From: Comamonas odontotermitis
GTDB lineage: Bacteria; Pseudomonadota; Gammaproteobacteria; Burkholderiales; Burkholderiaceae_C
Assembly (NCBI RefSeq): GCF_014207855.1
Contig: NZ_JACHKZ010000001.1
Location: 310,001 to 374,000, forward strand
Direction: 5' to 3'
Length of the DNA stretch: 64,000 nucleotides
This document shows positions 1 to 64,000 of this stretch, one piece after another. The position numbers were made by a program, and so were the translations under genes. Numbering within the stretch: position 1 is the stretch's first letter; every line of letters begins with the position of its first letter. Below the pieces are notes generated by a model that did not search any database, was not told where the DNA came from, and saw only the letters and a program-made list of their open reading frames with translations.

Positions 1-1394
1 TGTTGCTGCTGTGGCCGGTATCGCTTGCGCTGACCTGGCTGGTGGCGCAGAACCTGGCCAACAAGCCCTTCGACCGCGCACTGGAGTACAACGCCCACGC
101 GCTGGCCCAACTGGTGAGCGTGCATGGCGGCCAGACCTATTTCAACCTGCCCCAGCCTGCCAGCGAAATCCTGCGTGCCGACGACTCGGACGCCGTGTAC
201 TACCAGGTAACGGCGCCCAATGGTCGGTTTCTGGCTGGCGAATCGGAACTGCCCTCGCCCCAGGATGACCAGGAGCGCCCCGTCGGTCTGGTGCAGCTGC
301 GCGACGCCGAACTGCGCGGCGTGGACGTGCGGATTGCCTGGATCTGGGTACGCCTGTCACTGCCCGAGCCCAATCTGGCGCTGATCCAGGTGGCCGAGAC
401 GCGCGAAAAGCGCAGCGTGCTGGCGACGGAAATCATCAAGGGCGTGATGCTGCCGCAGTTCGTCATCCTGCCGCTGGCGGTGCTGCTGGTATGGCTGGCG
501 CTGGCACGCGGCATCAAGCCGCTGCACCAGCTGGAGGAGCGCATCCGCGCCCGCAAGCCCGATGACCTCTCGCCCATCAACCACAAGGATGTTCCACTCG
601 AAGTGGTGCCGCTGGTCGATTCGGTCAACGACCTGCTGGGGCGCCTCAACGACTCGCTGGCCACCCAGAAGCGCTTTCTGGCCGACGCGGCCCACCAGCT
701 CAAGACGCCGCTGGCGGGGCTGCGCATGCAGGCCGAAATGGCCCAGCGCGCCGATGCCAATGCCGCAGACCTGAAGCTGTCGCTGCAGCAGATCGGGCGC
801 TCCAGCATGCGCGCCACCCACACCGTCAACCAGTTGCTGTCGCTCGCCCGCGCCGAGGGCCCCGGCGCGCTGCTGCAGCGCAGGCCCTGCAACATGGCCG
901 AAATCGTGCTCGATGCCATGCACGACGGCATAGACCGCGCGCTGGCCAAGCACATCGATATGGGCTATGAAGGCATGCAGACGGACGACCTGGAGGTGTG
1001 GGTCAACGGCAACGCCACATTGCTGGGCGAGTTGGTGCGCAACCTGCTGGACAACGCCATCAACTACACGCCTTCCAGCGCCAGCACGCCGGGCATCATC
1101 AATGTGCGCCTCTTGGCCGACCCCTTTGGCCACGTGCTGGTGCTGCAGGTAGAGAACTCCGGCCCCGGCATTGCCGAGGAGGACCGCGAACATATCTTCC
1201 AGCCCTTCTACCGCGTGCTGGGCAGCGAGGTCGATGGCTCCGGGCTGGGCCTGCCCATCGTGCAGGAAATCGCGCGCCAGCATGGCGCCAGCGTCACCCT
1301 GGAAGACGCCTATCCCAAGCAGGTACAGCGCGGTGTGGTGTTCAGCGTGCGGCTACCGACGACCAAGGCGCCCACCCTGGCCAGCCCTGTCTGA
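1..1394 (+). CDS. Sensor histidine kinase, TctE-like (5' end outside window)
   Basis: Membrane sensor kinase of a two-component system. The visible part begins inside the first membrane segment, so the true start lies upstream; the TTG at base 3 is only the first in-frame start-like codon. Counting from base 3, an extracytoplasmic sensor region of the TctE/2CSK type runs to about residue 140 and a second membrane segment sits near residues 148-168. A HAMP-like linker follows. The phosphoacceptor box has His231 in AAHQLKTPL, the N box NLLDNAINY starts near 347, and the G boxes (NSGPGIAEED, DGSGLGLPIV) complete the ATPase. The cognate response regulator is probably just upstream, outside the window. 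The inducing ligand cannot be read from the sequence; TctE relatives often respond to carboxylates. Confidence 0.9.
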   Translation, partial: LLLWPVSLALTWLVAQNLANKPFDRALEYNAHALAQLVSVHGGQTYFNLPQPASEILRADDSDAVYYQVTAPNGRFLAGESELPSPQDDQERPVGLVQLRDAELRGVDVRIAWIWVRLSLPEPNLALIQVAETREKRSVLATEIIKGVMLPQFVILPLAVLLVWLALARGIKPLHQLEERIRARKPDDLSPINHKDVPLEVVPLVDSVNDLLGRLNDSLATQKRFLADAAHQLKTPLAGLRMQAEMAQRADANAADLKLSLQQIGRSSMRATHTVNQLLSLARAEGPGALLQRRPCNMAEIVLDAMHDGIDRALAKHIDMGYEGMQTDDLEVWVNGNATLLGELVRNLLDNAINYTPSSASTPGIINVRLLADPFGHVLVLQVENSGPGIAEEDREHIFQPFYRVLGSEVDGSGLGLPIVQEIARQHGASVTLEDAYPKQVQRGVVFSVRLPTTKAPTLASPV

Positions 1395-1457
1395 AGGCAC
1401 AGCTGCAGCACCCGGACTGCCCGCTGTGGCTCACTGCCGATGTCGCTCGCGGCTACT

Positions 1458-1937
1458 TCAGGTACTGGCGCACCTGTGCAATCCAGCTGGCGCGAGCTTG
1501 GGCGTTGGCAAAGCTGGACGCGGGATAACCACGGCCTCAAACGGGCCAACATAGACCGCCACGATGCAGGGGTAGTCGCGCACGCGCGTCACGCCCGGCC
1601 AGCGGTTGAGGGTTTCGTAGGTCTGTGTCCAGTCCGTCAAACCCTGAGGGCTGGGTTGCACCACATGTTCGGTCAGCACACGATTGTGTCGACTGCACAG
1701 GTATGCAGCGTTGAACAGCCATTGCAGCATCCACAGCGCGCAATAACCCGCCACGGCATGCCATACCAGTGAAACAACGGTTTCGTCGGTCATCCACCCT
1801 ATCACGCCGACTCCCAGCGCGCACAAGCCATTGAACCCTTGCGCAACGATCGAGTGGAACTGGTGAATGCAGTTAAAAAACCAGAAATGCACAAAACGCA
1901 GCCGGTAACGCAGCGCACTGCCGTCTAGCAGTTCCAT
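1458..1937 (-). CDS. Small membrane protein of unknown function
   Basis: A 159-residue protein I do not recognise by name. It has two hydrophobic segments in the first half (around residues 35-50 and 55-80), then a soluble C-terminal part with a YcxB-like feel (RVRDYPCIVAVYVGPFEAVVIP). A clear AAGGAG ribosome-binding site precedes the ATG at 1937, which supports this start. The gene is convergent with the sensor kinase. The 18-bp dispersed repeat starts 13 bp upstream of its start codon. Function unknown. Confidence 0.6.
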   Translation of the reverse strand: MELLDGSALRYRLRFVHFWFFNCIHQFHSIVAQGFNGLCALGVGVIGWMTDETVVSLVWHAVAGYCALWMLQWLFNAAYLCSRHNRVLTEHVVQPSPQGLTDWTQTYETLNRWPGVTRVRDYPCIVAVYVGPFEAVVIPRPALPTPKLAPAGLHRCAST

Positions 1938-1950
1938 CTTGGCTCCTTAA

Positions 1951-1968
1951 GAACGTGTTTACGATCTC
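1951..1968. repeat. 18-bp dispersed repeat, copy 1
   Basis: The string GAACGTGTTTACGATCTC is present here and again at 15693-15710 with no mismatch. This copy lies in the short gap between the SPOR-domain gene and the small membrane-protein gene. Confidence 0.8.
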
Positions 1969-2003
1969 CACGCAGCCGCGTTGGAGTGCAATCGGGATGA
2001 CTT

Positions 2004-2801
2004 CTAAGAGATACAGGCCTGCAAGTCCTTGCCATCCATCACATGCCAGCTTTGCACACGCTTCTTGGTGGCCGCATCGACGCGGGGCAGGCGCAGGGTG
2101 TAGCTGGTGGTCTCAGGCCGGTCCACCACCACCTTGGCGCCACTCACACCCTTCTTGCCCATTGCGGCAAGGTGGCGCTCTGCGGCTTCTTCGGTGGAAA
2201 AGCGCCCCAGCGAAATGCCGGGCTCCAGGCTCGCCAGGCGAGCGCGGTCGGTGCTGATATCGAGCGCGCGCAATTCGTCGCGGCGTTTGTCCAAGGCATC
2301 CTGGCTGCTGAACTTGCCGACATACACCATCCAGCGGCCCGCCGTGGTGGTGGAGTCGAGCTTCCAGCTGCCCTCGGGCAGCTTGGCCAGTTGCAGCCGC
2401 AATGCCTCCACCTGCTTGGCATCGAAGCTGCCCGCCACCAGGCATTCCCGTTTTTCAGGTTTCTCGGGTTTTTCAGCGGGTTTCTCAGCCAGCTTATCCG
2501 CAGGTTTGTCCGCAGGCTTTTCTGCCATTCTGTCGAATTCGGCCGCTGGTCTGCCTGTGGCATCCGAGTTTGCAGTCGCCGCAGACTCGGACGCCGGTGC
2601 TGCACTCTGCATCTGCTTTTGCGCCTGGTCCATTTCCTCGCGCGTCATGATGCGCAACGCTTCGGGGTTGACCTGCTGCTGCAGGCGCTCGGGCTCGGCC
2701 GGGTTCTCGGGCGCCCAGCCCAGGCTGCGCAGCATGCCGTGCGAAAACGCGTAGTAGCCCGCATTGGCCAGCAACAGTAGCACGATGGCAAAACGAATCA
2801 T
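2004..2801 (-). CDS. SPOR-domain protein
   Basis: A 265-residue membrane-anchored protein. An N-terminal hydrophobic helix (residues 1-20) is followed by a low-complexity linker rich in Ala/Glu/Lys/Pro with repeated xDKPADK / AEKPEKP units. A C-terminal SPOR-like domain (about 115-235) contains the YVGKFSS and LGRFSTEEAAERHL segments. SPOR domains bind denuded peptidoglycan glycan strands at the division site, so a periplasmic cell-envelope role is inferred. It lies immediately downstream of birA on the same strand and is probably co-transcribed with it. Confidence 0.8.
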   Translation of the reverse strand: MIRFAIVLLLLANAGYYAFSHGMLRSLGWAPENPAEPERLQQQVNPEALRIMTREEMDQAQKQMQSAAPASESAATANSDATGRPAAEFDRMAEKPADKPADKLAEKPAEKPEKPEKRECLVAGSFDAKQVEALRLQLAKLPEGSWKLDSTTTAGRWMVYVGKFSSQDALDKRRDELRALDISTDRARLASLEPGISLGRFSTEEAAERHLAAMGKKGVSGAKVVVDRPETTSYTLRLPRVDAATKKRVQSWHVMDGKDLQACIS

Positions 2802-2840
2802 CCCAACTTTTCCCTTGTCTTGGTCTGCAGCACCCGCACG

Positions 2841-3716
2841 TCAGCCCTGCACCGGCGCCTGCGGCCGCACACTGATTTCGGAGCTGGTCACGCCCACCAG
2901 GCCTGCGGCAGTCTGCACCTGCAACGCACCATCTGCGGCCACGCCCTGCGCGGTGCCCTGAGTGCCATCGCTCAAGCTTACCGCACGGCCTGCCAATGCA
3001 TCACGCGCGGCAAAACGCTGTTGCAGCGGCGCAAATCCCTGGCGGGCAAACGCCTGCACGGTGGCAACCAGCGCGGGCACCACGGCGGCCAGCGCCTGCG
3101 GTGCATCCCAGCGGCTGTCTACCATTTGCAGGCTGCCGGGTATGGTGGAGAGGCCTTCGCCCTGCGGTGCGCGCACGTTGATGCCAATGCCGATCACGAC
3201 ATAGCGCAATGCCTGCTGTTCAAAATACCCACCAGCGCTTGTGGAATGGTCGCCAGATGCCATGAAACTTGCAGTTTCCACCAGGATGCCGGCAAGCTTG
3301 CGGTCGCCCGTCAGCCACAGGTCATTGGGCCATTTGAGGCCAATTTTCGGCGCTTGCAGCGTGGCGCGGTCTTCCATAGACATCTGGGGCTGCAGGCTTT
3401 CAGCCACGCTTACGCCTACAGCCAGCGACAGGCCGGACCAATCGCGCGGCGCAAGCGGCAGGCCCAGCGAAAACATCAGCGAATCGCCCACTTCGCTGCG
3501 CCAGGGACGGCCCAGGCGGCCACGGCCTGCCGTCTGCTGCTCGGCCACCAGCAGGATCGGCTCCTGTCGGCCCTCGCGCGCACGGCGCATCAGCTCGGTA
3601 TTGGTGGAGTCGATGCTGGGCATGATCTCGATCGTGAAACCCGGCAATTGCGGCTCCACGGCCTGCCAGATGGCCTCAGCGGGCCAGCGGATGGGCTCCT
3701 GGCTGGCTGCGGTCAT
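2841..3716 (-). CDS. birA: Biotin--[acetyl-CoA-carboxylase] ligase
   Basis: Activates biotin with ATP and attaches it to the biotin carboxyl carrier protein of acetyl-CoA carboxylase in the cytoplasm. The biotinyl-AMP loop GRGRLGR is at residues 64-70, the catalytic Lys motif KWPNDL at 128-133, and the biotin-binding KLAGIL at 140-145. At 291 residues it lacks the N-terminal winged helix of E. coli BirA, so it is a group I, enzyme-only ligase that should not act as a repressor. Its start overlaps the stop of the upstream SET-domain gene by 4 bp (ATGA), so the two are translationally coupled. Confidence 0.93.
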   Translation of the reverse strand: MTAASQEPIRWPAEAIWQAVEPQLPGFTIEIMPSIDSTNTELMRRAREGRQEPILLVAEQQTAGRGRLGRPWRSEVGDSLMFSLGLPLAPRDWSGLSLAVGVSVAESLQPQMSMEDRATLQAPKIGLKWPNDLWLTGDRKLAGILVETASFMASGDHSTSAGGYFEQQALRYVVIGIGINVRAPQGEGLSTIPGSLQMVDSRWDAPQALAAVVPALVATVQAFARQGFAPLQQRFAARDALAGRAVSLSDGTQGTAQGVAADGALQVQTAAGLVGVTSSEISVRPQAPVQG

Positions 3717-4375
3717 GCGCGGGCCTTTGCCGAAGTTCTGGGCTGGCTGGCTTTTGGCTTGGGCTTGGCATTGGGTTTTGGCTTCGGGTCTGCCTTGGCT
3801 TGGCTCTTGGACTCAGCCTTGGCTTTCGCAGTGGTCTCGCCGCCCGTCTTGGGTTTCTTGCCAGGCTCGGGCAGGTCGCTGGCAGGGCCCTTGGGCTTCC
3901 AGCCTCGCTTGGGGGCGAGCATGGTGCCCCGGCAGTCCGCTGCGCCGCAATGGCAGGCATAGTCGGCCTTCAGCTTGGCGGTGTAGCGCTCTTCGATGAT
4001 GAGGCCGTAGTCGTAGCCCAGCTCCTCGCCAGCGCTGATATTGCGCAGCGCGCTGATGAAGATGCGGTCTTCCACCTCTTCGGCAAAGCAGTTGGGATCG
4101 CAGCTGTGGTTGATCCAGCGTGCCGAGTTGCCGCCATCACCGCCATCGATGACGCGGTTGCCGTCGATCTGGAAGAAGAAGGTGTGGTTGGGGTTGGCCG
4201 GATCGTGCGGGTGGCGGCGCTGGCTCTCTTCATAGCTGATGACCTTGCCCGCATATTCGACAATCACTTCGCCTTCTGCGATATCCTGCAGCGCAAAAAC
4301 GCCCCTGCCGTGCACACCGGAACGCCGTACCTGGATACGGCGGCCTGTTGAAAAATGGGGGACATTGCTCGGCAT
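3713..4375 (-). CDS. SET-domain protein lysine methyltransferase with basic tail
   Basis: Predicted SAM-dependent protein lysine methyltransferase. The SET core covers about residues 12-130 with GRGVFAL (23-29), NHSCDPNC (89-96) and ELGYDYG (118-124, including the catalytic Tyr). A post-SET cysteine cluster, CHCGAADC, follows at 141-148. Residues 155-220 form a Lys/Ala/Pro/Ser tail with no predicted fold, similar in composition to histone H1 tails. The start sits 161 bp from the divergent topB start, and the stop overlaps birA. The substrate is unknown. Bacterial SET proteins (for example in Chlamydia) can methylate histone-like proteins, so a DNA-associated basic protein is a reasonable inference. 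The adjacent TopB carries a Lys-rich stretch of that kind. Confidence 0.9.
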   Translation of the reverse strand: MPSNVPHFSTGRRIQVRRSGVHGRGVFALQDIAEGEVIVEYAGKVISYEESQRRHPHDPANPNHTFFFQIDGNRVIDGGDGGNSARWINHSCDPNCFAEEVEDRIFISALRNISAGEELGYDYGLIIEERYTAKLKADYACHCGAADCRGTMLAPKRGWKPKGPASDLPEPGKKPKTGGETTAKAKAESKSQAKADPKPKPNAKPKPKASQPRTSAKARA

Positions 4376-4404
4376 GGGAATTTTTCTGCTACTTTAAAAA
4401 ATAA

Positions 4405-4457
4405 GCACATGCGCATGTGCGCGTACGTACATGCAGGCGCCCGCGCACATGCGCGTG
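4405..4457. promoter_or_regulatory. Alternating purine/pyrimidine tract (Z-DNA-prone) in divergent promoter region
   Basis: Bases 4405-4435 alternate purine and pyrimidine without a break (31 bp), and 4442-4457 form a second unbroken run of 16 bp. Both are made of CG, CA/TG and TA steps, with CG and CA steps dominant, which favours left-handed DNA under negative supercoiling. The first run begins with a perfect 16-bp palindrome, GCACATGCGCATGTGC (4405-4420). The tract lies in the only gap between the SET gene and topB, where the promoters of both genes must be. Confidence 0.75.
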
Positions 4458-4536
4458 AAGCGTGCATTGTAAGAGCGTGCTCAGAGAGCCAGCAATCCAC
4501 AGTGCTGGCAGACCCCAGATTGATGAGAGTGAACCC

Positions 4537-7470
4537 ATGTCCAAGACCCTGGTCATTGCAGAGAAACCGTCCGTTGCGCAAGACATCGTCCGTGCGTTAA
4601 CGCCGGTGGCAGGCCAATTTGCCAAACACGACGACTACTTCGAGTCAGACGGCTACATCGTCACGAGCGCGGTGGGTCACTTGGTAGAGATCCAGGCGCC
4701 GGAAGAATTCGATGTCAAGCGCGGCAAGTGGAGCTTTGCCCATCTGCCGGTGATCCCGCCCTATTTCGAGCTCAAGCCCGTCGACAAGACCAAGACGCGC
4801 CTCAACGCCGTGGTCAAGCTGGCCAAGCGCAAGGACGTCACCGCCCTCATCAACGCCTGTGACGCGGGCCGTGAAGGGGAGCTGATCTTCCGCCTGATCG
4901 AGCAATACGCGGGCGGCGCCAAGGGCGGCCTGGGCAAGCCCATCACGCGCCTGTGGCTGCAATCGATGACGCCACAGGCCATTCGGGAGGGCTTTGGCAA
5001 GCTGCGCACCGACAACCAGATGCAAGGCCTTGCCAACGCGGCGCGCAGCCGCTCCGAAGCCGACTGGCTGGTGGGCATCAACGGCACCCGTGCGATGACG
5101 GCGTTCAACTCGCGCGATGGCGGATTCTTTCTGACCACCGTGGGCCGCGTGCAGACGCCGACCCTGTCGCTGGTGGTGGAGCGCGAGGAAAAGATCCGCA
5201 AGTTCGTCAGCCGCGATTACTGGGAAATCCACGCCGAGTTCGGCGCGCAGGCCGGCCACTACCCGGCCAAGTGGTTCAACCCCGCCTGGAAGAAAAGCGA
5301 TGACGCCGAAGCCAAGGCCGACCGTGTGTGGAGCCTGCAGGAGGCTCAGTCCATTGCCAATGCCGCGCGTGGCAAGCCTGCCACCGTCACCGAGGAGAGC
5401 AAGCCCACCACGCAGGCGTCGCCCTTGTTGTTTGATCTGACCAGCCTGCAGCGCGAAGCCAACAGCAAGTTCGGCTTCTCTGCCAAGACCACGTTGGCCC
5501 TGGCCCAGGCCCTGTATGAAAAGCACAAGGCCCTGACTTACCCGCGTACCGATTCGCGCGCGTTGCCTGAAGACTACCTGCCTGTGGCACGCCAGACCTT
5601 CGAGATGCTGGCGCACAGCAGCATGCAGCAACTCGCGCCCTTTGCGCAGCAGGCCATCGGTGCCAACTACATCCGGCCATCCAAGCGCATCTTCGACAAC
5701 AGCAAGGTGTCCGATCACTTTGCCATCATCCCGACCACGCAAGCCCCCGGGGCGCTTTCCGAGGCCGAACACAAGCTCTACACGCTGGTGGTGCGCCGCT
5801 TCATGGCGGTGTTCTTCCCCAGCGCCGAGTACCAGGTCACTACGCGCATCAGCCAGGTTGAACAGCACCATTTCAAGACCGAAGGTAAAGTGCTGGTCAA
5901 GCCCGGCTGGCTGGCGATCTACGGCAAGGAAGCCGCCCACGAGGTGGAAGACGCCAAGGACGGCGACAAGGGCCAGAACCTGGTGCCGGTGCAGCCCGGA
6001 GAGAAGCCGCTCGCCGACCCGGTCGATCCCAAGGGCCTCAAGACCAAGCCGCCCGCCCGCTACTCCGAAGCGACCCTGCTGGGCGCCATGGAGAGCGCAG
6101 GCAAGCAGATCGACGACGACGAGTTGCGCGAAGCCATGCAGGAAAAGGGCCTGGGCACGCCAGCCACGCGCGCGGCCATCATCGAAGGCCTGCTGACCGA
6201 AAAATACATGCTGCGCGAAGGCCGCGAGCTGATTCCGACCGCCAAGGCCTTCCAGCTGATGACCCTGCTGCGCGGCCTGGAAGTGGAAGAGCTGTCACGC
6301 GCCGACCTGACCGGCGAGTGGGAATACAAGCTGGCGCAGATGGAAAAGGGCCAGCTCTCGCGCGAAGCCTTCATGGCCGAGATTCAGGCCATGACCGAGC
6401 GCCTGGTCAAGAAGGCCAAGGAATACGACCGCGACACCATTCCCGGCGATTACGCTACCTTGTCCGCCCCCTGCCCGAACTGCGGCGGCGTCGTCAAGGA
6501 AAACTACCGCCGCTATGCCTGTACCGGCATCCACGGCAATGGCGAAGGCTGCGGCTTCTCGTTCACCAAATCGCCTGCGGGCCGCACTTTCGAGACCGCC
6601 GAGGCCGACCAGCTGCTGCGCGACCGCAAGCTGGGGCCGCTGGACGGTTTCCGCTCCAAGGCAGGCTGGCCGTTTGCCGCCGAAGTGGCCATCGTGCGCG
6701 ACGAGGACAACAACAACTACAAGTTCGAGTTCGTGTTCGAAGACAACAAATCGGACGAAGAATCGGGTGAGCTGGTTGATTTTGGCCACCAGAACGCGCT
6801 GGGCGCCTGCCCCAAGTGCGGCGCGCCAGTGTTCGAGCATGGCGCCAACTACGTGTGCAGCAAAGCCGTACCCACGGCGCAGCAGCCCACTCCCAGCTGC
6901 GATTTCAAGAGCGGCCAGATCATCCTGCAGCAACCCATCGAGCGCGACCAGATGGCCAAGCTGCTGGCCTCCGGCAAGACCGACCTGCTGGACAAGTTCG
7001 TCTCCAACCGCACGCGCCGCAGCTTCAAGGCCTTCCTGGCCTGGGACAAGGACGCTGGCAAGGTGAACTTCGAGTTCGAGCCACGCGAAGGCAAGTTCCC
7101 GGCGCGCAAGGCAGCGGCTGCCAAGACAGCCGCCAAAACCGCCACCAAGACTGCAGGCAAAGCAGCTGCCAAGGCCACCAAAGCCACGAAAACAGCGACG
7201 AAAACCGCCACCAAATCCGCGGCCAAAGCCCCTCGCAAGGTGGCGGCCACGCTGACCCCCAGCCCCGCGCTTGCCGCAGTGGTTGGCAGCGAGGCGACCT
7301 CGCGCCCCGAAGTGATCAAGAAGCTGTGGGACTACATCAAGGCCAACGGTTTGCAGGACGCCAAGGACAAGCGAGCCATCAACGCCGACGCCAAGCTCAA
7401 ACCGCTGTTTGGCAAAGACCAGATCAGCATGTTCGAGATTGCAGGCATTGTGGGCAAGCATGTGAGCTGA
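4537..7470 (+). CDS. topB: DNA topoisomerase III with H1-like linker and SWIB domain
   Basis: Type IA topoisomerase that passes single strands and resolves recombination and replication intermediates. The ATG at 4537 (MSKTLVIAEKPS) is chosen over an in-frame GTG at 4462 because the TOPRIM domain starts directly with it. TOPRIM residues Glu9 and DAGREGE (109-115) are present, and the nucleophile is Tyr335 in LTYPRTDS. Two C4 zinc-finger-like modules follow the core (CPNCGG...CTG...CGF and CPKCGA...C...C). Residues about 858-905 are a Lys/Ala/Thr-rich stretch resembling histone H1, and about 906-977 are a SWIB/MDM2-like domain (VIKKLWDYIKANGLQD, LFGKDQISMFEI). E. coli TopB (653 residues) lacks both additions. 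SWIB-topoisomerase fusions are known in other bacteria. Confidence 0.95.
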   Translation: MSKTLVIAEKPSVAQDIVRALTPVAGQFAKHDDYFESDGYIVTSAVGHLVEIQAPEEFDVKRGKWSFAHLPVIPPYFELKPVDKTKTRLNAVVKLAKRKDVTALINACDAGREGELIFRLIEQYAGGAKGGLGKPITRLWLQSMTPQAIREGFGKLRTDNQMQGLANAARSRSEADWLVGINGTRAMTAFNSRDGGFFLTTVGRVQTPTLSLVVEREEKIRKFVSRDYWEIHAEFGAQAGHYPAKWFNPAWKKSDDAEAKADRVWSLQEAQSIANAARGKPATVTEESKPTTQASPLLFDLTSLQREANSKFGFSAKTTLALAQALYEKHKALTYPRTDSRALPEDYLPVARQTFEMLAHSSMQQLAPFAQQAIGANYIRPSKRIFDNSKVSDHFAIIPTTQAPGALSEAEHKLYTLVVRRFMAVFFPSAEYQVTTRISQVEQHHFKTEGKVLVKPGWLAIYGKEAAHEVEDAKDGDKGQNLVPVQPGEKPLADPVDPKGLKTKPPARYSEATLLGAMESAGKQIDDDELREAMQEKGLGTPATRAAIIEGLLTEKYMLREGRELIPTAKAFQLMTLLRGLEVEELSRADLTGEWEYKLAQMEKGQLSREAFMAEIQAMTERLVKKAKEYDRDTIPGDYATLSAPCPNCGGVVKENYRRYACTGIHGNGEGCGFSFTKSPAGRTFETAEADQLLRDRKLGPLDGFRSKAGWPFAAEVAIVRDEDNNNYKFEFVFEDNKSDEESGELVDFGHQNALGACPKCGAPVFEHGANYVCSKAVPTAQQPTPSCDFKSGQIILQQPIERDQMAKLLASGKTDLLDKFVSNRTRRSFKAFLAWDKDAGKVNFEFEPREGKFPARKAAAAKTAAKTATKTAGKAAAKATKATKTATKTATKSAAKAPRKVAATLTPSPALAAVVGSEATSRPEVIKKLWDYIKANGLQDAKDKRAINADAKLKPLFGKDQISMFEIAGIVGKHVS

Positions 7471-7484
7471 CCTTGGCTGCTGCC

Positions 7485-7991
7485 ATGACGCTGCTTGCGT
7501 GGACCCTGGGCTTGTATGCGCTGCTGGAACTGCTCTTTCACGGCATCAGCTACGGCGTGGCACGCATCATGGAGCGGGAAGCCCGCAAGCAAGGGCTCCC
7601 GCTGAAGCCCAGCCGCGCCCACTGGCAGGCTATTTTCTACCGGCTGTTTGCGGTGGCGGCCATCGCCTTGATGAGCCACTGGTATGCGCAGGCCATCAGC
7701 GATGTAGGGTGGAAACAGGCCCTGGCAGTGGTTGCGGTGATCTGCCTTGTCGTGACTGCCGTGATCGGCACGGACATCTCCATCATCCAGCACCTCAAAA
7801 AGCAAAGCGCCACGCACTTTGTCAATATGCGCGAGATGTCGCTGCTGCACATCCTGCGCCACCTGCCTGCGCACCGCCATTGGTATTTCAGCAAGGCTTA
7901 CCTGCCCTACGCGCGGCGCGCCAACTTCGGGGTCGGCCTGCTGTCGCTCCTGCTGCTGTATCTCGACCTTCGGGCGTACTATGCAGCCTGA
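7485..7991 (+). CDS. Predicted inner-membrane protein, unknown function
   Basis: A 168-residue protein starting at an ATG 14 bp after the topB stop, probably on the same transcript. It has four likely membrane segments: residues 3-22, about 50-68, 75-95, and a last one near 150-165. A cytoplasmic stretch with HILRHLPAHRHWYFSKAYLP lies between the last two. I do not recognise the family. Its link to topoisomerase function is positional only. Confidence 0.7.
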   Translation: MTLLAWTLGLYALLELLFHGISYGVARIMEREARKQGLPLKPSRAHWQAIFYRLFAVAAIALMSHWYAQAISDVGWKQALAVVAVICLVVTAVIGTDISIIQHLKKQSATHFVNMREMSLLHILRHLPAHRHWYFSKAYLPYARRANFGVGLLSLLLLYLDLRAYYAA

Positions 7992-8039
7992 CAACGGATA
8001 ATCCGCAGCCCGCCCACCTACCCATTTCGGATTCGCACC

Positions 8040-8393
8040 ATGTACATCCGCCGCAGCCACCGTATTCTGATCGGCCTTGCCATTGCTCTGGCCGTGGCGG
8101 CCGCTGTTGTGGCCTGGCGCGGCCCGACAGTGGTGAACGAGGCACAGGATGCCGCAAGCGCGTTGCTCAAAAAGGCATCCAATCCGCCGCCACCCACCGC
8201 CGGCGAACAGCGGCGCAGCCAGGCTCGCCGCACAACCGATGCCCACGGAAAGCCCTCAGCCACGCCGGTGCAGCCACGCAAGTGCATTCAGAATGGCAAG
8301 ACCATCTATACCGATGCGCCCTGCCCTGCGGGTAGCGAAGAGCAGGTGGTGCCGGAGAACCTGTCGGTCGTGCCCGGGAGTGCTGCACGCTGA
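8040..8393 (+). CDS. DUF4124-type exported protein
   Basis: A 117-residue protein with an N-terminal signal anchor (about residues 8-26), a disordered Pro/Ala/Arg-rich linker, and a short C-terminal DUF4124-like module, KCIQNGKTIYTDAPCP (about 80-95). DUF4124 modules occur in exported proteins of beta/gammaproteobacteria; their biochemical role is not established. It follows the small membrane protein on the same strand after 48 bp. Confidence 0.72.
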   Translation: MYIRRSHRILIGLAIALAVAAAVVAWRGPTVVNEAQDAASALLKKASNPPPPTAGEQRRSQARRTTDAHGKPSATPVQPRKCIQNGKTIYTDAPCPAGSEEQVVPENLSVVPGSAAR

Positions 8394-8493
8394 GCGCAGA
8401 AAAATGAGTGCAAAAAGCAGTGCTGCTGGCGCTTATTGCAGCGGGGTCATGAAAAGAAAACCACTCAGAACTCAATCACAGAAACCACTAGAT

Positions 8494-8510
8494 GCTCTTA
8501 TTTTAAGAGC
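8494..8510. repeat. Short perfect hairpin in intergenic repeat-like DNA
   Basis: GCTCTTA-TTT-TAAGAGC forms a 7-bp perfect stem with a 3-base loop in the 159-bp gap between convergent genes. It resembles the AT-cored hairpins at 15586, 21600 and 45211 in size and position, and may act as a bidirectional 3'-end structure. Confidence 0.45.
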
Positions 8511-8552
8511 AATCAGTACTCTAGGCGATAGAGCTGCGTCCCTGCGGAGCGC

Positions 8553-9593
8553 TCAGCCTTGGCGCATGAAACGCTGCGCACACTGCCAGCCCAGCTCAGC
8601 CAGCGGCCCCGCCTTGGCGCCAGTGGCCACCGCATCGGCTGCCGCCGCCGTGCCATCGGCCGCACGTTGGGCTATGCCGTACAAGATGGCCGCCATGCGA
8701 AACAGGTTGAAGGCCAGGTAATACTCCCACAACGCTCCAGGGCTGCGGCCCGCTTGGTTGGCGTACCACTGCAGGTACTGCGCTTCATCTGGAATACCGA
8801 GCATAGCCAGATCCAGCCCGCCGATGCCGCGCCACAGATCGGGCGGCACGCGCCAAGCCATGCCATGGTAGGCCAGATCGGCCAGCGGATCGCCCAGGGT
8901 TGAAAGCTCCCAGTCCAGCACTCCGATGACGCGCGCCTCGCTCGGGTGCCACACCAGATTGTCCAGCCGGTAATCGCCATGCACCAGTGTGGTTGCATCG
9001 CCTTGCGGCAGGTACTGCGGTAGCCAGTCGATCAGGCGGCGCATGGCTTCGTTGATGGGCACGGACAGCTGCAGGCTCTGCTGCCCCCAGCGCTTGACCT
9101 GGCGCGCCACATAGCCGCCGTGGCGTCCGTAATCGGCAAGACCCACGGCATCCATATCCACCTGGTGCAGCGCGGCGATGACGCGATTCATCTCGCCATA
9201 CAGCGCCGTGCGCTCGGCGCGGCCCAGCTCCGGCAGGGCCGGGTCCATGAAGACGCGGCCTTCGAGAAACTCCATCAGGTAGAACGGCGTGCCCAGTAGT
9301 TGCGCGTCATCACAGTAGGCCAGCATGCGGGGCACCGGCACGTCGCTGCCTGCCAGAGCGCGCATGACCCGGTATTCACGGTCTACCGCGTGCGCTCCCA
9401 CCACCAGCGGCCCTGGCGGCTGCTTGCGCAGCACCATCTGCCGGTCGCCTGCCTGGAGGCGGTAGGTGGGGTTGGACTGGCCACCCGCAAGCACGCTGAT
9501 GCGCACCGGCTCGCCTTGCGTCAGGCCCGTGTCTTTCAGGTATTTTTGCAGTGCGGCGGCTAACTGGTTTTCGCCAATAGCTTCTATTTTCAT
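8553..9593 (-). CDS. Phosphotransferase (APH family), probable hydroxyacyl-CoA kinase
   Basis: A 346-residue kinase-like protein of the aminoglycoside/choline phosphotransferase fold. The Brenner-type motif HGDYRLDN is at 205-212 and the metal-binding DWELSTLGDP at 227-236; the N-lobe has LAGGQSNPTY (35-44) and a KQP nucleotide-binding segment. I place the start at the ATG 9593, 4 bp after the upstream acyl-CoA dehydrogenase stop, rather than at an in-frame codon at 9653 inside that gene. In mammals ACAD10/11 fuse this kinase to an acyl-CoA dehydrogenase, and the bacterial LvaA kinase acts on 4-hydroxyvaleryl-CoA. I therefore infer a 4-hydroxyacyl-CoA kinase rather than an antibiotic-resistance enzyme. 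Confidence 0.85.
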   Translation of the reverse strand: MKIEAIGENQLAAALQKYLKDTGLTQGEPVRISVLAGGQSNPTYRLQAGDRQMVLRKQPPGPLVVGAHAVDREYRVMRALAGSDVPVPRMLAYCDDAQLLGTPFYLMEFLEGRVFMDPALPELGRAERTALYGEMNRVIAALHQVDMDAVGLADYGRHGGYVARQVKRWGQQSLQLSVPINEAMRRLIDWLPQYLPQGDATTLVHGDYRLDNLVWHPSEARVIGVLDWELSTLGDPLADLAYHGMAWRVPPDLWRGIGGLDLAMLGIPDEAQYLQWYANQAGRSPGALWEYYLAFNLFRMAAILYGIAQRAADGTAAAADAVATGAKAGPLAELGWQCAQRFMRQG

Positions 9594-9597
9594 AGCA

Positions 9598-10824
9598 TCA
9601 ATGCTGCAGCGGCGGTATGGAGCAGATCGCCTCAGGTACGCCGCGCTCAACATCGGCGTCCTTCTCGGCCGCCTGCACCAGCTTGCGCGCCATGCTGAAG
9701 CGGTGCACTTCGCTCGGGCCGTCGTAGATGCGAAAGGCCCGCATGTCCATGAAGATGCGCATGACCGGCGTCTCCATGGTTACGCCCTGTCCGCCGAGCA
9801 TCTGCACGCAGCGGTCCACCACGCGCCATTCGGCTTCTGAGCACACCACCTTGGCGCGGCTGGATTCGTAATTGCCCTGCTCGCCCTGGTCCAAAAGCCA
9901 TGCGGTGTGCCAGATGTGCAACCGCGCGGTATGCAGGTCCATGTCGTTGTCGGCCAGCATGAAGCCCACGCCTTCGTGTGACGCCAGCGGCTTGCCGAAG
10001 GCAGTGCGGCGGCGCGTGTAGGCCAGGGCAATATCCTGCGCGCGGCGTGCCTGGCCCAGCCAGCGCATGCAGTGCGTCAGACGTGCGGGCGCCAGCCGAA
10101 CCTGGGCGTATCGAAAGCCCTTGCCGACTTCGCCCAGGATGTCGCCCGCTGGCACGCGCAGCCTGTCAAAGCGCAGCACGCCGTGGCCGCCGGTAAAGCA
10201 AGCGTCCATCGCATCCATGCTGCGCTCCAGCACGATCTCGGAGCGGTTCATGTCGGAGAGGAACATGGTGGCGCCGCCATCTTCGGTGCGCGCCATGATG
10301 ATGGCGTAGTCGGCGCCTTCCGCGCCAGTGATGAACCATTTGCGGCCGCTGATGAGGTAATCGTCACCATCGCGCACCGCAATGGTCGACAGTGCCGCCG
10401 GGTCTGATCCGGCGCCGGGTGCGGGCTCGGTCATGGCAAAGCACGAACGCAGCTGCCCCGCCACCTGCGGGCGCAGCCAGCGCTCCTTCTGCGCGGCGGT
10501 AGCGACCTCTTCCATCAGGTGGATATTGCCTTCATCGGGCGCGTGGATGTTGAGCGCTGTGGGGCCCAGCCACGAGTAGCCAGCTTCCTCGAACACCACC
10601 GCCTTCTCGACATGGCTCAGCCCCAGGCCCCCCAGCGCCTTGGATGCATGCGGCGTGAGCAGGCCCGCAGCGCGCGCGCGACCCACCAGTTCGCGCCGCA
10701 GCGCTTCGCTCGGTCCGTGGCTCGACTGGCGCTCGTCGTTTTCGAGCGGAATCACCTGTTCGGCGATGAACTGGCGCGTCTTGTCGCGCAGCGCTTGCAG
10801 TGGGGGGGAGAGAGAAAAATCCAT
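9598..10824 (-). CDS. Acyl-CoA dehydrogenase (ACAD10/11-like)
   Basis: A 408-residue FAD-dependent acyl-CoA dehydrogenase. FAD/substrate motifs include AMTEPAPGAGSD (mid N-terminal half) and KWFITGAEGADYAIIMAR. The C-terminal helical domain has YTRRRTAFGKPLASHEGVGF and ends with IYDGPSEVHRFSMARKL. It is directly followed by the APH-type kinase gene (4-bp gap), the arrangement expected for a two-protein version of ACAD10/11. The likely job is degradation of hydroxylated fatty acyl-CoAs, with phosphorylation followed by elimination; this is inference from the pairing. It is divergent from the phosphatase gene. Confidence 0.9.
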   Translation of the reverse strand: MDFSLSPPLQALRDKTRQFIAEQVIPLENDERQSSHGPSEALRRELVGRARAAGLLTPHASKALGGLGLSHVEKAVVFEEAGYSWLGPTALNIHAPDEGNIHLMEEVATAAQKERWLRPQVAGQLRSCFAMTEPAPGAGSDPAALSTIAVRDGDDYLISGRKWFITGAEGADYAIIMARTEDGGATMFLSDMNRSEIVLERSMDAMDACFTGGHGVLRFDRLRVPAGDILGEVGKGFRYAQVRLAPARLTHCMRWLGQARRAQDIALAYTRRRTAFGKPLASHEGVGFMLADNDMDLHTARLHIWHTAWLLDQGEQGNYESSRAKVVCSEAEWRVVDRCVQMLGGQGVTMETPVMRIFMDMRAFRIYDGPSEVHRFSMARKLVQAAEKDADVERGVPEAICSIPPLQH

Positions 10825-11002
10825 ATCGGCGCCTTGCAGTCAGATGGCGCCGATGTTGCCATGCACCACCCCAGTTCTGGTCGCAATAGCGACAAAACAG
10901 CCCTGTCCGGCGTGTCTTGGTGTGTGCAGCCGACGCTGTCGCTTTGCAGTCCACAATCACCTGCACGACAGGTCTGTCACAGGAGTGGGCTATAACCCTT
11001 TT

Positions 11003-11797
11003 ATGGATACGATGAACGCGGCGGTGGCACCGCAACCACAGGCCACCACTTTCCCCGAACGCCACCTGCCGCTGGCAGGCACCACCAACTTCCGCGACCT
11101 GGGCGGCTACCAGGGCCTCGATGGCGGCAAGGTGCGCTGGCGCACACTGTTTCGCTCCGACCATCTGGCCCATCTGACTGCCGAATCGCAGCGTACCTTG
11201 CTGCAACAGCTGGGCGTGGCCCGCAGTGCCGATTTTCGCGGGCTGCGCGAGCAAACCGTGGACAACTACCGCATCGATGGCCTGCTGCACCATTCGCTGG
11301 CCATCGAGCCCACCGTCGTGCAGCGCGCATTCACGCTGCTGCAGCAGGGCGAAAACCTGAGCGCGGCGCACACCGTCGAGCTGATGCAGGATACCTATCG
11401 CAGCTTTATCCACGACAACGCTGGCCAGTTTGCGCGGTTTTTCCAGATGCTGCTGGCCAGCGACAAGCCGCTGGTTTTCCACTGCACCGCCGGCAAGGAC
11501 CGCACCGGCTGGGCCGCCACTTTGCTGCTGATGACCCTGGGTGTGCCACGCGATGTGGTGGTGCACGACTACCTGCTGACCAACCAGTACTACCACCGCC
11601 CCGCAGAGGCGCGCGCCGCCGCCAGCCACATCCCGGAAGAGGTGCTCAATGTGCTGTGGAGGGTACAGGAGCCCTTTCTGACTGCCGCACTTGACCCGGT
11701 CTTGCAGCAGTACGGCAGCGTGCCCTCCTATGTAAGCCAGGTGCTGGGCTTAGACGCCAAGGCGCAGGCCCGACTGGCACAGATGTATCTGGAATAG
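11003..11797 (+). CDS. Tyrosine/serine protein phosphatase (IphP-like)
   Basis: A 264-residue phosphatase of the atypical dual-specificity/IphP family. The N-terminal signature TTNFRDLGGY (27-36) and the P-loop HCTAGKDRTG (160-169, nucleophile Cys161, Arg167) are intact. No signal peptide is visible, so it is cytoplasmic. The ATG at 11003 is used because the FRDLGGY core starts soon after it; longer in-frame extension would run through the divergent promoter region. A terminator hairpin follows the stop. Substrates could be proteins or phosphoinositides; the sequence does not decide. Confidence 0.88.
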   Translation: MDTMNAAVAPQPQATTFPERHLPLAGTTNFRDLGGYQGLDGGKVRWRTLFRSDHLAHLTAESQRTLLQQLGVARSADFRGLREQTVDNYRIDGLLHHSLAIEPTVVQRAFTLLQQGENLSAAHTVELMQDTYRSFIHDNAGQFARFFQMLLASDKPLVFHCTAGKDRTGWAATLLLMTLGVPRDVVVHDYLLTNQYYHRPAEARAAASHIPEEVLNVLWRVQEPFLTAALDPVLQQYGSVPSYVSQVLGLDAKAQARLAQMYLE

Positions 11798-11822
11798 CCC
11801 TCTCCTGAATTCATCGCACCTG

Positions 11823-11853
11823 ACGCCGGCTGCATTTGCATGCCGGCGTTTTC
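11823..11853 (+). terminator. Rho-independent terminator after phosphatase gene
   Basis: The stem ACGCCGGC (11823-11830) pairs with GCCGGCGT (11842-11849), followed by TTTTC. Inner TGCA/TGCA segments can extend the stem. It lies 26 bp after the phosphatase stop. Confidence 0.8.
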
Positions 11854-12076
11854 ATTTGCAAAGCAAGCAGGGGTTCACCGGACCCTGCCCAGCCTTGCCC
11901 GCTACCGATCTCCCTCCGAGAAGCTGCATCCATAAGAATAGTATTTATCTATCAAATAGATAATCTATTGATTAAATCACCATTTATTACTAATCTTTCA
12001 ATGTTGATCAATTTTTCAAATCAAAAACACAAACTCTGCCTCCTGGATCTCGGGCGGGGTTTCGATGGAGGAACAC
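11854..12076 (+). promoter_or_regulatory. AT-rich upstream region of the IgGFc-binding protein gene
   Basis: From about 11935 to 12030 the sequence is strongly AT-rich in an otherwise GC-rich neighbourhood. It contains a perfect inverted repeat ATCTAT-CAA-ATAGAT at 11947-11961. No gene is seen. The AT content and the symmetric element suggest a promoter under xenogeneic-silencer or specific-regulator control. A strong Shine-Dalgarno (GGAGGAA, 12067-12073) marks the start at 12077. Confidence 0.5.
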
Positions 12077-14383
12077 ATGGACGTCAAGAGAACTTTGAGA
12101 AAGGCATGCTCAATTGGCCTTGCTGCAGTGGCGATTGCCTGTGCGCCCGCCTGGGCACAGAACCTCACCTCAAAAGGTACTGATTTTTACGCGACTTTCA
12201 CCCAGAACTACGACACCACGGTTCAGTCGTTGGATCTATTCATTTCGAGCGCGGAGGCCGCTAGCGGGACGATTGAATTTCTGGAAACCGGAACGTCCCA
12301 GCCCTTCACCACCACCCCCAACCAGGTGCTGCGGATACAGGCACCGCCCTCAAGCCAGCTCACCACCAACATGGTGATCGAGAAAAAGGGCATCCATGTC
12401 AGTTCCGACAAGGAGATCAGCCTGTACGGGCTGAACAACCAGCCCTATACCACCGACGCCTTCCTGTCTCTGCCGACCGCAGCGCTTGGCAACTCGTACC
12501 GCGTGGCAAGCTATGTCCCGACACCGGGCTACCAGTCGTCAACGGCCATTGTTGCCACCCAGGACGGCAGCACCATCACGATCACTCCCACGGCAGCGGT
12601 GCTCGCCAACCCTGCCAACACTCCCATCAATATCACCCTCAATCGGGGGGAGACGTACCAGATCCTCTCGGCAAATGACCTGACTGGCAGCTCTGTCACG
12701 TCGAACTTTCCGATTGCAGTCCTGTCAGGTGCCACCTGCGTCAATATTCCGACATCGTATACGGCCTGCGATATGTTGACGGAGCAGATGATTCCCACGA
12801 CATCATGGGGCACGAGCTTTTTCATGGCGCCGCTTGCCAGCCGGTCGGGCGGGGCCAGATACCGCATCCTGGCAGACCAGGCAGATACGACCATCACGGT
12901 CAACGGGGTTGTGGTTGCCACCATTGGCGCCGGGGCGTTTCATGAGCTCAACAGCACGGAAGCGCTTTCCATCCAGACCAGCAAACCCACGTCGGTCATC
13001 CAGTACGCCAACAGTAAGGATTTCGATCCCACCAACCCCACGGGAGACCCGTTCATGATGCTGGTGCCTCCATCGGGCCTCTACATCAATGACTACACCC
13101 TGGCGACAGCGGATGCCGATCCTGCCTCACCCCGCTTTACCGAGAATTACCTCGGCATCGTCAGCCCCATCGACCCGGCCACGCAGCAACCCGTGGACGT
13201 GTCTCTGGATGGAGTGCTGATTCCCAAGGCAGATTTCCTCCTCAGCCCTCAGGGCGATTTCTTCTACGTCAACAAAAGCGTGACGCCTGGCTCATACCAC
13301 ATCAGCTCGCCCGTCGGCGTGGGCGTCACCATCTACGGCTTTACCAGCTATGACTCGTATGGTTATGTCGGCGGCCTGGGCCTGGCAAAAATCTCCAATA
13401 TCAAGGAGATCAAGCTGTCGCCCGCAGAAGACGCCACCCGCTGGGTGAACGAGCAGTACTGCATCACCGCGCTCGTCACCGATATGGCAGACGCTCCCCT
13501 GGACAGCGTGAAGGTGGATGTCACGCTTTCCGGCGCCAATCCGCAGCTTTCCAGCATTTTTACCAACACCTCGGGCACCGCACCGTTCTGCTACACCAGC
13601 AGCACGGCGGGCACCGATACCCTGGTGCTGTCCGCTGGCGGAAAATCTGCAACGTCCAAGGTCAAATGGCTGCAAAGCGCCAGCGACGCAACGCTGACCC
13701 TGACACCGGCAACCGCCAGCAACCCCATCAATACCCAGCAGTGTTTTGTTGCTACGCTGGTCGATGCCGCCAGCCAGCCTCTGGCCAACATGGCCATCGC
13801 CTTCGACGTTGCGGGCGTCAACCCCCAGCAAAGCTCGGCAACCACCAACGCGGCGGGCGAGGCCCAGCTGTGCTACGGCGGAGCCAATGCAGGCAATGAC
13901 ACGGTATCGGCAACCAGCGGCCCGCTCAAGCAGACCTCCACAGCCACATGGACAGTGACGCCCCTGTCGCAGACGCTGAGTCTCTCGCCCCTTGCGCTGA
14001 CCAGCCCCGTCAATATCACCCAGTGTTTTACGGCGACCTTGACCGATACGAACAACCAGCCTGTCCCCAATCAGGCGGTGACGCTTGCGGTCAGCGGGGT
14101 CAACACGCAGAGCAGCACCTTCACGACGGACAGTGCAGGCGCTGCCAAGCTTTGCTACACCAGCGCCGTGGCGGGAGTGGACACCATCACCGCAACTGCC
14201 GACAGCGAGATCAAGTCTGCCAGCGCCAAGGCACTGCAGGTGCGCACGGCAACCATGACCTGGCAGGCAGGCGGTGCTGCACAGCCTGCACCTGTGCCGG
14301 CCTTGCATCCGGCCGCCTTGGTACTGCTCACTTCGCTGGTAGGTGGCTTTGCATGGCGCCAGCGCCGCCGGGCCGCACGCTGA
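12077..14383 (+). CDS. Exported IgGFc-binding-domain / Big-1 repeat protein
   Basis: A 768-residue surface or secreted protein. A signal peptide ends near AWAQ (about residue 30). Residues about 35-437 match the IgGFc-binding protein N-terminal domain (SVTSNFPIAVLSG, a long beta-rich body, YVGGLGLAKI at the end). Three Big-1-like Ig repeats follow (about 446-533, 541-625, 634-728), each with a conserved Cys pair (xQCFxA and xLCYxx). The last 30 residues have a Pro-rich spacer, a hydrophobic helix and an Arg cluster (PVPALHPA, GGFAWRQRRR), resembling IPTL-CTERM sorting tails. No sortase-like partner is in the window. A role in adhesion or surface binding is inferred. The upstream in-frame ATG at 12065 is rejected because the Shine-Dalgarno lies between the two. 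Confidence 0.82.
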   Translation: MDVKRTLRKACSIGLAAVAIACAPAWAQNLTSKGTDFYATFTQNYDTTVQSLDLFISSAEAASGTIEFLETGTSQPFTTTPNQVLRIQAPPSSQLTTNMVIEKKGIHVSSDKEISLYGLNNQPYTTDAFLSLPTAALGNSYRVASYVPTPGYQSSTAIVATQDGSTITITPTAAVLANPANTPINITLNRGETYQILSANDLTGSSVTSNFPIAVLSGATCVNIPTSYTACDMLTEQMIPTTSWGTSFFMAPLASRSGGARYRILADQADTTITVNGVVVATIGAGAFHELNSTEALSIQTSKPTSVIQYANSKDFDPTNPTGDPFMMLVPPSGLYINDYTLATADADPASPRFTENYLGIVSPIDPATQQPVDVSLDGVLIPKADFLLSPQGDFFYVNKSVTPGSYHISSPVGVGVTIYGFTSYDSYGYVGGLGLAKISNIKEIKLSPAEDATRWVNEQYCITALVTDMADAPLDSVKVDVTLSGANPQLSSIFTNTSGTAPFCYTSSTAGTDTLVLSAGGKSATSKVKWLQSASDATLTLTPATASNPINTQQCFVATLVDAASQPLANMAIAFDVAGVNPQQSSATTNAAGEAQLCYGGANAGNDTVSATSGPLKQTSTATWTVTPLSQTLSLSPLALTSPVNITQCFTATLTDTNNQPVPNQAVTLAVSGVNTQSSTFTTDSAGAAKLCYTSAVAGVDTITATADSEIKSASAKALQVRTATMTWQAGGAAQPAPVPALHPAALVLLTSLVGGFAWRQRRRAAR

Positions 14384-14404
14384 ATCACTGAAAGCCCATG
14401 ACAA

Positions 14405-14439
14405 AACGCCGCCTGTGCAGAGACAGGCGGCGTTTTTTA
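14405..14439. terminator. Strong Rho-independent terminator
   Basis: AACGCCGCCTGT (14405-14416) and ACAGGCGGCGTT (14423-14434) form a perfect 12-bp stem with a 6-base loop, followed by a T run. It ends the surface-protein transcript and, with the preceding A-run, can also work for the convergent beta-lactamase gene. Confidence 0.9.
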
Positions 14440-14540
14440 TGGGGAAGGCGCATTCATCAAATGGATGCCTGAAGGGCAGGCAATGCCGCGCAACCTTGCC
14501 CGATGCGCCGTGGCACCGCCGCTTGCGTGGCCACGAGCAA

Positions 14541-15467
14541 TCAGCCGTTCTGTATCTGCTGGTACCACTGTCCAATCGCGGCTCCCGCCTGGGCCAGCAC
14601 CGCATCGCCCTGAGCAAAGTTCTGCTGCCCCCCGGTCAGATAGGCGGAAATGATCAGGCCTTCAGACCGCGCATTGGGCCAGACGATCAGAGTGTCGCCA
14701 AAGGTGGCGTGCGCTCCCGAGCCGGTTTTCCCTCCCGCCTTCCAGTCCGCAGGCAGGCCGGCACGCACGCGCTTGTCGCCGGTGCGGCTGTCGATCAGCC
14801 ATTGCTGCAGCATGGCGCGGCCATAGCCCTTGAGCACATCGCCCAGCAGCAGCGCCTGCCATGTGCGGTTCATGGCCTGCGGCGTGGTGGTATCGCGCTC
14901 GTCACCCGGCTCGGCGGTGTTCAGGCTGGGCTCGGTGCGGTCCAGGCGCGTGGTCTTGTCGCCCACCTCTCTACGCAGCCAGGCGGTCAGCGCGGCAGGG
15001 CCTCCGGTGGCGCCCAAAATCAGATTGGCAGCGGTGTTGTCGCTCAGCACCACTACGGCTTCGCACAATTCCAGCACCGTCATGCCGCCAGGCTGGCCCG
15101 CGTACTTTTCGGTCACCGGCGAGTAGGTCACCAGATCGGTCTGCGCGATGGCCACCTGCCGCCCCAGATCCACCTGGCCTTCCTGCGCCAGATGCAGCAC
15201 ATGGGCGGCCAGCAGGGTTTTGAAGGTGGAGCACATTGGAAAACGCTCGCGCTCGCGCCAGCCAGCCTCGCCGCCGGTCACGGCGTCGTACACATAGACG
15301 CCCAGGCGTCCGCCGCTTTGTTTTTCAATACCGGCCAATGCGCTTGCCAGGGCCTTGTCCGCCTTGGGATGGGCGGCCACCCTGTGGGCGCAACCGGCCA
15401 ACCCCAGGCCCGTTGCTGCTGCAAAACCAGCGGCCAGGCCGCTTGCTACCAATTGACGTCGCTGCAT
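14541..15467 (-). CDS. Class A beta-lactamase, predicted Tat-exported lipoprotein
   Basis: A 308-residue serine beta-lactamase that hydrolyses beta-lactam rings in the periplasm. All class A signatures are present: STFK (Ser80-Lys83), SDN (142-144), the omega-loop Glu in EPSLN (Glu179) and KTGSG (247-251). The N-terminus from the ATG at 15467 begins MQRRQLV, a twin-arginine start, and the hydrophobic stretch ends in LAGC (Cys26), a lipobox. It is therefore probably anchored to a membrane. No mobile element or ampR-type regulator adjoins it, so it looks like a resident chromosomal enzyme. Its spectrum cannot be judged from sequence alone. Confidence 0.93.
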   Translation of the reverse strand: MQRRQLVASGLAAGFAAATGLGLAGCAHRVAAHPKADKALASALAGIEKQSGGRLGVYVYDAVTGGEAGWRERERFPMCSTFKTLLAAHVLHLAQEGQVDLGRQVAIAQTDLVTYSPVTEKYAGQPGGMTVLELCEAVVVLSDNTAANLILGATGGPAALTAWLRREVGDKTTRLDRTEPSLNTAEPGDERDTTTPQAMNRTWQALLLGDVLKGYGRAMLQQWLIDSRTGDKRVRAGLPADWKAGGKTGSGAHATFGDTLIVWPNARSEGLIISAYLTGGQQNFAQGDAVLAQAGAAIGQWYQQIQNG

Positions 15468-15585
15468 ATCGATCTGCTTTTTTGTTGCGGTAAGAGTGTG
15501 CTCAGCACACCGCTCCAGCATAACGCAGGCAGGCGGCTGCTCGCGTCAGCGCGCATCCACCTTTTGCATTCCTCGCCTACGCATC

Positions 15586-15604
15586 AGCTATATTTTTAAT
15601 AGCT
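15586..15604. repeat. AT-cored hairpin repeat copy
   Basis: AGCTAT and ATAGCT flank an AT loop in the gap upstream of the beta-lactamase gene. The same core (GCTA...TAGC around an A/T tract) recurs at 21600 and 45211, with a related copy at 19831. Confidence 0.5.
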
Positions 15605-15692
15605 TTAACTGCATATCAATCAAAAGCAGCCGGTATTTTTCAGGCAAACCTGTTCACAAAGCGACCGCTCGCGGCGCGCTCTCCAGGACTGA

Positions 15693-15710
15693 GAACGTGT
15701 TTACGATCTC
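15693..15710. repeat. 18-bp dispersed repeat, copy 2
   Basis: Exact copy of the 18-bp element at 1951-1968. Here its last two bases form part of the stop codon of the PadR regulator. Confidence 0.8.
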
Positions 15711-16326
15711 AGGCCTTTTCGATCTTCAGCGCCACTTCATCGAGCAGCGCCGCAATCTTTTCCACCTGCGCAGCAGACAGCGCCGTCTCCCCGTCGCCCG
15801 CCATCTTCAGCCGCAGGGCCATCTTGAAGTTCTCGATCGCGCGCACCAGTTGCGGTGGGCGCTGGCGGGCATCACGGTCCTTGCCTCGGGCCAGGCGCGC
15901 CAGCAGCAGTTGCAATGCGTCGGCCTGCTCGGCCAGGGCCTGCTCGCCTTCGGAGGTAATGGTGTAACGCTTGCGCCCGCCTGCGGATTCGCTCGCTGTG
16001 GCGTGGCCCATGTCCACCAGATAGCTCAGCGTGGGGTAGATGGTGCCGGGGCTCGGCTGGTAGTCGCCCCCTACCAGCTCGCCCACTGCGCGAATCACGT
16101 CATAGCCGTGGCTGGGTTGCTGGCCAATCAGATGCAGGGCCAGCAGCTTCAGCCCCCCCGCTTCAAACATGCGCTCGCGTTTGTGCGCCAAGTGGCGCTC
16201 TGCGTCAGGCCCGTGGCCGCGCGGGCCATGGTGGTGGCCGCGGCCCGGCCCGCCCTCATCGCCATGCCGCCCCCGTGGGCTGCACAGATGGTGATCGTGG
16301 TGAAAGTGATGGTGTGGATGTGGCAT
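15709..16326 (-). CDS. yqjI: PadR-family metal-responsive regulator, YqjI-like
   Basis: A 205-residue repressor. The first 45 residues are extremely His-rich (MPHPHHHFHHDHH, then GHHHGPRGHGPDAERH), a likely Ni/Fe-binding extension as in E. coli YqjI. A PadR winged helix follows (QQPSHGYDVIRAV, YQPSPGTIYPTLSYL, GGRKRYTITSEGE), then a C-terminal helical dimerisation region with RAIENFKMAL. E. coli YqjI represses the ferric reductase gene yqjH and itself. Here a tandem palindrome directly upstream suggests autoregulation, but no yqjH-like gene is next to it. Confidence 0.88.
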   Translation of the reverse strand: MPHPHHHFHHDHHLCSPRGRHGDEGGPGRGHHHGPRGHGPDAERHLAHKRERMFEAGGLKLLALHLIGQQPSHGYDVIRAVGELVGGDYQPSPGTIYPTLSYLVDMGHATASESAGGRKRYTITSEGEQALAEQADALQLLLARLARGKDRDARQRPPQLVRAIENFKMALRLKMAGDGETALSAAQVEKIAALLDEVALKIEKA

Positions 16327-16344
16327 GGAAGAAATTCCTCGTTA

Positions 16345-16367
16345 AGATGCATCTAAGATATATCTTA
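16345..16367. promoter_or_regulatory. Tandem palindromic operator of the PadR/YqjI regulator
   Basis: Two perfect 10-bp palindromes with the same outer half-sites, AGATGCATCT (16345-16354) and AGATATATCT (16356-16365), lie 11 bp apart centre to centre. The second is part of a 14-bp palindrome TAAGATATATCTTA (16354-16367). They start 19 bp upstream of the regulator's ATG, where they could overlap its promoter. Spacing of one helical turn fits two dimers on the same DNA face. Confidence 0.75.
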
Positions 16368-16616
16368 TTAAAAGGAATTTCAAGAGGCGATTTGTAAAGA
16401 TGGCAATCGCATGGCCAGAAATAAAGATGCGCACCGAGCGGATGTCGCCCGCTGGCGAATCAAATGCCGCAGAGCGTCCGTTTCGGCCATCTTTCCAAAA
16501 ACTGCCTGTGCTAGATGCGGCGCAGGAAGGCTTCAAAAGACACCCTGTGCGGATTGTGGCGGACTCGCATTTCGAACTGATCGCTCAGACCATGGGGCGC
16601 AACGACGAGCAACTCC
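16368..16616. other. Gene-poor stretch between regulator and DUF4261 gene
   Basis: No confident gene. A minus-strand reading from about 16619 to 16511 (DEELLVVAPHGLSDQFEMRV onward) looks coding-like in composition and lies directly after the DUF4261 stop in another frame, so it may be a frameshifted extension or gene remnant. Confidence 0.4.
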
Positions 16617-17450
16617 TCATCCGCGTCCAGTTGTCGGCCTGTCCCCGGCCCTGACATCCACCACCACGCGCTCCGGCGCTGCCAATGCATCCTCGTGCTG
16701 GCACGGCCACTTGCTCTGGCCGTCAATGCTGGTGAGCGTGTGGCCATCCTGGATGACATCGCCGTGCTGGACCAGGTACACGCCGGTGTTGAACAGAAAG
16801 CGGGAGACCTCGGCCGGATCGAGTGCCTCAAAGTGCAATTGCACGTCGGGCACGCCAAAGGCTGCGCCGCCCAGCGAGTCCATCAGCATCTCGCCGGGGC
16901 GGTTGCTGATGTTGAAAAACCGCACATTGAGCACGCCGTAGTAGTTGAAGCCATCCGCATGGGCTTGCAGATAGCGCTGCGGATCGAGCAGGCAACCCGC
17001 GTTGGTCTGGCTGATGGCGGTGATGCCGCCATTGGCGATCAGCACATGCATGACGGCCTGCAAAATCTCCAGGCGCTCTTCCGTATCAAGCCCCCGCCCC
17101 ATGAACTCGCTCACCAGCACGCAATGCTGGCACTGGGCAAGCGCGGCTTCCTTCTCGGGCCAGTCCCAGGTCTGCTCCAGTGCGCTGGCGTACTCGGCGG
17201 CATCCAGTGGCTGATCGGCACGGATGATGGCAATCTCGCTGGGAACGCCCTTTTTGTCACTGTAATCAACGGTGTAATCACGCAGCGCCAGCAAAATGGT
17301 GTCGCCGCTCGACACCAGCTCGACATCGCCCAGGCGCTCAGCCAAGGCGGCACGCAGGGTTTCGCCATCCAGCTGCGGGGGCTGGGCGTAGAGTGCTTCA
17401 AACGCCCACATATCGGGGGCCATGCGGGGGCTGGAATCGGACGGAACCAT
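16617..17450 (-). CDS. DUF4261-domain protein
   Basis: A protein of about 277 residues matching the DUF4261 family, whose function is not known. Features include a mid-protein ISQTNAGCLLDPQRYLQ segment, FNISNRPGEMLMDSLG, and the family's C-terminal GHTLTSIDGQSKWPCQHEDAL. The start is uncertain: ATGs at 17450 and 17423 are both possible and neither has a clear ribosome-binding site. The protein is acidic and soluble, with no signal peptide. Confidence 0.72.
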   Translation of the reverse strand: MVPSDSSPRMAPDMWAFEALYAQPPQLDGETLRAALAERLGDVELVSSGDTILLALRDYTVDYSDKKGVPSEIAIIRADQPLDAAEYASALEQTWDWPEKEAALAQCQHCVLVSEFMGRGLDTEERLEILQAVMHVLIANGGITAISQTNAGCLLDPQRYLQAHADGFNYYGVLNVRFFNISNRPGEMLMDSLGGAAFGVPDVQLHFEALDPAEVSRFLFNTGVYLVQHGDVIQDGHTLTSIDGQSKWPCQHEDALAAPERVVVDVRAGDRPTTGRG

Positions 17451-17564
17451 GAGCGAGCGCGGCAGTGGAAGAAGGCTGCATCTTGCCACGGAGGTGCCGC
17501 ATCGGCATGACCTGCGCTTTACCCACAGCCCCTATGATGGCGCAACACAAATGGAGCAGCCACC

Positions 17565-18038
17565 ATGGACGGCAATGATCTGGAATATGTGGGTTTCTGG
17601 GCGCGCGTAGGCGCAGCGCTGATCGACACGGTCGTGTTGATGCTGGTCATCACCCCTGCGCTGGTAGCGGTGTACGGGTGGGAATACTTTCTTGCCGAAG
17701 GATGGGTGCAAGGCCCGGCCGACGTGCTGATCAGCTGGGTGCTACCGGCAGTCGCCTGCATCTGGCTGTGGCACAAGCTACGGGCAACGCCGGGCAAGAT
17801 GCTGATTGGCGCCGAGATAGTGGATGCGGACACGGGCAAGGCAATGACGGTAGGCCAGTCGGTGATCCGCTACCTGGGCTACTTCGTATCCACCGTTCCC
17901 CTGGGGCTGGGGTTGATCTGGGTGGCATTCGATCCCCGCAAGCAGGGCTGGCACGACAAAATGGCCAACACCGTGGTGGTGCGCAAAAAAGGCGGGCGTA
18001 CACAGGCGGTGGCATTCAAGGACATTGATGCGCCTTGA
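17565..18038 (+). CDS. RDD-family membrane protein
   Basis: A 157-residue inner-membrane protein. The RDD signature is near the start (FWARVGAALIDTVVL: Arg14 and Asp20). Three hydrophobic segments follow (about 18-38, 55-72, 103-122), with a cytoplasmic GKMLIGAEIVDADTGK loop and the typical KQGWHDKMANTVVV close. RDD proteins are of varied or unknown role, some linked to ion exchange. It is a single gene between divergent and convergent neighbours. Confidence 0.9.
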   Translation: MDGNDLEYVGFWARVGAALIDTVVLMLVITPALVAVYGWEYFLAEGWVQGPADVLISWVLPAVACIWLWHKLRATPGKMLIGAEIVDADTGKAMTVGQSVIRYLGYFVSTVPLGLGLIWVAFDPRKQGWHDKMANTVVVRKKGGRTQAVAFKDIDAP

Positions 18039-18139
18039 AATAGCATGGACTGCACGCGGAACCCAGGCGTTCCTGCAAGATGAATGTGCGGCTCTGGAGC
18101 CCCTTGCGCAGTGACACGCCAACCGCAGCGCCAGCGCAT

Positions 18140-19096
18140 TCAGCCTGCGCGCGCAGCTCCGGCCAGAGCGGCAGGCTGGCGGCGCCCCCAGTTCATGACT
18201 GCGGTGCCAGCCACCGCCAAGGCGCCGCCCACCAGCATGGACGCATCGACCTGCTCACCCAGCCACAGGGCCGAGCAGATCACGCCGATCACTGGCACCA
18301 GCGTGATGTAGCCGGAAGCAGCGCCCGCACCCAATGCTTTGACGCCATCAAAATACCAGGCGTAGGCCAGCGCCGTCGAGCCCCAGGCCAGAAACAACAA
18401 GGCCCCCCATGCCACGCCGCCCGCCTGCACAGCGTTTGCCATGCCCTGGGGGCCTTCCACCAGCAGGCTGGCCAGCAGCAGCATGATGGCACCCATGGTG
18501 GAGGTGACTGCCGTGGTCGAGAGCGCATCCACCCCGGTCAGGATGGCCCGGCCAATCAAGGTATAGCTCACCCAGCACACCACGCATCCCAGAATCATCA
18601 GCTCTCCCACGCCTACGCCGGAGCTGAGCAGTTGCAGCGGATTGCCATGCGAGATGACCAGCGCCGCGCCAATGGCGGCCACCAGCATGCCCAGGCCAAT
18701 GGTGCGATTGAGCCGTTCCTTGAAGATCCAGGCTGCCAGCAGCAAGGTGACCACCGGGTTGAGGGTGATGACCAAAGCCGCTTTGCTGGCGGGCAGATGC
18801 TGCAGGCCACTGAGAAAGAATGCGGCGTAGCCAAATACCCCCGTTGCAGCTGCTGCGGCCATGCCCAACCAACGGCGGGTTGGCCAGGTCTTGAGCTGGC
18901 CCATGCCTCCTGCCATGTACATCCATGGCAGCAGCACCAGTGCCGCGAGCACAAAGCGCAGGCCCGATGCAGCGAGCGGCGGCATGTGCTGCGCCACCAT
19001 GCGCCCGGCAGGCCATGACGCGCCCCACAGCAAAGCCATGCCAATCAACCGCAGGTGCGAAGAGGCCTGCGGGCCAAGAGTTTTCTGGAGATTCAT
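18140..19096 (-). CDS. EamA/DMT-family transporter
   Basis: A 318-residue protein with ten predicted membrane helices in two EamA repeats, as in drug/metabolite exporters of the RhaT/YdcZ group. Typical pieces include MALLWGASWPAGR near the start and LGCVVCWVSYTLIGR at the start of the second half. Substrate unknown; relatives export amino acids and small metabolites. The start ATG at 19096 has no strong ribosome-binding site. Confidence 0.9.
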   Translation of the reverse strand: MNLQKTLGPQASSHLRLIGMALLWGASWPAGRMVAQHMPPLAASGLRFVLAALVLLPWMYMAGGMGQLKTWPTRRWLGMAAAAATGVFGYAAFFLSGLQHLPASKAALVITLNPVVTLLLAAWIFKERLNRTIGLGMLVAAIGAALVISHGNPLQLLSSGVGVGELMILGCVVCWVSYTLIGRAILTGVDALSTTAVTSTMGAIMLLLASLLVEGPQGMANAVQAGGVAWGALLFLAWGSTALAYAWYFDGVKALGAGAASGYITLVPVIGVICSALWLGEQVDASMLVGGALAVAGTAVMNWGRRQPAALAGAARAG

Positions 19097-19441
19097 AGTT
19101 CAGTACACCGCGCGCCTGCACTCTCTTTTCTCCCTCCCATCCAGCAGATGGAAATGGTTGCAAGCTACATCCGACTATAGCGACAAGCGCAGAGGACTGT
19201 GCGAGCCGCCGCATACGGGCGACTGAGCAACAGGGGCATGCGTGTCTGCCTGCTTGCCCATGCATTGCCAACACATAAAACAGCGCTGCTCGCCCACCAG
19301 AAAAGCGTTTTTCGCTATCAAAGTTGCATGTGAATAGCCACCGCAGCCTGCCCGCGCAGTTGTCGCCTGCTTAACGCGGCATGCCCTCCTTTTCTCGTTA
19401 TAGTGGCCGCTGCACTATTGCATCCCCATCTGGAAACAACC
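19097..19441. other. Divergent intergenic region without a gene
   Basis: 345 bp between the divergent EamA and VOC genes. It must hold the promoters of both, but I see no convincing conserved element beyond a few short AT-rich patches. Confidence 0.5.
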
Positions 19442-19825
19442 ATGTTCAACCACATCATGCTGGGTGCCAGCGACCTGGAAAAGTCCCGCCAGTTCTACGA
19501 CGCCTTTCTGGGCGTATTGGGCGTGCCGCCCGGCAACGCCAACAAAAACCGCTATTTCTGGCGCGGCAATGGCGGCACCTTTGGTGTCAGCACCCCCATC
19601 AATGGTCAGCCAGCCACCTTTGGCAACGGCAGCACCACAGGCTTTGCCGCCACCAGCCCCGAGCAAGTGAATGCCGCACATGCTGCAGGCCTTGCCAATG
19701 GCGGCGTGACCTGCGAAGACCCACCCGGCTGGCGTGGCGAAGGGCCCGGCGCTCTGTATCTGGCCTATCTGCGTGACCCGGACGGCAACAAGCTGTGCCT
19801 GGCACACCGCAAACCCAAGGAATGA
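19442..19825 (+). CDS. VOC-family (glyoxalase/dioxygenase-like) protein
   Basis: A 127-residue single vicinal-oxygen-chelate protein with the beta-alpha-beta-beta-beta signature (FNHIMLGASDLEKSRQFYD, YLAYLRDPDGNKLCLAH). Metal ligands His4 and the C-terminal acidic/His positions are plausible. Closest in form to stand-alone glyoxalase-like proteins of unknown substrate. The ATG at 19442 is preferred to the upstream in-frame start at 19403 because the VOC fold begins at MFNHIML. Confidence 0.88.
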   Translation: MFNHIMLGASDLEKSRQFYDAFLGVLGVPPGNANKNRYFWRGNGGTFGVSTPINGQPATFGNGSTTGFAATSPEQVNAAHAAGLANGGVTCEDPPGWRGEGPGALYLAYLRDPDGNKLCLAHRKPKE

Positions 19826-19830
19826 TTTGC

Positions 19831-19846
19831 TGCTGTTTTGATAGCA
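19831..19846. repeat. AT-cored hairpin repeat copy
   Basis: TGCTGTTTTGATAGCA: a short imperfect stem around TTTTG just after the VOC stop, of the same type as the elements at 21600 and 45211. It is followed directly by a GC-rich terminator. Confidence 0.45.
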
Positions 19847-19862
19847 ATTCTTCAAATCAGAT

Positions 19863-19887
19863 CGGGCGGTAACGCCCGTTTCTTTTT
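19863..19887 (+). terminator. Rho-independent terminator after VOC gene
   Basis: CGGGCG-GTAA-CGCCCG (19863-19878) with a GNRA-like tetraloop, followed by TTTCTTTTT. Confidence 0.88.
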
Positions 19888-20026
19888 AGGCCCATGGTTC
19901 CTACACGCACGAAAACACCGCTTTTGAAGCCTTGGGAATACCGCAGCACGCTCCCTGCGCAATCATCTGCGCCATACTGCCCGCTCAGCGCTCCGCCTGG
20001 CAGCGCTTCACAGCAAAGGATGATGG

Positions 20027-20638
20027 GTGCAATCAGCGGACAAGGGGTGGTTTGACGAAGCGTATTACCAGCGCTTTTACTTCGACAAGAAGACCAGCGT
20101 GGTCGATCCCGCGCACGCCGCGCGCCTGGGCGCGTTTGTCTGCAGTTATCTGCAATATGTGCGGGTGCCGGTGCGCCGCGTGCTCGATGTGGGCTGCGGA
20201 ATCGGCCTGTGGCGTGATGCCATTGCCCAGCACTTTCCCTCTGCCAGCTACCACGGCGTGGAGTTCAGCGAATATCTGTGCCAGCGCTATGGCTGGGAGC
20301 GCGGCTCCGTTATCGATTACCAACCGGCTGGCGGCGAGCCGTTTGATCTCGTCATCTGCCAGGGCGTGCTGCCGTACCTGAGCCCCACCGATCTGAAGCT
20401 GGCGCTGGAAAATCTGGCGCGCCTGTCCTGCGGCGCCCTGTATGTGGAAGCCGTGGCCCGCGAAGATTATGAGCGCGACATCATCGATGACACGCTTACC
20501 GATCCGCGCCTGTACCGCCACCGTGCTGCCTTGTACCGGCGTGGGCTGGCCGAGGGCTTTACCGAGCTTGGTGGCGGCGTATGGCTGAGCCGCCGCGCCG
20601 AGGTGCCGCTGTTCGCGCTGGAGGCCATGGGCGACTGA
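20027..20638 (+). CDS. Class I SAM-dependent methyltransferase
   Basis: A 203-residue Rossmann-fold methyltransferase. Motif I is LDVGCGIGLW (about 53-62), an acidic motif-II residue lies in YHGVEFSEYL, and motif IV is FDLVICQGVLPYLS. The start is a GTG at 20027, supported by an AAAGGA ribosome-binding site 6-7 bp upstream. Substrate unknown; the small size and lack of extra domains suggest a metabolite. It precedes the tapT-like gene by 130 bp. Confidence 0.85.
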   Translation: MQSADKGWFDEAYYQRFYFDKKTSVVDPAHAARLGAFVCSYLQYVRVPVRRVLDVGCGIGLWRDAIAQHFPSASYHGVEFSEYLCQRYGWERGSVIDYQPAGGEPFDLVICQGVLPYLSPTDLKLALENLARLSCGALYVEAVAREDYERDIIDDTLTDPRLYRHRAALYRRGLAEGFTELGGGVWLSRRAEVPLFALEAMGD

Positions 20639-20768
20639 AGACCATCGCCAAAACGTGCGCGCCCGGCACAGGCGGCGCAGCGGCAGTTGCCCAGTGCGGT
20701 CAGTCTGCAGTGGCAGTGCTAAACCCGGTTGATTCCTTGGGCGGCCAAGAGCGACGACAATAGCGGCC

Positions 20769-21620
20769 GTGTCACCCGCCTCTCCCCCCTGCCCCATCGT
20801 TCTTCCCCACGCCGTATCGCGCCTGCGCGCCGAGCGCCAGTCGCGCAGCACACGGCCGTTTCTCGCGCGTGGCGGCCCCAAGGGAGAGCGTTGCGAAGGC
20901 TGCAGGCTACGCCCCAGCCATTGCATATGCCCCCTGCACCCGACCCAGGCCACCCATGCAGGCGTGTGCCTCCTGATGCACGATGCCGAACCGCTCAAGC
21001 CCAGCAACACCGGCTGGCTGATTGCCGATGTGGTGGCCGAGACCTATGCCTTCGGCTGGTCGCGCACGCAGGAAGACCCGGCGCTGACCGCACTGCTGAA
21101 TGATCCGCAATGGCAGCCCTACGTTGTCTTTCCAGAGGAGTTTGTGCAGCCTGCCAGCCGCGTGGTGCGGACGGTGACCACGGTTTCGGATACCAAGCTT
21201 TTTGATGGCACATTGCACATGGCGCCACCGCCTGCGGCCAGTCTGGCACCAAGGCCGCTATTCATTCTGCTCGACGCCACCTGGCCCGAGGCGCGCAAGA
21301 TGTTCCGCAAAAGCCCCCGGCTTGATGGTTTTCCTGTGCTCAGCCTGCACCCGGAACAGATCTCCCGCTACCAGTTGCGCCGCTCCAAAAGAGACGACCA
21401 CTTCTGCACGGCAGAAGTGGCTGCGCTGTGCCTGGACCTGGCCGGCGACCAGCGCGCTGCGCAGACGCTGGAGGCTTACCTTGACATCTACACCCACCAT
21501 TACCTGCAGGCCAAACACCAGCTGCCGCCCGATTGGAACAGCCATGCACACCAGCAATTGGCGGCATTGCAAGCCAGTGGCAACGATTCAGACGTCAAAA
21601 GCTACCAAAACAATAGCTAG
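20769..21620 (+). CDS. tapT: tRNA-uridine aminocarboxypropyltransferase (DTW domain)
   Basis: DTW-domain enzyme of the TapT (YfiP) family that installs acp3U at tRNA position 47 from SAM. The N-terminal Cys pattern CEGCRLRPSHCIC (Cys42, 45, 52, 54) and the DTW motif, here DATW (169-172), are present, along with the downstream RRSKRDDHFCTAEVAAL. The GTG at 20769 is the likely start; there is no better ATG before the Cys motif. The last codons (SYQNNS, stop) are read from a dispersed hairpin repeat, so the native C-terminus is probably an accident of repeat insertion. Cytoplasmic. Confidence 0.88.
   Translation: MSPASPPCPIVLPHAVSRLRAERQSRSTRPFLARGGPKGERCEGCRLRPSHCICPLHPTQATHAGVCLLMHDAEPLKPSNTGWLIADVVAETYAFGWSRTQEDPALTALLNDPQWQPYVVFPEEFVQPASRVVRTVTTVSDTKLFDGTLHMAPPPAASLAPRPLFILLDATWPEARKMFRKSPRLDGFPVLSLHPEQISRYQLRRSKRDDHFCTAEVAALCLDLAGDQRAAQTLEAYLDIYTHHYLQAKHQLPPDWNSHAHQQLAALQASGNDSDVKSYQNNS
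21600..21618. repeat. AT-cored hairpin repeat overlapping the tapT stop
   Basis: AGCTACCAAAACAATAGCT: AGCTA and TAGCT half-sites around an A-rich loop. The element supplies the final codons of the tapT-like gene and begins its TAG stop. A GC-rich/T-rich continuation to about 21656 resembles the rest of the family. Confidence 0.55.
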
Positions 21621-21663
21621 CGCGCTTCATTGATAAGGCCGGTGGCTCGCTTTTTAGCAGCAG

Positions 21664-21906
21664 TCAGTCGAGGGCAAAACCTTTTTCCGTCAGTTGCACC
21701 TCACCATTGGGTCCGGTCTGCAGCCAGCCTTGCTCTCGGGCGTAGGCCAACGCCTGCTGCTGGTCCTGCGCGCTGAACTGATGGCGGTCCAGGTCGTGCT
21801 GGAGCGCCTGGGGATCGAGCCCTTCACCGGCGCGCAGGCTTTGCTCGCTCACCAGCAGGTACAGAATGTGCCGGGCTTTCTTGTGAATCTCTTCAGGGTT
21901 GGTCAT
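21664..21906 (-). CDS. Small hypothetical protein, winged-helix-like
   Basis: An 80-residue protein with predicted helix-helix-helix and a short C-terminal beta hairpin (GWLQTGPNGEVQLTEKGFALD), which resembles a winged-helix end. GGAAAG lies upstream of the ATG. I do not recognise a named family. It is 77 bp downstream of the ferritin-like gene on the same strand. Confidence 0.6.
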   Translation of the reverse strand: MTNPEEIHKKARHILYLLVSEQSLRAGEGLDPQALQHDLDRHQFSAQDQQQALAYAREQGWLQTGPNGEVQLTEKGFALD

Positions 21907-21983
21907 GGTGGAGGCTTTCCTATCCGGTCAGCGCCGCGTCGCGGCAGAAGAGCGGCTGCCATTGCGGGCAGCCGTTCAAGGCA

Positions 21984-22526
21984 TCAGCGGGCCTTGTTCA
22001 TCCAGTCCGACAGTTCATCGGCGTGTTCCTGCTCCTGCTCCAGAATCTGTTCGATCAATCGGCGCGTGGTGTGGTCCTTGTCGCCAATCAGATCGATCAT
22101 CTGCGTATAGGCTTCAATGGCAACACGTTCGGCCACCAGGTTGGAGCGGATCATTGCATGCAGATCCAGCTCGTCGTTGTAATCTGCGTGGCTGCGGTTG
22201 GTGAGCGTGTCAGGGTTCAGGTCAGGCTCGCCGCCCAACTGCACGATACGTGTGCAGATGCGGTCTGCGTGCGATTGCTCTTCATTGGCATGCACCAGAA
22301 ACTCATCGGCCACGGCAGGCGATTCCAGCCCCGTTGCGGTGAAATGGTGGCGCTTGTAGCGCAGCACGCAAACCAGCTCGGTGGCCAGAGCGTCGTTGAG
22401 TAATTTGATGATGTCTTCGCGGTACGGCGATGCGTCGGGCAACACCGCGCCTTCGGTCAGACTTTGCTTGGCCGCGTCGAGACGGGCCTGGTCCAGGGCG
22501 AGCGTTGTTTTCTTGGTTTGTGGCAT
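21984..22526 (-). CDS. Ferritin-like (bacterioferritin/Dps-type) protein
   Basis: A 180-residue four-helix ferritin-like protein. Carboxylate and His ligands typical of a diiron site appear in ELVCVLRYKRHHF, HANEEQSHADRI, NLVAERVAIEAY and EQEQEHADEL. It may store iron or protect against peroxide; it lacks the Met-haem clues needed to call it a true bacterioferritin. The start at ATG 22526 is chosen because GGAGG lies 8 bp upstream; an ATG at 22541 overlaps that site. Confidence 0.85.
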   Translation of the reverse strand: MPQTKKTTLALDQARLDAAKQSLTEGAVLPDASPYREDIIKLLNDALATELVCVLRYKRHHFTATGLESPAVADEFLVHANEEQSHADRICTRIVQLGGEPDLNPDTLTNRSHADYNDELDLHAMIRSNLVAERVAIEAYTQMIDLIGDKDHTTRRLIEQILEQEQEHADELSDWMNKAR

Positions 22527-22655
22527 CGTAGGTTCCTCCATGGGGTTGGATTCGCTTGAAAAGCTGTGGGCGTTTTCAAGCACGGCACCTATCGAACATA
22601 GCCCGCCACCCCGGCCCTGTCTGTGAGACAAGTTCGATTGTGCGTGCCCCCCGAT

Positions 22656-23300
22656 TCAGAAACCTGCGCCGGGCTGAGACAGATACTGCGACTCATCGGA
22701 CGTACTCTCACGCCCCAATACGGCATTGCGATGCGGAAAGCGGCCAAAGCGTGCAATCACCTCCTGGTGGCGCCAGGCGTAGTCCAGCGTGCCTTGCAGA
22801 AACTGCACGAGGTCAGGATCAGAACCTGCCGCCTGCGCCAACGCCGCAAAGGCCAGCACGCTGCGCCGCTGCATGACTGGGTCTTCTGCGTGCTCCAGCG
22901 GCAGGTAGACAAAAATGCGCAGCACCTCAGGCAACTGCAGATCCAGGCCCGACGCTATGGCGCCGAGTGCCAGCTCCAGCGCCTGCCGGTCACCAGCAAA
23001 CGCTTCAGGGGTGCCGCGGTGGATATTGCGGGTGAACTGGTCGAGCAGCAGAATCAGCGCCAGCCGCCCCCATGGCTCACCGGCCCAGTCCTCAAGCTGT
23101 CCATCGAGCGCAGCCTGCACGGTGGAGCCAAAGCGTCGGCGCATTTCGGAATCGAAGGCATCCGATTTGGTGAACCACTGCTGGCGTTGCTGCAGCGCCT
23201 GCGCATTGCCGGGGCGCGCGGCGCCCAGCCAGAACTGAAGGATTGCGTCGGCACCTGCCAGAGCAGGCTCCCCGTGATTGGTAAGAGAAGAATGTGGCAT
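22656..23300 (-). CDS. DUF924-family protein
   Basis: A 214-residue soluble helical protein of the DUF924 family (TPR-like fold, function unknown). The hallmark motifs are ILQFWLG near the start, LILLLDQFTRNIHRGTPEAF in the middle, and the C-terminal RFGRFPHRNAVLGR EST segment. The ATG at 23300 matches the family's usual start; the longer in-frame reading adds an unconserved stretch. Confidence 0.9.
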   Translation of the reverse strand: MPHSSLTNHGEPALAGADAILQFWLGAARPGNAQALQQRQQWFTKSDAFDSEMRRRFGSTVQAALDGQLEDWAGEPWGRLALILLLDQFTRNIHRGTPEAFAGDRQALELALGAIASGLDLQLPEVLRIFVYLPLEHAEDPVMQRRSVLAFAALAQAAGSDPDLVQFLQGTLDYAWRHQEVIARFGRFPHRNAVLGRESTSDESQYLSQPGAGF

Positions 23301-23354
23301 GCCCAGGTTATACCCCGGGGCCGGAGAAAAACAGCTGGCAGCGAACACAAAACC

Positions 23355-23390
23355 ACTTCGGCCCGCATGCCAGTGGCATGGGGCCGAAGT
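23355..23390 (-). terminator. Terminator after the giant Ig-repeat gene
   Basis: A long hairpin: ACTTCGGCCC (23355-23364) pairs with GGGCCGAAGT (23381-23390), and inner CATGCCA/TGGCATG segments extend the stem. On the minus strand it is followed by GGTTTTGTG. It lies 60 bp beyond the stop at 23450. Confidence 0.7.
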
Positions 23391-23449
23391 TCAACGAAGA
23401 GGATGGGTGTGAGCCTGGCTACGGCCATAGGCCATTGCCAGGCACGCCA

Positions 23450-26400
23450 CTACTTGTCGTCTGCAGGGAGCATGCTACCTGCCTGCACGGGCTGGCCATC
23501 GGCGTCGGTGATGCGCATCACCATCAACTCTGGCGTGGAGTCCGGATCATCGCCACCATCTCCCTCAATACCCCGAGAGGCGGCGTAGAACCCGGTGGAG
23601 AAGCGAATGACCGGGGTGTCCGCCCCCACCTGAGCAGGAGCGCAGCGGAAGTTGAAGCCCCGCAGTTGATCCTTGACACAGACATAGCCACTTGCGCGGT
23701 CGATGACCGAACCTTCGCTGTAAGGCACGAAGTTGAAGATCCGGCTCTTCATGGCACCGCTATGCGCCAGCACCACCCAGGAACCCACCAGGGAGTCGAT
23801 GCTGTTCTTGTTGATACCGAAATAGAAGCGTTCGATCTGTACCGGATCTTCATTCGGGAACTGGATGGTTCCGGTGGACGATGAGGTGAACTTGATGTTC
23901 TCCGCATTGCCAGCGTTTCCCATATAGCTCGCAGTCAGATCGCCGCTGCCGAAATAGCGGCCGCCCTGGTATTGGTTCAGCGCAATGGCAGGCCTGTTGG
24001 CCGCAGGAATGGTGGATGGATCATGCGTGCCCAGCACACTGTGGAACGTGGCATTGCCCTTGCTTTCGTAGTCATAGACCGAGATGAACAAGGTGTGATC
24101 CTGGCTGTTGATGGGCTTTTGCAGATCCACCGCCAAACCGCGGCCTGGTTTGCCCGTGATTTCGTTGCTCACGATCCAGGTACCAGCCTCTGGTGCGTAG
24201 TCCGGCCGGAAGTAGGTGGTCTGCGTGGTCTTGCCAGCCGCAGTCGAGTACGCAGCACGTGTGATGCGAGAGCCGATGATGCGATGTTTGTCCCCGGAGC
24301 CGAACTGCACGGTGCCAACCACCTGATCCACACTGCGCTGCAGCGTCAGCGCAATGGGAGCACTGGGCTGCGCCGATACGCCGGAGCACTTGAAGATGCG
24401 ATCTGCGCCTGAGTCATCGCATGTCGCAAAGAATGGCGTGCTCAGCGATCCTTCAAAGCCATGCATCGTGAGCTTGGTGCTTGCTGCATAGGGCCATGGA
24501 ACAGGAGAGAGCGTCCAGTTGTAGTTCAGACCCACCTGCTCGCCCGAACCGATATCGGCCCACCAGGTGCTGACAGGCTGGTTGTTCTGACCCAGCTCCA
24601 CCATGGCCCAGCGATCCACATAGGCAGGATCGGCAAAGGTTCCTTGAGGCGTGCCTTCGTAGTCGAAACGCTCGATGGCCTTGGCTTCCTCGCCAGGGAA
24701 TTTGATGCTACCCGTGGTTCGGCTGCTGAAGACCACCTCCACATTGCCCGCATTGCCAGCCTCCTGTCCATCCAATGGACCACTGCCGAAGAAACGGCCG
24801 CCCTGGTACGTCGTCAAGGGCGCAACCACCTTGTTGCCGTCCATGGTGCCGATGGCGATGTGGAAGGTCGGCGCGCCAGAGGAGGTGTAGTTGTACACCT
24901 GCATCACAAACTTGCCATTCTGCACATCGATGCCCATGCCGCGGCCAGGTTTGCCATTGAGCTCTGCAGTGATCACCCAGTTGCCGCCTTGGGGATCGCC
25001 AACGCTTGAACCAGCGCCCGAGCCGTCGGCTGGCGATGTCTTGGACACCTGGCGCGTGTCGGTAGCGACATTGCCTGCTGCGTCGGTCTGCGATGCAGTG
25101 ACTGTCACCGCACCTGCAGGCAATCCGCCCACCTTGACGCCCGAGACCGCCCATGTGCCGTTGGTGCAAGGTGCCGAGGCCGCTACATTGCCAATGCTCA
25201 CGGTCACAGTCCCGTCAGACGATGTGCAGGTGCCGGAAACACCGTAGGACGACTGGTTCGAGCCGTCGATCGTCGGCGCTGCAGTGATCGAGACCGCAGG
25301 TGGTGTCACATCCTTGACGGTGGTGCGCGTGCCGCTGACAACTGCACCGTTGATGGTCTGCGATGCAGTGATCGTCACGACACCATCAGGCAGGCTGCTG
25401 ACGGTCATCCCGGACACCGACCAATTGCCACCATTGCAGGCAGTCGTGGTCGTCAAGCCGCCGATGGCCACCGTCACTGTTCCATTTCCGGCCGAGCAGG
25501 TGCCAGTGACGCCACCGTAGGACGATTGGTTGGACGCGTTGATGGGAGGTGCGGCGGTCACCGATACTGCTGATGCAGCCGCATTCTTGGTGGTGGTGAG
25601 CGCCCCCGTGCCGGTATTGCCAGCAGCGTCCGTCTGCGATGCGGTGACCGTAACCGGCCCTGCAGGCAGACCGCTGACGTCCGCACCCGCGGCAGACCAT
25701 GCGCCGCCATTGCATACCGGCGACGGCACCACGGTGACGCTGCCAATGCTCACCGAGACGGTCGATCCGCTCTCCGTGCAGGTGCCAGAAACCCCATAGG
25801 ACGCCTGATTGGCAGAGGTGATTGCAGGAGCCGAGGTAACTGCCACAGCGGGAGGTGTTGCGTCCTTGGAGGTGGAGCGCGTGCCTGTGCCTGTCTGATT
25901 GTTGACCGTCTGCGATGCGGTGACCGTGACGGCTCCATCACCCAGGGCAGTGACATTGACCCCAGAGACCGACCATGCGCCACCGCTGCAAGTGGCCTGC
26001 GCCGCGATGCTGCCGATGTTCACGACAACAGATTGCCCATTGGCCGAGCAAGTACCCGAAACGCCATAAGAGGCCTGGTTGGCCGCGTTGATCACCGCGG
26101 CATTGCTGACTGTGACCACAGGGGTGTCACCCGGGTTGGAAACCGTGCTCTTGTTCGTTGTGGTCGAGCCTTGCCCCACCTGGTTGTTCACGGTTTGCGA
26201 AGCCGTGATCGTGATGGTGCCATCGGGCAAGCCGCTCACGTTGACGCCGGACACCGACCAGTTGCCACCGGTGCAGGTCGCCGACGCAGGGATACCGCCA
26301 ATACTGACCGTTACAGGCTGACCTTCGGCAGAACAGGTGCCCGACACTCCGTAAGACGTCTGATTACTCAACGTGATGGCTGACGCAGTGACCGAAACCG

Positions 26401-27400
26401 TGGGCGCGCCCGGGTTGGAAGGCGGGTTCTTCACCGTACTCTTGCTGGCGGAGCTATTGGGGCCAGCAGGAGTCTGTGAAGCCGTCACGGTAATGGCGCC
26501 CGCAGGCAGCGCCGCGACATTGAGCGTGCCGCTATAGGTTCCATCGCTCTGGCAGGGAAGCGACAGGCTGGCACCGGCGGGAAGCGTCGTGATGGCGAGA
26601 TCGTTGCTTCCGGGGCTGCAGGTACCGCTGACAGGAAGCAGATCGCTGGCGGCTACTGGGTTCTGCAGGTCATTGAGCGTCACCGTGGACTGGCAATCGG
26701 CCATCGAGGCTTCGGCATGGCCAATCACCACATCCGCCGTGATCAGACCAAGCACATTGATTCTGACGTGAACTGCGTTGACGGTGATGCTGGTCGGGCT
26801 GACGATCTGTTCATTGACCGTGATGGTGGCGATGCCTAGAACACTCACATCCGCGTTCGCGCTCACATTCAGGCCAAGACCTGCCAATGGCCCGGAGCCA
26901 TTGAGGACGTCTGTTCGGCCCGAAGCAACGACCTTGCCCTTTTCACAGCTCATCGTCGCCGTGGTAGTGATGGTGTCGGCTCCCAGGCTCAAAAGGGATT
27001 GATTGCCGAACAGGATATTGAGCAAGGAGAGATTCAGGCCATTGACCTGTGACATCGAGGTCACGCTGTTGCGCGTCAAGGTACTCTGCGTGGAGGATGT
27101 GAGAACACCCGTGTCGACCTTCAGAATGCCTGCAGCATTGACACCGACGTTGGCAATATATCCGCTCTTATTGAAATCGGGGGGCGCGCTCCCGTTCCCA
27201 GTGTTGGCAAACTGCGTGCCCAAACCTACCAGCGGAGGGCCGGGCAATATAGCCAGGACACTTGCCGAGGCCTCCAGTCCATAGGCCTGACCAGAGCCGG
27301 AGGAAGCCGCGAACGACACGCCCCCCCAGCCAAACGCAGTCACCATGATGAGCCAACGGATCACCCGGCGTGTGATCCCTTTCATTCCTGCGGTAGTCAT
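23450..27400 (-). CDS. Large exported Ig-repeat protein with duplicated C-terminal domain
   Basis: A 1316-residue secreted or surface protein. A signal peptide covers residues 1 to about 31 (ends FAAS). The N-terminal region (about 35-225) resembles the 'choice-of-anchor P' type. A degenerate repeat follows, then five Ig-like repeats of about 91 residues (about 333-788). Each carries SYGVSGTC, a second Cys in xxxCxGGxWSVSGV, and TITASQT or VTVTASQT. The C-terminal part holds two related domains (about 803-935 and 1073-1210), each beginning with W-V/I plus GKPGRG and containing YQGGRFFGSG or YQGGRYFGSG and GNAGN. The ATG at 27400 has GAGGAGG upstream. No sorting tail or transporter partner is visible. 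An adhesin-like role is inferred. Confidence 0.8.
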   Translation of the reverse strand: MTTAGMKGITRRVIRWLIMVTAFGWGGVSFAASSGSGQAYGLEASASVLAILPGPPLVGLGTQFANTGNGSAPPDFNKSGYIANVGVNAAGILKVDTGVLTSSTQSTLTRNSVTSMSQVNGLNLSLLNILFGNQSLLSLGADTITTTATMSCEKGKVVASGRTDVLNGSGPLAGLGLNVSANADVSVLGIATITVNEQIVSPTSITVNAVHVRINVLGLITADVVIGHAEASMADCQSTVTLNDLQNPVAASDLLPVSGTCSPGSNDLAITTLPAGASLSLPCQSDGTYSGTLNVAALPAGAITVTASQTPAGPNSSASKSTVKNPPSNPGAPTVSVTASAITLSNQTSYGVSGTCSAEGQPVTVSIGGIPASATCTGGNWSVSGVNVSGLPDGTITITASQTVNNQVGQGSTTTNKSTVSNPGDTPVVTVSNAAVINAANQASYGVSGTCSANGQSVVVNIGSIAAQATCSGGAWSVSGVNVTALGDGAVTVTASQTVNNQTGTGTRSTSKDATPPAVAVTSAPAITSANQASYGVSGTCTESGSTVSVSIGSVTVVPSPVCNGGAWSAAGADVSGLPAGPVTVTASQTDAAGNTGTGALTTTKNAAASAVSVTAAPPINASNQSSYGGVTGTCSAGNGTVTVAIGGLTTTTACNGGNWSVSGMTVSSLPDGVVTITASQTINGAVVSGTRTTVKDVTPPAVSITAAPTIDGSNQSSYGVSGTCTSSDGTVTVSIGNVAASAPCTNGTWAVSGVKVGGLPAGAVTVTASQTDAAGNVATDTRQVSKTSPADGSGAGSSVGDPQGGNWVITAELNGKPGRGMGIDVQNGKFVMQVYNYTSSGAPTFHIAIGTMDGNKVVAPLTTYQGGRFFGSGPLDGQEAGNAGNVEVVFSSRTTGSIKFPGEEAKAIERFDYEGTPQGTFADPAYVDRWAMVELGQNNQPVSTWWADIGSGEQVGLNYNWTLSPVPWPYAASTKLTMHGFEGSLSTPFFATCDDSGADRIFKCSGVSAQPSAPIALTLQRSVDQVVGTVQFGSGDKHRIIGSRITRAAYSTAAGKTTQTTYFRPDYAPEAGTWIVSNEITGKPGRGLAVDLQKPINSQDHTLFISVYDYESKGNATFHSVLGTHDPSTIPAANRPAIALNQYQGGRYFGSGDLTASYMGNAGNAENIKFTSSSTGTIQFPNEDPVQIERFYFGINKNSIDSLVGSWVVLAHSGAMKSRIFNFVPYSEGSVIDRASGYVCVKDQLRGFNFRCAPAQVGADTPVIRFSTGFYAASRGIEGDGGDDPDSTPELMVMRITDADGQPVQAGSMLPADDK

Positions 27401-27897
27401 ATCGCCTCCTCTTGGACTAGAGCTCCAAGAATGGGCTGACAGATACCAACCAGTTCGATGCACGGCCGATTCGATCAACCCATCCACCTCTGACACTTTC
27501 GATCAACTGTTCACAAAAATATTGCGAATTGAAAACGAAGCCTCACACTCGTAACCCTACACCCGGCGCACCTCGCACATAAATTTATTTAATAAATCGA
27601 ACCACAGAAATAAAAAGCTTAGTCTTTAATAAGAAAAATATAAGTTTTCAAAATATCTATCGAATGATGAATTTCAATACCTTTTATTACCCAATAGCAC
27701 ACCTGCAGTTTTCATTAAAAACATGCTCACAGGTACAAAAAACTACAAGCAATGCCTTTTCTATATTCAATGCTTTTTTTAAATCATGAAATACTTAGAT
27801 ACGTATTATTGTTGACAGTAGGAAGCCACATGGGGGCCGTATCGATTGCTTTATGCCTCTCTCAGCAACGGTTTTTTGGGGTATTGCGAATGCGTAT

Positions 27898-27922
27898 CCT
27901 TGCGATATAAGCAAGGTTTTTT
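27898..27922 (+). terminator. Orphan Rho-independent terminator
   Basis: CCTTGC-GATATAA-GCAAGG followed by TTTTTT. It reads on the plus strand, yet no plus-strand gene lies upstream for many kilobases, so it may end a small RNA. Confidence 0.6.
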
Positions 27923-27945
27923 GTACCAATGCCGTGAAATGCAAA

Positions 27946-27977
27946 CATGCCGACTGCAACTGTGTGCAGCCGGCATG
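27946..27977 (-). terminator. Hairpin terminator after the acyltransferase gene
   Basis: CATGCCG-A-CTGCA pairs with TGCAG-C-CGGCATG (27946-27977). On the minus strand it is followed by TTTGCATTTC and lies 65 bp past the acyltransferase stop. Confidence 0.55.
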
Positions 27978-28041
27978 CTGAGGTGGCCCTGAGCGCCTGC
28001 AGTGCGCGCAGGCATGGGGACAGAGTGGCGCAGGAGGGGAG

Positions 28042-29148
28042 CTATATGGCAGCCGTTCTTCTCTGCGCCATTTGGCGCGTAGCCGCAGCAGGTACAGAAG
28101 CTGGTCTACGCGCGGCACCATCGCGCAAACGCAGCGCCCAGCGCTCCACGGTATAGAAAGACAGTGCAGCCAATGCCGCAGACACCGGCAAGCCCAATGC
28201 CACCACCCAGGCCCAATCCATATGCGCTCGCAACAGTCGCACCACGGGGTAGTGCCACAGATAAATGCCATACGACATCTTGCCCAGCCATACCAAGGAA
28301 GGCAGGCTCAGCATGTCATAGAGCGCGCCCTTTTGCTTGCTCACCGCAATGACGATGGAGACAGCCGTCAACTCCGCCAGGGCAAAGCCCCATAACAGCG
28401 CACCCGCATCATCCCAGGCATAGCCAATGACGATGAAAGGGAACACGGGCAGCAACCACAGCAGGTACCTCTGGCGCGCATGCAGTGCGTCCATCCATTC
28501 GGGGCGGTGCACGGTGACTGCGGCCAGCAGGCTGCCCAGCAACATGCCTGTGGCACGGGTATCGAAGCGGAAGAAAATCTCGTAGAACTGCTGACCTCTT
28601 GCCACCCAATAGGCGCGCCAGACAAACATCAGAACCACAAGCAGCAGGACAGGACGCCACAACTGCTTGCGCGCAGTATGCGCCAGCAGCAAGGTCAGCA
28701 ATGGCGGCCAAACCAGATAGAAATGCTCCTCCACCGACAGCGACCACATATGCAGCAGGGTATCGGGGCTGTCGAAAAAGGCGATGCCGTAGTCAGCCAG
28801 ATAAAGCGCCGACACCACCACATCCTGGTTGATGTCTTCGAGATCAGGCCATATCAGCGGTGCAAATACCCAATACGCACCGAGAAACAGCAATAGCGCG
28901 GGCGCCAGGCGCAGAAAACGCCGCTTGTAAAAGCGCCAGTAGTCCAGCCGACCGGCTTGTTGGTATTCCTTGAGCAGCAGCGATGTAATCAAAAAGCCGC
29001 TCAGCACAAAAAACAGGTCCACACCAAAGAAGGCGCCATTGAACATGGGCACATGGGCATGAGACATAAACACCAACACAATGGCCACCGCGCGCAAACC
29101 ATCCAGCGCGGGGTTGTATTTCAATCGCAATCCAGACAAAACAAACAC
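28042..29148 (-). CDS. Acyltransferase 3 family membrane protein (OafA/YrhL-like)
   Basis: An approximately 368-residue integral membrane acyltransferase that usually O-acetylates surface polysaccharides or peptidoglycan. The family start YNPALDGLRAVAIVLVFMSH is present, with catalytic His in SHAHVP. FFGVDLFFVLSGFLI and YKRRFLRLAPALL follow, then eight to ten membrane helices. The C-terminus has KMSYGIYLWHYPVV. The start is set at a GTG (29148) with AGGGAG just upstream; an in-frame ATG at 29208 would add 20 residues not usual for the family. It stands alone, away from the polysaccharide locus. Confidence 0.85.
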   Translation of the reverse strand: MFVLSGLRLKYNPALDGLRAVAIVLVFMSHAHVPMFNGAFFGVDLFFVLSGFLITSLLLKEYQQAGRLDYWRFYKRRFLRLAPALLLFLGAYWVFAPLIWPDLEDINQDVVVSALYLADYGIAFFDSPDTLLHMWSLSVEEHFYLVWPPLLTLLLAHTARKQLWRPVLLLVVLMFVWRAYWVARGQQFYEIFFRFDTRATGMLLGSLLAAVTVHRPEWMDALHARQRYLLWLLPVFPFIVIGYAWDDAGALLWGFALAELTAVSIVIAVSKQKGALYDMLSLPSLVWLGKMSYGIYLWHYPVVRLLRAHMDWAWVVALGLPVSAALAALSFYTVERWALRLRDGAARRPASVPAAATRQMAQRRTAAI

Positions 29149-29607
29149 ACTCCCTACTTCGTCGGCATGCCAGTAAGCGATGCCGCACGCCCGGATTCCA
29201 ATAAACATGCACCTGCCGCCAAGAAGACGTCAGTAGCACCAATCCAGGGTTTACAAAACTGTGTTGCTTAACGCGCAAGGGCGCCGAAAAGCTGACCATG
29301 TAGTGGGCGGGCATGCCGCCGCAGGAGCCGCCAGCTGCAACAAGCAGATACGGCCATTGCCCATGTATGCCGATGCAGGAGGGCGAGATAATTAAGAACC
29401 AAGCCTAATGCAATAGTTCCGGCAAGGCTGCGCTATTTTGTTACGGTGAAAGATCCCGTGCAGGCGCTCGCCTATTGCGTTGCGGCCTGGTGTGCGACCA
29501 AAAGCAGGTATCTCGGCTGCTGCCCGGGTGACAGCACTTCGGTGCTTTCCCCCATGCAGGGCATCGCTCCTTTGCGTAGGCTCAGCGCAGTTTCCCTTTC
29601 ATGTGTT
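29149..29607. other. Intergenic region upstream of acetoacetyl-CoA synthetase
   Basis: About 460 bp between divergent genes. I see no gene and no clear regulatory element. Confidence 0.4.
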
Positions 29608-31632
29608 ATGACTGCCTTGACCCACGCACCCACCCCCCAGATCCGCTTGTACCAGGACTGGCTCGCCCAGCAGCATGGCCTGCGCTTCAACAGTTATGAA
29701 GACCTGCACCGCTGGTCTGTGTCGCACCTGGCTGATTTCTGGCGCAGCATCTGGGATTACTACCAGTTGCAATCGCCAGTAGCCCTCGCCAAGGGTGCGA
29801 AGGTGTTGAGTGACGATGCCATGCCCGACACCCAATGGTTCAGCGGCATGCAGGTCAGCCTGCCACGCCAGCTGCTGCGGCATGTACAGGCCGCCGATGC
29901 AGCAGGCCTGCCTGCCATCGTGAGCGACAACGAGTGCGGTGAAGTCCGCGAAATGCCTTGGCCCGAGTTGCAGCGCCAGGTGGCTTCGGTGGCCATCGCG
30001 CTGCGCAAGCTGGGCGTGCAACGTGGCGACCGCGTGGCCGCCTACATGCCAAACATTCCCGAAACGGTAGTCGCCATGCTGGCGTGCACCAGCATTGGTG
30101 CAGTGTGGAGCCTGTGCGCGCCCGACATGGGTGTGGCTGCGGTCGTAGATCGCTTCAAGCAGATCGAGCCCAAGGTACTCATTGCTGTGGACGGCGTGTA
30201 CTACGGCGGCAAGCCGCTTGATCGCAGCACCGTCGTGCAATCGTTGCTGGCAGAGCTGCCCTCGGTGCAAAAACGCATCGTCATATCTACACCCTATGCA
30301 GCCTCTCCCGTGGCGGATAGCCACAGCTGGCAATGGGCCACTGCGCAAGATGCGCAGGCCATTGCCGCGTTCGAGCCGGAGTGGCTGCCCTTTGACCACC
30401 CGATCTGGATCGTCTACTCCAGCGGCACCACGGGTCTGCCCAAGCCCATTGTTCACGGCACCGGCGGCATCCTGCTGGCGCTGCATGTGGCGGGACTGCA
30501 CAACGATCTGGGCGCCAGCTATGGCGACAACAACCGCAACGAACGCTTTCACTGGTACAGCTCCACGGGCTGGGTCATGTGGAACATCCAGGCAAGCGGC
30601 CTGCTGTTTGGCACCACCATCACCATTTTCGATGGCCACCCTGCCGGCAGCAGCAGCCAGCCCGACTGGGGCGTGCTGTGGCGTTTTGCTGCCAAGCACC
30701 GCACGACCATCTTCGGCGCTGGCGCCGCCTACTACAGCAACTGCATGAAAGCAGGCTTGGATATCGCTGCCATTGCGGGCCTGCAACAAGTGCGCACCCT
30801 GGGCAGCACCGGCTCGCCGCTGGCGCCCGAGGTACAGCGCTGGGGCAGTGCACAGCTGCAGGCGGCAGGAGCGGGTGAAGTGTTCTGGTGCAACATCTCT
30901 GGTGGCACCGATTTTTGTGGCGCCTTCATCGGCGGCAACCGCGAGTTGCCACAGGCACCAGGCCGCATGCAATGCCGCTGGCTCGGCCACGCCGTGGAAG
31001 CCTGGAACGAGCATGGCCAGCCGGTGCTGGGCGAAGTCGGTGAGCTGGTCTGCGTCAAGCCCATTCCTTCAATGCCGCTGTATTTCTGGAACGACCCCGG
31101 CAAGCGCCGCTATCTGGACAGCTATTTCGACCATTGGCCGGGCATCTGGCGCCACGGCGACTGGATACAGGTGGACAGCGATGGCAGCTGCATCATCTAT
31201 GGCCGCAGCGACGCTACCATCAACCGCCAGGGCCTGCGCATGGGCACCAGCGAAATCTACAACGCAGTCGAAGCCCTGCCGCAAGTGCAGGACTCGATGG
31301 TGGTGGATCTGGAATACCTGGGCAAGGACAGCTACATGCCGCTGTTTGTCGTGCTGCGCGATGGCCTCGTGCTGAACGACACCCTCAAGGCAGACATCAG
31401 CCAGGCCATACGCACGGCCCTCTCGCCCCGCTTTGTGCCCGATGCCATCTTGCAGGTGGCGGAAATCCCGCGCACCCTGACCGGCAAAAAGCTGGAGCTG
31501 CCCATCAAGAAATTGTTGCTGGGCCAACCTGCCAGCAAGGTGCTCAACCCGGAGACCATGGCCAATCCTGGCTGCCTGAACTGGTACGAGGCATTTGCAC
31601 AACGCCATTTGGCCGCCCTGGCAAACACCTAA
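29608..31632 (+). CDS. aacS: Acetoacetate--CoA ligase
   Basis: A 674-residue ANL-superfamily enzyme that activates acetoacetate to acetoacetyl-CoA with ATP, linking ketone-body or polyhydroxybutyrate turnover to central metabolism. The family-specific N-terminus (HGLRFNSYEDLHRWSVSHLADFW) identifies it among acyl-CoA synthetases. The AMP-binding loop is VYSSGTTGLPKPIVHG, and the C-terminal catalytic Lys lies in RTLTGKKLELP. The ATG at 29608 is used because homology begins there; the longer reading from 29446 adds an unconserved stretch. Cytoplasmic. Confidence 0.95.
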   Translation: MTALTHAPTPQIRLYQDWLAQQHGLRFNSYEDLHRWSVSHLADFWRSIWDYYQLQSPVALAKGAKVLSDDAMPDTQWFSGMQVSLPRQLLRHVQAADAAGLPAIVSDNECGEVREMPWPELQRQVASVAIALRKLGVQRGDRVAAYMPNIPETVVAMLACTSIGAVWSLCAPDMGVAAVVDRFKQIEPKVLIAVDGVYYGGKPLDRSTVVQSLLAELPSVQKRIVISTPYAASPVADSHSWQWATAQDAQAIAAFEPEWLPFDHPIWIVYSSGTTGLPKPIVHGTGGILLALHVAGLHNDLGASYGDNNRNERFHWYSSTGWVMWNIQASGLLFGTTITIFDGHPAGSSSQPDWGVLWRFAAKHRTTIFGAGAAYYSNCMKAGLDIAAIAGLQQVRTLGSTGSPLAPEVQRWGSAQLQAAGAGEVFWCNISGGTDFCGAFIGGNRELPQAPGRMQCRWLGHAVEAWNEHGQPVLGEVGELVCVKPIPSMPLYFWNDPGKRRYLDSYFDHWPGIWRHGDWIQVDSDGSCIIYGRSDATINRQGLRMGTSEIYNAVEALPQVQDSMVVDLEYLGKDSYMPLFVVLRDGLVLNDTLKADISQAIRTALSPRFVPDAILQVAEIPRTLTGKKLELPIKKLLLGQPASKVLNPETMANPGCLNWYEAFAQRHLAALANT

Positions 31633-31716
31633 CACCTTCTGCAAATCAGGGCATTACAGAAGCACGGATTTCGCTGACACACGCCTCGCGCATGTATCGG
31701 CGACAATCCCGCTCCT

Positions 31717-32946
31717 ATGTCTGAAACTACCGGCTCGTCCTCTTCCTCGATCTCGCTTCGCCTGGTCTTCATCCTGGGCCTGCTCTCGGCCATCGGGCCC
31801 TTTGCCATCGATATGTACTTGCCCGCGCTGCCGCAGATTGGCGCGAGCCTGAGTGCACCCGTTGGCGCCGTGCAAGCCAGCCTCACCGCTTTCTTCCTGG
31901 CACTGGGCGTGGGCCAGCCGCTGTTTGGCACCCTGGCCGATATTTGGGGGCGCAAGAAACCGCTGTACCTGGGTCTGTCGATTTTTGTGCTGGCGAGCGT
32001 GGGTTGCGCACTGGCGCAGGACATCCACACCCTGGTGGTGCTGCGCTTCGTGCAGGGCATGGGCGCCGCAGCGGGCATGGCGATTCCGCGGGCCGTGGTG
32101 CGCGACCTGCACACGGGACATGAAGCCGCACGCATGATGTCGCTGCTGATGCTGGTGTTCAGCGTGTCGCCTATCCTCGCGCCACTGGCTGGCAGCGGCG
32201 TCATCGCCGTGGGCGGCTGGCGCATGGTGTTCTGGGTCGTAGGCGTGGCGGCCATTCTGGGCCTGGCCGCCATGGTGTGGGGGCTGCCCGAAACGCGCCC
32301 CGCAGATGCCCGGCTGGACAGCAGCCTCGGTGGTGTCTTGCAGGCCTACGGTTTCTTGCTGCGTGACTGGCACTACCTGGGCCTGGTGTTCATCGGCTCC
32401 TGCGCAATGGCGGGCTTTTTTGTCTATCTGGCAGGCTCGCCGTTTGTGCTGATCAACCACTACGGGCTCTCCACCACGCAGTACAGCATGGCCTTTGCAC
32501 TCAATGCGATTGCATTCATTGGCGCCGCGCAGTTCACCGGCGCGTTGGGTAAACGGTTCGGACTGGTGCCCGTGGTCAAAGTGGCGGCCAGTGCCTGCGG
32601 GGTGGTGATGACCAGCCTGCTGGCCTACTACCTGCTGGGCGGCGATCAACTGCTCGTGCTGATCGTGCTGTACTTCATCTCCAGCGCCCTGATGGGCCTG
32701 GTGATTCCAACCACATCGGTGCTGGCGCTGGAAGAGCATGGCGAAATCGCAGGCACCGCATCGGCCCTGTTGGGCACTTTGCAGATGCTGACGGGCGCTG
32801 TTGCGATGCAGATCGTGGGCGTGTTCTCCAATGGCAAGCCACTGCCCATGGTGGTGGGCATGGCCACCGGCGCACTGTGCGGTGTGCTGCTGACGTGGAT
32901 CACCCTGGGCGGCCAAAAGAGCGCAGCGCGCTATGCCAGCAGCTAA
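31717..32946 (+). CDS. Bcr/CflA-family multidrug efflux MFS transporter
   Basis: A 409-residue major-facilitator protein with twelve predicted membrane helices. Bcr/CflA hallmarks include AIDMYLPALPQIG in helix 1, GQPLFGTLADIWGRKKPLYLG (the motif A loop), VLRFVQGMGAAAGM, and RAVVRDLHTG. Relatives export bicyclomycin, sulfonamides or small metabolites by proton antiport. A strong terminator follows. Confidence 0.93.
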   Translation: MSETTGSSSSSISLRLVFILGLLSAIGPFAIDMYLPALPQIGASLSAPVGAVQASLTAFFLALGVGQPLFGTLADIWGRKKPLYLGLSIFVLASVGCALAQDIHTLVVLRFVQGMGAAAGMAIPRAVVRDLHTGHEAARMMSLLMLVFSVSPILAPLAGSGVIAVGGWRMVFWVVGVAAILGLAAMVWGLPETRPADARLDSSLGGVLQAYGFLLRDWHYLGLVFIGSCAMAGFFVYLAGSPFVLINHYGLSTTQYSMAFALNAIAFIGAAQFTGALGKRFGLVPVVKVAASACGVVMTSLLAYYLLGGDQLLVLIVLYFISSALMGLVIPTTSVLALEEHGEIAGTASALLGTLQMLTGAVAMQIVGVFSNGKPLPMVVGMATGALCGVLLTWITLGGQKSAARYASS

Positions 32947-32965
32947 CCATAAACCATACAAAAAA

Positions 32966-32989
32966 ACGGGCGCCAGCGCCCGTTTTTTA
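32966..32989. terminator. Bidirectional Rho-independent terminator
   Basis: ACGGGCG/CGCCCGT hairpin flanked by A-run and T-run (AAAAAACGGG ... CCCGTTTTTT). It serves the converging efflux gene (+) and the peptide-transport operon (-). Confidence 0.92.
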
Positions 32990-33024
32990 TTGGCTTGAAC
33001 TCCTGAGAGACAGGAGCGACCACC

Positions 33025-34170
33025 TCAATCCAGGTGCGTGAGCAGATGGTGCCAGAAGCGGGCACGCATCTCCAGCGTCGACACCAGGATGTACTCGGTC
33101 ACGGTGTGCGCACCGTCACCATCGGCACCCAGCCCATCCAGCGATGGCACACCCATGGCCGAGGTGAAATTGGCATCGCTGCCGCCACCCGTGGGCGGCG
33201 CTTCTTCCAGTGCAAAGCCTGCTTCCTTGGCCGACTGCTGCACCCGCGCCAGCAGTGCTTCGGCCTTGGCGTCCTTCACCATTGGTGGGCGGTTCACCTC
33301 CACATCAATGTCCAGCGACACCCCTTCACCCACCGGGCGCAGCGCGCGCATCTTGCCGACCAGCTCGTCAGCGGCCTGCAGATCGGGCAGGCGGAAATCG
33401 ACGATGCACTTGCAGTAGGCGGGCACGGTGTTGGTGGCCGTGCCGCCTTCCACCTTGCCCACGCTCACGGTAACACCGCGCTGGTAATCAGTCATCGCTT
33501 CCAATGCCAGAATCTGGTGCGCCATTTCGCGGATCGCGCTGCGGCCTTTTTCATGCGCCACACCCGCGTGGGATGCCAGGCCCTTGATTCCCAGGCGCAG
33601 CATGCCGGTGCCCTTGCGCGCGGTCACGCAGCGGCCGCCGTTCGCGCGGGCAGGTTCGGCCACCAGGCAATATCTGGCGTTGCTGGCGAAGGCCTCAATG
33701 TGCTTGCGCGATGCGTGGCTGCCGGTTTCTTCATCGGGCACGATCAGCAGATCGACCGGCAACGGCGTGCTGCCGGGGACAGCTGCAGCGCTCAGTGCCG
33801 TCAGCGCCAGATAGATGCCAGCCTTCATGTCGTAGCCACCCGGCCCATACAGGCGATCGCCTTCGATGCGGATCGGGTTATCGGCCAGCATACCGATGGG
33901 ATGCACGGTATCCGAGTGGCCCAGAATCAGCAGCCCCTGGCGCGTATCGCCTTCCGCGCGATTGGTGATGTGCAGCAACGGCAGCGCTGGCCCGGTGCCA
34001 TGCTTGCCCTGCGCATAGGTTTCAGTCACGGTGGCGCGCAGGCCGGCAGCAGCGGCTTGCGCGCGCATCATCTCCACCATGCGGGCCAGTGCCGCCGGGT
34101 CGCTCGATGGAGATTCACAGCGCATCCAGTCTGAGATGCCATCGACCAATTGCTGGGTAGTTGCTTGCAT
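33025..34170 (-). CDS. M20-family metallopeptidase (CPG2/ArgE-like)
   Basis: A 381-residue zinc-dependent peptidase or amidase. Metal and catalytic motifs are GHSDTVHP, GGYDMKAG, PDEETGS, and a late GADGDGAHT. A dimerisation lid domain is inserted in the middle (ASHAGVAHEKGRSAIREM). No signal peptide, so cytoplasmic. The ATG at 34170 has AAGGA 8 bp upstream. It is the last gene of the peptide-transport operon, fitting hydrolysis of an imported peptide or N-acyl amino acid. Confidence 0.92.
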   Translation of the reverse strand: MQATTQQLVDGISDWMRCESPSSDPAALARMVEMMRAQAAAAGLRATVTETYAQGKHGTGPALPLLHITNRAEGDTRQGLLILGHSDTVHPIGMLADNPIRIEGDRLYGPGGYDMKAGIYLALTALSAAAVPGSTPLPVDLLIVPDEETGSHASRKHIEAFASNARYCLVAEPARANGGRCVTARKGTGMLRLGIKGLASHAGVAHEKGRSAIREMAHQILALEAMTDYQRGVTVSVGKVEGGTATNTVPAYCKCIVDFRLPDLQAADELVGKMRALRPVGEGVSLDIDVEVNRPPMVKDAKAEALLARVQQSAKEAGFALEEAPPTGGGSDANFTSAMGVPSLDGLGADGDGAHTVTEYILVSTLEMRARFWHHLLTHLD

Positions 34171-34201
34171 AGAAGGTGTCCTTGGTGTTGCAGGGGTGTT
34201 T

Positions 34202-35086
34202 TCAGGCGGTGGTGCGGCCCGCCCATTGCGCGAGCCATGCAGAGTCAGGCATGCGGCCCTCGAACCACCAGTGCGCGCAGACATGGCTCATGGCCTCTCC
34301 GTCGTGGCCAATGCCAGCGACTTCGTGCAGTTGCCACGCCAGTGGCATGCCCAATTGCGCTGCCGCCGCCTGCCCTGCTGCAAAGTAATGGCGGGCGCGC
34401 GCAAAACGGTGGGGCCCCTGGCGCAGCGCCGCAGGCTCGGCGGGTAGATTGGGATCGAGTGTGTCGGTGTCCTGGTCGCCCGCCAGAATGACGAGCGGCG
34501 TAGCCAGCAGGCGCTCCAGCGCATCTGCGGCCAGCCCAATTCCGGACAACCCTTCCGGGAAAGTGAGCGTCGCATTCGGCAGGGTGTACCAACCGGGGTT
34601 CCCCGCCACCACACCTGCAAATCCATCGGCCCCCAAGGCGCTGACGAAGCGATGCACAAACTGGCCACCCGCAGAGTGACCAAACAGGTACAGCGGCTGG
34701 CCGCCCACGATGCCTGTATCGCGCAACTGCTGTGCCAGTACGGAGACCGCCTGGTACGACCAGTAGGCGCGGTCGCGCAGTTCGGCGTCCTCGGTCCAGA
34801 CACTGCCGTTGTTGTAGCTCTCCACGCCCGGCCAATGCTCGTTGCCAAAGGTCGGCGCGATGATCTGCAGGCCATGGCGATCGGCTGCGGGCATCCAGAA
34901 GTCGCGGTAATCGTCGCCATTGCGCAGCACGCCGTGCTGCACCAGTACGACGGGCGCATCTGCCGCCACACCCGGCGGGCGATAGCAGTTCAGGACGACC
35001 GGCAGGTGCAAGGCACCATTGCCCGCCTTCCATGGCATTGAAAACCGGCCATATCGCTGGCTGAAATGTTGCAGGCTGTCCATCAT
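34202..35086 (-). CDS. Alpha/beta hydrolase
   Basis: A 294-residue alpha/beta-hydrolase-fold enzyme. An oxyanion-hole region VVLVQHGVLRNGDDY is followed by the nucleophile elbow GHSAGG. A late acidic residue in LAGDQDTDT and the His in GIGHDGEAM complete a plausible triad. Starts at paired ATGs (35086/35083). It lies 20 bp after the ABC ATPase gene and 31 bp before the M20 peptidase, so it probably processes the same imported compound. It could be an esterase, lipase or peptidase. Confidence 0.85.
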   Translation of the reverse strand: MMDSLQHFSQRYGRFSMPWKAGNGALHLPVVLNCYRPPGVAADAPVVLVQHGVLRNGDDYRDFWMPAADRHGLQIIAPTFGNEHWPGVESYNNGSVWTEDAELRDRAYWSYQAVSVLAQQLRDTGIVGGQPLYLFGHSAGGQFVHRFVSALGADGFAGVVAGNPGWYTLPNATLTFPEGLSGIGLAADALERLLATPLVILAGDQDTDTLDPNLPAEPAALRQGPHRFARARHYFAAGQAAAAQLGMPLAWQLHEVAGIGHDGEAMSHVCAHWWFEGRMPDSAWLAQWAGRTTA

Positions 35087-35105
35087 CTGTGGCTCTCGGT
35101 TGTTT

Positions 35106-36112
<1,007 letters not shown>

Positions 36113-36116
<4 letters not shown>

Positions 36117-37090
36117 GCGGCGTGCGCCTCCAGCGGAACAAAGCAGCGAAATTCGCGGCCGGGAATGGTGGTGACGGCGGGCTGCTCTGCCACACACTGC
36201 GGCGTAGCCCGGGTGCAGCGCGGCGCAAATGCGCAGCCAGGCACACGGCCCGACAGGCTGGGCGCCATGCCGTTGATCTGCGACAGGCGCGCACCGGGCG
36301 TTGCCTGCGCCGGCAGAGAATTGAGCAGGCCTTGTGTGTACGGATGGCGTGGCGCATCCAGCACTTCGGCCACGGCACCGGTCTCGACGATGCGGCCTGC
36401 ATACATCACAGCCACACGGTCAGCCAGCTCGGCAATCACGCCCAGATCGTGGGTGATCCAGATCAGTGCCGTTCCATGCTCCTGGCAGATTTTCTGCATG
36501 CGGTAGAGGATCTGGCCCTGGATCGTGACATCCAGCGCCGTTGTCGGCTCGTCGCAGATGATCAGGTCGGGCTTGTTGAGCATGGCAATGGCAATGGCCA
36601 CACGCTGGCGCATACCGCCCGAAAATTCATGCGGATAGCTGCGCAAGCGCTTCTCCGGCGCGGGAATGCCCACCATGGCCAGCGCTTCCACACAGCGCTG
36701 AATGGCTTCAGCCTTGGGCATCTTCTGGTGCGCATCAATCGCCTCCAGCATCTGCTCCTCGATCCGCAGCACCGGGTTCAGGGTCATCAGCGGATCCTGA
36801 AAAATCATTGCGATGCGGTCGCCACGCAATTTGCGCATAGCTTCTTGCGGGAGTGCGCGCAGGTCCTGGCCCTTGAACAGCACCTGGCCTTGCGTGACTT
36901 CGCCGGGTGCGTCGATCATGCCGAAGATAGAAAAGCCGGTCACCGATTTACCCGATCCCGACTCTCCAACGAGACCAAGAATTTCTCCGGGCTGCAGACT
37001 GATATGGATATCACTGACCGCGGGCCATGCGCCCTCTTCGGTGTGAAACACCGTCTGCAGGTTCTTTACGTCAAGCAAAGGGGTAGTCAT
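36113..37090 (-). CDS. dppD: Peptide ABC transporter ATP-binding protein (DppD/OppD-like)
   Basis: A 325-residue ATPase partner of the DppF-like subunit. Walker A is GESGSGKS, Q-loop [10 protein letters not shown], signature [12 protein letters not shown], Walker [13 protein letters not shown], and H-loop ITHDLGVI. The C-terminal Cys-containing extension [14 protein letters not shown] is present. The ATG at 37090 has AGGAAG upstream and shares a base with the TAA of the permease gene (TAATG), so translation is coupled. Confidence 0.95.
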
Positions 37091-38019
37091 TACTTCCTCG
37101 GATCCAGGGCTTCGCGCAGTCGGTCGCCGATCAGATTGATCGACAGAATGAGGGCCAGCAGTGCCAGGCCGGGGAACATGCTGATCCAGTAGTCGCCAGA
37201 CATTAGGTACTGAAAGCCGTTGGCAATCAAAAGGCCGAGCGACGGCTCGGTGATGGGCACGCCAACACCCAGGAAGGACAGCGTCGCCTCCAGCACGATG
37301 GCGTTGGCGATCTGGATGGTGGCAAATACCATCACGGGGCCCATGCAATTGGGCAGCAGGTGGCGCGTCATGATGCGCCAGGCGGGAAAGCCCAGGTTCT
37401 TGGCCGCCTCGATGTACTCCTTCTTGCGCTCCTGCAGTGCCCGGCCACGCATGATGCGCGCGTAGTGCGCCCATTGCACCAGCACGATGGCGATCACCAC
37501 CTTGTCCACCCCGCGCCCCATGATCGCCAGCAGCACCAATGCCACCAGAATCGTTGGGAAGCCCAGAATAAAGTCGACAATGCGCATCAGCACGGTATCG
37601 ACCCAGCCCCCCATATAGGCGGCAATCAGCCCCACAAGACTGCCAATGATGGTGGCGAGCACCACCGCGCTCAGGCCCACCATCAGGCTGATGCGCAGGC
37701 CGTGCAGAATCGCCGAGAGCATGTCACGGCCCTGGTCATCGGTGCCCAGCCAATAGGTCATGCCCGATGCTGCCTCGGACATGGGCTTGAGGCGGCCATC
37801 CATCAGATCGAGTGCCCCCAGGTCGTACGGGTTCTGGGGCGACAGAAACGGCGACAGCAGCACGACGGCGAGCAGCACCACCAGTGCAATCACCGCACCC
37901 TTCACTGTGGGCTTGCTGTGCAGTTTTTTCAGGATTGCAGCGCGTTGTGGCGTTTCCTGCAGAGGCTGCGCGCGCTGGGTGCTGTCAATTTTCATCATGT
38001 TCTTTTCGGGCTGCATCAT
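37090..38019 (-). CDS. dppC: Peptide ABC transporter permease (DppC/OppC-like)
   Basis: A 309-residue inner-membrane permease. A short cytoplasmic N-terminus leads into a first membrane helix (about 38-58), then a periplasmic loop with the OppC hallmark YWLGTDDQGRDMLS. Five more helices include the ATPase-coupling EAAKNLGFPAWRIMTRHLLPN. The start at 38019 has AGGAGG upstream and overlaps the dppB stop. Confidence 0.94.
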   Translation of the reverse strand: MMQPEKNMMKIDSTQRAQPLQETPQRAAILKKLHSKPTVKGAVIALVVLLAVVLLSPFLSPQNPYDLGALDLMDGRLKPMSEAASGMTYWLGTDDQGRDMLSAILHGLRISLMVGLSAVVLATIIGSLVGLIAAYMGGWVDTVLMRIVDFILGFPTILVALVLLAIMGRGVDKVVIAIVLVQWAHYARIMRGRALQERKKEYIEAAKNLGFPAWRIMTRHLLPNCMGPVMVFATIQIANAIVLEATLSFLGVGVPITEPSLGLLIANGFQYLMSGDYWISMFPGLALLALILSINLIGDRLREALDPRK

Positions 38020-38990
38020 TGCGCCTCCTGCAGCTGCACCCGTGGGTCCAGCACCGCATACAGCAGATCCACCACCAGGTTGATCATCACGAAGATGAAG
38101 GTCACCAGCATCACATAAGCCACCACCACCGGGCGATCGAGCTTGTAGATGCTGTCGATCAGCAGCTTGCCCATGCCCGGCCATGCAAACACGGTTTCGG
38201 TGATGGTCGAATACGCAATCAATGTGCCGAACTCCATGCCGATCACGGTAACGACCGGGATGAGAATGTTGCGCAGGATGTGGCGCGTCAGGATGCGGCG
38301 CTCGCTGATGCCCTTGGCGCGCGCAAACTTGACGTACTCCTGCGTCTTGGCCTCCATCACGCCGGTCGCCGTCAGGCGCAGCACCAGGGCAATATTGCCC
38401 AGTGCCAGATTGATCGCAGGCAGCATCACATGGCGCCATCCATCAGCGGTAAAGAGAGAAAACGGCACTCCAAAAATGCTGACCGTGTCGCCCCGGCCGG
38501 ACGATGGCAGCCACTGCAGCCAGACGGCAAACATCAGGATCAGCATCATGCCCTGCCAGAAATTGGGCAGCGAAAAGCCCAGCACCGAGCCGCCCATCAG
38601 GCTGCGGCCCAGCGGCTTGTCGTTGAAGAGCCCGGCGACCAGACCCAGCGGAATGCCGATCAGGCAGGTCAGGCCGATGGCCACCACCACCAGCTCGAAG
38701 GTGGCAGGAAAACGCTGCACGATCAATTCAATGGCCGGAATGCCATGCACGAACGAGGTGCCCAGGTCGCCCTGGAAGGCACGGCTCAGAAAGCTCCAGT
38801 ACTGCAGCCACACTGGCAGATCCAGCCCCAGCCGCTTGATCATGGCCTCGCGGTCAGCATCGCTGGCCTCGGCGCTCACCAGCAGCTCGATGGGGTCGCC
38901 CACGGCATAGACTGCCATGAACACCACCAGCGACACCGCCAGCAGCACCAGAAAACTTTGCACCAATCGGCGCAGGATATAGACGATCAC
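38016..38990 (-). CDS. dppB: Peptide ABC transporter permease (DppB/OppB-like)
   Basis: A 324-residue permease beginning MIVYILRRLVQSF, the standard OppB start. It has six membrane helices, a large first periplasmic loop, and the coupling motif FARAKGISERRILTRHILRN. It is the first membrane component after the two binding-protein genes. A stable hairpin just upstream probably lowers its expression relative to them. Confidence 0.95.
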   Translation of the reverse strand: MIVYILRRLVQSFLVLLAVSLVVFMAVYAVGDPIELLVSAEASDADREAMIKRLGLDLPVWLQYWSFLSRAFQGDLGTSFVHGIPAIELIVQRFPATFELVVVAIGLTCLIGIPLGLVAGLFNDKPLGRSLMGGSVLGFSLPNFWQGMMLILMFAVWLQWLPSSGRGDTVSIFGVPFSLFTADGWRHVMLPAINLALGNIALVLRLTATGVMEAKTQEYVKFARAKGISERRILTRHILRNILIPVVTVIGMEFGTLIAYSTITETVFAWPGMGKLLIDSIYKLDRPVVVAYVMLVTFIFVMINLVVDLLYAVLDPRVQLQEAQ

Positions 38991-39082
38991 GTTGCGTCCC
39001 TATTCAACAAAAGCCCCGCGCTTCCCCCACTCCGTGAGGTTGTTGCACCCACAAGGGGCTGGCCCGGCAATGAAAAATCACA

Positions 39083-39120
39083 ATGCCCGCATGCCCCGCC
39101 GCCGGGGCCCATGCGGGCAT
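39083..39120 (-). terminator. Attenuator-like hairpin between binding-protein and permease genes
   Basis: ATGCCCGCATG (39083-39093) pairs perfectly with CATGCGGGCAT (39110-39120), and the inner CCCC/GGGG extends it. On the minus strand it is followed by TGTGATTTTTC. Partial termination here would make the binding protein more abundant than the membrane complex. Confidence 0.75.
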
Positions 39121-39157
39121 GCCATGCACCAGGCCGAACCTGCCCGGTGCACCGGCC

Positions 39158-40786
39158 TTACTTGGTCGGTTTGACCGACATGGCCAGCGTGTACTGGTCG
39201 CGTCGGCCCTCATAGCTCAATCCTTTCTTGTACGCCCAGATGCTGCTCTCAAAGTGCAGCGGAATCAGCGGCACGTTGTCGAGCGCAATCTGCGTGGCCT
39301 TCTGGTACTCCGCCTTGCGCTGCGCGGAATCCATCAGAGCCATCGCTGGCACGAACACCTTGTCAAACGCGGCATTGCTGAAGCCGCCGTAGTTGCTGGT
39401 GCCCAGGCCCTGGTCCTTGTTCGTGGAGGCAACCCAGTACTGGAACAGCCCCGACGCCTCGCCGTTTTCCGAAGGCCAGCCGCCTATCGCAAAGCTGAAT
39501 TCGCGCTTGGCGCGCTTGGGGAAATAGATAGCCGCCGCCTGTGCATCGACCGTGGTCTTGATGCCGATGCGGGTCAGGTACTGCGCTACGGCCTGTGCAA
39601 TCTGGCCATCGTTGATGTAGCGGTCATTCGTGGTCGTCAGTGTCAGCTCGAAGCCGTTGGGGTAGCCCGCTTCGGCCAGCAGTTTCTTCGCAGCTTCGGG
39701 GTCGAACTTGATTTCTGCGGGCTTGTCGAGGCTGCCAAACATGCCTGCAGGCATGTACTGGTTGGCCACCGTAGCCATGCCGTCCATCAGACGCTGCACG
39801 ATGGCCTTGCGGTCGATCGCCATGCTGATGGCCTGGCGCACGCGCAGGTCCTGCAACGGGTTCTTGCCATCGGCCGCTTTGACAAACGGGCTTTGTGCGC
39901 GGCCCGAATCCGGCTGGAAGAAGATGAGCCGTGTGGACGGCGTCGCCACGAAGTCGAGCTTGCTGTTTTCCTTGATGCGCGGCAGATCGCGCGCAGCAGG
40001 GCTTTCGATCACATCGTAGTCGCCCGACATGAGGCCGGTGAGGCGTGGGCCAGCATTGGGCACGGGCACCATCTTCACGGTTTTCCAGTGCGGCTTGGCT
40101 CCCCAGTAGCCTTCGTTGCGCTCCATCTCGATGCCTGTGCCCTTGACATAGGACTTGAGCTTGTACGGGCCCGTGCCTATCGACAGCCTGCCAGTGTTGA
40201 ACTCGGCCACCGTGGGCCAGGGCGAGGTTACGCCGCAACCTTCCTTGGGTGCGAACCTGAGCTTGTCGAACTTGGCAATACCACTCCAGATGATGGGCAG
40301 GGAGCGCGCCAGCTCATTGGGCATGGTGGGGATGGGCCGGTCGCTTTTGATGATGACGGTGTATTCATCAGGCGTCTGCACATCGGTGAAGTTCTGCATG
40401 GGCTCCATGTACGAACGCGACACGTTGGTCTCGTTGTTCAGCACACGGCAGATGGTGAACAGCACATCCTTCGATGTGAACGGCTCGCCGTTGGAGAACT
40501 TCACGCCCTTGCGCAGCTTGAGCTCCCAGGTGTTGTCATCGACTGGCTTCCACGATTCCGCGAGGCCCGCAATCAGCTCCATCTTCGCATTGCGGTTGAT
40601 GAGCGACTCGAAGATATGGGCTGAGAACGAATCATTCGTCGTCACCTTGTGGTAATGCGGATCGGCCGCCGTCGGCTCGGATGCAAGACCAATGGTGAGC
40701 GATTGCGCCGCAACCATACCAGCGGGCAGGCCCAATGCTGCAACGCTTGCCAGCGACAAGGTAGCGCGGCGAGAGATCTTCTTCAT
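39158..40786 (-). CDS. Peptide ABC transporter substrate-binding protein, paralogue 1
   Basis: A 542-residue periplasmic binding protein of the family 5 (DppA/OppA) class. The signal sequence begins MKKISRRATLSL and ends near GMVAAQ. Family pieces include ASEPTAADPHYHK, WELKLRKGVKFSNGEPF, and KPHWKTVKM. An AAGGAGGAA site lies upstream of the ATG at 40786. It is similar over its full length to the next gene (40940-42556), so the two are a tandem duplication feeding the same permease. Confidence 0.93.
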   Translation of the reverse strand: MKKISRRATLSLASVAALGLPAGMVAAQSLTIGLASEPTAADPHYHKVTTNDSFSAHIFESLINRNAKMELIAGLAESWKPVDDNTWELKLRKGVKFSNGEPFTSKDVLFTICRVLNNETNVSRSYMEPMQNFTDVQTPDEYTVIIKSDRPIPTMPNELARSLPIIWSGIAKFDKLRFAPKEGCGVTSPWPTVAEFNTGRLSIGTGPYKLKSYVKGTGIEMERNEGYWGAKPHWKTVKMVPVPNAGPRLTGLMSGDYDVIESPAARDLPRIKENSKLDFVATPSTRLIFFQPDSGRAQSPFVKAADGKNPLQDLRVRQAISMAIDRKAIVQRLMDGMATVANQYMPAGMFGSLDKPAEIKFDPEAAKKLLAEAGYPNGFELTLTTTNDRYINDGQIAQAVAQYLTRIGIKTTVDAQAAAIYFPKRAKREFSFAIGGWPSENGEASGLFQYWVASTNKDQGLGTSNYGGFSNAAFDKVFVPAMALMDSAQRKAEYQKATQIALDNVPLIPLHFESSIWAYKKGLSYEGRRDQYTLAMSVKPTK

Positions 40787-40939
40787 AGACACAGGTCGTT
40801 CCTCCTTGGTTAAAAGCCAGCTACAGCACGGCTCTGCGGCACGTGGACGATAGCGATTGATCCGTATGCTGAAGGGAAGGGAACAAAAGCACCATAGGTG
40901 ACTTCCGCAACCTGTCCCATCCGTTGGCAATGCCGGCGA

Positions 40940-42556
40940 CTACTTGGCAGGTTTGACCGAAGTTGCCAGCGTGTACTGGTCGCGGCGGCCTTCGTAGCTC
41001 AGATCCTTCTTGAATGCCCAGATGCTGCTTTCAAAGTGCAGCGGAATCAGGGGCACGTTGTCCAGCGCGATCTTGGTTGCCTGCTCCAGCATGGGCTTGC
41101 GCTTGGCCGCATCCACGGTCTTGGCCGCAGGGATGTAGACCTTGTCGAATTCGGCACTGCTGAAACCGCCGTAGTTGCTGGTGCCCAGGCCCTTGGGCGA
41201 ATCGGTCGATGCCACCCACAGCTGGAACAGGCCCGAGGCCTCGCCGTTCTCCGAAGGCCAGCCGCCCATGGCAAAGCTGTATTCGCGCTTGGCGCGCTTG
41301 GGGAAGTAGATCGATGCCGTCATGGCATCCACCTTGGTCTTGATGCCCACGCGCGTGAGGTACTGGGCCACGGCCTGCGCAATCTGCGCGTCGTTCATGT
41401 AGCGGTCGTTGGTAGACGACAGTGTCAGCTCGAAGCCGTTGGGGTAGCCCGCTTCGGCCAGCAGCTTCTTGGCACCCTCGGGGTCGAACTTGATCTCGGG
41501 CGCCTTGGCCAGGCCGCCGAACATGCCATCGGGCATGTACTGGTAGGCCGGTGTTGCCATGCCGTCCATCAGGCGCTGCACGATGGCCTTGCGGTCAATC
41601 GCCATGTTGATGGCCTTGCGCACGCGCAGGTCCTGCAGCGGGTTCTTGCCGTCCGGCGCAGTCACGAATGGCGACTTGTCGCGGCCAACGTCGGGCTGAA
41701 AGAACACCAGGCGCGTGGAAGGCGTGGCCACAAAAGCCAGCTTCTTGTCTTCCTTGATGCGCGCCAGGTCGCGCGCGGCGGGGTTTTCAATCAGGTCGTA
41801 ATCGCCCGACATCAGGCCCGTCAGGCGCGGGCCGGCGTTGGGCACGGATACCATCTTCACGGTCTGCCAGTGCGGCTTGGCGCCCCAATAGCTGTCGTTG
41901 CGCTCCAGGGTGATGCCCGTGCCCTTGATATAGGACTTGAGCTTGAACGGGCCGGTGCCGATCGCCATCTTGCCGCTGTTGAAATCAGCCACCGTTGGCC
42001 AAGGGCCCTTGTAGCCACAGCCTTCCTTGGGCGCAAACTTGAGCTTGTCGTGCTTGACGATGCTGCTGGAGATGATGGGCAGGTTGCGCGCAAACTCGGC
42101 CGGGATCAGCGGCACGGGCTCGGCCGTCTTGACGATCACGGTCAGGTCATCGGGCGTCTGCACATCGGTGATCAGCTTGGTCGTGTCCATATACGACTGC
42201 GACACGTTGGTCTCGTTGTTCAGTGTGCGGCAGATGGTGAACAGCACATCCTGCGAGGTGAAGGGCGCGCCATTGGAGAACTTCACGTCCTTGCGCAGCT
42301 TGAACTCCCAGGTCAGGTCGTCCAGGTTCTTCCACGACAGGGCCAACGATGGCACCAGCTCCATATTGGCGGTACGCCCTACCAGGGAGTCATAGACATG
42401 GGCCGAGAACGAGTCGTTCGTCGTCATCTTGTGGTAGTGAGGATCTGCCGCGGTGGGCTCGGAAGCCAGGGCGATGGTCAGCGTCTGCGCGTTTGCAGCA
42501 CCCATGAGCACGCCAGCGGCCAGCGCCAGCGCGCGCTTGTTCAGAGGGAAAGTCAT
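40940..42556 (-). CDS. Peptide ABC transporter substrate-binding protein, paralogue 2
   Basis: A 538-residue periplasmic family 5 binding protein, first gene of the peptide-transport operon. The signal peptide runs from MTFPLNKRALALAAG to about ANAQ. It shares most blocks with paralogue 1 (ASEPTAADPHYHKMTTNDSF, GPRLTGLMSGDYD, RRDQYTLATSVKPAK), but differs in places, for example DTTKLITD versus EPMQNFTD. The ATG at 42556 is chosen because a typical signal peptide starts there. Confidence 0.93.
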   Translation of the reverse strand: MTFPLNKRALALAAGVLMGAANAQTLTIALASEPTAADPHYHKMTTNDSFSAHVYDSLVGRTANMELVPSLALSWKNLDDLTWEFKLRKDVKFSNGAPFTSQDVLFTICRTLNNETNVSQSYMDTTKLITDVQTPDDLTVIVKTAEPVPLIPAEFARNLPIISSSIVKHDKLKFAPKEGCGYKGPWPTVADFNSGKMAIGTGPFKLKSYIKGTGITLERNDSYWGAKPHWQTVKMVSVPNAGPRLTGLMSGDYDLIENPAARDLARIKEDKKLAFVATPSTRLVFFQPDVGRDKSPFVTAPDGKNPLQDLRVRKAINMAIDRKAIVQRLMDGMATPAYQYMPDGMFGGLAKAPEIKFDPEGAKKLLAEAGYPNGFELTLSSTNDRYMNDAQIAQAVAQYLTRVGIKTKVDAMTASIYFPKRAKREYSFAMGGWPSENGEASGLFQLWVASTDSPKGLGTSNYGGFSSAEFDKVYIPAAKTVDAAKRKPMLEQATKIALDNVPLIPLHFESSIWAFKKDLSYEGRRDQYTLATSVKPAK

Positions 42557-42950
42557 ATCTGCCTTCAAGATGTATGAGGCACCACTGCGGCACCCGTTTT
42601 CTGGCACCGGTTACAGGCGCCTGCGCAGAAAGGCCATGGCAAGCGCACGCCCGCCTTGCACCGCTGCGGTAAAAAGTCGGCACATTCTTACACGGAAATT
42701 ACAACCACCCGGCGCCGCACAAAGCCCGTTTACTGGGCATTTACCCCATGAAAACAAGCACTTTATGCGTGTGCGGAACGATGTTGTGCAGGCTGCGCAA
42801 CAATGCGATCCCCTGGCATGCGAAGCGGCCCGCGCAAATGGCCCCCATCGCCCTGCCCAACTGACAGCACTTGAAAGAAATCGGTACGGAGCACAGGTCT
42901 CATCCATGAGGCCCACCATCCCGATCCAAACTATCTAAAATCGCTCCATC
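42557..42950. promoter_or_regulatory. Divergent promoter region of the peptide operon
   Basis: 394 bp between the peptide operon (-) and the DUF1439 lipoprotein gene (+). Promoters of both must lie here. I see no strong operator or hairpin. Confidence 0.4.
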
Positions 42951-43511
42951 ATGCGTCGCCGCTTACTTCTTTGCTCTACTTTATGCATGGCCGTCGGACT
43001 TGCGGGCTGCTCTCTGGCGCCCCGCAGCTATACCTTGTCGCAGGACGAACTGCAGACCATGGTGGCCAAGGCTTTTCCACGCCAATACCCGCTCCTGGGG
43101 CTGGTGACTCTCAACGTCAATGCGCCTGCCCTGGGGCTCAAACCCGAAATCAACCGCATCAACGCCACAATGACCGCCCAGCTCAACGGCAAGGTGCTGC
43201 CCCATAGCTTTGATGGCGCAATGGATCTGGACTTTGCGCTGCGCTACGAACCGAGGGACCACACCTTGCGAGCCACCCAGGTGCATGTGAATTCGCTGAT
43301 GATGACCGGCCTGCCCGATGGCCTGGCCAGCATGCTGCATGCCTATGCGCCGCGCGCTGCCGAACAGGCCATGGATGATGTGATCGTCCACACCTTGCGC
43401 GACGAAGACCTGGCCAAACTCGACAAGGCCGACCGCCTGCCTGCCTCATTCACGGTCACAAAGAGTGGCCTGCGCATTGATTTCGACCAAAAGTCCAAGG
43501 CAGCAAACTGA
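42951..43511 (+). CDS. DUF1439 (YceB-like) lipoprotein
   Basis: A 186-residue predicted lipoprotein. The signal peptide ends in the lipobox LAGC (Cys20). The mature part belongs to the DUF1439/YceB group (lipid-binding-like beta fold), with YTLSQDELQTMVAKAFPRQYP near its start. Function unknown; likely anchored in the outer membrane. Confidence 0.82.
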   Translation: MRRRLLLCSTLCMAVGLAGCSLAPRSYTLSQDELQTMVAKAFPRQYPLLGLVTLNVNAPALGLKPEINRINATMTAQLNGKVLPHSFDGAMDLDFALRYEPRDHTLRATQVHVNSLMMTGLPDGLASMLHAYAPRAAEQAMDDVIVHTLRDEDLAKLDKADRLPASFTVTKSGLRIDFDQKSKAAN

Positions 43512-43572
43512 GTTCAATTGATTTATGCTGCGGTCATTGTGCGCACCTCGCGCACGGAATGGAGACCACCGC

Positions 43573-44274
43573 ATGCCTTCCCTGGACGATTTCAGCGTCA
43601 CCCGCAAATGGCCCGCCACGCGGCCTGATCTGCTGCAACTGTATTCCCTGGCCACGCCCAACGGCGTGAAGGTGTCGATCATGCTGGAAGAGCTGGGCGT
43701 GCCTTATGAAGTGCACCACATCAGCTTTGACAGCAATGACCAGCTGACGCCGGAGTTCGTCGGCACCTTCCCCAACAACAAGATTCCGGCCATCCTGGAT
43801 CCCAATGGCCCGGGCGGCGAGCCGATCGCGCTGTTCGAGTCAGGCGCCATCCTGCTGTACCTGGCCGAAAAGTACAACCAGTTCCTCCCGCAGGATCTGG
43901 GGCTGCGCTACACCACCTTGCAGTGGCTGATGTTCCAGATGGGCGGCATCGGCCCCATGTTCGGCCAAGTAGGTTTCTTCAACATCTATGGCGGCAAGGA
44001 TTTCGAGGACAAGCGCCCGCTCATGCGCTATGTGAACGAATCGAAGCGATTGCTCACTGTGCTGGACAAGCACCTGGTAGGCAAGGATTGGGTGGCAGGG
44101 AGCGAATATACGATTGCCGACATGGCCATCTTCCCGTGGATCCGCAACATGATCGTTCGCTACAACGCCGAAGAGCTGATCGGCTGGGGCCAGTACCCCG
44201 AGGTAAGCCGCGTGCTCAGCCAGTGGCTGCAGCGCCCTGCCGTGCAGCGCGGCCTGCTCGTTCCGGCTCGCTGA
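43573..44274 (+). CDS. Glutathione S-transferase family protein (YghU/YfcG-like)
   Basis: A 233-residue cytoplasmic GST. The thioredoxin-like N-terminal domain has TPNGVKVSIMLEELGVPYEV and the cis-Pro segment NNKIPAI; the ESGAILLYLAEKY motif follows. The helical C-terminal domain ends with IADMAIFPW. The layout matches the Ure2p-like YghU/YfcG class, which have disulfide reductase activity. The ATG at 43573 begins the conserved part. It precedes the pirin gene by 14 bp, likely co-transcribed. Confidence 0.9.
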   Translation: MPSLDDFSVTRKWPATRPDLLQLYSLATPNGVKVSIMLEELGVPYEVHHISFDSNDQLTPEFVGTFPNNKIPAILDPNGPGGEPIALFESGAILLYLAEKYNQFLPQDLGLRYTTLQWLMFQMGGIGPMFGQVGFFNIYGGKDFEDKRPLMRYVNESKRLLTVLDKHLVGKDWVAGSEYTIADMAIFPWIRNMIVRYNAEELIGWGQYPEVSRVLSQWLQRPAVQRGLLVPAR

Positions 44275-44288
44275 CGAGGAGAGGCACC

Positions 44289-45176
44289 ATGGATTCCACC
44301 CCCTTGAACCGCTACCCCGGTCGCGTTGCCGACGTGGGAGGCGTGCCGGTGCTGCGCGCCCTGCCTAACCGCGCCCGCCGCATGGTGGGTGCCTGGTGCT
44401 TTCTGGACCATGCAGGCCCCTCGCACTTTGACGAAGGCCCCGGCATGCAGGTGGGCCCACACCCGCATACCTGCCTGCAGACTTTCACCTGGATGATCGA
44501 AGGCGAAGTGCTGCACCGCGACAGCCTGGGCAGCGAGCAACCGATCAGACCAGGTCAGGTCAACCTGATGACAGCAGGCAAAGGCATTGCGCATTCAGAG
44601 GAAAGCCTGGGCAAGCCTGACTTCCATGCTGTGCAGCTGTGGATTGCGCTGCCCAAGGAGCAGCGCTTCATGCCCCCGCGCTTTCAGCACTACCCGGTGC
44701 TACCCCGGTTCAGCCGCCAAGGCTTGCAGATGACCGTACTGGCAGGCGAATGGGAAGGCCAGCGTGCGCCGACCGAGGTACACAGCCCGCTGGTGGCTGT
44801 TGACATGGAGGCTGGCCAGCCCGCCTCTGCCACCCTGGCGCTGCGCCCCGATTTTGAATATGGAGTGCTTTGCCTGTATGGCGACCTGCAGGTAAACGGC
44901 CAGACTGCGGCGGCCAACGAGCTGATCTACCTGCCCGAAGGCGGCAGTACGGTCGATGTGCAATGCGGCGCAAACAGTCGCTTCATTCTGCTGGGTGGCG
45001 AGCCTTACGAGGGAGGCGTGCTGATCTGGTGGAATTTTGTCGGTCAGAGCCAGGAAGAGATCGAAGGCTTTCTGGCCAACTGGAACCAAGGCATCGGCTT
45101 TGGCGAAGCGGTGGCCTCGCCGCTGCCACCTCTAACGGCCCCGACGCTGGATGGTGTGCATTTGCGCCAGCGGTAG
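44289..45176 (+). CDS. Pirin family protein
   Basis: A 295-residue bicupin. The metal-binding N-terminal cupin has the pirin pattern HPHTCLQTF ... GEVLHRDS and GKGIAHSEES, so an iron site with three His and one Glu is likely. Some bacterial pirins have quercetinase activity; others act as redox sensors. GAGGAGAGG lies just upstream of the ATG. It follows the GST gene, and together they suggest a redox or detoxification role. Confidence 0.9.
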   Translation: MDSTPLNRYPGRVADVGGVPVLRALPNRARRMVGAWCFLDHAGPSHFDEGPGMQVGPHPHTCLQTFTWMIEGEVLHRDSLGSEQPIRPGQVNLMTAGKGIAHSEESLGKPDFHAVQLWIALPKEQRFMPPRFQHYPVLPRFSRQGLQMTVLAGEWEGQRAPTEVHSPLVAVDMEAGQPASATLALRPDFEYGVLCLYGDLQVNGQTAAANELIYLPEGGSTVDVQCGANSRFILLGGEPYEGGVLIWWNFVGQSQEEIEGFLANWNQGIGFGEAVASPLPPLTAPTLDGVHLRQR

Positions 45177-45210
45177 GCACCACCCACGGATCATTCATCG
45201 CAACTGCCAA

Positions 45211-45229
45211 TGCTATTATTTATATAGCA
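45211..45229. repeat. AT-cored hairpin repeat copy
   Basis: TGCTAT and ATAGCA flank an AT loop (45211-45216 with 45224-45229). It sits between convergent genes, where it may act as a 3'-end structure. Confidence 0.5.
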
Positions 45230-45282
45230 ATTCACACTTTACTGATGGTCTTTGGCTGCGCACGGCCCGGCTTATTTAAGTG

Positions 45283-47463
45283 TCAGGCCGCAGCCGTTCG
45301 GCGGTGCAGCGTGAACGGCGGCAGGCTGGCAAGCAGACGCTGACCGTAGCCGGTGCGCACCAGGCGCTTGTCGTAGCAATACACATGGGCCTGGTCGGCC
45401 TCGGTACGGATGGCGCGGCCGACCCACTGCGCCAGGCGGATGGCAGTAGCTGGCACCACAATTTCGCTGAAGGGATCGCGGCCCGAATTCTTCAGCCACT
45501 CGGCACGCGCCTCGTCCACCGGATCGTCAGGGGGGGCAAATGGCAGCTTGGTGATGAACAGCGATTCGCACAACGCCCCCGGCAGATCCAGCCCTTCGCC
45601 AAAACTCTGCATGCCAAAGATGATCGACGGCAGGCCGGCTGCCACGCGCTCGCGGTGCTGCTGCAGCAACTGACCGCGTGGCAAGGTGTTCTGCACCAGC
45701 ACATGCTGACGCATGGCCGTAGGCAATGCATCCACCGCCAGACGCATCTGCTCGCGCGATGTGAACAGCACGAGGCCCCCCGCCTGTACCTGTGCCAGGT
45801 CTTCCAGCAGGGCGTCTACCATTTCGTTGGTGTATTGGGCGGGCGTGCGTGGGTCTGCCTGGGTTTCGGTCACCACCAGACTGCCCTGCTCGGCATAGTT
45901 GAAGGGGCTGGCCACTTCGAGCGTGCTGACAGCCGCATCGTTGTTCAACCCCGCTTCTCGCAGAAAGAAATCAAACTGGCCGCCGCTGGTAAGCGTGGCT
46001 GACGTGAGCACCGCGCCGCGCACCTGGCTCCACAAGTGGTGCCGCAAAGTGGATCCGGGGATCACCGGGCTGGCATAGGCCTTGATGGCAACAAACTCGC
46101 CCACCACATCCAGCGTGAACCACTTGGCCGCAGGCACGCTCCCCGCAGGTGCATCCTGCAGCAACAATTGTGTGGTGTTGTGCACTGCTTCCAGCCGCGG
46201 CGCCAGAGTACCGACCTGCGCGTACAAGGTGGACAGGCGTTTGGCCTCATCGGGTTGATCGCGCATCTGGGCGCGCAGTGCCTTGGAGATGGCTTGCAAT
46301 GCCTCCAGAAAGGCCCCTGCGTGGTGCGCCGCCTGTGCCAGTGGCTCTACCAATGCGGGCGGAAGCTCTCCACGCGGCAGACGTACGCGCGCCGGGCCCC
46401 GGCTGCCGCCTTGCAACTGTTGGCGCATGCCTTCGCCATATTCGTCCATGATCAGGCGCGCCATGTCCTGCAGATGTTGGCGCAACTGCGACGAATGGCG
46501 GGGAATATCGGCGATCTCCGAAACCTCCACTAACGCTCCCACGCGCTGCGCACGGCTTGCGAGCTTGTCGATCCATGTCAGTTGGCTCAGGTTCATCTCG
46601 CAGGCAAACTGATCCAGCGCCGTGCCGGGCAGGTGGTGGGCCTCGTCCAGAATCAGTAGGCAGTTGTCCAGCTCCGGCAACAGGCGCGCGCCCAGCGAAG
46701 ACAACAGCAGATCGTGGTTGGCCACCAGTACCTGGGCCTGCACCAGCTCCTTGCGGCGTTCGTAATAGGTACAGCTGCCAAACAACGGGCAATGCTTGCC
46801 GGTGCACGATGCACCTTCCGCAGCTACAGGGCTCCAGACCTCGGGTTCTGGCGGTGTATCCAGGGCGTCGCGGTCGCCATCCCAGCGCCTGGTGGCAAGG
46901 GCATCGGCCATGCTGGTGTAGAACTGCAGGCGTGCCGCGTGCTCCTGCGGGCTGCGCTGGGCATTGCGCGCTTGCGCTGCCTCTTCCGGAAAGAAATCGT
47001 CGTCGATGGGCTCGCCCCCATCGGCTGCATCACCCTGGGCCGCGCCCGCCAGGCGTTCTAGCTTGAGCTTGCATACGTAGCGGCCGCGCCCCTTGGCCAG
47101 CGCATATTTGAAGGGCTGCGGCATCTGCTGCGCCAGCGCTGGCAAATCCTTGTTCACCAATTGCTCCTGCAGCGCCACCGTTGCCGTGGAAATCAGCACG
47201 CGGGTGCCACGCTCCAGCGCCATCGCAATGGCAGGCACCGCATATGCCAGAGACTTGCCAACACCTGTGCCCGCCTGGATCACCGCAATGGCGCGTTGCG
47301 GCTCTTCGCCTTCTTCCAGCTTGCCCAGTTGCGCCGCGGCAAAAGTCTCGGCAACCTTCTCCGCCATGAGGCGCTGTCCGGGCCGCGAGCGAAAGCCGCC
47401 ATCGGCATTCACCATGCGGTCAAAGGCAGAAACGGCGTTGCGCGCCCATTCAGAAGAAGACAT
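45283..47463 (-). CDS. dinG: ATP-dependent DNA helicase, DinG/YoaA family
   Basis: A 726-residue superfamily 2 helicase of the XPD-like Fe-S group. Walker A is AGTGVGKS and the DEAH box DEAHHLPG. The iron-sulfur cysteines are in RYVCKLK and CTGKHCPLFGSC. Late helicase motifs include FGMQSFGEGLDLPG and QWVGRAIRTEAD. It unwinds 5'-3' and resolves R-loops, G-quadruplexes or repair intermediates. I use the ATG at 47463; an in-frame ATG at 47481 adds six residues and cannot be excluded. YoaA is an alternative family name. Confidence 0.92.
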   Translation of the reverse strand: MSSSEWARNAVSAFDRMVNADGGFRSRPGQRLMAEKVAETFAAAQLGKLEEGEEPQRAIAVIQAGTGVGKSLAYAVPAIAMALERGTRVLISTATVALQEQLVNKDLPALAQQMPQPFKYALAKGRGRYVCKLKLERLAGAAQGDAADGGEPIDDDFFPEEAAQARNAQRSPQEHAARLQFYTSMADALATRRWDGDRDALDTPPEPEVWSPVAAEGASCTGKHCPLFGSCTYYERRKELVQAQVLVANHDLLLSSLGARLLPELDNCLLILDEAHHLPGTALDQFACEMNLSQLTWIDKLASRAQRVGALVEVSEIADIPRHSSQLRQHLQDMARLIMDEYGEGMRQQLQGGSRGPARVRLPRGELPPALVEPLAQAAHHAGAFLEALQAISKALRAQMRDQPDEAKRLSTLYAQVGTLAPRLEAVHNTTQLLLQDAPAGSVPAAKWFTLDVVGEFVAIKAYASPVIPGSTLRHHLWSQVRGAVLTSATLTSGGQFDFFLREAGLNNDAAVSTLEVASPFNYAEQGSLVVTETQADPRTPAQYTNEMVDALLEDLAQVQAGGLVLFTSREQMRLAVDALPTAMRQHVLVQNTLPRGQLLQQHRERVAAGLPSIIFGMQSFGEGLDLPGALCESLFITKLPFAPPDDPVDEARAEWLKNSGRDPFSEIVVPATAIRLAQWVGRAIRTEADQAHVYCYDKRLVRTGYGQRLLASLPPFTLHRRTAAA

Positions 47464-47964
47464 AGCCGGGGAGTGTGGCATGGTTTGGGTGCACGCAGGC
47501 AGCACTGGGGTTTTATGCGGTACTTGGAGCCGCTAGGGTCCCTCTGCGCAACTCTCGCCAAATGGGACGGACGCGGATCAGGACGAGGCACCGGGCCGCG
47601 CCAGGCCAAGCCACAGACAGTACAAACCTACGACAAGGCTCGGTGCCCCCGGCTCGGCGCCCCCGGCTGCCCCCCCCGGCTGGGCAACGACGTATCAATG
47701 GCGGTGTGAGCGGTTTTATCAAACAAATGTAAAAAATACACCCTCAACCCAAGCTGATGCTGCGACCCTTTCTCCCTGGCAGCCGTGACATTTCGCAATA
47801 CCCCGCCACCCGTGCCACACAGTAGAATCGCTTGGGGCACATTGGATGCCATTTTTCATCAGGGTAAAAAGACTGCATGTTTCCGGCACGGAAAGCATGC
47901 AGTGCAACCACGCATAGGGCAAATGCCTGCCAGGCGCGTACGGTCGCTGTGAATCAAGGCTGAA
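47464..47964. promoter_or_regulatory. Upstream region of the polysaccharide locus
   Basis: 501 bp between the divergent helicase and DUF2304 genes. It carries three spaced copies of CCCCCGGCT (47646, 47660 and 47673). No JUMPstart or ops element is recognised. The promoter of the polysaccharide operon is expected here. Confidence 0.5.
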
Positions 47965-48318
47965 ATGGCAACTTATCAAATTACTACCACGGTACTGGGC
48001 GTGCTTTTTGCCGCAGTCATCCTGTACCTGATCCGTGGTGACCGCCTTTATTTGAGGTTGGGCTTGTTCTGGTTTGCGTTGGCGATGCTTGCCGTGTTGC
48101 TGGGTGTATGGCCGCGCATGCTCGATCAAGTGGCCGATCAGCTGGGCATCCGCTACTCGCCCACACTGCTGTTGGTATGTGCCGTGGCCGTCTTATTCAT
48201 CAAGGCATTGCACGCCGACATGGTCAATACGCGGATTGAGCGGCAAGTGCGCCGACTCAACCAAAGCCTGGCACTGCTACATATCAAGAGCCAGCAAGCC
48301 GCCAGCGAAAAGTCCTGA
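47965..48318 (+). CDS. DUF2304-family membrane protein
   Basis: A 117-residue membrane protein with three hydrophobic helices (about 7-24, 31-48, 67-85) and a basic C-terminal helix (RIERQVRRLNQSLALL). DUF2304 proteins commonly sit in polysaccharide and glycosyltransferase loci, and this one opens such a locus, 34 bp before manC. Biochemical role not established. Confidence 0.85.
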   Translation: MATYQITTTVLGVLFAAVILYLIRGDRLYLRLGLFWFALAMLAVLLGVWPRMLDQVADQLGIRYSPTLLLVCAVAVLFIKALHADMVNTRIERQVRRLNQSLALLHIKSQQAASEKS

Positions 48319-48352
48319 ACACTCACTCCATCAACTTCAGCAAGTCATTCCA

Positions 48353-49813
48353 ATGTCAAAGCTTACGCCGGTCATCATGTGTGGTGGCAGTGGAACCCGT
48401 TTGTGGCCTTTATCGCGCGAACACTATCCCAAGCAGTTCCTGAGCCTGAGCGCCGATGGCAAATCGATGCTGCAAAACACCGCATCGCGCCTCAGTGGGC
48501 TCAATTCCAGCATCCAGCAAACTGGCCCCATCCTCGTCTGCAACGCAGAACACCGTTTTCTGGCAGCCCAGCAACTGCAGGAGCAAGGCATTGCCGGCGC
48601 CAAGCTGGTGCTGGAGCCCATTGGCCGCAATACGGCCCCCGCTCTGACCTTGGCCGCCTTGGTGGCAGAACCCGATGCCGTGCTGCTGGCCATGCCTGCC
48701 GACCATGTCATGACACGCCCCGAGCAACTGCATCAGGCAGCGGAAACCGGCTGGGCACTGGCCCAGGACGGCGCCATGGTGACTTTTGGAATCGTTGCCG
48801 ACCGGCCGGAAACCGGGTATGGCTACATCCAGAAAGGCCCAGCGGACAACAACGGCGCATTTTTCATCCAAAGCTTTGCCGAAAAGCCATCTGCACAGGT
48901 GGCCGAGCAATACCTTGCCAGCGGTCAATACCTGTGGAACAGCGGCCTCTTCATGGTGCGCGCCGACCAGTGGCTCAAAGCCATGGCGGCCCTGCAACCG
49001 GCCATGCTGCAAGCCTGTCAGCAATCCATGGTCCAAAGCACCACGGACATGGACTTCATCCGCCCGCACGCCGAAATTTTCGGAGCCTGCCCATCGGACT
49101 CCATTGACTATGCCGTCATGGAAAAGCTGCCCGTCACGCCCGAGCTGGGTGTGCCTGCGCGCGTTGTGCCGCTGGATGCCGGCTGGTCGGACCTCGGTGC
49201 CTGGGATGCACTGTGGGACGTTCTGCCGAAAGACGCGCACGGTAACACCGGCTCCGGCGAAACACTCGCCGTTGACACGCGCAACAGCCTGCTGTTCTCT
49301 GAAAGCCGCCTGATCGCCACCGTCGGCCTGGAAAACGTCGTCATCGTGGAAACTGCCGATGCCGTGCTGGTGGCCGACAAACGCCGCACGCAGGACGTGA
49401 AAAAGGTCGTGGCCGAGCTCAAAGCCCAAAAGCGCAGCATGGCATCCACCCACCGCAAGGTGCACCGCCCCTGGGGCTGGTATGACAGCATCGACAGCGG
49501 CGAACGCTTCCAGGTCAAACGCATCGTAGTCAACCCCGGCGCCAAGCTCAGCCTGCAGATGCACCACCACCGGGCCGAACACTGGATCGTCGTGAAGGGC
49601 ACCGCCGAGGTCACCAACGGCGACGAAACCTTTCTGTTGGGCGAGAACGAATCCACCTTCATCCCTCTGGGACACGCCCATCGCCTGGCCAACCCTGGCA
49701 AGGTGCCACTGGAAATCATCGAGGTCCAATCGGGCAGCTACCTGGGTGAAGATGACATCGTCCGCTTTGAAGACACCTACGGCCGCGCGCCAGTAGTGCA
49801 AACCGCCAAGTGA
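48353..49813 (+). CDS. manC: Mannose-1-phosphate guanylyltransferase / mannose-6-phosphate isomerase
   Basis: A 486-residue bifunctional type II enzyme making GDP-mannose. The nucleotidyltransferase domain opens with IMCGGSGTRLWPLSR and PKQFLSL, with the FAEKPSAQVAEQYL sugar-binding loop. The C-terminal cupin isomerase domain has PGAKLSLQMHHHRAEHW and a downstream His-containing strand. The ATG at 48353 begins the family core. GDP-mannose probably feeds mannose, rhamnose or fucose residues of the exported polysaccharide; no phosphomannomutase or GDP-mannose dehydratase is in this window. Confidence 0.95.
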   Translation: MSKLTPVIMCGGSGTRLWPLSREHYPKQFLSLSADGKSMLQNTASRLSGLNSSIQQTGPILVCNAEHRFLAAQQLQEQGIAGAKLVLEPIGRNTAPALTLAALVAEPDAVLLAMPADHVMTRPEQLHQAAETGWALAQDGAMVTFGIVADRPETGYGYIQKGPADNNGAFFIQSFAEKPSAQVAEQYLASGQYLWNSGLFMVRADQWLKAMAALQPAMLQACQQSMVQSTTDMDFIRPHAEIFGACPSDSIDYAVMEKLPVTPELGVPARVVPLDAGWSDLGAWDALWDVLPKDAHGNTGSGETLAVDTRNSLLFSESRLIATVGLENVVIVETADAVLVADKRRTQDVKKVVAELKAQKRSMASTHRKVHRPWGWYDSIDSGERFQVKRIVVNPGAKLSLQMHHHRAEHWIVVKGTAEVTNGDETFLLGENESTFIPLGHAHRLANPGKVPLEIIEVQSGSYLGEDDIVRFEDTYGRAPVVQTAK

Positions 49814-50622
49814 GCACCATGCCCGGATTACCTATGCTTCGCGCCCTATGGGCATACCGCGGTTTCATCTGGAGCAGCGTGCTGCGCGAGTTCCATGGCA
49901 AGTACCGCGAATCGCTGCTCGGCGCTTTCTGGTCGGTGGCGAACCCGCTGACCATGATTGTCATCTACACCGTGGTGTTCGGCCAGCTCATGCGCTCTAC
50001 CCTGCCTGGGCACGAGCAAACGCCATTTGCCTTCAGCATCTACCTGTGCGCCGGCGTCATCACATGGGGGCTTTTTTCCGAAATGTTGGGACGGCTGAAT
50101 GGGGTGTTTCTGGAGCACGGCAACCTCATCAAGAAATCGAACTTTCCGCGCATTTGCCTGCCAGCCATCGTCACACTGTCCGCACTGATCAACTTCGGCA
50201 TCATTTTTACGTTGTACCTGCTCTTTCTGGCCATCATCGGCCATTGGCCGGGCGTGGCACTCCTCGCGCTGGTGCCGTTGCTGGCGCTGCAGATCCTGTT
50301 CACGCTGGGATTGGGTATTTTTCTGGGCACACTCAATGTGTTCTTTCGCGACGTAGGCCAACTCACCGGCGTGGTGCTGCAGTTCTGGTTCTGGCTCACC
50401 CCCATTGTCTACACCCTGCCCGCACTGCCTGAAAAAGCACGCGGCCTCATGGCGCTGAACCCCATGCAGCCATTGATGGCCGCTTACCAGCAGATCTTTC
50501 TGGACAAGACCCTGCCCGCCTTTGGTCCGCTGCTGCCGCTTGCCATCTTGACCGTCATCTTCCTGCTGCTCGGTGCAGGCTTTTTCCTGGCCCGCGTGGG
50601 CGAACTGGTGGACGAACTGTAA
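49810..50622 (+). CDS. wzm: Polysaccharide ABC exporter permease (Wzm-like)
   Basis: A 270-residue inner-membrane permease of the ABC-2 type that exports lipid-linked O-antigen or capsule. A cytoplasmic start with REFHGKYRESLLGAFW (the classic Wzm/TagG segment) leads into six membrane helices. The GTG at 49810 overlaps the manC stop (GTGA); an ATG at 49819 is an equal candidate. Directly followed by the ATPase. Confidence 0.93.
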   Translation: MSTMPGLPMLRALWAYRGFIWSSVLREFHGKYRESLLGAFWSVANPLTMIVIYTVVFGQLMRSTLPGHEQTPFAFSIYLCAGVITWGLFSEMLGRLNGVFLEHGNLIKKSNFPRICLPAIVTLSALINFGIIFTLYLLFLAIIGHWPGVALLALVPLLALQILFTLGLGIFLGTLNVFFRDVGQLTGVVLQFWFWLTPIVYTLPALPEKARGLMALNPMQPLMAAYQQIFLDKTLPAFGPLLPLAILTVIFLLLGAGFFLARVGELVDEL

Positions 50623-51839
50623 TGAGCGCGCTGACTGTTACCAATATAGGCAAGGCCTACAAGCGCTACCCCAGCAAATGGGCTCGTGCGTGGGAATGGA
50701 TCACCCGCCGAACCACCCATGAGAAAACCTGGGTGCTGCGTGATATCAGCTTCACCGTACAGCCCGGCGAGGCCGTGGGCATTGTTGGTGTCAACGGCGC
50801 AGGCAAGAGCACGCTGCTCAAGATCATCACCGGTACGACCCAGCCGACCCAAGGCCAGGTAAGCAGCCAAGGACGTGTGGCTGCGCTGCTGGAGCTGGGT
50901 ATGGGCTTTCACCCCGATTTCACTGGCCGCCAAAACGTCTTCATGGCCGGGCAGTTGCTGGGCCTTCGTCAGGATGAAATCGCTGCATGCATGCCCTCCA
51001 TTGAAGCTTTTGCAGAGATTGGCGACTATATCGATCAGCCCGTGCGCGTGTACAGCAGCGGCATGCAGGTGCGGCTCGCTTTCAGCGTAGCAACTGTCGT
51101 ACGGCCGGACATCCTGATCGTCGATGAAGCACTTTCAGTGGGTGACGCCTACTTTCAGCACAAGAGCTTTGAGCGCATCCGCGAGCTCAGAAGGCTAGGC
51201 ACCACACTGCTCATTGTCAGCCACGACAAGGGCGCTATCCAGTCCATCTGTGACCGCGCCATTCTGCTGTCAAAGGGGCAAAAGCTGCTGGAAGGCCGGC
51301 CGGAGGCCGTGCTCGACTACTACAATGCGGCGATCGTCGACGATGCGAACAGCCGTATCTCGCAGACCGTCAACGAAGACGGCGTAGCACAAACCATATC
51401 TGGTACCGGCAAGAGCCGGATTGTCGATGTCGCGCTTCGCGACGCGTCTGGTCGTGAAGTCGAGGTTGTGGGTGTTGGGGCCGAATTGACGTTGGAGATT
51501 CAGGTCGAGGTACTCTCGCATCTCAGCACTCTTGTTGCCGGCTTTCTGATCAAGGACCGCCTTGGACAGGAAGTTTTTGGGACCAATTCGTACCACCATG
51601 ACCAAGTCGTGAGTGATCTCGGTGACGGGAGCCATCTAACCTATCGCTATCACTTCAAGGCCGACATTGGCCCAGGGAGTTACTCGATAGCCGTTGCCCT
51701 GCATAAGACAGAAAGCCATCTTTCCGAGAACTACGAATGGCGGGATATGGCAACCATCTTCAAGGTCGTCAATCTATCCCAAAAGCAATTTATAGGCGTA
51801 GCGTGGATAGAGCCACATTTGGAAATTTCGCATGACTGA
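50622..51839 (+). CDS. wzt: Polysaccharide ABC exporter ATPase (Wzt) with C-terminal glycan-binding domain
   Basis: A 405-residue ATPase. Residues about 1-250 are the nucleotide-binding domain (Walker A GVNGAGKST near 56, signature YSSGMQVRLAF, Walker B ILIVDEA). Residues about 265-405 form a beta-rich Wzt_C-like domain. In E. coli O9a and relatives that domain recognises the modified non-reducing end of the finished chain before export. Its start shares a base with the permease stop (TAATG). The downstream methyltransferase is a natural source of such a cap. From the C-terminal half onward the DNA becomes AT-richer. Confidence 0.94.
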   Translation: MSALTVTNIGKAYKRYPSKWARAWEWITRRTTHEKTWVLRDISFTVQPGEAVGIVGVNGAGKSTLLKIITGTTQPTQGQVSSQGRVAALLELGMGFHPDFTGRQNVFMAGQLLGLRQDEIAACMPSIEAFAEIGDYIDQPVRVYSSGMQVRLAFSVATVVRPDILIVDEALSVGDAYFQHKSFERIRELRRLGTTLLIVSHDKGAIQSICDRAILLSKGQKLLEGRPEAVLDYYNAAIVDDANSRISQTVNEDGVAQTISGTGKSRIVDVALRDASGREVEVVGVGAELTLEIQVEVLSHLSTLVAGFLIKDRLGQEVFGTNSYHHDQVVSDLGDGSHLTYRYHFKADIGPGSYSIAVALHKTESHLSENYEWRDMATIFKVVNLSQKQFIGVAWIEPHLEISHD

Positions 51840-52656
51840 CAATTTTTATGAATTCTTCGAAGGCGTCAATTACGCTTCAGAAGACCAGGTTCGAGAATAT
51901 CGTTCCATCTATATAAGCTATGTCAAACCCATTTTGGACTTTGTTGAATCGCCACTGGCATTCGACTTTGGCTGCGGGCGCGGAGAGTGGCTTGACATGC
52001 TTCGTGAATTGGGTTTTCGGACCAAAGGCTTTGACATTGACCAAGGCATGCTCAATTCAGCGCAACAGAAGGGACTCGATGTTCAGCTGGGTGATGCGTC
52101 CGAATTTCTCAAGCAAATTCCTGATCAAAGCATAGCCGTACTCTCTGCCTTCCACGTCCTTGAGCATTTGCCGTTCGACAAGATTATTGAATTCTTTCAG
52201 CAAAGCCAGCGAGTACTCATTCCAGGGGGGGTACTCATTGCAGAAACGCCTAATCCAGAAAATTTATTTGTAATAACAAGTAATTTTTACCTGGACCATA
52301 CCCATATCCGGCCCATTCCAATCCTGCAAATGATCAATCTTGCACGATATTTTGGTTATCAAAAATATTCCATAATACGTCTTCAAGAAGAAAAAAATCT
52401 TTATCACAAAGAGGATATAACGTTTCGAGATCTCTTCTATGGTGTGAGCAAAGACTATGGACTCATCGCTCAGAACCCTGGTGGTGCCGAAGGCTTGATC
52501 CAAGCAGTTGATCATCCTCTTCGTTACGAAACTGGAATTGGTATTGACGATTTGATCAAACGTTTGGACAATCGCATGGAAAATTTGGCACAAAAAGTGC
52601 GTGAACTATCAGCAAAGATCGATAGTGAGCCCGAAGACACAAGCCAATCCAATTAA
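51832..52656 (+). CDS. SAM-dependent methyltransferase with coiled-coil tail
   Basis: A 274-residue class I methyltransferase. SAM motif I is FDFGCGRGEW (44-53), followed by FDIDQGML and the motif-IV region IAVLSAFHVLEHLPF. The C-terminus (about 238-268) is a predicted short coiled coil with heptad hydrophobics (LIKRLDNRMENLAQKVREL). It overlaps wzt by 8 bp. In O9-type loci WbdD methylates the chain end and uses a coiled coil as a length ruler. This protein lacks a kinase domain, but the position next to a Wzt with a glycan-binding domain suggests an analogous terminator. Confidence 0.85.
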   Translation: MTDNFYEFFEGVNYASEDQVREYRSIYISYVKPILDFVESPLAFDFGCGRGEWLDMLRELGFRTKGFDIDQGMLNSAQQKGLDVQLGDASEFLKQIPDQSIAVLSAFHVLEHLPFDKIIEFFQQSQRVLIPGGVLIAETPNPENLFVITSNFYLDHTHIRPIPILQMINLARYFGYQKYSIIRLQEEKNLYHKEDITFRDLFYGVSKDYGLIAQNPGGAEGLIQAVDHPLRYETGIGIDDLIKRLDNRMENLAQKVRELSAKIDSEPEDTSQSN

Positions 52657-52694
52657 TATATCTTTAAACCCACGAACAGAACGAAGACTCAGTA

Positions 52695-53606
52695 ATGGAA
52701 AAAATTCTACACCGCGTCTATTTCGAGAATTATCGCCCTTTCAAGGATCCTTTTCTCCATTATTTGGAAACTTGGTACAGGGAGCTTCCTCATTACAAGG
52801 TAATGAGATGGGGAAAAGACAATGTTGATGTCACTGTCAATGATTGGATGAAGCGTTCCGCTGAGGCCAATGACCCCGTCTTCTTGAGTGAATTTGTGCG
52901 CTGGACTGCACTCAAGGAATATGGTGGAGCATATCTTGACAGCGATTGCGAAGTGCTCAATGGCAAGGTTTTCGATCAGCTGGTGGACGAACTCATGGCG
53001 TCGGATGAATACGATGCTTTCGTGGGTGTCGAGGATTTCGAGAATGGGTACCCCACAGCGCAAACCATTGCGGCCAAGAAAGGGGCGGAAATTGTCGATT
53101 TCATGTACGACATGTACCAGAACAGGCTTTCCAGTGGATTGTGGCATTGGAGGGCAGAGCGACTCCTCATCGGCCCTCAGCTCATGAGCCTGTACTTCCG
53201 TGACAAGGGCTACCAGACTGACAACGGCTTTTTTCCAAAATTGAAAAAGCCGGTGATAGTTGGTCGGGTCAAAATTTATCCACAGGAGTATTTTTCACCA
53301 AAGTTCACAACCACGGGAAAAAAACTCAATATCACTGAAAATACCTGCATCTATCATCTTTTTGCAAACCTGAATGTAAAGGAAGTAGACCCTGAAGCAG
53401 AAAAACATCGTCGAGAGCCGATGCTTTTCAGTGACTATTGCAAGTACCTTGAAGATTTAGCCAGTCGACGAGCACCCTCGACCCCAGAAACTGTAGGCTA
53501 CCGGCGCAGCAATGGTGGTTTCGACTATGGCAAGATCATCAATCATGGTCTGAAAGACCCTACCGGCATGATGAAGAAAATCTGGGACTATGCAAAAAGC
53601 AAGTAA
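52695..53606 (+). CDS. GT32-like glycosyltransferase (first of two)
   Basis: A 303-residue transferase of the DXD-containing 'Gly_transf_sug'/capsule family. It starts ILHRVYF, has FLSEFVRWTALKEYGGAYLDSD with the DxD metal motif at 82-84, and KIYPQEYFSP in the C-terminal half. No membrane segment, so it acts on the cytoplasmic face. Donor and acceptor unknown. It shares its layout with the next gene, so the pair probably arose by duplication. Low GC. Confidence 0.85.
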   Translation: MEKILHRVYFENYRPFKDPFLHYLETWYRELPHYKVMRWGKDNVDVTVNDWMKRSAEANDPVFLSEFVRWTALKEYGGAYLDSDCEVLNGKVFDQLVDELMASDEYDAFVGVEDFENGYPTAQTIAAKKGAEIVDFMYDMYQNRLSSGLWHWRAERLLIGPQLMSLYFRDKGYQTDNGFFPKLKKPVIVGRVKIYPQEYFSPKFTTTGKKLNITENTCIYHLFANLNVKEVDPEAEKHRREPMLFSDYCKYLEDLASRRAPSTPETVGYRRSNGGFDYGKIINHGLKDPTGMMKKIWDYAKSK

Positions 53607-54495
53607 TTCCTCTCTGAAGATCCTGCATCGGATCTATTTTGGTTTTGATGGAAAGCCGGATCCTTATATTGGATACCTGAAAACCTGGCAAGAGAAACTT
53701 CCCGATTTTGAAATCCGACACTGGAATGCAGATAATCTGCCCATTGCCGCATGTCATTTTTCGAGAATGATGTATGAGTTACGCGATCATGCGTTTCTGA
53801 GTGACTACTTTCGCTGGTGGGTTCTTCGCGAGCACGGCGGCGTCTACTTAGATGCGGATATAGAAATCGTTAACGGCACTATATTTCGCAATCTCGTAGA
53901 AGAGCTGGAAGTCAGTGATAAACATCACTCATTTTTAGGTATCGATAATAAGGCAGGCGGATGGTATACAGGCCATTCAATGGCAACCCATGCCGGCAGT
54001 CCACTGTCCCGTTTTATGTGTGAGGTCTACGAGGGGCTTGGTCCAGTTTCGCTGTGGCGCCGGAAAATCTTCTATTTCATGTCACCACAACTGACATCTC
54101 TCTACTTTGCGCACAATGGCCATAATGTAGATGGAATGGGGACCACCCCCCATTTAGATCTGCCAGTAATCCAGCATGGGGTTAAGATTTATCCTCAAGA
54201 ATATTTTTCACCGCTCACGCCAGTTATGCGAAATAATCGAGGCGGATTCGAAATCGATGCCTATACTGAAAATACTTCAATTTGCCATCATTTTTCGTGT
54301 TCCTGGCATGAAGCCGACTCCCCCTACCTCAAGGGGAGAGATTTAAATCTATTGATGCTGAATGAAAAAGTGCAGCTAGCGGGCACCCTTGATTCTCGCA
54401 ACAAAAAGCCCAAACTGCTGCGAGTAATGCGTCAGCTTTTATCACTTTTTGGGCAAATTCCAGCCAAACTTAAAGAAATCATCAAAAACGCCTAA
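53590..54495 (+). CDS. GT32-like glycosyltransferase (second of two)
   Basis: A 301-residue paralogue of the preceding transferase, with matching blocks: ILHRIYF, FLSDYFRWWVLREHGGVYLDAD (DxD at 88-90) and KIYPQEYFSP. It overlaps the preceding gene by 17 bp. Divergence in the middle segment suggests a different donor or acceptor. A basic helix at the C-terminus (PKLLRVMRQLLSLFGQIPAK) may aid membrane association. Confidence 0.85.
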   Translation: MQKASNSSLKILHRIYFGFDGKPDPYIGYLKTWQEKLPDFEIRHWNADNLPIAACHFSRMMYELRDHAFLSDYFRWWVLREHGGVYLDADIEIVNGTIFRNLVEELEVSDKHHSFLGIDNKAGGWYTGHSMATHAGSPLSRFMCEVYEGLGPVSLWRRKIFYFMSPQLTSLYFAHNGHNVDGMGTTPHLDLPVIQHGVKIYPQEYFSPLTPVMRNNRGGFEIDAYTENTSICHHFSCSWHEADSPYLKGRDLNLLMLNEKVQLAGTLDSRNKKPKLLRVMRQLLSLFGQIPAKLKEIIKNA

Positions 54496-54505
54496 GGAGT
54501 AGAAA

Positions 54506-55279
54506 ATGAAGGTAATGATTCTGGCAGGCGGTCTTGGCACGCGCCTCGCAGAAGAAACGAGTGTGCGCCCAAAGCCCATGGTTGAAATTGGCGGCATGCC
54601 GATGTTATGGCATATCATGAAGATCTATGAATCGCACGGGTTCAATGATTTCATTATCTTGCTTGGCTATAAGGGATACGTCATTAAAGAGTATTTCTCG
54701 AATTACTATTTACACACGAGCGATGTCACCATTGATTTGGCAGAGAATCGAACTATCGTCCACAACAATCGCTCTGAGAAATGGCGAATCACATTGATCG
54801 ACACTGGCGAATTGGCCATGACTGGGGCTCGAGTCCGCAAAGCAAAAGCCTATACCGAGGGCAAGCCATTCATGCTCACCTATGGCGATGGCGTAGCGGA
54901 TGTCAACATTCGCGCATTGGCAGAAGCCCATCGCCAATCCGGTAAAGCCATTACGATGACCAGTGTTCAACCCGAAGGCCGTTTCGGAGCCCTCGACATC
55001 AATGAATCCAATGAAATTGTGCGGTTCGCAGAAAAACCCAAAGGCGATGGAAACTGGATCAACGGAGGCTTTTTTGTCTGCGAACAATCCGTTTTTGACT
55101 ACCTGCCTGAAGGCGACGATCTCGTGTTTGAGCAAGATCCCTTGCGACGGCTGGCAGAAGATGGCCAGATGAATGCGTTCCGGCATACAGGTTTCTGGAA
55201 ACCCATGGACGCTCTGCGCGACAAGCAGCAGCTCGAATCACTCTGGGCCAAAAACCAGGCGCCCTGGAAGGTGTGGTGA
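54506..55279 (+). CDS. rfbF: Glucose-1-phosphate cytidylyltransferase
   Basis: A 257-residue nucleotidyltransferase making CDP-glucose from CTP and glucose 1-phosphate. Signatures are MILAGGLGTRLAEET, RPKPMVEIGG, YGDGVADVN and the product-site FRHTGFWKPMDALRD. AAGGAG precedes the ATG. It starts the CDP-6-deoxyhexose pathway with RfbG directly downstream. Also called DdhA or AscA. Confidence 0.95.
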   Translation: MKVMILAGGLGTRLAEETSVRPKPMVEIGGMPMLWHIMKIYESHGFNDFIILLGYKGYVIKEYFSNYYLHTSDVTIDLAENRTIVHNNRSEKWRITLIDTGELAMTGARVRKAKAYTEGKPFMLTYGDGVADVNIRALAEAHRQSGKAITMTSVQPEGRFGALDINESNEIVRFAEKPKGDGNWINGGFFVCEQSVFDYLPEGDDLVFEQDPLRRLAEDGQMNAFRHTGFWKPMDALRDKQQLESLWAKNQAPWKVW

Positions 55280-56376
55280 TGTTCAATAACGTATACAAAG
55301 ACAAAAAAGTCATTGTCACTGGACACACTGGCTTCAAAGGGACTTGGTTAACTCGCTGGCTCACCATGCTTGGAGCCGAGGTCATGGGCATTTCGGATGG
55401 AATTCCGACAACCCCGTCGATGTTCGAAATCTTGGGCCTGGAACAAAAGATCCACCATCGGGTTATCGACATACGGGATGCCGCCGCCTTAGCCCAGGCG
55501 ATCCACGGATTTGAGCCCGATTTCGTGTTCCATCTGGCTGCGCAAGCCATTGTCTCAACATCCTATATGGATCCCTTGGGCACGATTTCGACAAATGTGC
55601 TTGGAACCGCCAACGTCCTCGATGCCATTCGACAGCTCTCCAAGCCTTGCGTTGCCGTGATCATCACGTCCGACAAGTGCTATGAGAATGTGGAGTGGGA
55701 ATGGGGGTACCGCGAAACTGATCATCTGGGAGGCAAAGACATTTATAGCGCGTCAAAGGGCGCAGCCGAAGTGATCTTCCATGCCTATTTCCACTCGTTC
55801 CTCAAGCACCGACCCGATATTCGCATCGCCAGCGCGCGAGCGGGTAATGTGATCGGCGGTGGCGACTGGGCCAAGGATCGGATCATTGTGGACTCGGTAC
55901 TCAGTTGGAATGATCACAAGCCTGTACAGATCCGCTCCCCCGAAGCAACTCGTCCGTGGCAGCATGTACTTGAGCCGCTATCTGGCTATCTATGGCTGGG
56001 AGCCAATCTTGCCACCAACGAAAAATTGAATGGTGAGTCCTTCAACTTCGGACCACGTGCGGAACAGAACCGGCGTGTGATCGAATTGATCGCAGATGTT
56101 TTCGAGTACTGGAACAAGGACTTCGACTGCTACCAGATTACAGGAAATGTCCCCTTCCACGAAGCAGGGCTGCTCAAGCTCAACTGCGACAAGGCGTTGT
56201 TTCATCTTCGCTGGGAACCTACTCTGTTTTATCAGGAGTGTGTGCGCATGGTCGGCGAATGGTATGCCGGCTTCTACATCCAGGATCGTGATGTGCAGAC
56301 GCTCACCGAGCAACAGATTGAGCAATACATGCAATTGGCAACGGAGCGAGGCAACCGATGGACCCACTCCTCCTAA
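55279..56376 (+). CDS. rfbG: CDP-glucose 4,6-dehydratase
   Basis: A 365-residue extended SDR converting CDP-glucose to CDP-6-deoxy-D-xylo-4-hexulose. The NAD-binding loop GHTGFKGTWL is at the start, the Tyr/Lys pair is in YSASKGAAE, and RAGNVIGGGDWAKDR is the family-specific stretch. The ATG at 55279 overlaps the rfbF stop (TGATG). The usual next enzymes DdhC/DdhD for 3,6-dideoxyhexoses are absent, so the intermediate must take another route. Confidence 0.95.
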   Translation: MFNNVYKDKKVIVTGHTGFKGTWLTRWLTMLGAEVMGISDGIPTTPSMFEILGLEQKIHHRVIDIRDAAALAQAIHGFEPDFVFHLAAQAIVSTSYMDPLGTISTNVLGTANVLDAIRQLSKPCVAVIITSDKCYENVEWEWGYRETDHLGGKDIYSASKGAAEVIFHAYFHSFLKHRPDIRIASARAGNVIGGGDWAKDRIIVDSVLSWNDHKPVQIRSPEATRPWQHVLEPLSGYLWLGANLATNEKLNGESFNFGPRAEQNRRVIELIADVFEYWNKDFDCYQITGNVPFHEAGLLKLNCDKALFHLRWEPTLFYQECVRMVGEWYAGFYIQDRDVQTLTEQQIEQYMQLATERGNRWTHSS

Positions 56377-56771
56377 GCTGCGGCGCAATCGTCTACCCAT
56401 CGAAGGTCATTCCCCACGCCAAGGGGAATATTCTTCATGGACTCAAACGGAGCTCTCCGGGCTATATTGACTTTGGGGAAGCCTATTTCTCGATGGTCTC
56501 TTGTGGCGAGGTCAAAGGCTGGAAAAAGCATCTGCGAATGTCGATGAACCTGCTCGTGCCTATCGGCTCCATTTGTTTTCACCTTGAAGCCGAAGACGGC
56601 TCATCGGCGGAGAAAGTGGTGCTAGGAGAAAACCATTACCAACGGCTATTTGTTCCTCCTGGAGTCTGGATGGCGTTTGAGGGAGTTGGCCAGTCAACCA
56701 ATCTATTGTTGAATATTGCAAGCATTGAACATGACCCCACAGAGTCAGTAACCAGGGAGTTCAGCCGATGA
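56358..56771 (+). CDS. RmlC-like cupin, possible CDP-sugar 3,5-epimerase
   Basis: A 137-residue single-cupin protein distantly like dTDP-4-dehydrorhamnose 3,5-epimerase. Recognisable pieces are GWKKHLRMSMNLLVPIGSI (the strand that carries the catalytic His in RmlC) and QRLFVPPGVWMAFEGVG (RmlC's WIPPGFAHGF position). It overlaps rfbG by 19 bp and the next gene by 4 bp. From context it should act on CDP-6-deoxy-4-hexulose. Being shorter than RmlC (about 180) and divergent, it might instead be a non-catalytic or 3-only epimerase. Confidence 0.7.
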   Translation: MDPLLLSCGAIVYPSKVIPHAKGNILHGLKRSSPGYIDFGEAYFSMVSCGEVKGWKKHLRMSMNLLVPIGSICFHLEAEDGSSAEKVVLGENHYQRLFVPPGVWMAFEGVGQSTNLLLNIASIEHDPTESVTREFSR

Positions 56772-57634
56772 AAGTGCTAGTGACTGGCGGAACTGGCATG
56801 CTCGGCTCAGAGCTTTTGCGCGGGCTTGCAGAAATGGGGCACGAGGGAACTGCGCTCGATCGCACGGCCTTCCTGGCCGCAGGGAGAAAGGAGCAATCCT
56901 CAATGCTCAACGGCCATGAAATTATTATTCATGCAGCCGCCAATACCAATGTCGAGCAATGCGAAGTTGATCCGGAAATCTGTTATTTCGACAATACGTT
57001 CCTCACAGAACAACTGTTCTGGCATGCCCATCGTCGACAAAAAAAGTTCGTTTTCATATCAAGCACAGGCATATATGGGCGTGGAAAGTCAGAACCGTAC
57101 CATGAATATGATTCTGTACAACCAACGACCGTTCATCATCGTTCAAAACTGTTGTCAGAAGAAGCAGTGCTTAGTTGCCCCAATACACTCGTCATTCGAA
57201 CAGGCTGGCTATTCGGTGGACAGTTGAGCAACAAAAAGAATTTCATTGCAAATAGAATAAATGAAATTCGTGCTTCTACCGGGTTTATATCTGCCAACTT
57301 TGTACAAATCGGCTCCCCCACCTATGTGGTAGATTGTGCACGCCGCATTCTAGAGCTGACTCTCGACGATTGTGAGGGTATCTACAATGTCGTCAATGAA
57401 GGTGTTGCCAGCCGGTTCGATTATGTAAAGAAGATTGCTGAGTTGTCAGGCTCACCCATTGAGGTTCGCCCCATTGATTCAAGTGCTTTCAACCGTCGTG
57501 CCGATGTTTCAGGAAATGAAGCAGCCTTGTCCTATCGAATGCGATATGAAGGGCGTCTACCACTTCGCCCATGGCAAGATGCTCTCTCTGAATACATGCG
57601 TTATGCAGGATTGCTTGGATGCCTCAGCGCGTAA
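56768..57634 (+). CDS. RmlD-like SDR reductase with altered catalytic site
   Basis: A 288-residue extended SDR related to dTDP-4-dehydrorhamnose reductase. The cofactor loop is VTGGTGMLGSEL, followed by IIHAAANTNVEQCE and FISSTGIYG. At the place of the catalytic YxxxK the protein reads His123-HRS-Lys127 (codon CAT at 57134-57136), so the Tyr is missing. The following RTGWLFGG block is normal. It would reduce the epimerised CDP-4-keto sugar if active. The ATGA overlap with the cupin gene indicates coupled translation. Confidence 0.78.
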   Translation: MKVLVTGGTGMLGSELLRGLAEMGHEGTALDRTAFLAAGRKEQSSMLNGHEIIIHAAANTNVEQCEVDPEICYFDNTFLTEQLFWHAHRRQKKFVFISSTGIYGRGKSEPYHEYDSVQPTTVHHRSKLLSEEAVLSCPNTLVIRTGWLFGGQLSNKKNFIANRINEIRASTGFISANFVQIGSPTYVVDCARRILELTLDDCEGIYNVVNEGVASRFDYVKKIAELSGSPIEVRPIDSSAFNRRADVSGNEAALSYRMRYEGRLPLRPWQDALSEYMRYAGLLGCLSA

Positions 57635-57666
57635 GCCTGAAGAATCCGGAACAATGAAAGCCGTTG

Positions 57667-57703
57667 ATGGAGCGCTTCACAAAACTGAAACGCTCCATGA
57701 TTT
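57667..57703 (+). terminator. Terminator of the polysaccharide operon
   Basis: ATGGAGCG (57667-57674) pairs with CGCTCCAT (57691-57698), followed by GATTTT. It lies 33 bp after the reductase gene, just before a convergent gene. Confidence 0.65.
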
Positions 57704-57716
57704 TAGCGATTTATTT

Positions 57717-58787
57717 TTAATTTAATTGCCCGGTTTCGGATTTCTTGAATAATTTTTCCGACAAGAGCCGTCTTGCCATAGGCTCATAGTATTTAACACA
57801 AAGCCAGCACACGAAAAATAAAACACCTCCCGCAATCAGAAAAGATGTCTTCGGCGAAAACCCATAGGCCACCAAAGCGCCAATAGCGGGCATCCCCAAA
57901 GGCTCGTGCAATAGGTAGATGGGATATGACATCAAGGCCGAGGGATTCACGATATTCCGAAATCTGCCAAAAAAATCAGCCTTGGCACATAGATATACAA
58001 TATATAGCACTCCCAGCAGCATGAAAATGGCAAACAATTCATGCTGAGGAACAGAACTGGCCTCCGAGAGCCTGGCTACGATTCTTACACACGAGAGTGC
58101 CAATAAAACAAGAATTGCTGGCAGATCGGAGCGCAGTTCTTCCTTTGAATTACACAGCCCCAGTAGCATACCGAGTGCAAAGTAAGGGCCAAATTCAGAA
58201 ATCGCAAGAAAATTCAACCAAGGCAGTTGCAAGCTGGGAGCCAGAAGAAGCACCAAGCACCATACCTTCGCTGCATTACGTAACTGCTGGCTTGTCAATT
58301 TCCCAAAAACCAATAAGAGTATAGTAATCAGCAGATAAAACTGTACTTCAAGAAAAAGCGTCCATGCAGGGCCTACTATGGTCGGTGCTCCAACAAACCA
58401 CTGCAGCCCAGTGATGCCTAATATGGATTGGGATAATGGAGGGTAGTTGATCAGCGTGATTGGCGCAAACAGAATCGCAAGCGCAATAGCAACTGCGTAA
58501 GCAGGATACAGGCGACAAAATCGGGCTACCGCGAACTCCGACCAGGACCGCCCGATGGCTGATCGGCTGATAACGATACCGCTGAGAATAAAAAAGAGAT
58601 CCACTCCCAGAAACCCGGGCGCGGCAGCAGCAACGATCCAGCCGGGAACCCAAGACACATCGTAAGGCTGCTGCAAGTTACGGGCCAAGCCATCCCGGCT
58701 GATCCAGTGATGCACAAGTACCCATAACGCCGCGAACACACGCAGAATATCTAATGGTATTGCTCTTGCACTCGATTTAACAACCAT
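57717..58787 (-). CDS. Acyltransferase 3 family membrane protein (O-antigen acetylase-like)
   Basis: A 356-residue integral membrane acyltransferase. The start IPLDILRVFAALWVLVHHW carries the family His pair. FLGVDLFFILSGIVISRS and VARFCRLYPAYAVAI follow, and SYPIYLLHEPLG is near the C-terminus. About ten membrane helices. It is convergent with the sugar operon and embedded in the polysaccharide locus, so O-acetylation of the polysaccharide is likely. GC is low, like the sugar genes. Confidence 0.9.
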   Translation of the reverse strand: MVVKSSARAIPLDILRVFAALWVLVHHWISRDGLARNLQQPYDVSWVPGWIVAAAAPGFLGVDLFFILSGIVISRSAIGRSWSEFAVARFCRLYPAYAVAIALAILFAPITLINYPPLSQSILGITGLQWFVGAPTIVGPAWTLFLEVQFYLLITILLLVFGKLTSQQLRNAAKVWCLVLLLAPSLQLPWLNFLAISEFGPYFALGMLLGLCNSKEELRSDLPAILVLLALSCVRIVARLSEASSVPQHELFAIFMLLGVLYIVYLCAKADFFGRFRNIVNPSALMSYPIYLLHEPLGMPAIGALVAYGFSPKTSFLIAGGVLFFVCWLCVKYYEPMARRLLSEKLFKKSETGQLN

Positions 58788-59281
58788 TTTTGCTTTTATA
58801 AAATATTAAATTTTACCTGCACGCTAACTGGTGCAAGCAGGAAAAGGGGCCCAAAAATGTCAGAAAGCTTTACCAGAACGGAGGGCTACAAGGGCCAAAC
58901 CACCAGATTGAGCCTGAGCCGTCATAACGCGGGGCACAGCCAAGCCGTTTGCATACCCAAGACCAGGGTGAGAATGGCAACTGCATCTTTGGCCTTGACA
59001 AAAACCCATTCAATCAAAAAATTGCGCATAGGGGGCTGTGCACCATCCACAATATCTGCAGCTGGTTGCCTGCATCATGGAGAACAAGTCCGATATGATG
59101 AAACAGGTTCATTCGCACACGGGTCGTGTCCGAGACTCTTTCAAAGAGCAGATGAAAGGCATGCAGGCGACGCGCAAGCCTGTATGCATGGCTGCCCTGA
59201 CTTCCAAAGCGCTGCCAAAGGCAAAACGATAGTGGACGTCACCCAAAAACAGTTAATTTCTTGTATCCACAAACCCATACG
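58788..59281. other. Gene-poor stretch in the polysaccharide locus
   Basis: 494 bp with no gene I can support. Short open readings exist (for example 59038-59232) but none has homology or a ribosome-binding site. It may be a remnant of past gene exchange. Confidence 0.5.
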
Positions 59282-60466
59282 ATGAAGCTGGACATCATAC
59301 TTGCGGCTGATGCCTTGCGCCCACCGCTCACCGGCATTGGCCGCTATACCTTCGAGGTGGCCAGGCGACTTACCCGGCATGAGGAGGTGGCGCGACTGCG
59401 CTATTTCTCGATGGGGCAATGGCTGGACGACCCGCTGGCGGCACTGGAAAAGCCGCCATCTGAAAATGGTAGCCCCGCCGCCCCTGGTCCCTCGCCCCGA
59501 GAGCGGGCGACCCTGCGTACCCGCTTGGCAACGAGCCGCATGGCAGTGCGCGTGTACTGCGCCTTGACACCCATGTATTTTGGCTGGCGCCTGCGCGGCA
59601 ATCGGCAGTCGATTTACCATGCCCCCAATTACATCGTCCCACCGTTCGAGGGGCGAGCGGTCAGCACCGTGCATGACCTCTCGCACATCCTGTACCCCCA
59701 GTTCCACCCACGCGCACGGGTGGATTACCTGAACCTGACCCTCGGCCCCAGCCTGGCACGCACCAGCCATGTGATCACCGTGTCCGAGGCAGTTCGCCAG
59801 GAGATGATCGAGCGGCGGCTGATGCCGCCAGATCGCATTACCGCCATTTTGGAAGCGGCAGATGCAGCGTTCCGTCCCCATACCCCCCAAATGCTGGACC
59901 CCGCCATGCAGGCCTTGGGCTTGCGCGCGGGGAAATACTGCCTGTTTGTGGGTACCGTGGAGCCTCGCAAGAATGTGGAGCGGCTGATCCAGGCCTATGA
60001 ACTGCTGCCGCAAGACATGCGCCGCGAGTGCCCTCTGGTCATCGCCGGTGGCAAGGGCTGGAACTCGGAAGCCGTCCACGCCCGCATGGCAAAGGCACAA
60101 GCCGAAGGCTGGCTGCGCTATGTATCGTTCGTGGACCAGCGCTGGCTTCCTGCGCTGTATGCCGGTGCACGGCTCATGGCCTACCCGTCGCTCTACGAAG
60201 GCTTTGGCCTGCCGATCGTCGAAGCCATGGCCAGTGGCACGCCAGTGCTGACTTCCAACACCTCGTGCATGCCCGAGGTTGCAGGCGGTGCTGCCAAGCT
60301 GGTGAACCCGCTGGATGTGGAGGACATGGCCCAGGCGCTGCAAGAGTGTCTGGGCAACGAGGCATGGCAGGCAGACGCCAGAGCCAAAGGGTTGGCCCGA
60401 GCGGCCAGCCTGTCGTGGGATCGCTGTGTGGAAGAAACCGTGGCCGTCTACAGGCAGCTGGCATGA
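59282..60466 (+). CDS. Glycosyltransferase family 4 (GT-B)
   Basis: A 394-residue cytoplasmic transferase. The GT4 hallmarks are GIGRYTFEVARRL near the start, a donor-site YCLFVGTVEPRKNVERLI, and the EX7E motif in YEGFGLPIVEAMASG. Similar in layout to mannosyl- and rhamnosyltransferases of O-antigen loci. The ATG at 59282 begins the family core. Its stop overlaps the next gene (ATGA). GC returns to the genomic level here. Confidence 0.92.
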   Translation: MKLDIILAADALRPPLTGIGRYTFEVARRLTRHEEVARLRYFSMGQWLDDPLAALEKPPSENGSPAAPGPSPRERATLRTRLATSRMAVRVYCALTPMYFGWRLRGNRQSIYHAPNYIVPPFEGRAVSTVHDLSHILYPQFHPRARVDYLNLTLGPSLARTSHVITVSEAVRQEMIERRLMPPDRITAILEAADAAFRPHTPQMLDPAMQALGLRAGKYCLFVGTVEPRKNVERLIQAYELLPQDMRRECPLVIAGGKGWNSEAVHARMAKAQAEGWLRYVSFVDQRWLPALYAGARLMAYPSLYEGFGLPIVEAMASGTPVLTSNTSCMPEVAGGAAKLVNPLDVEDMAQALQECLGNEAWQADARAKGLARAASLSWDRCVEETVAVYRQLA

Positions 60467-61770
60467 GCCCGGGCTCCCGCAGCTGGCGAAGCTGGTATGG
60501 CAGCGCTGCCGCTGCCCTGGCATTTGCGCTGCTGGCCTGGGCACTGCGGAGCTCGGGCAGCTACCCCATCTGCCACAACGACGAAGTCAACTGGGTCTCC
60601 ATTGCCCATCAACTCGACGCAGGCGTGCACTGGCCCGTCTCCGGCCCCGCATTCATCCACACGGTTCGCGCGCTCTCCGAGCAGTTGCAATTCAGCCATA
60701 CCCAGTCCATATCCATGGTGGGCATTGGCGGTGTCTTCGTCTCCATGCTCTTGTTGCTATGGGGCTATCGCAAGCTGGCGCTGGCGGGCTCTGCCGCCAT
60801 TCTGGCCGGGCTGGCGTTGTCCAGCTATTTCTGGGCACCGCTGATGGAGTCCCGCCCCCAGCAATGGGGGCAGATGCTGGTGTTTCTGGGCGTGATCTGC
60901 GCCTGGCTGTGGCTGCACCGCCAAGGCGGCTGGGCATTTTTTCTGATCGTTCCCTGCATCGCGGTAACGCACATACTGAGCCACGCCATCCTGGTCTTTT
61001 TATGCGGCATGCTGGTGATTGCCGATTTTCTGGAAAAACGGCCCTTGACGTGGCGGCACTTCAGCCTGTTGCTGGTAGTGGTTGCCAGCATGGGCGTCTA
61101 TGCCTGGCCTCACGGCCCCTACGCGGCCATGCTGGCTGATCTGGAGCAGGTCCAGATGCAGCGCCTGCTCCAGGCGGGCCCTTATCTCGCGGCGCTGCCC
61201 TTGGTTGCCGGCATGGCGCTCATGGGGGTACAGCGCAAGTGGCATTGGCGGCCCAGCTGGACCGAAGCCGTGGCTACCGGCCTGGAGCGCAGGCGCACTG
61301 CAACAGGTTTGGGGTTGCTGTGCATCGTATTTACTGCCCTGGCGATACAAGCCTATTTGCTACCCGCCCAGGCATGGTTGCCCTATGGGGGATCGATGTT
61401 GCGTTTTCTGGCTTTTCAGCTGGGCAACGTGATGTTCGCCGTTTTCTTTGTGGTCGGAATCTATGGCCTGATCGACGGGCTGCACGCCAAACGCTACAAC
61501 CCCCTCATGGGACGGTTGCTGATCTGGGTATTGATTGCCTTCGCCACGCTTGCATTGCTGAGCATTGCCGCATCTTGGTGGCTGTTGGACACCAATTGGT
61601 TTTTGCGCGTACTGAACTACGGCATTTTCTTTGCAGCCATCGTGACCGCCATTGGCATTGCCAACGCCACCAAAACCTGGCCACGCGTAGCCATGTATAC
61701 ACTGCTGGGCGTGGGCATGGTGGCCAGTATTCTGGCAGTCGTCCGCCCACCGCAATTGCTGGGCTGCTGA
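60463..61770 (+). CDS. Polytopic membrane protein, possible GT-C-type transferase
   Basis: A 435-residue protein with about ten to twelve membrane helices. After the first helix comes a periplasmic stretch with acidic residues, CHNDEVNW, the place where GT-C enzymes carry their catalytic Asp/Glu. I do not recognise a named family. Translational coupling with the GT4 gene suggests they work on the same glycan. A polymerase, ligase or flippase is also possible. Confidence 0.72.
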   Translation: MSPGSRSWRSWYGSAAAALAFALLAWALRSSGSYPICHNDEVNWVSIAHQLDAGVHWPVSGPAFIHTVRALSEQLQFSHTQSISMVGIGGVFVSMLLLLWGYRKLALAGSAAILAGLALSSYFWAPLMESRPQQWGQMLVFLGVICAWLWLHRQGGWAFFLIVPCIAVTHILSHAILVFLCGMLVIADFLEKRPLTWRHFSLLLVVVASMGVYAWPHGPYAAMLADLEQVQMQRLLQAGPYLAALPLVAGMALMGVQRKWHWRPSWTEAVATGLERRRTATGLGLLCIVFTALAIQAYLLPAQAWLPYGGSMLRFLAFQLGNVMFAVFFVVGIYGLIDGLHAKRYNPLMGRLLIWVLIAFATLALLSIAASWWLLDTNWFLRVLNYGIFFAAIVTAIGIANATKTWPRVAMYTLLGVGMVASILAVVRPPQLLGC

Positions 61771-61855
61771 CCGGGCCACAAGGTATGCGGCATATGGCCT
61801 GATGCGGCCTTCAGCATAAAACTAGAAGCACCAACACCCGCCCACGCCAGCTGCT

Positions 61856-63535
61856 CTATTTTTTGATGCTCCACACCCGCGCGCCGAAGGCCCCATGCGC
61901 CGCAAGTGTCCAGTCTGTGAGAGCGGCGCCTCGCAATACCCACGTGTCCCTGCCCAGGTGGTGGTACTGAACCCCCAAGCCCGCCAGCATGCGCTGCCAC
62001 CAGCCTGGCCTGCGGTCCTCTTCTGCCCCTGCCTGCTCCAGAATCCGGTGGGCGGGCATGAGAGCCAAACCCGTATAAGCCTGCTCGCTGACAAGGCGCT
62101 GCAGCACCGCCAGCGTATCTTCCCAACCCAGATGATGCAGTGCCAGGGAGGCAATGGAGGCTTGTTGGAGCATGGAAGCAGCATCTGGATCGCCCGTGGC
62201 GTCCACGCATACCAGTTGCTGGCCCGGTAATGCAGGCCGCCACTGCGCCAGCCGGTCTACATCTCGAATGTCGTACAGCACCGCAACCAGCAGTTGCTGA
62301 GTGCTCAACTGTTCCGTGCCAGGCATCGCGGCACGCGACGAGCAGCTTTGGTAGATTTCACGAATACGCGCCTCGCACTGAGCGATGGTGAATTGCGCAT
62401 CTGCTGCGCGCAGCGCTACCTGTCCGCGCAAGGCCAGTTGCGCCTTGGTATTCAAGGCCTGGCGGATGGCCTCTTTCCAAGCCTGTACCTGGTCAGGCGC
62501 GTAGCACTGCCCGGCTCCAGATTGCCCCACCACCCAGGACATGCCCGAGCCATCCAGGTCTGAAGCAATGCAGGGCTTGCCATGCTGCATGGCTTCGATC
62601 AGCACCAGCCCGAAAGCTTCGGTACGCTCGCGCGATGCCAGCGCAAAAATATCGCAGGAGTTGAACAACGCATACTTTCTCGCTTCACTCACCTGACCAA
62701 GCAACTTCACCCTGGCGCAGCCGTGGTGAGAACGCTCGCGCTCGATCAGGGCCTCCAGCTCCTTGCGTTGCTCTCCTTCGCCGGCGATCAGAAGCTGTAC
62801 CTCTGCAAACCCCGCGACTGCGGATATCAGTGTATCGAAGCCTTTGTAATAGGTCAGGCGCCCTACCGAGAGAATGCGCAACTGCGCATCGCCCCATTCC
62901 GAGACATCTTCCTCCTCTGCCTGTTGGAGTGTTTCGGTATCGAGGGGCTTGAGTCCCAGCGGGATCGCCACGGTCTTGTACAGCCAGCGCTGGAGCGGCG
63001 CACTTGCAGCCATGTAGGGCGGCGATGTGGCCAGAATCGCTTCGCTGTGCTGCAGCAGCTTGGTCTCAAACGGTTTGTAGAGCTGGTAGCAGGCCTTCAG
63101 CACCGTATCCCACTCCGAAACCAGGACATCCGAGTGCCAATGCACCACCCAGGGAATGCGGCGTGCGCTTGGAATGATCAGCGGCCAGAACGCTGCATTG
63201 TTGGGCATGTGCAAATGCAGAACATCGGGCTTGAAGCGCTGAATGGCCTTCCACAACGCAAACGGAAAGCCCAGTGCGATGGGCGCGAAAACAAGCGTCA
63301 CCTGTACCGGCACACGGATCAGCCACTCGGGATCATCAGGCAGCGGATCACCGTGCACCACCGTGCGCGCGTCGATACCACCGGCGCGCTGCTGCTCGAT
63401 CAGGTCTGCCAGGAAGGACTCCATTCCTCCGCGATAGGGTGGGTAGTACTTGCCTACATGCAGAACGCGCAGGGGCGTCTGTTCACTCTTGTCAGGAGTG
63501 TTGCGGTTTTTCCCTCGCAGCCATCGGTGCAGCAT
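61856..63535 (-). CDS. GT4 glycosyltransferase with extra C-terminal domain
   Basis: A 559-residue protein. Residues 1 to about 375 are a normal GT4 enzyme (KYYPPYRGGMESFLADLI; DVLHLHMPNNAAFWPL; LSVGRLTYYKGFDTLI; ALASRERTEAFGLVLIEAMQ). About 395-559 form an added alpha/beta region (LLVAVLYDIRDVDRLAQW onward) that most GT4 enzymes lack and that I do not recognise. It reads leftward, opposite to the other locus genes, and follows the TPR gene by 1 bp, so the two are co-transcribed. Confidence 0.85.
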   Translation of the reverse strand: MLHRWLRGKNRNTPDKSEQTPLRVLHVGKYYPPYRGGMESFLADLIEQQRAGGIDARTVVHGDPLPDDPEWLIRVPVQVTLVFAPIALGFPFALWKAIQRFKPDVLHLHMPNNAAFWPLIIPSARRIPWVVHWHSDVLVSEWDTVLKACYQLYKPFETKLLQHSEAILATSPPYMAASAPLQRWLYKTVAIPLGLKPLDTETLQQAEEEDVSEWGDAQLRILSVGRLTYYKGFDTLISAVAGFAEVQLLIAGEGEQRKELEALIERERSHHGCARVKLLGQVSEARKYALFNSCDIFALASRERTEAFGLVLIEAMQHGKPCIASDLDGSGMSWVVGQSGAGQCYAPDQVQAWKEAIRQALNTKAQLALRGQVALRAADAQFTIAQCEARIREIYQSCSSRAAMPGTEQLSTQQLLVAVLYDIRDVDRLAQWRPALPGQQLVCVDATGDPDAASMLQQASIASLALHHLGWEDTLAVLQRLVSEQAYTGLALMPAHRILEQAGAEEDRRPGWWQRMLAGLGVQYHHLGRDTWVLRGAALTDWTLAAHGAFGARVWSIKK

Positions 63536-63536
63536 G

Positions 63537-64000
63537 TTATTGGCCGGCCTTTGCCTTCATCTGGGCAAGCAGATTTCTGTAGACCGGGTTGGCCGGATCC
63601 ATCTCGCTGGCACGCTGCATGGCTGCGTATGCCTTGGCGGCATCGCCTTGCTCCCTGTATGCCAGCGCCTTGCCATAGAACGCAGGCGGATTGGGGCGCC
63701 GTGCCAAAGAGGCATCGAAGATCTGCATGGCAGCCGCGAAATCTTTTTTACCGATCAAGGCAATCCCCAAGCCCACTTCAAAGCGGGTGTTGTCTGGCGC
63801 GCCCTTGAGCAACTGCTGGTAGTTCGCAATCGCTGCGTCATAGTGCCCGGTGGGAATGGCCACCTCGGCTTGCTCCAGCCAGATCTGGGGAAGCAGTGCA
63901 GATTCAGGCTGCAGGCTCAGTGCCTTGGCATAGCTTTGGTAGGCTTGCTCCAGTTGCTGCGTCTGCTTGTAAGCCGTTGCCTGGTGGTAGGCCAGCGCTG
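63537..64000 (-). CDS. TPR-repeat protein (5' end outside window)
   Basis: Visible part is the C-terminal about 154 residues, and the reading frame stays open to the window edge. Tandem 34-residue tetratricopeptide repeats are clear (for example YDAAIANYQQLLKGAPDN, AAMQIFDASLARRPNP, AAKAYAAMQRASEMDPAN). TPRs mediate protein contacts. It is immediately upstream of, and likely coupled to, the GT4 fusion gene. The full length and any signal peptide cannot be judged. Confidence 0.85.
   Translation of the reverse strand, partial: ALAYHQATAYKQTQQLEQAYQSYAKALSLQPESALLPQIWLEQAEVAIPTGHYDAAIANYQQLLKGAPDNTRFEVGLGIALIGKKDFAAAMQIFDASLARRPNPPAFYGKALAYREQGDAAKAYAAMQRASEMDPANPVYRNLLAQMKAKAGQ

Follow-up and report, generated by a model that had tools for sequence, protein, structure and literature searches.

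Within one bacterial family, the topB gene and the SET-birA operon form a divergent pair that is ancestral, and the intergenic region between them carries a conserved alternating purine-pyrimidine tract that is newly described here. We read this shared control region as a supercoil-responsive divergon. The pair lies in the 64-kb stretch of DNA that was analysed (the window) and is listed with its features in Table 1. A preliminary description had placed a SET gene divergent from a gene for a TopB with a Lys/Ala-rich stretch and a SWIB domain, an observation confirmed by the open reading frames and domain matches. The start codon of topB is the ATG at position 4537. At E ≤ 0.001, the genome contains one SET match and two SWIB matches, the second SWIB match being a small standalone protein.

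Table 1. Features of the SET/topB region (positions in the window)
Feature	Position	Strand	Basis or remark
birA, biotin-protein ligase	2841..3716	-	4-nt overlap of its start with the stop of SET
SET-domain protein, predicted lysine methyltransferase, 220 aa	3713..4375	-	PF00856, E 6.8e-26
Tail of SET (about residues 155-220), basic and of low complexity	3716..3913	-	variable among relatives
Post-SET cysteines C141, C143, C148	3932..3955	-	invariant in 24 aligned SETs
SET catalytic domain, residues 23-124	4004..4309	-	PF00856; G23-x-G25, N89-H90-x-C92, E118-L119, Y123
Divergent SET/topB intergenic region, 161 bp	4376..4536	.	between both starts
Perfect alternating purine-pyrimidine tract, 31 nt	4405..4435	.	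longest in 64-kb window
Second alternating tract, 16 nt	4442..4457	.	second longest in window
TACAAT, inferred -10 element of SET-birA operon	4466..4471	-	motif position and conservation
TopB (977 aa), DNA topoisomerase III with SWIB at its C terminus	4537..7470	+	NF011313/PRK14724 match
Candidate active-site tyrosine Y335, YPRTD motif	5539..5541	+	inferred from motif
Lys/Ala-rich linker, residues 851-908	7087..7260	+	residue composition
SWIB domain, residues 906-976	7252..7464	+	PF02201, whole-protein E 1.8e-26

The sequence of the SET protein predicts a KMT2-like methyltransferase in which the catalytic and zinc residues are conserved. It covered the PF00856 profile over its entire length (positions 1 to 105 of 105, 91.2 bits vs a cut-off of 22.4), and the GxG, NHxC, and ELxYDY-like motifs, to which we assign cofactor and catalytic roles, were at least 95% conserved in 61 SET proteins of the family aligned with 20 others. 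The three post-SET cysteines, likewise conserved in the 61 family and 20 other SETs, presumably have a role in zinc binding. The best solved relatives were chains of KMT2A/MLL1 (E 9.2e-28, residues 12 to 150), of which the bacterial protein represents only the SET/post-SET part, followed by a variable tail. This tail had been described as basic and H1-like; it is indeed basic in the window, but in most relatives it is short, with fewer than 25 residues following the CRGT motif in 48 of the 61 family SETs. As at least 25 residues were present in only 13, a conserved H1-like module was rejected. A search of PHROGs gave one weak match.

TopB is a full-length member of the TopB-SWIB group defined by model NF011313/PRK14724, which aligned with residues 1 to 977 (profile 1 to 988) at 1994.6 bits vs a cut-off of 1088 and is silent on a SET neighbour. 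Topoisom_bac covered residues 162 to 613, and the best stretch of Toprim_Crpt was 787 to 848. The YPRTD motif, which we take to be the site of the active-site tyrosine, was present in all 191 TopB frames of at least 800 aa and in 195 of all 197 frames. The linker follows directly on FEFEPR (845 to 850) and contains 13 K, 21 A, 2 R, and 1 E in 58 residues; the Lys/Ala-rich stretch previously noted at residues 858 to 905 was borne out, with 12 K and 20 A in 48 residues. When all stop-to-stop frames of at least 80 aa in the whole window were filtered for at least 9 K and at least 22 K+A in 45 residues, this linker was the sole stretch that passed.

SWIB was absent from 22 of 58 paired TopB proteins, all 22 of which end in a basic tail (5 to 17 K+R, 0 to 4 D+E). 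On the family tree, from which locus L061 was omitted as too short, SWIB was gained later by TopB, once, and was lost again in places. The domain is a separate add-on of later date, which probably came from a standalone SWIB gene that fused with topB. Because of this late gain with losses and the 22 pairs lacking SWIB, we rejected the idea that SET is primarily a partner of SWIB. The earlier view of three chromatin modules forming one unit was not upheld, given this history of SWIB and the mostly short SET tail.

SET was found in 234 of 250 genomes of the family, whose named members are mostly Comamonadaceae, the closest named one being a Comamonas. Sixty family loci were chosen by hand among the best 150 SET places, so that low-scoring SET paralogues are under-sampled. 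The SET gene was located beside a divergent topB in 58 of these 60 loci and in 79 of 80 named ones (the remaining one is cut), and was followed by birA in 59 of 60 and 79 of 80, respectively. The named loci partly overlap the rest of the sample, with five intergenic regions common to both. Conservation of this neighbourhood had been set beforehand as a test of the pairing, and since it held across the family, the refuting case of no conserved neighbourhood failed. In the order sample, all seven genomes with a TopB-SWIB fusion have a SET gene about 3 kb away on the opposite strand. In the titles and abstract beginnings of the open-licence literature, we found neither a bacterial SET gene linked with topB nor a description of the tract. 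No paper on a topoisomerase III-SWIB fusion was found in the open-licence literature either, which is not proof of absence.

The intergenic region was analyzed in 141 family loci, of which 116 were retained by motif rules and 110 were distinct. TACAAT was present in 100 of the 110, and the first alternating run of at least 10 nt began a median of 9 nt after it. Runs of at least 20 nt occurred in 74 of the 110 distinct loci, compared to one elsewhere in their 1.23 Mb. The observed run was 27 nt vs 10 nt in dinucleotide shuffles, and 98 of 99 distinct leaders exceeded the mean of their own shuffles. In tracts of at least 20 nt, 92% of the steps were CG/GC or CA/TG/AC/GT. A tract of 17 to 21 nt persists in five of nine family genomes without SET. 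A sigma-70 consensus scan of positions 4330 to 4580 gave no sites, and Rfam gave no match over positions 1 to 12000. The tract is Z-DNA-prone in a simple model. Applied to 112 loci with repeats retained, this model gave the tract as the best site in 99 loci at a sigma of -0.025 and in 106 loci at both -0.03 and -0.04; ranked by onset threshold, however, the tract came first in no more than 83 of the 112 loci, and not in the window. The tract could act as a twist (supercoil) sensor.

The same region might instead hold an array of binding sites for a regulator or form a hairpin in the leader RNA, an explanation that we regard as plausible without favouring it. It would account for the 8-mer GCGCACGC, present in 31 of 44 intergenic regions vs at most 5 in base shuffles, and for a terminator-like hairpin ahead of SET in the window, and the advantage of Z-DNA is small at onset. 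However, 70 of the 74 long tracts have distinct sequences, and no position more than 14 nt past TACAAT reaches a 50% consensus while alternation is kept. A leader hairpin was judged a weak candidate, as the median RNA z was only -0.66, with 30% of 99 leaders below -1.5.

Our proposed explanation combines a supercoil-sensing SET/topB divergon with methylation of Lys/Ala-rich tails by SET inside the cell; taken jointly, we hold these two parts tentatively, at somewhat less than an even chance. TACAAT would be the -10 element of SET-birA, with the alternating tract covering the first transcribed bases. Negative supercoils generated by the diverging polymerases would push the tract toward Z-DNA, and the gene pair would thereby sense the topological state set by topoisomerases. 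Within the bacterium, the SET protein would methylate lysines of Lys/Ala-rich tails; TopB is the nearest candidate substrate, and the standalone SWIB protein, which has a similar tail, is the second. Methylation would keep the positive charge and alter the contacts of the tail, so that the residence time of TopB on DNA might be tuned. Methylation of the TopB tail by SET is our leading, as yet unproven, idea of the substrate.

If the TopB tail is a substrate, its lysines might covary with the presence of SET. The comparison of tails drew on Mann-Whitney tests, regression, permutation within families, and independent pairs, with several cut-offs applied. Within the family, K/(K+R) had a median of 0.83 in 58 loci with SET vs 0 to 0.80 in 10 genomes without (p 2.3e-5, without phylogenetic control). 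Loci L031 and L040, which contain no TopB, and L047, with its lysine-poor linker, were dropped; 16 SET-less genomes were listed, 12 had a TopB match, and 10 were used, with G381 (SET cut by a contig end) and G339 (internal stop) excluded. For the order, 119 tails from 121 genomes with TopB were used (G010 was left out and G170 was cut). Outside the family, KK pairs (p 0.022) and A/P-K-K/T-A/P motifs (p 0.0039) were more common in the presence of SET, both uncontrolled for kinship; the lysine fraction did not differ by SET (p 0.18), and within-family permutation for K and comparison of family means gave p values of 0.07 and 1.0, respectively. Independent pairs yielded 5.0 in the expected direction vs 0.8 (of 13) for the order at K ≥ 12, and 2.4 vs 0 (of 4) for the family at a fraction of at least 0.8; neither phylogenetic test was significant (median p 0.125 and 0.25, respectively), nor were the other order contrasts between SET and tail lysines (median p 0.219 to 0.688). 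Moreover, tail K/(K+R) tracks the composition of the TopB body (rho 0.69). Individual lineages also deviate from the trend: family f6, in which SET adjoins a TopB with 0 to 1 tail lysines, is a counter-example, six SET-less genomes of family f10 have long tails with 10 to 21 K and its lone SET genome has 5 K, the SET-less genus g145 has kept 12 to 13 tail lysines, and the lysine-poor linker of L047 in the presence of SET counts against the substrate idea. TopB tails thus lean toward lysine where SET is present, a suggestive trend that is not significant once phylogeny is controlled for, and in the wider class most SET genomes have no detected TopB or SWIB; support for TopB as the substrate is weak.

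The main substrate of SET may be located elsewhere, for example among ribosomal, other histone-like, or biotin-related proteins, with its position maintained by history, inertia, and a shared promoter region. We consider this a serious possibility, likewise at somewhat less than an even chance. It agrees with the tight coupling of SET to birA (a 4-nt overlap here and a median gap of 5 nt in the 59 measured of 61 loci), with nine SET-less family loci in which birA itself is divergent from topB, and with family f6, where in all four genomes SET adjoins a TopB whose Arg-rich tail has 0 to 1 lysines. Outside the family, SET and TopB were within 25 kb in only 14 of 45 genomes having both genes, measured from the best SET place per genome and with 2 of the 14 cases counted across contig ends, the contig being treated as a circle. 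SET was also widespread in the class sample without detected TopB, as 59 of 213 non-family genomes carried SET and only 4 of these 59 had a TopB (E ≤ 1e-80). This explanation is at odds with the persistence of the SET/TopB adjacency across the whole family, to which f6 adds a second, convergent arrangement, and with the direction of change on SET loss, toward fewer TopB tail lysines.

It is improbable, in our estimate, that SET targets Lys/Ala-rich tails in general and acts mainly on the standalone SWIB protein, TopB being one substrate among several. Most of 20 standalone SWIB proteins begin with a Lys/Ala-rich stretch resembling MATAKKAPAKKA, which is very short in some (such as L307 and L316), and in the order sample outside the family all 51 genomes with a strong SET contained TopB or SWIB (35 both, 8 TopB only, 8 SWIB only), compared to 77 of 184 SET-less genomes. 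The strong-SET cut-off was chosen after the list had been seen, and relatedness was uncontrolled. The rule that a strong SET needs TopB or SWIB broke in the class sample, in which SWIB matches were absent from all 59 SET genomes outside the family, and no standalone SWIB gene was within 100 kb of SET on one contig among the order-sample matches listed, many assemblies being fragmented.

The family harbouring the SET/topB pair is largely free-living. A role of SET as a secreted effector that, in the manner of NUE or LegAS4, targets the chromatin of a host fits poorly with this lifestyle, with its presence in nearly all family genomes, with its coupling to the housekeeping gene birA, and with the absence of the long tail from most SETs, and we regard it as highly improbable. 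The match to the LegAS4/AnkI effector model NF043024 was weak and below threshold (46 bits vs a cut-off of 550), although pathogens do have SET effectors, according to a review (PMC3980110).

To our knowledge, little is known about the in-cell substrates of bacterial SET enzymes. In the same review, the reported substrates are mostly host histones; as a precedent for the proposed tail methylation, cpnSET of Chlamydia pneumoniae is reported to methylate the H1-like protein Hc1, whereas NUE, a secreted effector, is reported not to do so (PMC3980110). These are bacterial SET enzymes like the one described here, which differs by its location in a topB divergon beside birA. Two further papers describe the chlamydial TopA-SWIB (CtTopA, CT643), with a C-terminal SWIB after an unstructured stretch and lysine repeats marked in a figure legend, and a chlamydial genome that also encodes a standalone SWIB and a SET protein (PMC12445093, PMC6426960). 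The chlamydial fusion involves TopA and the present one TopB, on which the chlamydial TopA-SWIB model NF004966 scored below threshold (191.4 bits vs a cut-off of 868). Because a different topoisomerase is involved, the SWIB fusions appear to be independent. Supercoiling-sensitive promoters with GC-rich discriminators are likewise GC-rich right after a -10-like element (PMC8422995); unlike in those promoters, the long alternating tract extends past the discriminator and lies in a topoisomerase divergon.

The TopB-SWIB fusion extends SWIB-topoisomerase fusions beyond Chlamydia. The family-wide pairing of SET with a topoisomerase bearing a histone-like lysine tail leads to a definite and cheap experiment, and the conserved tract between the genes is an obvious candidate for the role of supercoil sensor; as it adjoins a topoisomerase gene, regulatory Z-DNA in bacteria becomes directly testable. 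A further-reaching reading, which we think rather unlikely, is that topoisomerase III and its own tail methyltransferase form a self-regulating topology circuit, both being expressed from a shared control region whose Z-DNA-prone tract responds to the local supercoiling altered by topoisomerases. If true, the circuit would place a bacterial topoisomerase under lysine methylation by an enzyme dedicated to its control, and the chlamydial trio of SET, SWIB, and topoisomerase-SWIB would have been assembled independently around TopA.

The preliminary description had placed a SET-domain methyltransferase gene divergently to a topB whose product, a DNA topoisomerase III, carries a Lys/Ala-rich stretch and a SWIB domain, and this observation was confirmed by domain matches and coordinates in the window. 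TopB matched NF011313/PRK14724 over its full length (1994.6 bits; cut-off 1088), and the TopB-SWIB architecture is thus already in the NCBI catalogue. Its linker (residues 851-908) is 58 residues long, of which 13 are K and 21 are A, and no other stretch of the window passed a Lys/Ala filter (at least 9 K and 22 K+A in 45 residues; stop-to-stop frames of at least 80 aa). The closest solved relative of SET is KMT2A (E 9.2e-28), and its closest named locus, in a list that may leave out the window's own record, is that of Comamonas sp. B21-038 (94% identity). The catalytic and cysteine residues were kept in an alignment of 61 SETs from the window's bacterial family and 20 others; a tail of at least 25 aa was present in only 13 of the 61. 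RHPHDP (residues 54-59), at least 95% conserved in these 61 and 15-55% in the 20 others, could point to a substrate or partner particular to the family. In the genome SET has a single match and SWIB has two, the second of which is a protein of ~100 aa that begins with a short Lys/Ala-rich segment of its own.

Features of the SET-topB region (window positions)
Feature	Position	Strand	Description
SET gene	3713-4375	minus	220 aa; complete SET domain, PF00856 E 6.8e-26
RHPHDP motif of SET	4199-4216		residues 54-59
Alternating purine-pyrimidine runs	4405-4435 (31 nt), 4442-4457 (16 nt)		the window's two longest, both in the 161-bp intergenic region
Hairpin	4405-4420	minus	terminator-like, then T-rich run; inferred SET leader
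topB	4537-7470	plus	977 aa; topoisomerase, C-terminal repeat and SWIB domains

Relatives keep this neighbourhood, a point that the preliminary description had proposed to check. Across 250 evenly drawn genomes from the order, SET occurred in 66 and SWIB in 93; SWIB within an open frame of at least 900 aa was confined to the seven genomes of the window's family, in all of which SET lay ~3 kb from TopB-SWIB on the opposite strand. An equally drawn family sample of 250 genomes contained SET in 234 and SWIB in 248. At 60 family SET loci, picked from the best 150 places by score, a divergent TopB was found in 58 and birA, encoding biotin-protein ligase, downstream of SET in 59. One exception (L031) has its TopB on the same contig at a distance of ~8 kb, and another (L040), with a SET of 53% identity, has neither TopB nor birA in the locus. 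A further set of 80 named loci was, judging by titles, largely from Comamonadaceae; 79 showed the divergent TopB, the remaining one ending at a contig edge, and 79 had birA downstream of SET. As the SET-to-birA gap has a median of 5 nt (59 loci), with a 4-nt overlap in the window, the two genes seem to form a single operon. At nine family loci that lack SET, birA is directly divergent from topB.

The DNA between topB and SET was surveyed in 110 distinct family loci (1.23 Mb), with the region bounded by the topB start and the SET core; 25 of 141 loci yielded no such region under the motif rules. Alternating runs of at least 20 nt occurred in 74 regions and of at least 14 nt in 103, and elsewhere in these loci there was a single 20-nt run; since this control DNA is the same neighbourhood from many genomes, rarity in the rest of a genome is established for the 64-kb window only. 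About 2% of random 150-nt windows of family SET loci reached 14 nt. The observed run was 27 nt vs 10 nt in dinucleotide shuffles, and 98 of 99 distinct leaders exceeded their own shuffle mean. Outside the family, 14 nt was reached in none of 20 TopB and none of 20 SET upstream regions. TACAAT, the inferred -10 element of the SET-birA operon, was present in 100 of the 110 regions, and the first run of at least 10 nt begins a median of 9 nt downstream of it. Because 70 of the 74 long tracts are distinct in sequence, and the consensus stays below 50% at every position more than 14 nt past TACAAT, it seems that the alternation itself is kept. In nine SET-less family genomes the tract measures 17-21 nt (five genomes) or 11 nt (one) or is absent (three); it therefore belongs to the birA/SET-topB control region, not to SET alone.

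RNA folding explains the tract poorly (median z -0.66). In this species, the hairpin in the inferred SET leader could act as an attenuator. Z-DNA formation was modelled with B-Z energies from a published table (PMC3024258, available part) and with assumed values for the superhelical constant, the domain size and the junction twist. At sigma -0.025 the intergenic region ranked first for Z formation in 99 of 112 loci, and at both -0.03 and -0.04 it did so in 106; it also ranked first in the window at all three values. By onset threshold it was best in only 83 of 112 loci and second in the window.

SWIB is separable from the pair. It was present in 36 of the 58 paired TopBs; each of the other 22 has a basic C-terminal tail (14-64 aa, 5-17 K+R, 0-4 D+E), in most cases of the AKKAPAKKAAAKK kind. 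A quick tree built from TopB catalytic regions, with an outgroup not cleanly separated and many weak inner branches, requires three changes of SWIB, interpreted as a single gain plus two losses, and the SET pair also spans the basal SWIB-less branches. Standalone SWIB proteins (20 loci) share the tail-then-SWIB layout, with a very short tail in some, and fusion with such a gene is therefore the probable origin of the TopB end. One of them (L002 1495-1815; G000:C8:113502-113720) has a Lys/Ala-rich start and the layout of the TopB end; many family genomes have at least two SWIB matches. In L006 and L023, sister SWIB-less TopBs, cysteines of the C-terminal repeat are seemingly lost too.

The preliminary description had further proposed that SET methylates lysines of the TopB linker. 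Within the family, tail K/(K+R) had a median of 0.83 in 58 loci with SET and was 0 to 0.80 in ten genomes without (p 2.3e-5), a contrast resting on about five SET changes; the ratio also follows TopB body composition (rho 0.69), with t 2.45 for the SET term in regression. In the SET-less L090, L093 and L094 (genus g143) and L315, Arg makes up nearly every basic residue of the TopB tail (K 0-1); one of these genomes, G272 (L315), has a Lys-rich tail on its standalone SWIB protein. Outside the family (112 genomes), median tail K was 10 with SET vs 7 without (p 0.061 by Mann-Whitney, 0.07 by within-family permutation and 1.0 on family means). Without control, KK pairs and A/P-K-K/T-A/P motifs differed there (p 0.022 and 0.0039, respectively); within families neither difference was significant (p 0.13 and 0.10), and KK gave t 2.55 in a regression including GC and body composition. 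In a tree of 143 TopBs with 13 independent pairs differing in SET, contrasts with and against SET averaged 5.0 and 0.8 for K of at least 12 (median p 0.125), 4.7 and 1.2 for K of at least 10, 4.4 and 0.6 for KK of at least 3, 4.5 and 2.6 for KK of at least 2, and 4.0 and 1.9 for tail length of at least 40; none of these lysine, KK or length contrasts was significant.

Several lineages would argue against tail modification, judged by their tail residues. In all four genomes of another family, f6 (L067, L196, L200 and L201; G005, G140, G100 and G055), SET adjoins TopB tail-to-tail, and the TopB tail has 0-1 K and 4-6 R. In a further family, f10, the six SET-less genomes have long TopB tails (10-21 K, 4-13 R), and genus g145 lost SET and kept 12-13 tail K. 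L047, which was left out of the statistics, combines SET with a TopB linker poor in lysine, which could be a sequencing error or natural; this linker is an Arg/Pro-rich frame between intact flanks, as though shifted.

TopB or SWIB accompanied SET in 51 of 51 strong-SET non-family genomes of the order, by a cut-off set after the list was seen, vs 77 of 184 SET-less genomes; SET and TopB were less than 25 kb apart in 14 of 45 non-family genomes having both. A class sample of 215 genomes (213 non-family) contained SET in 59 of the 213, many scoring low; none of these 59 had a SWIB match and four had TopB at E <= 1e-80, a threshold that divergent TopBs could escape. SET enzymes as a group therefore do not seem to depend on TopB; a specialised SET-TopB link may exist in this family. 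The chlamydial TopA-SWIB, like the TopB-SWIB described here, occurs in genomes with SET and standalone SWIB; with TopA and TopB being distinct topoisomerases, the two fusions should be independent. The available text of PMC3980110 reports that cpnSET methylates Hc1 and that NUE does not. The pair and the tract found no mention in the titles and abstract openings of the literature searched. Of the solid results, the most interesting is that this topoisomerase III/methyltransferase divergon has a conserved alternating tract.
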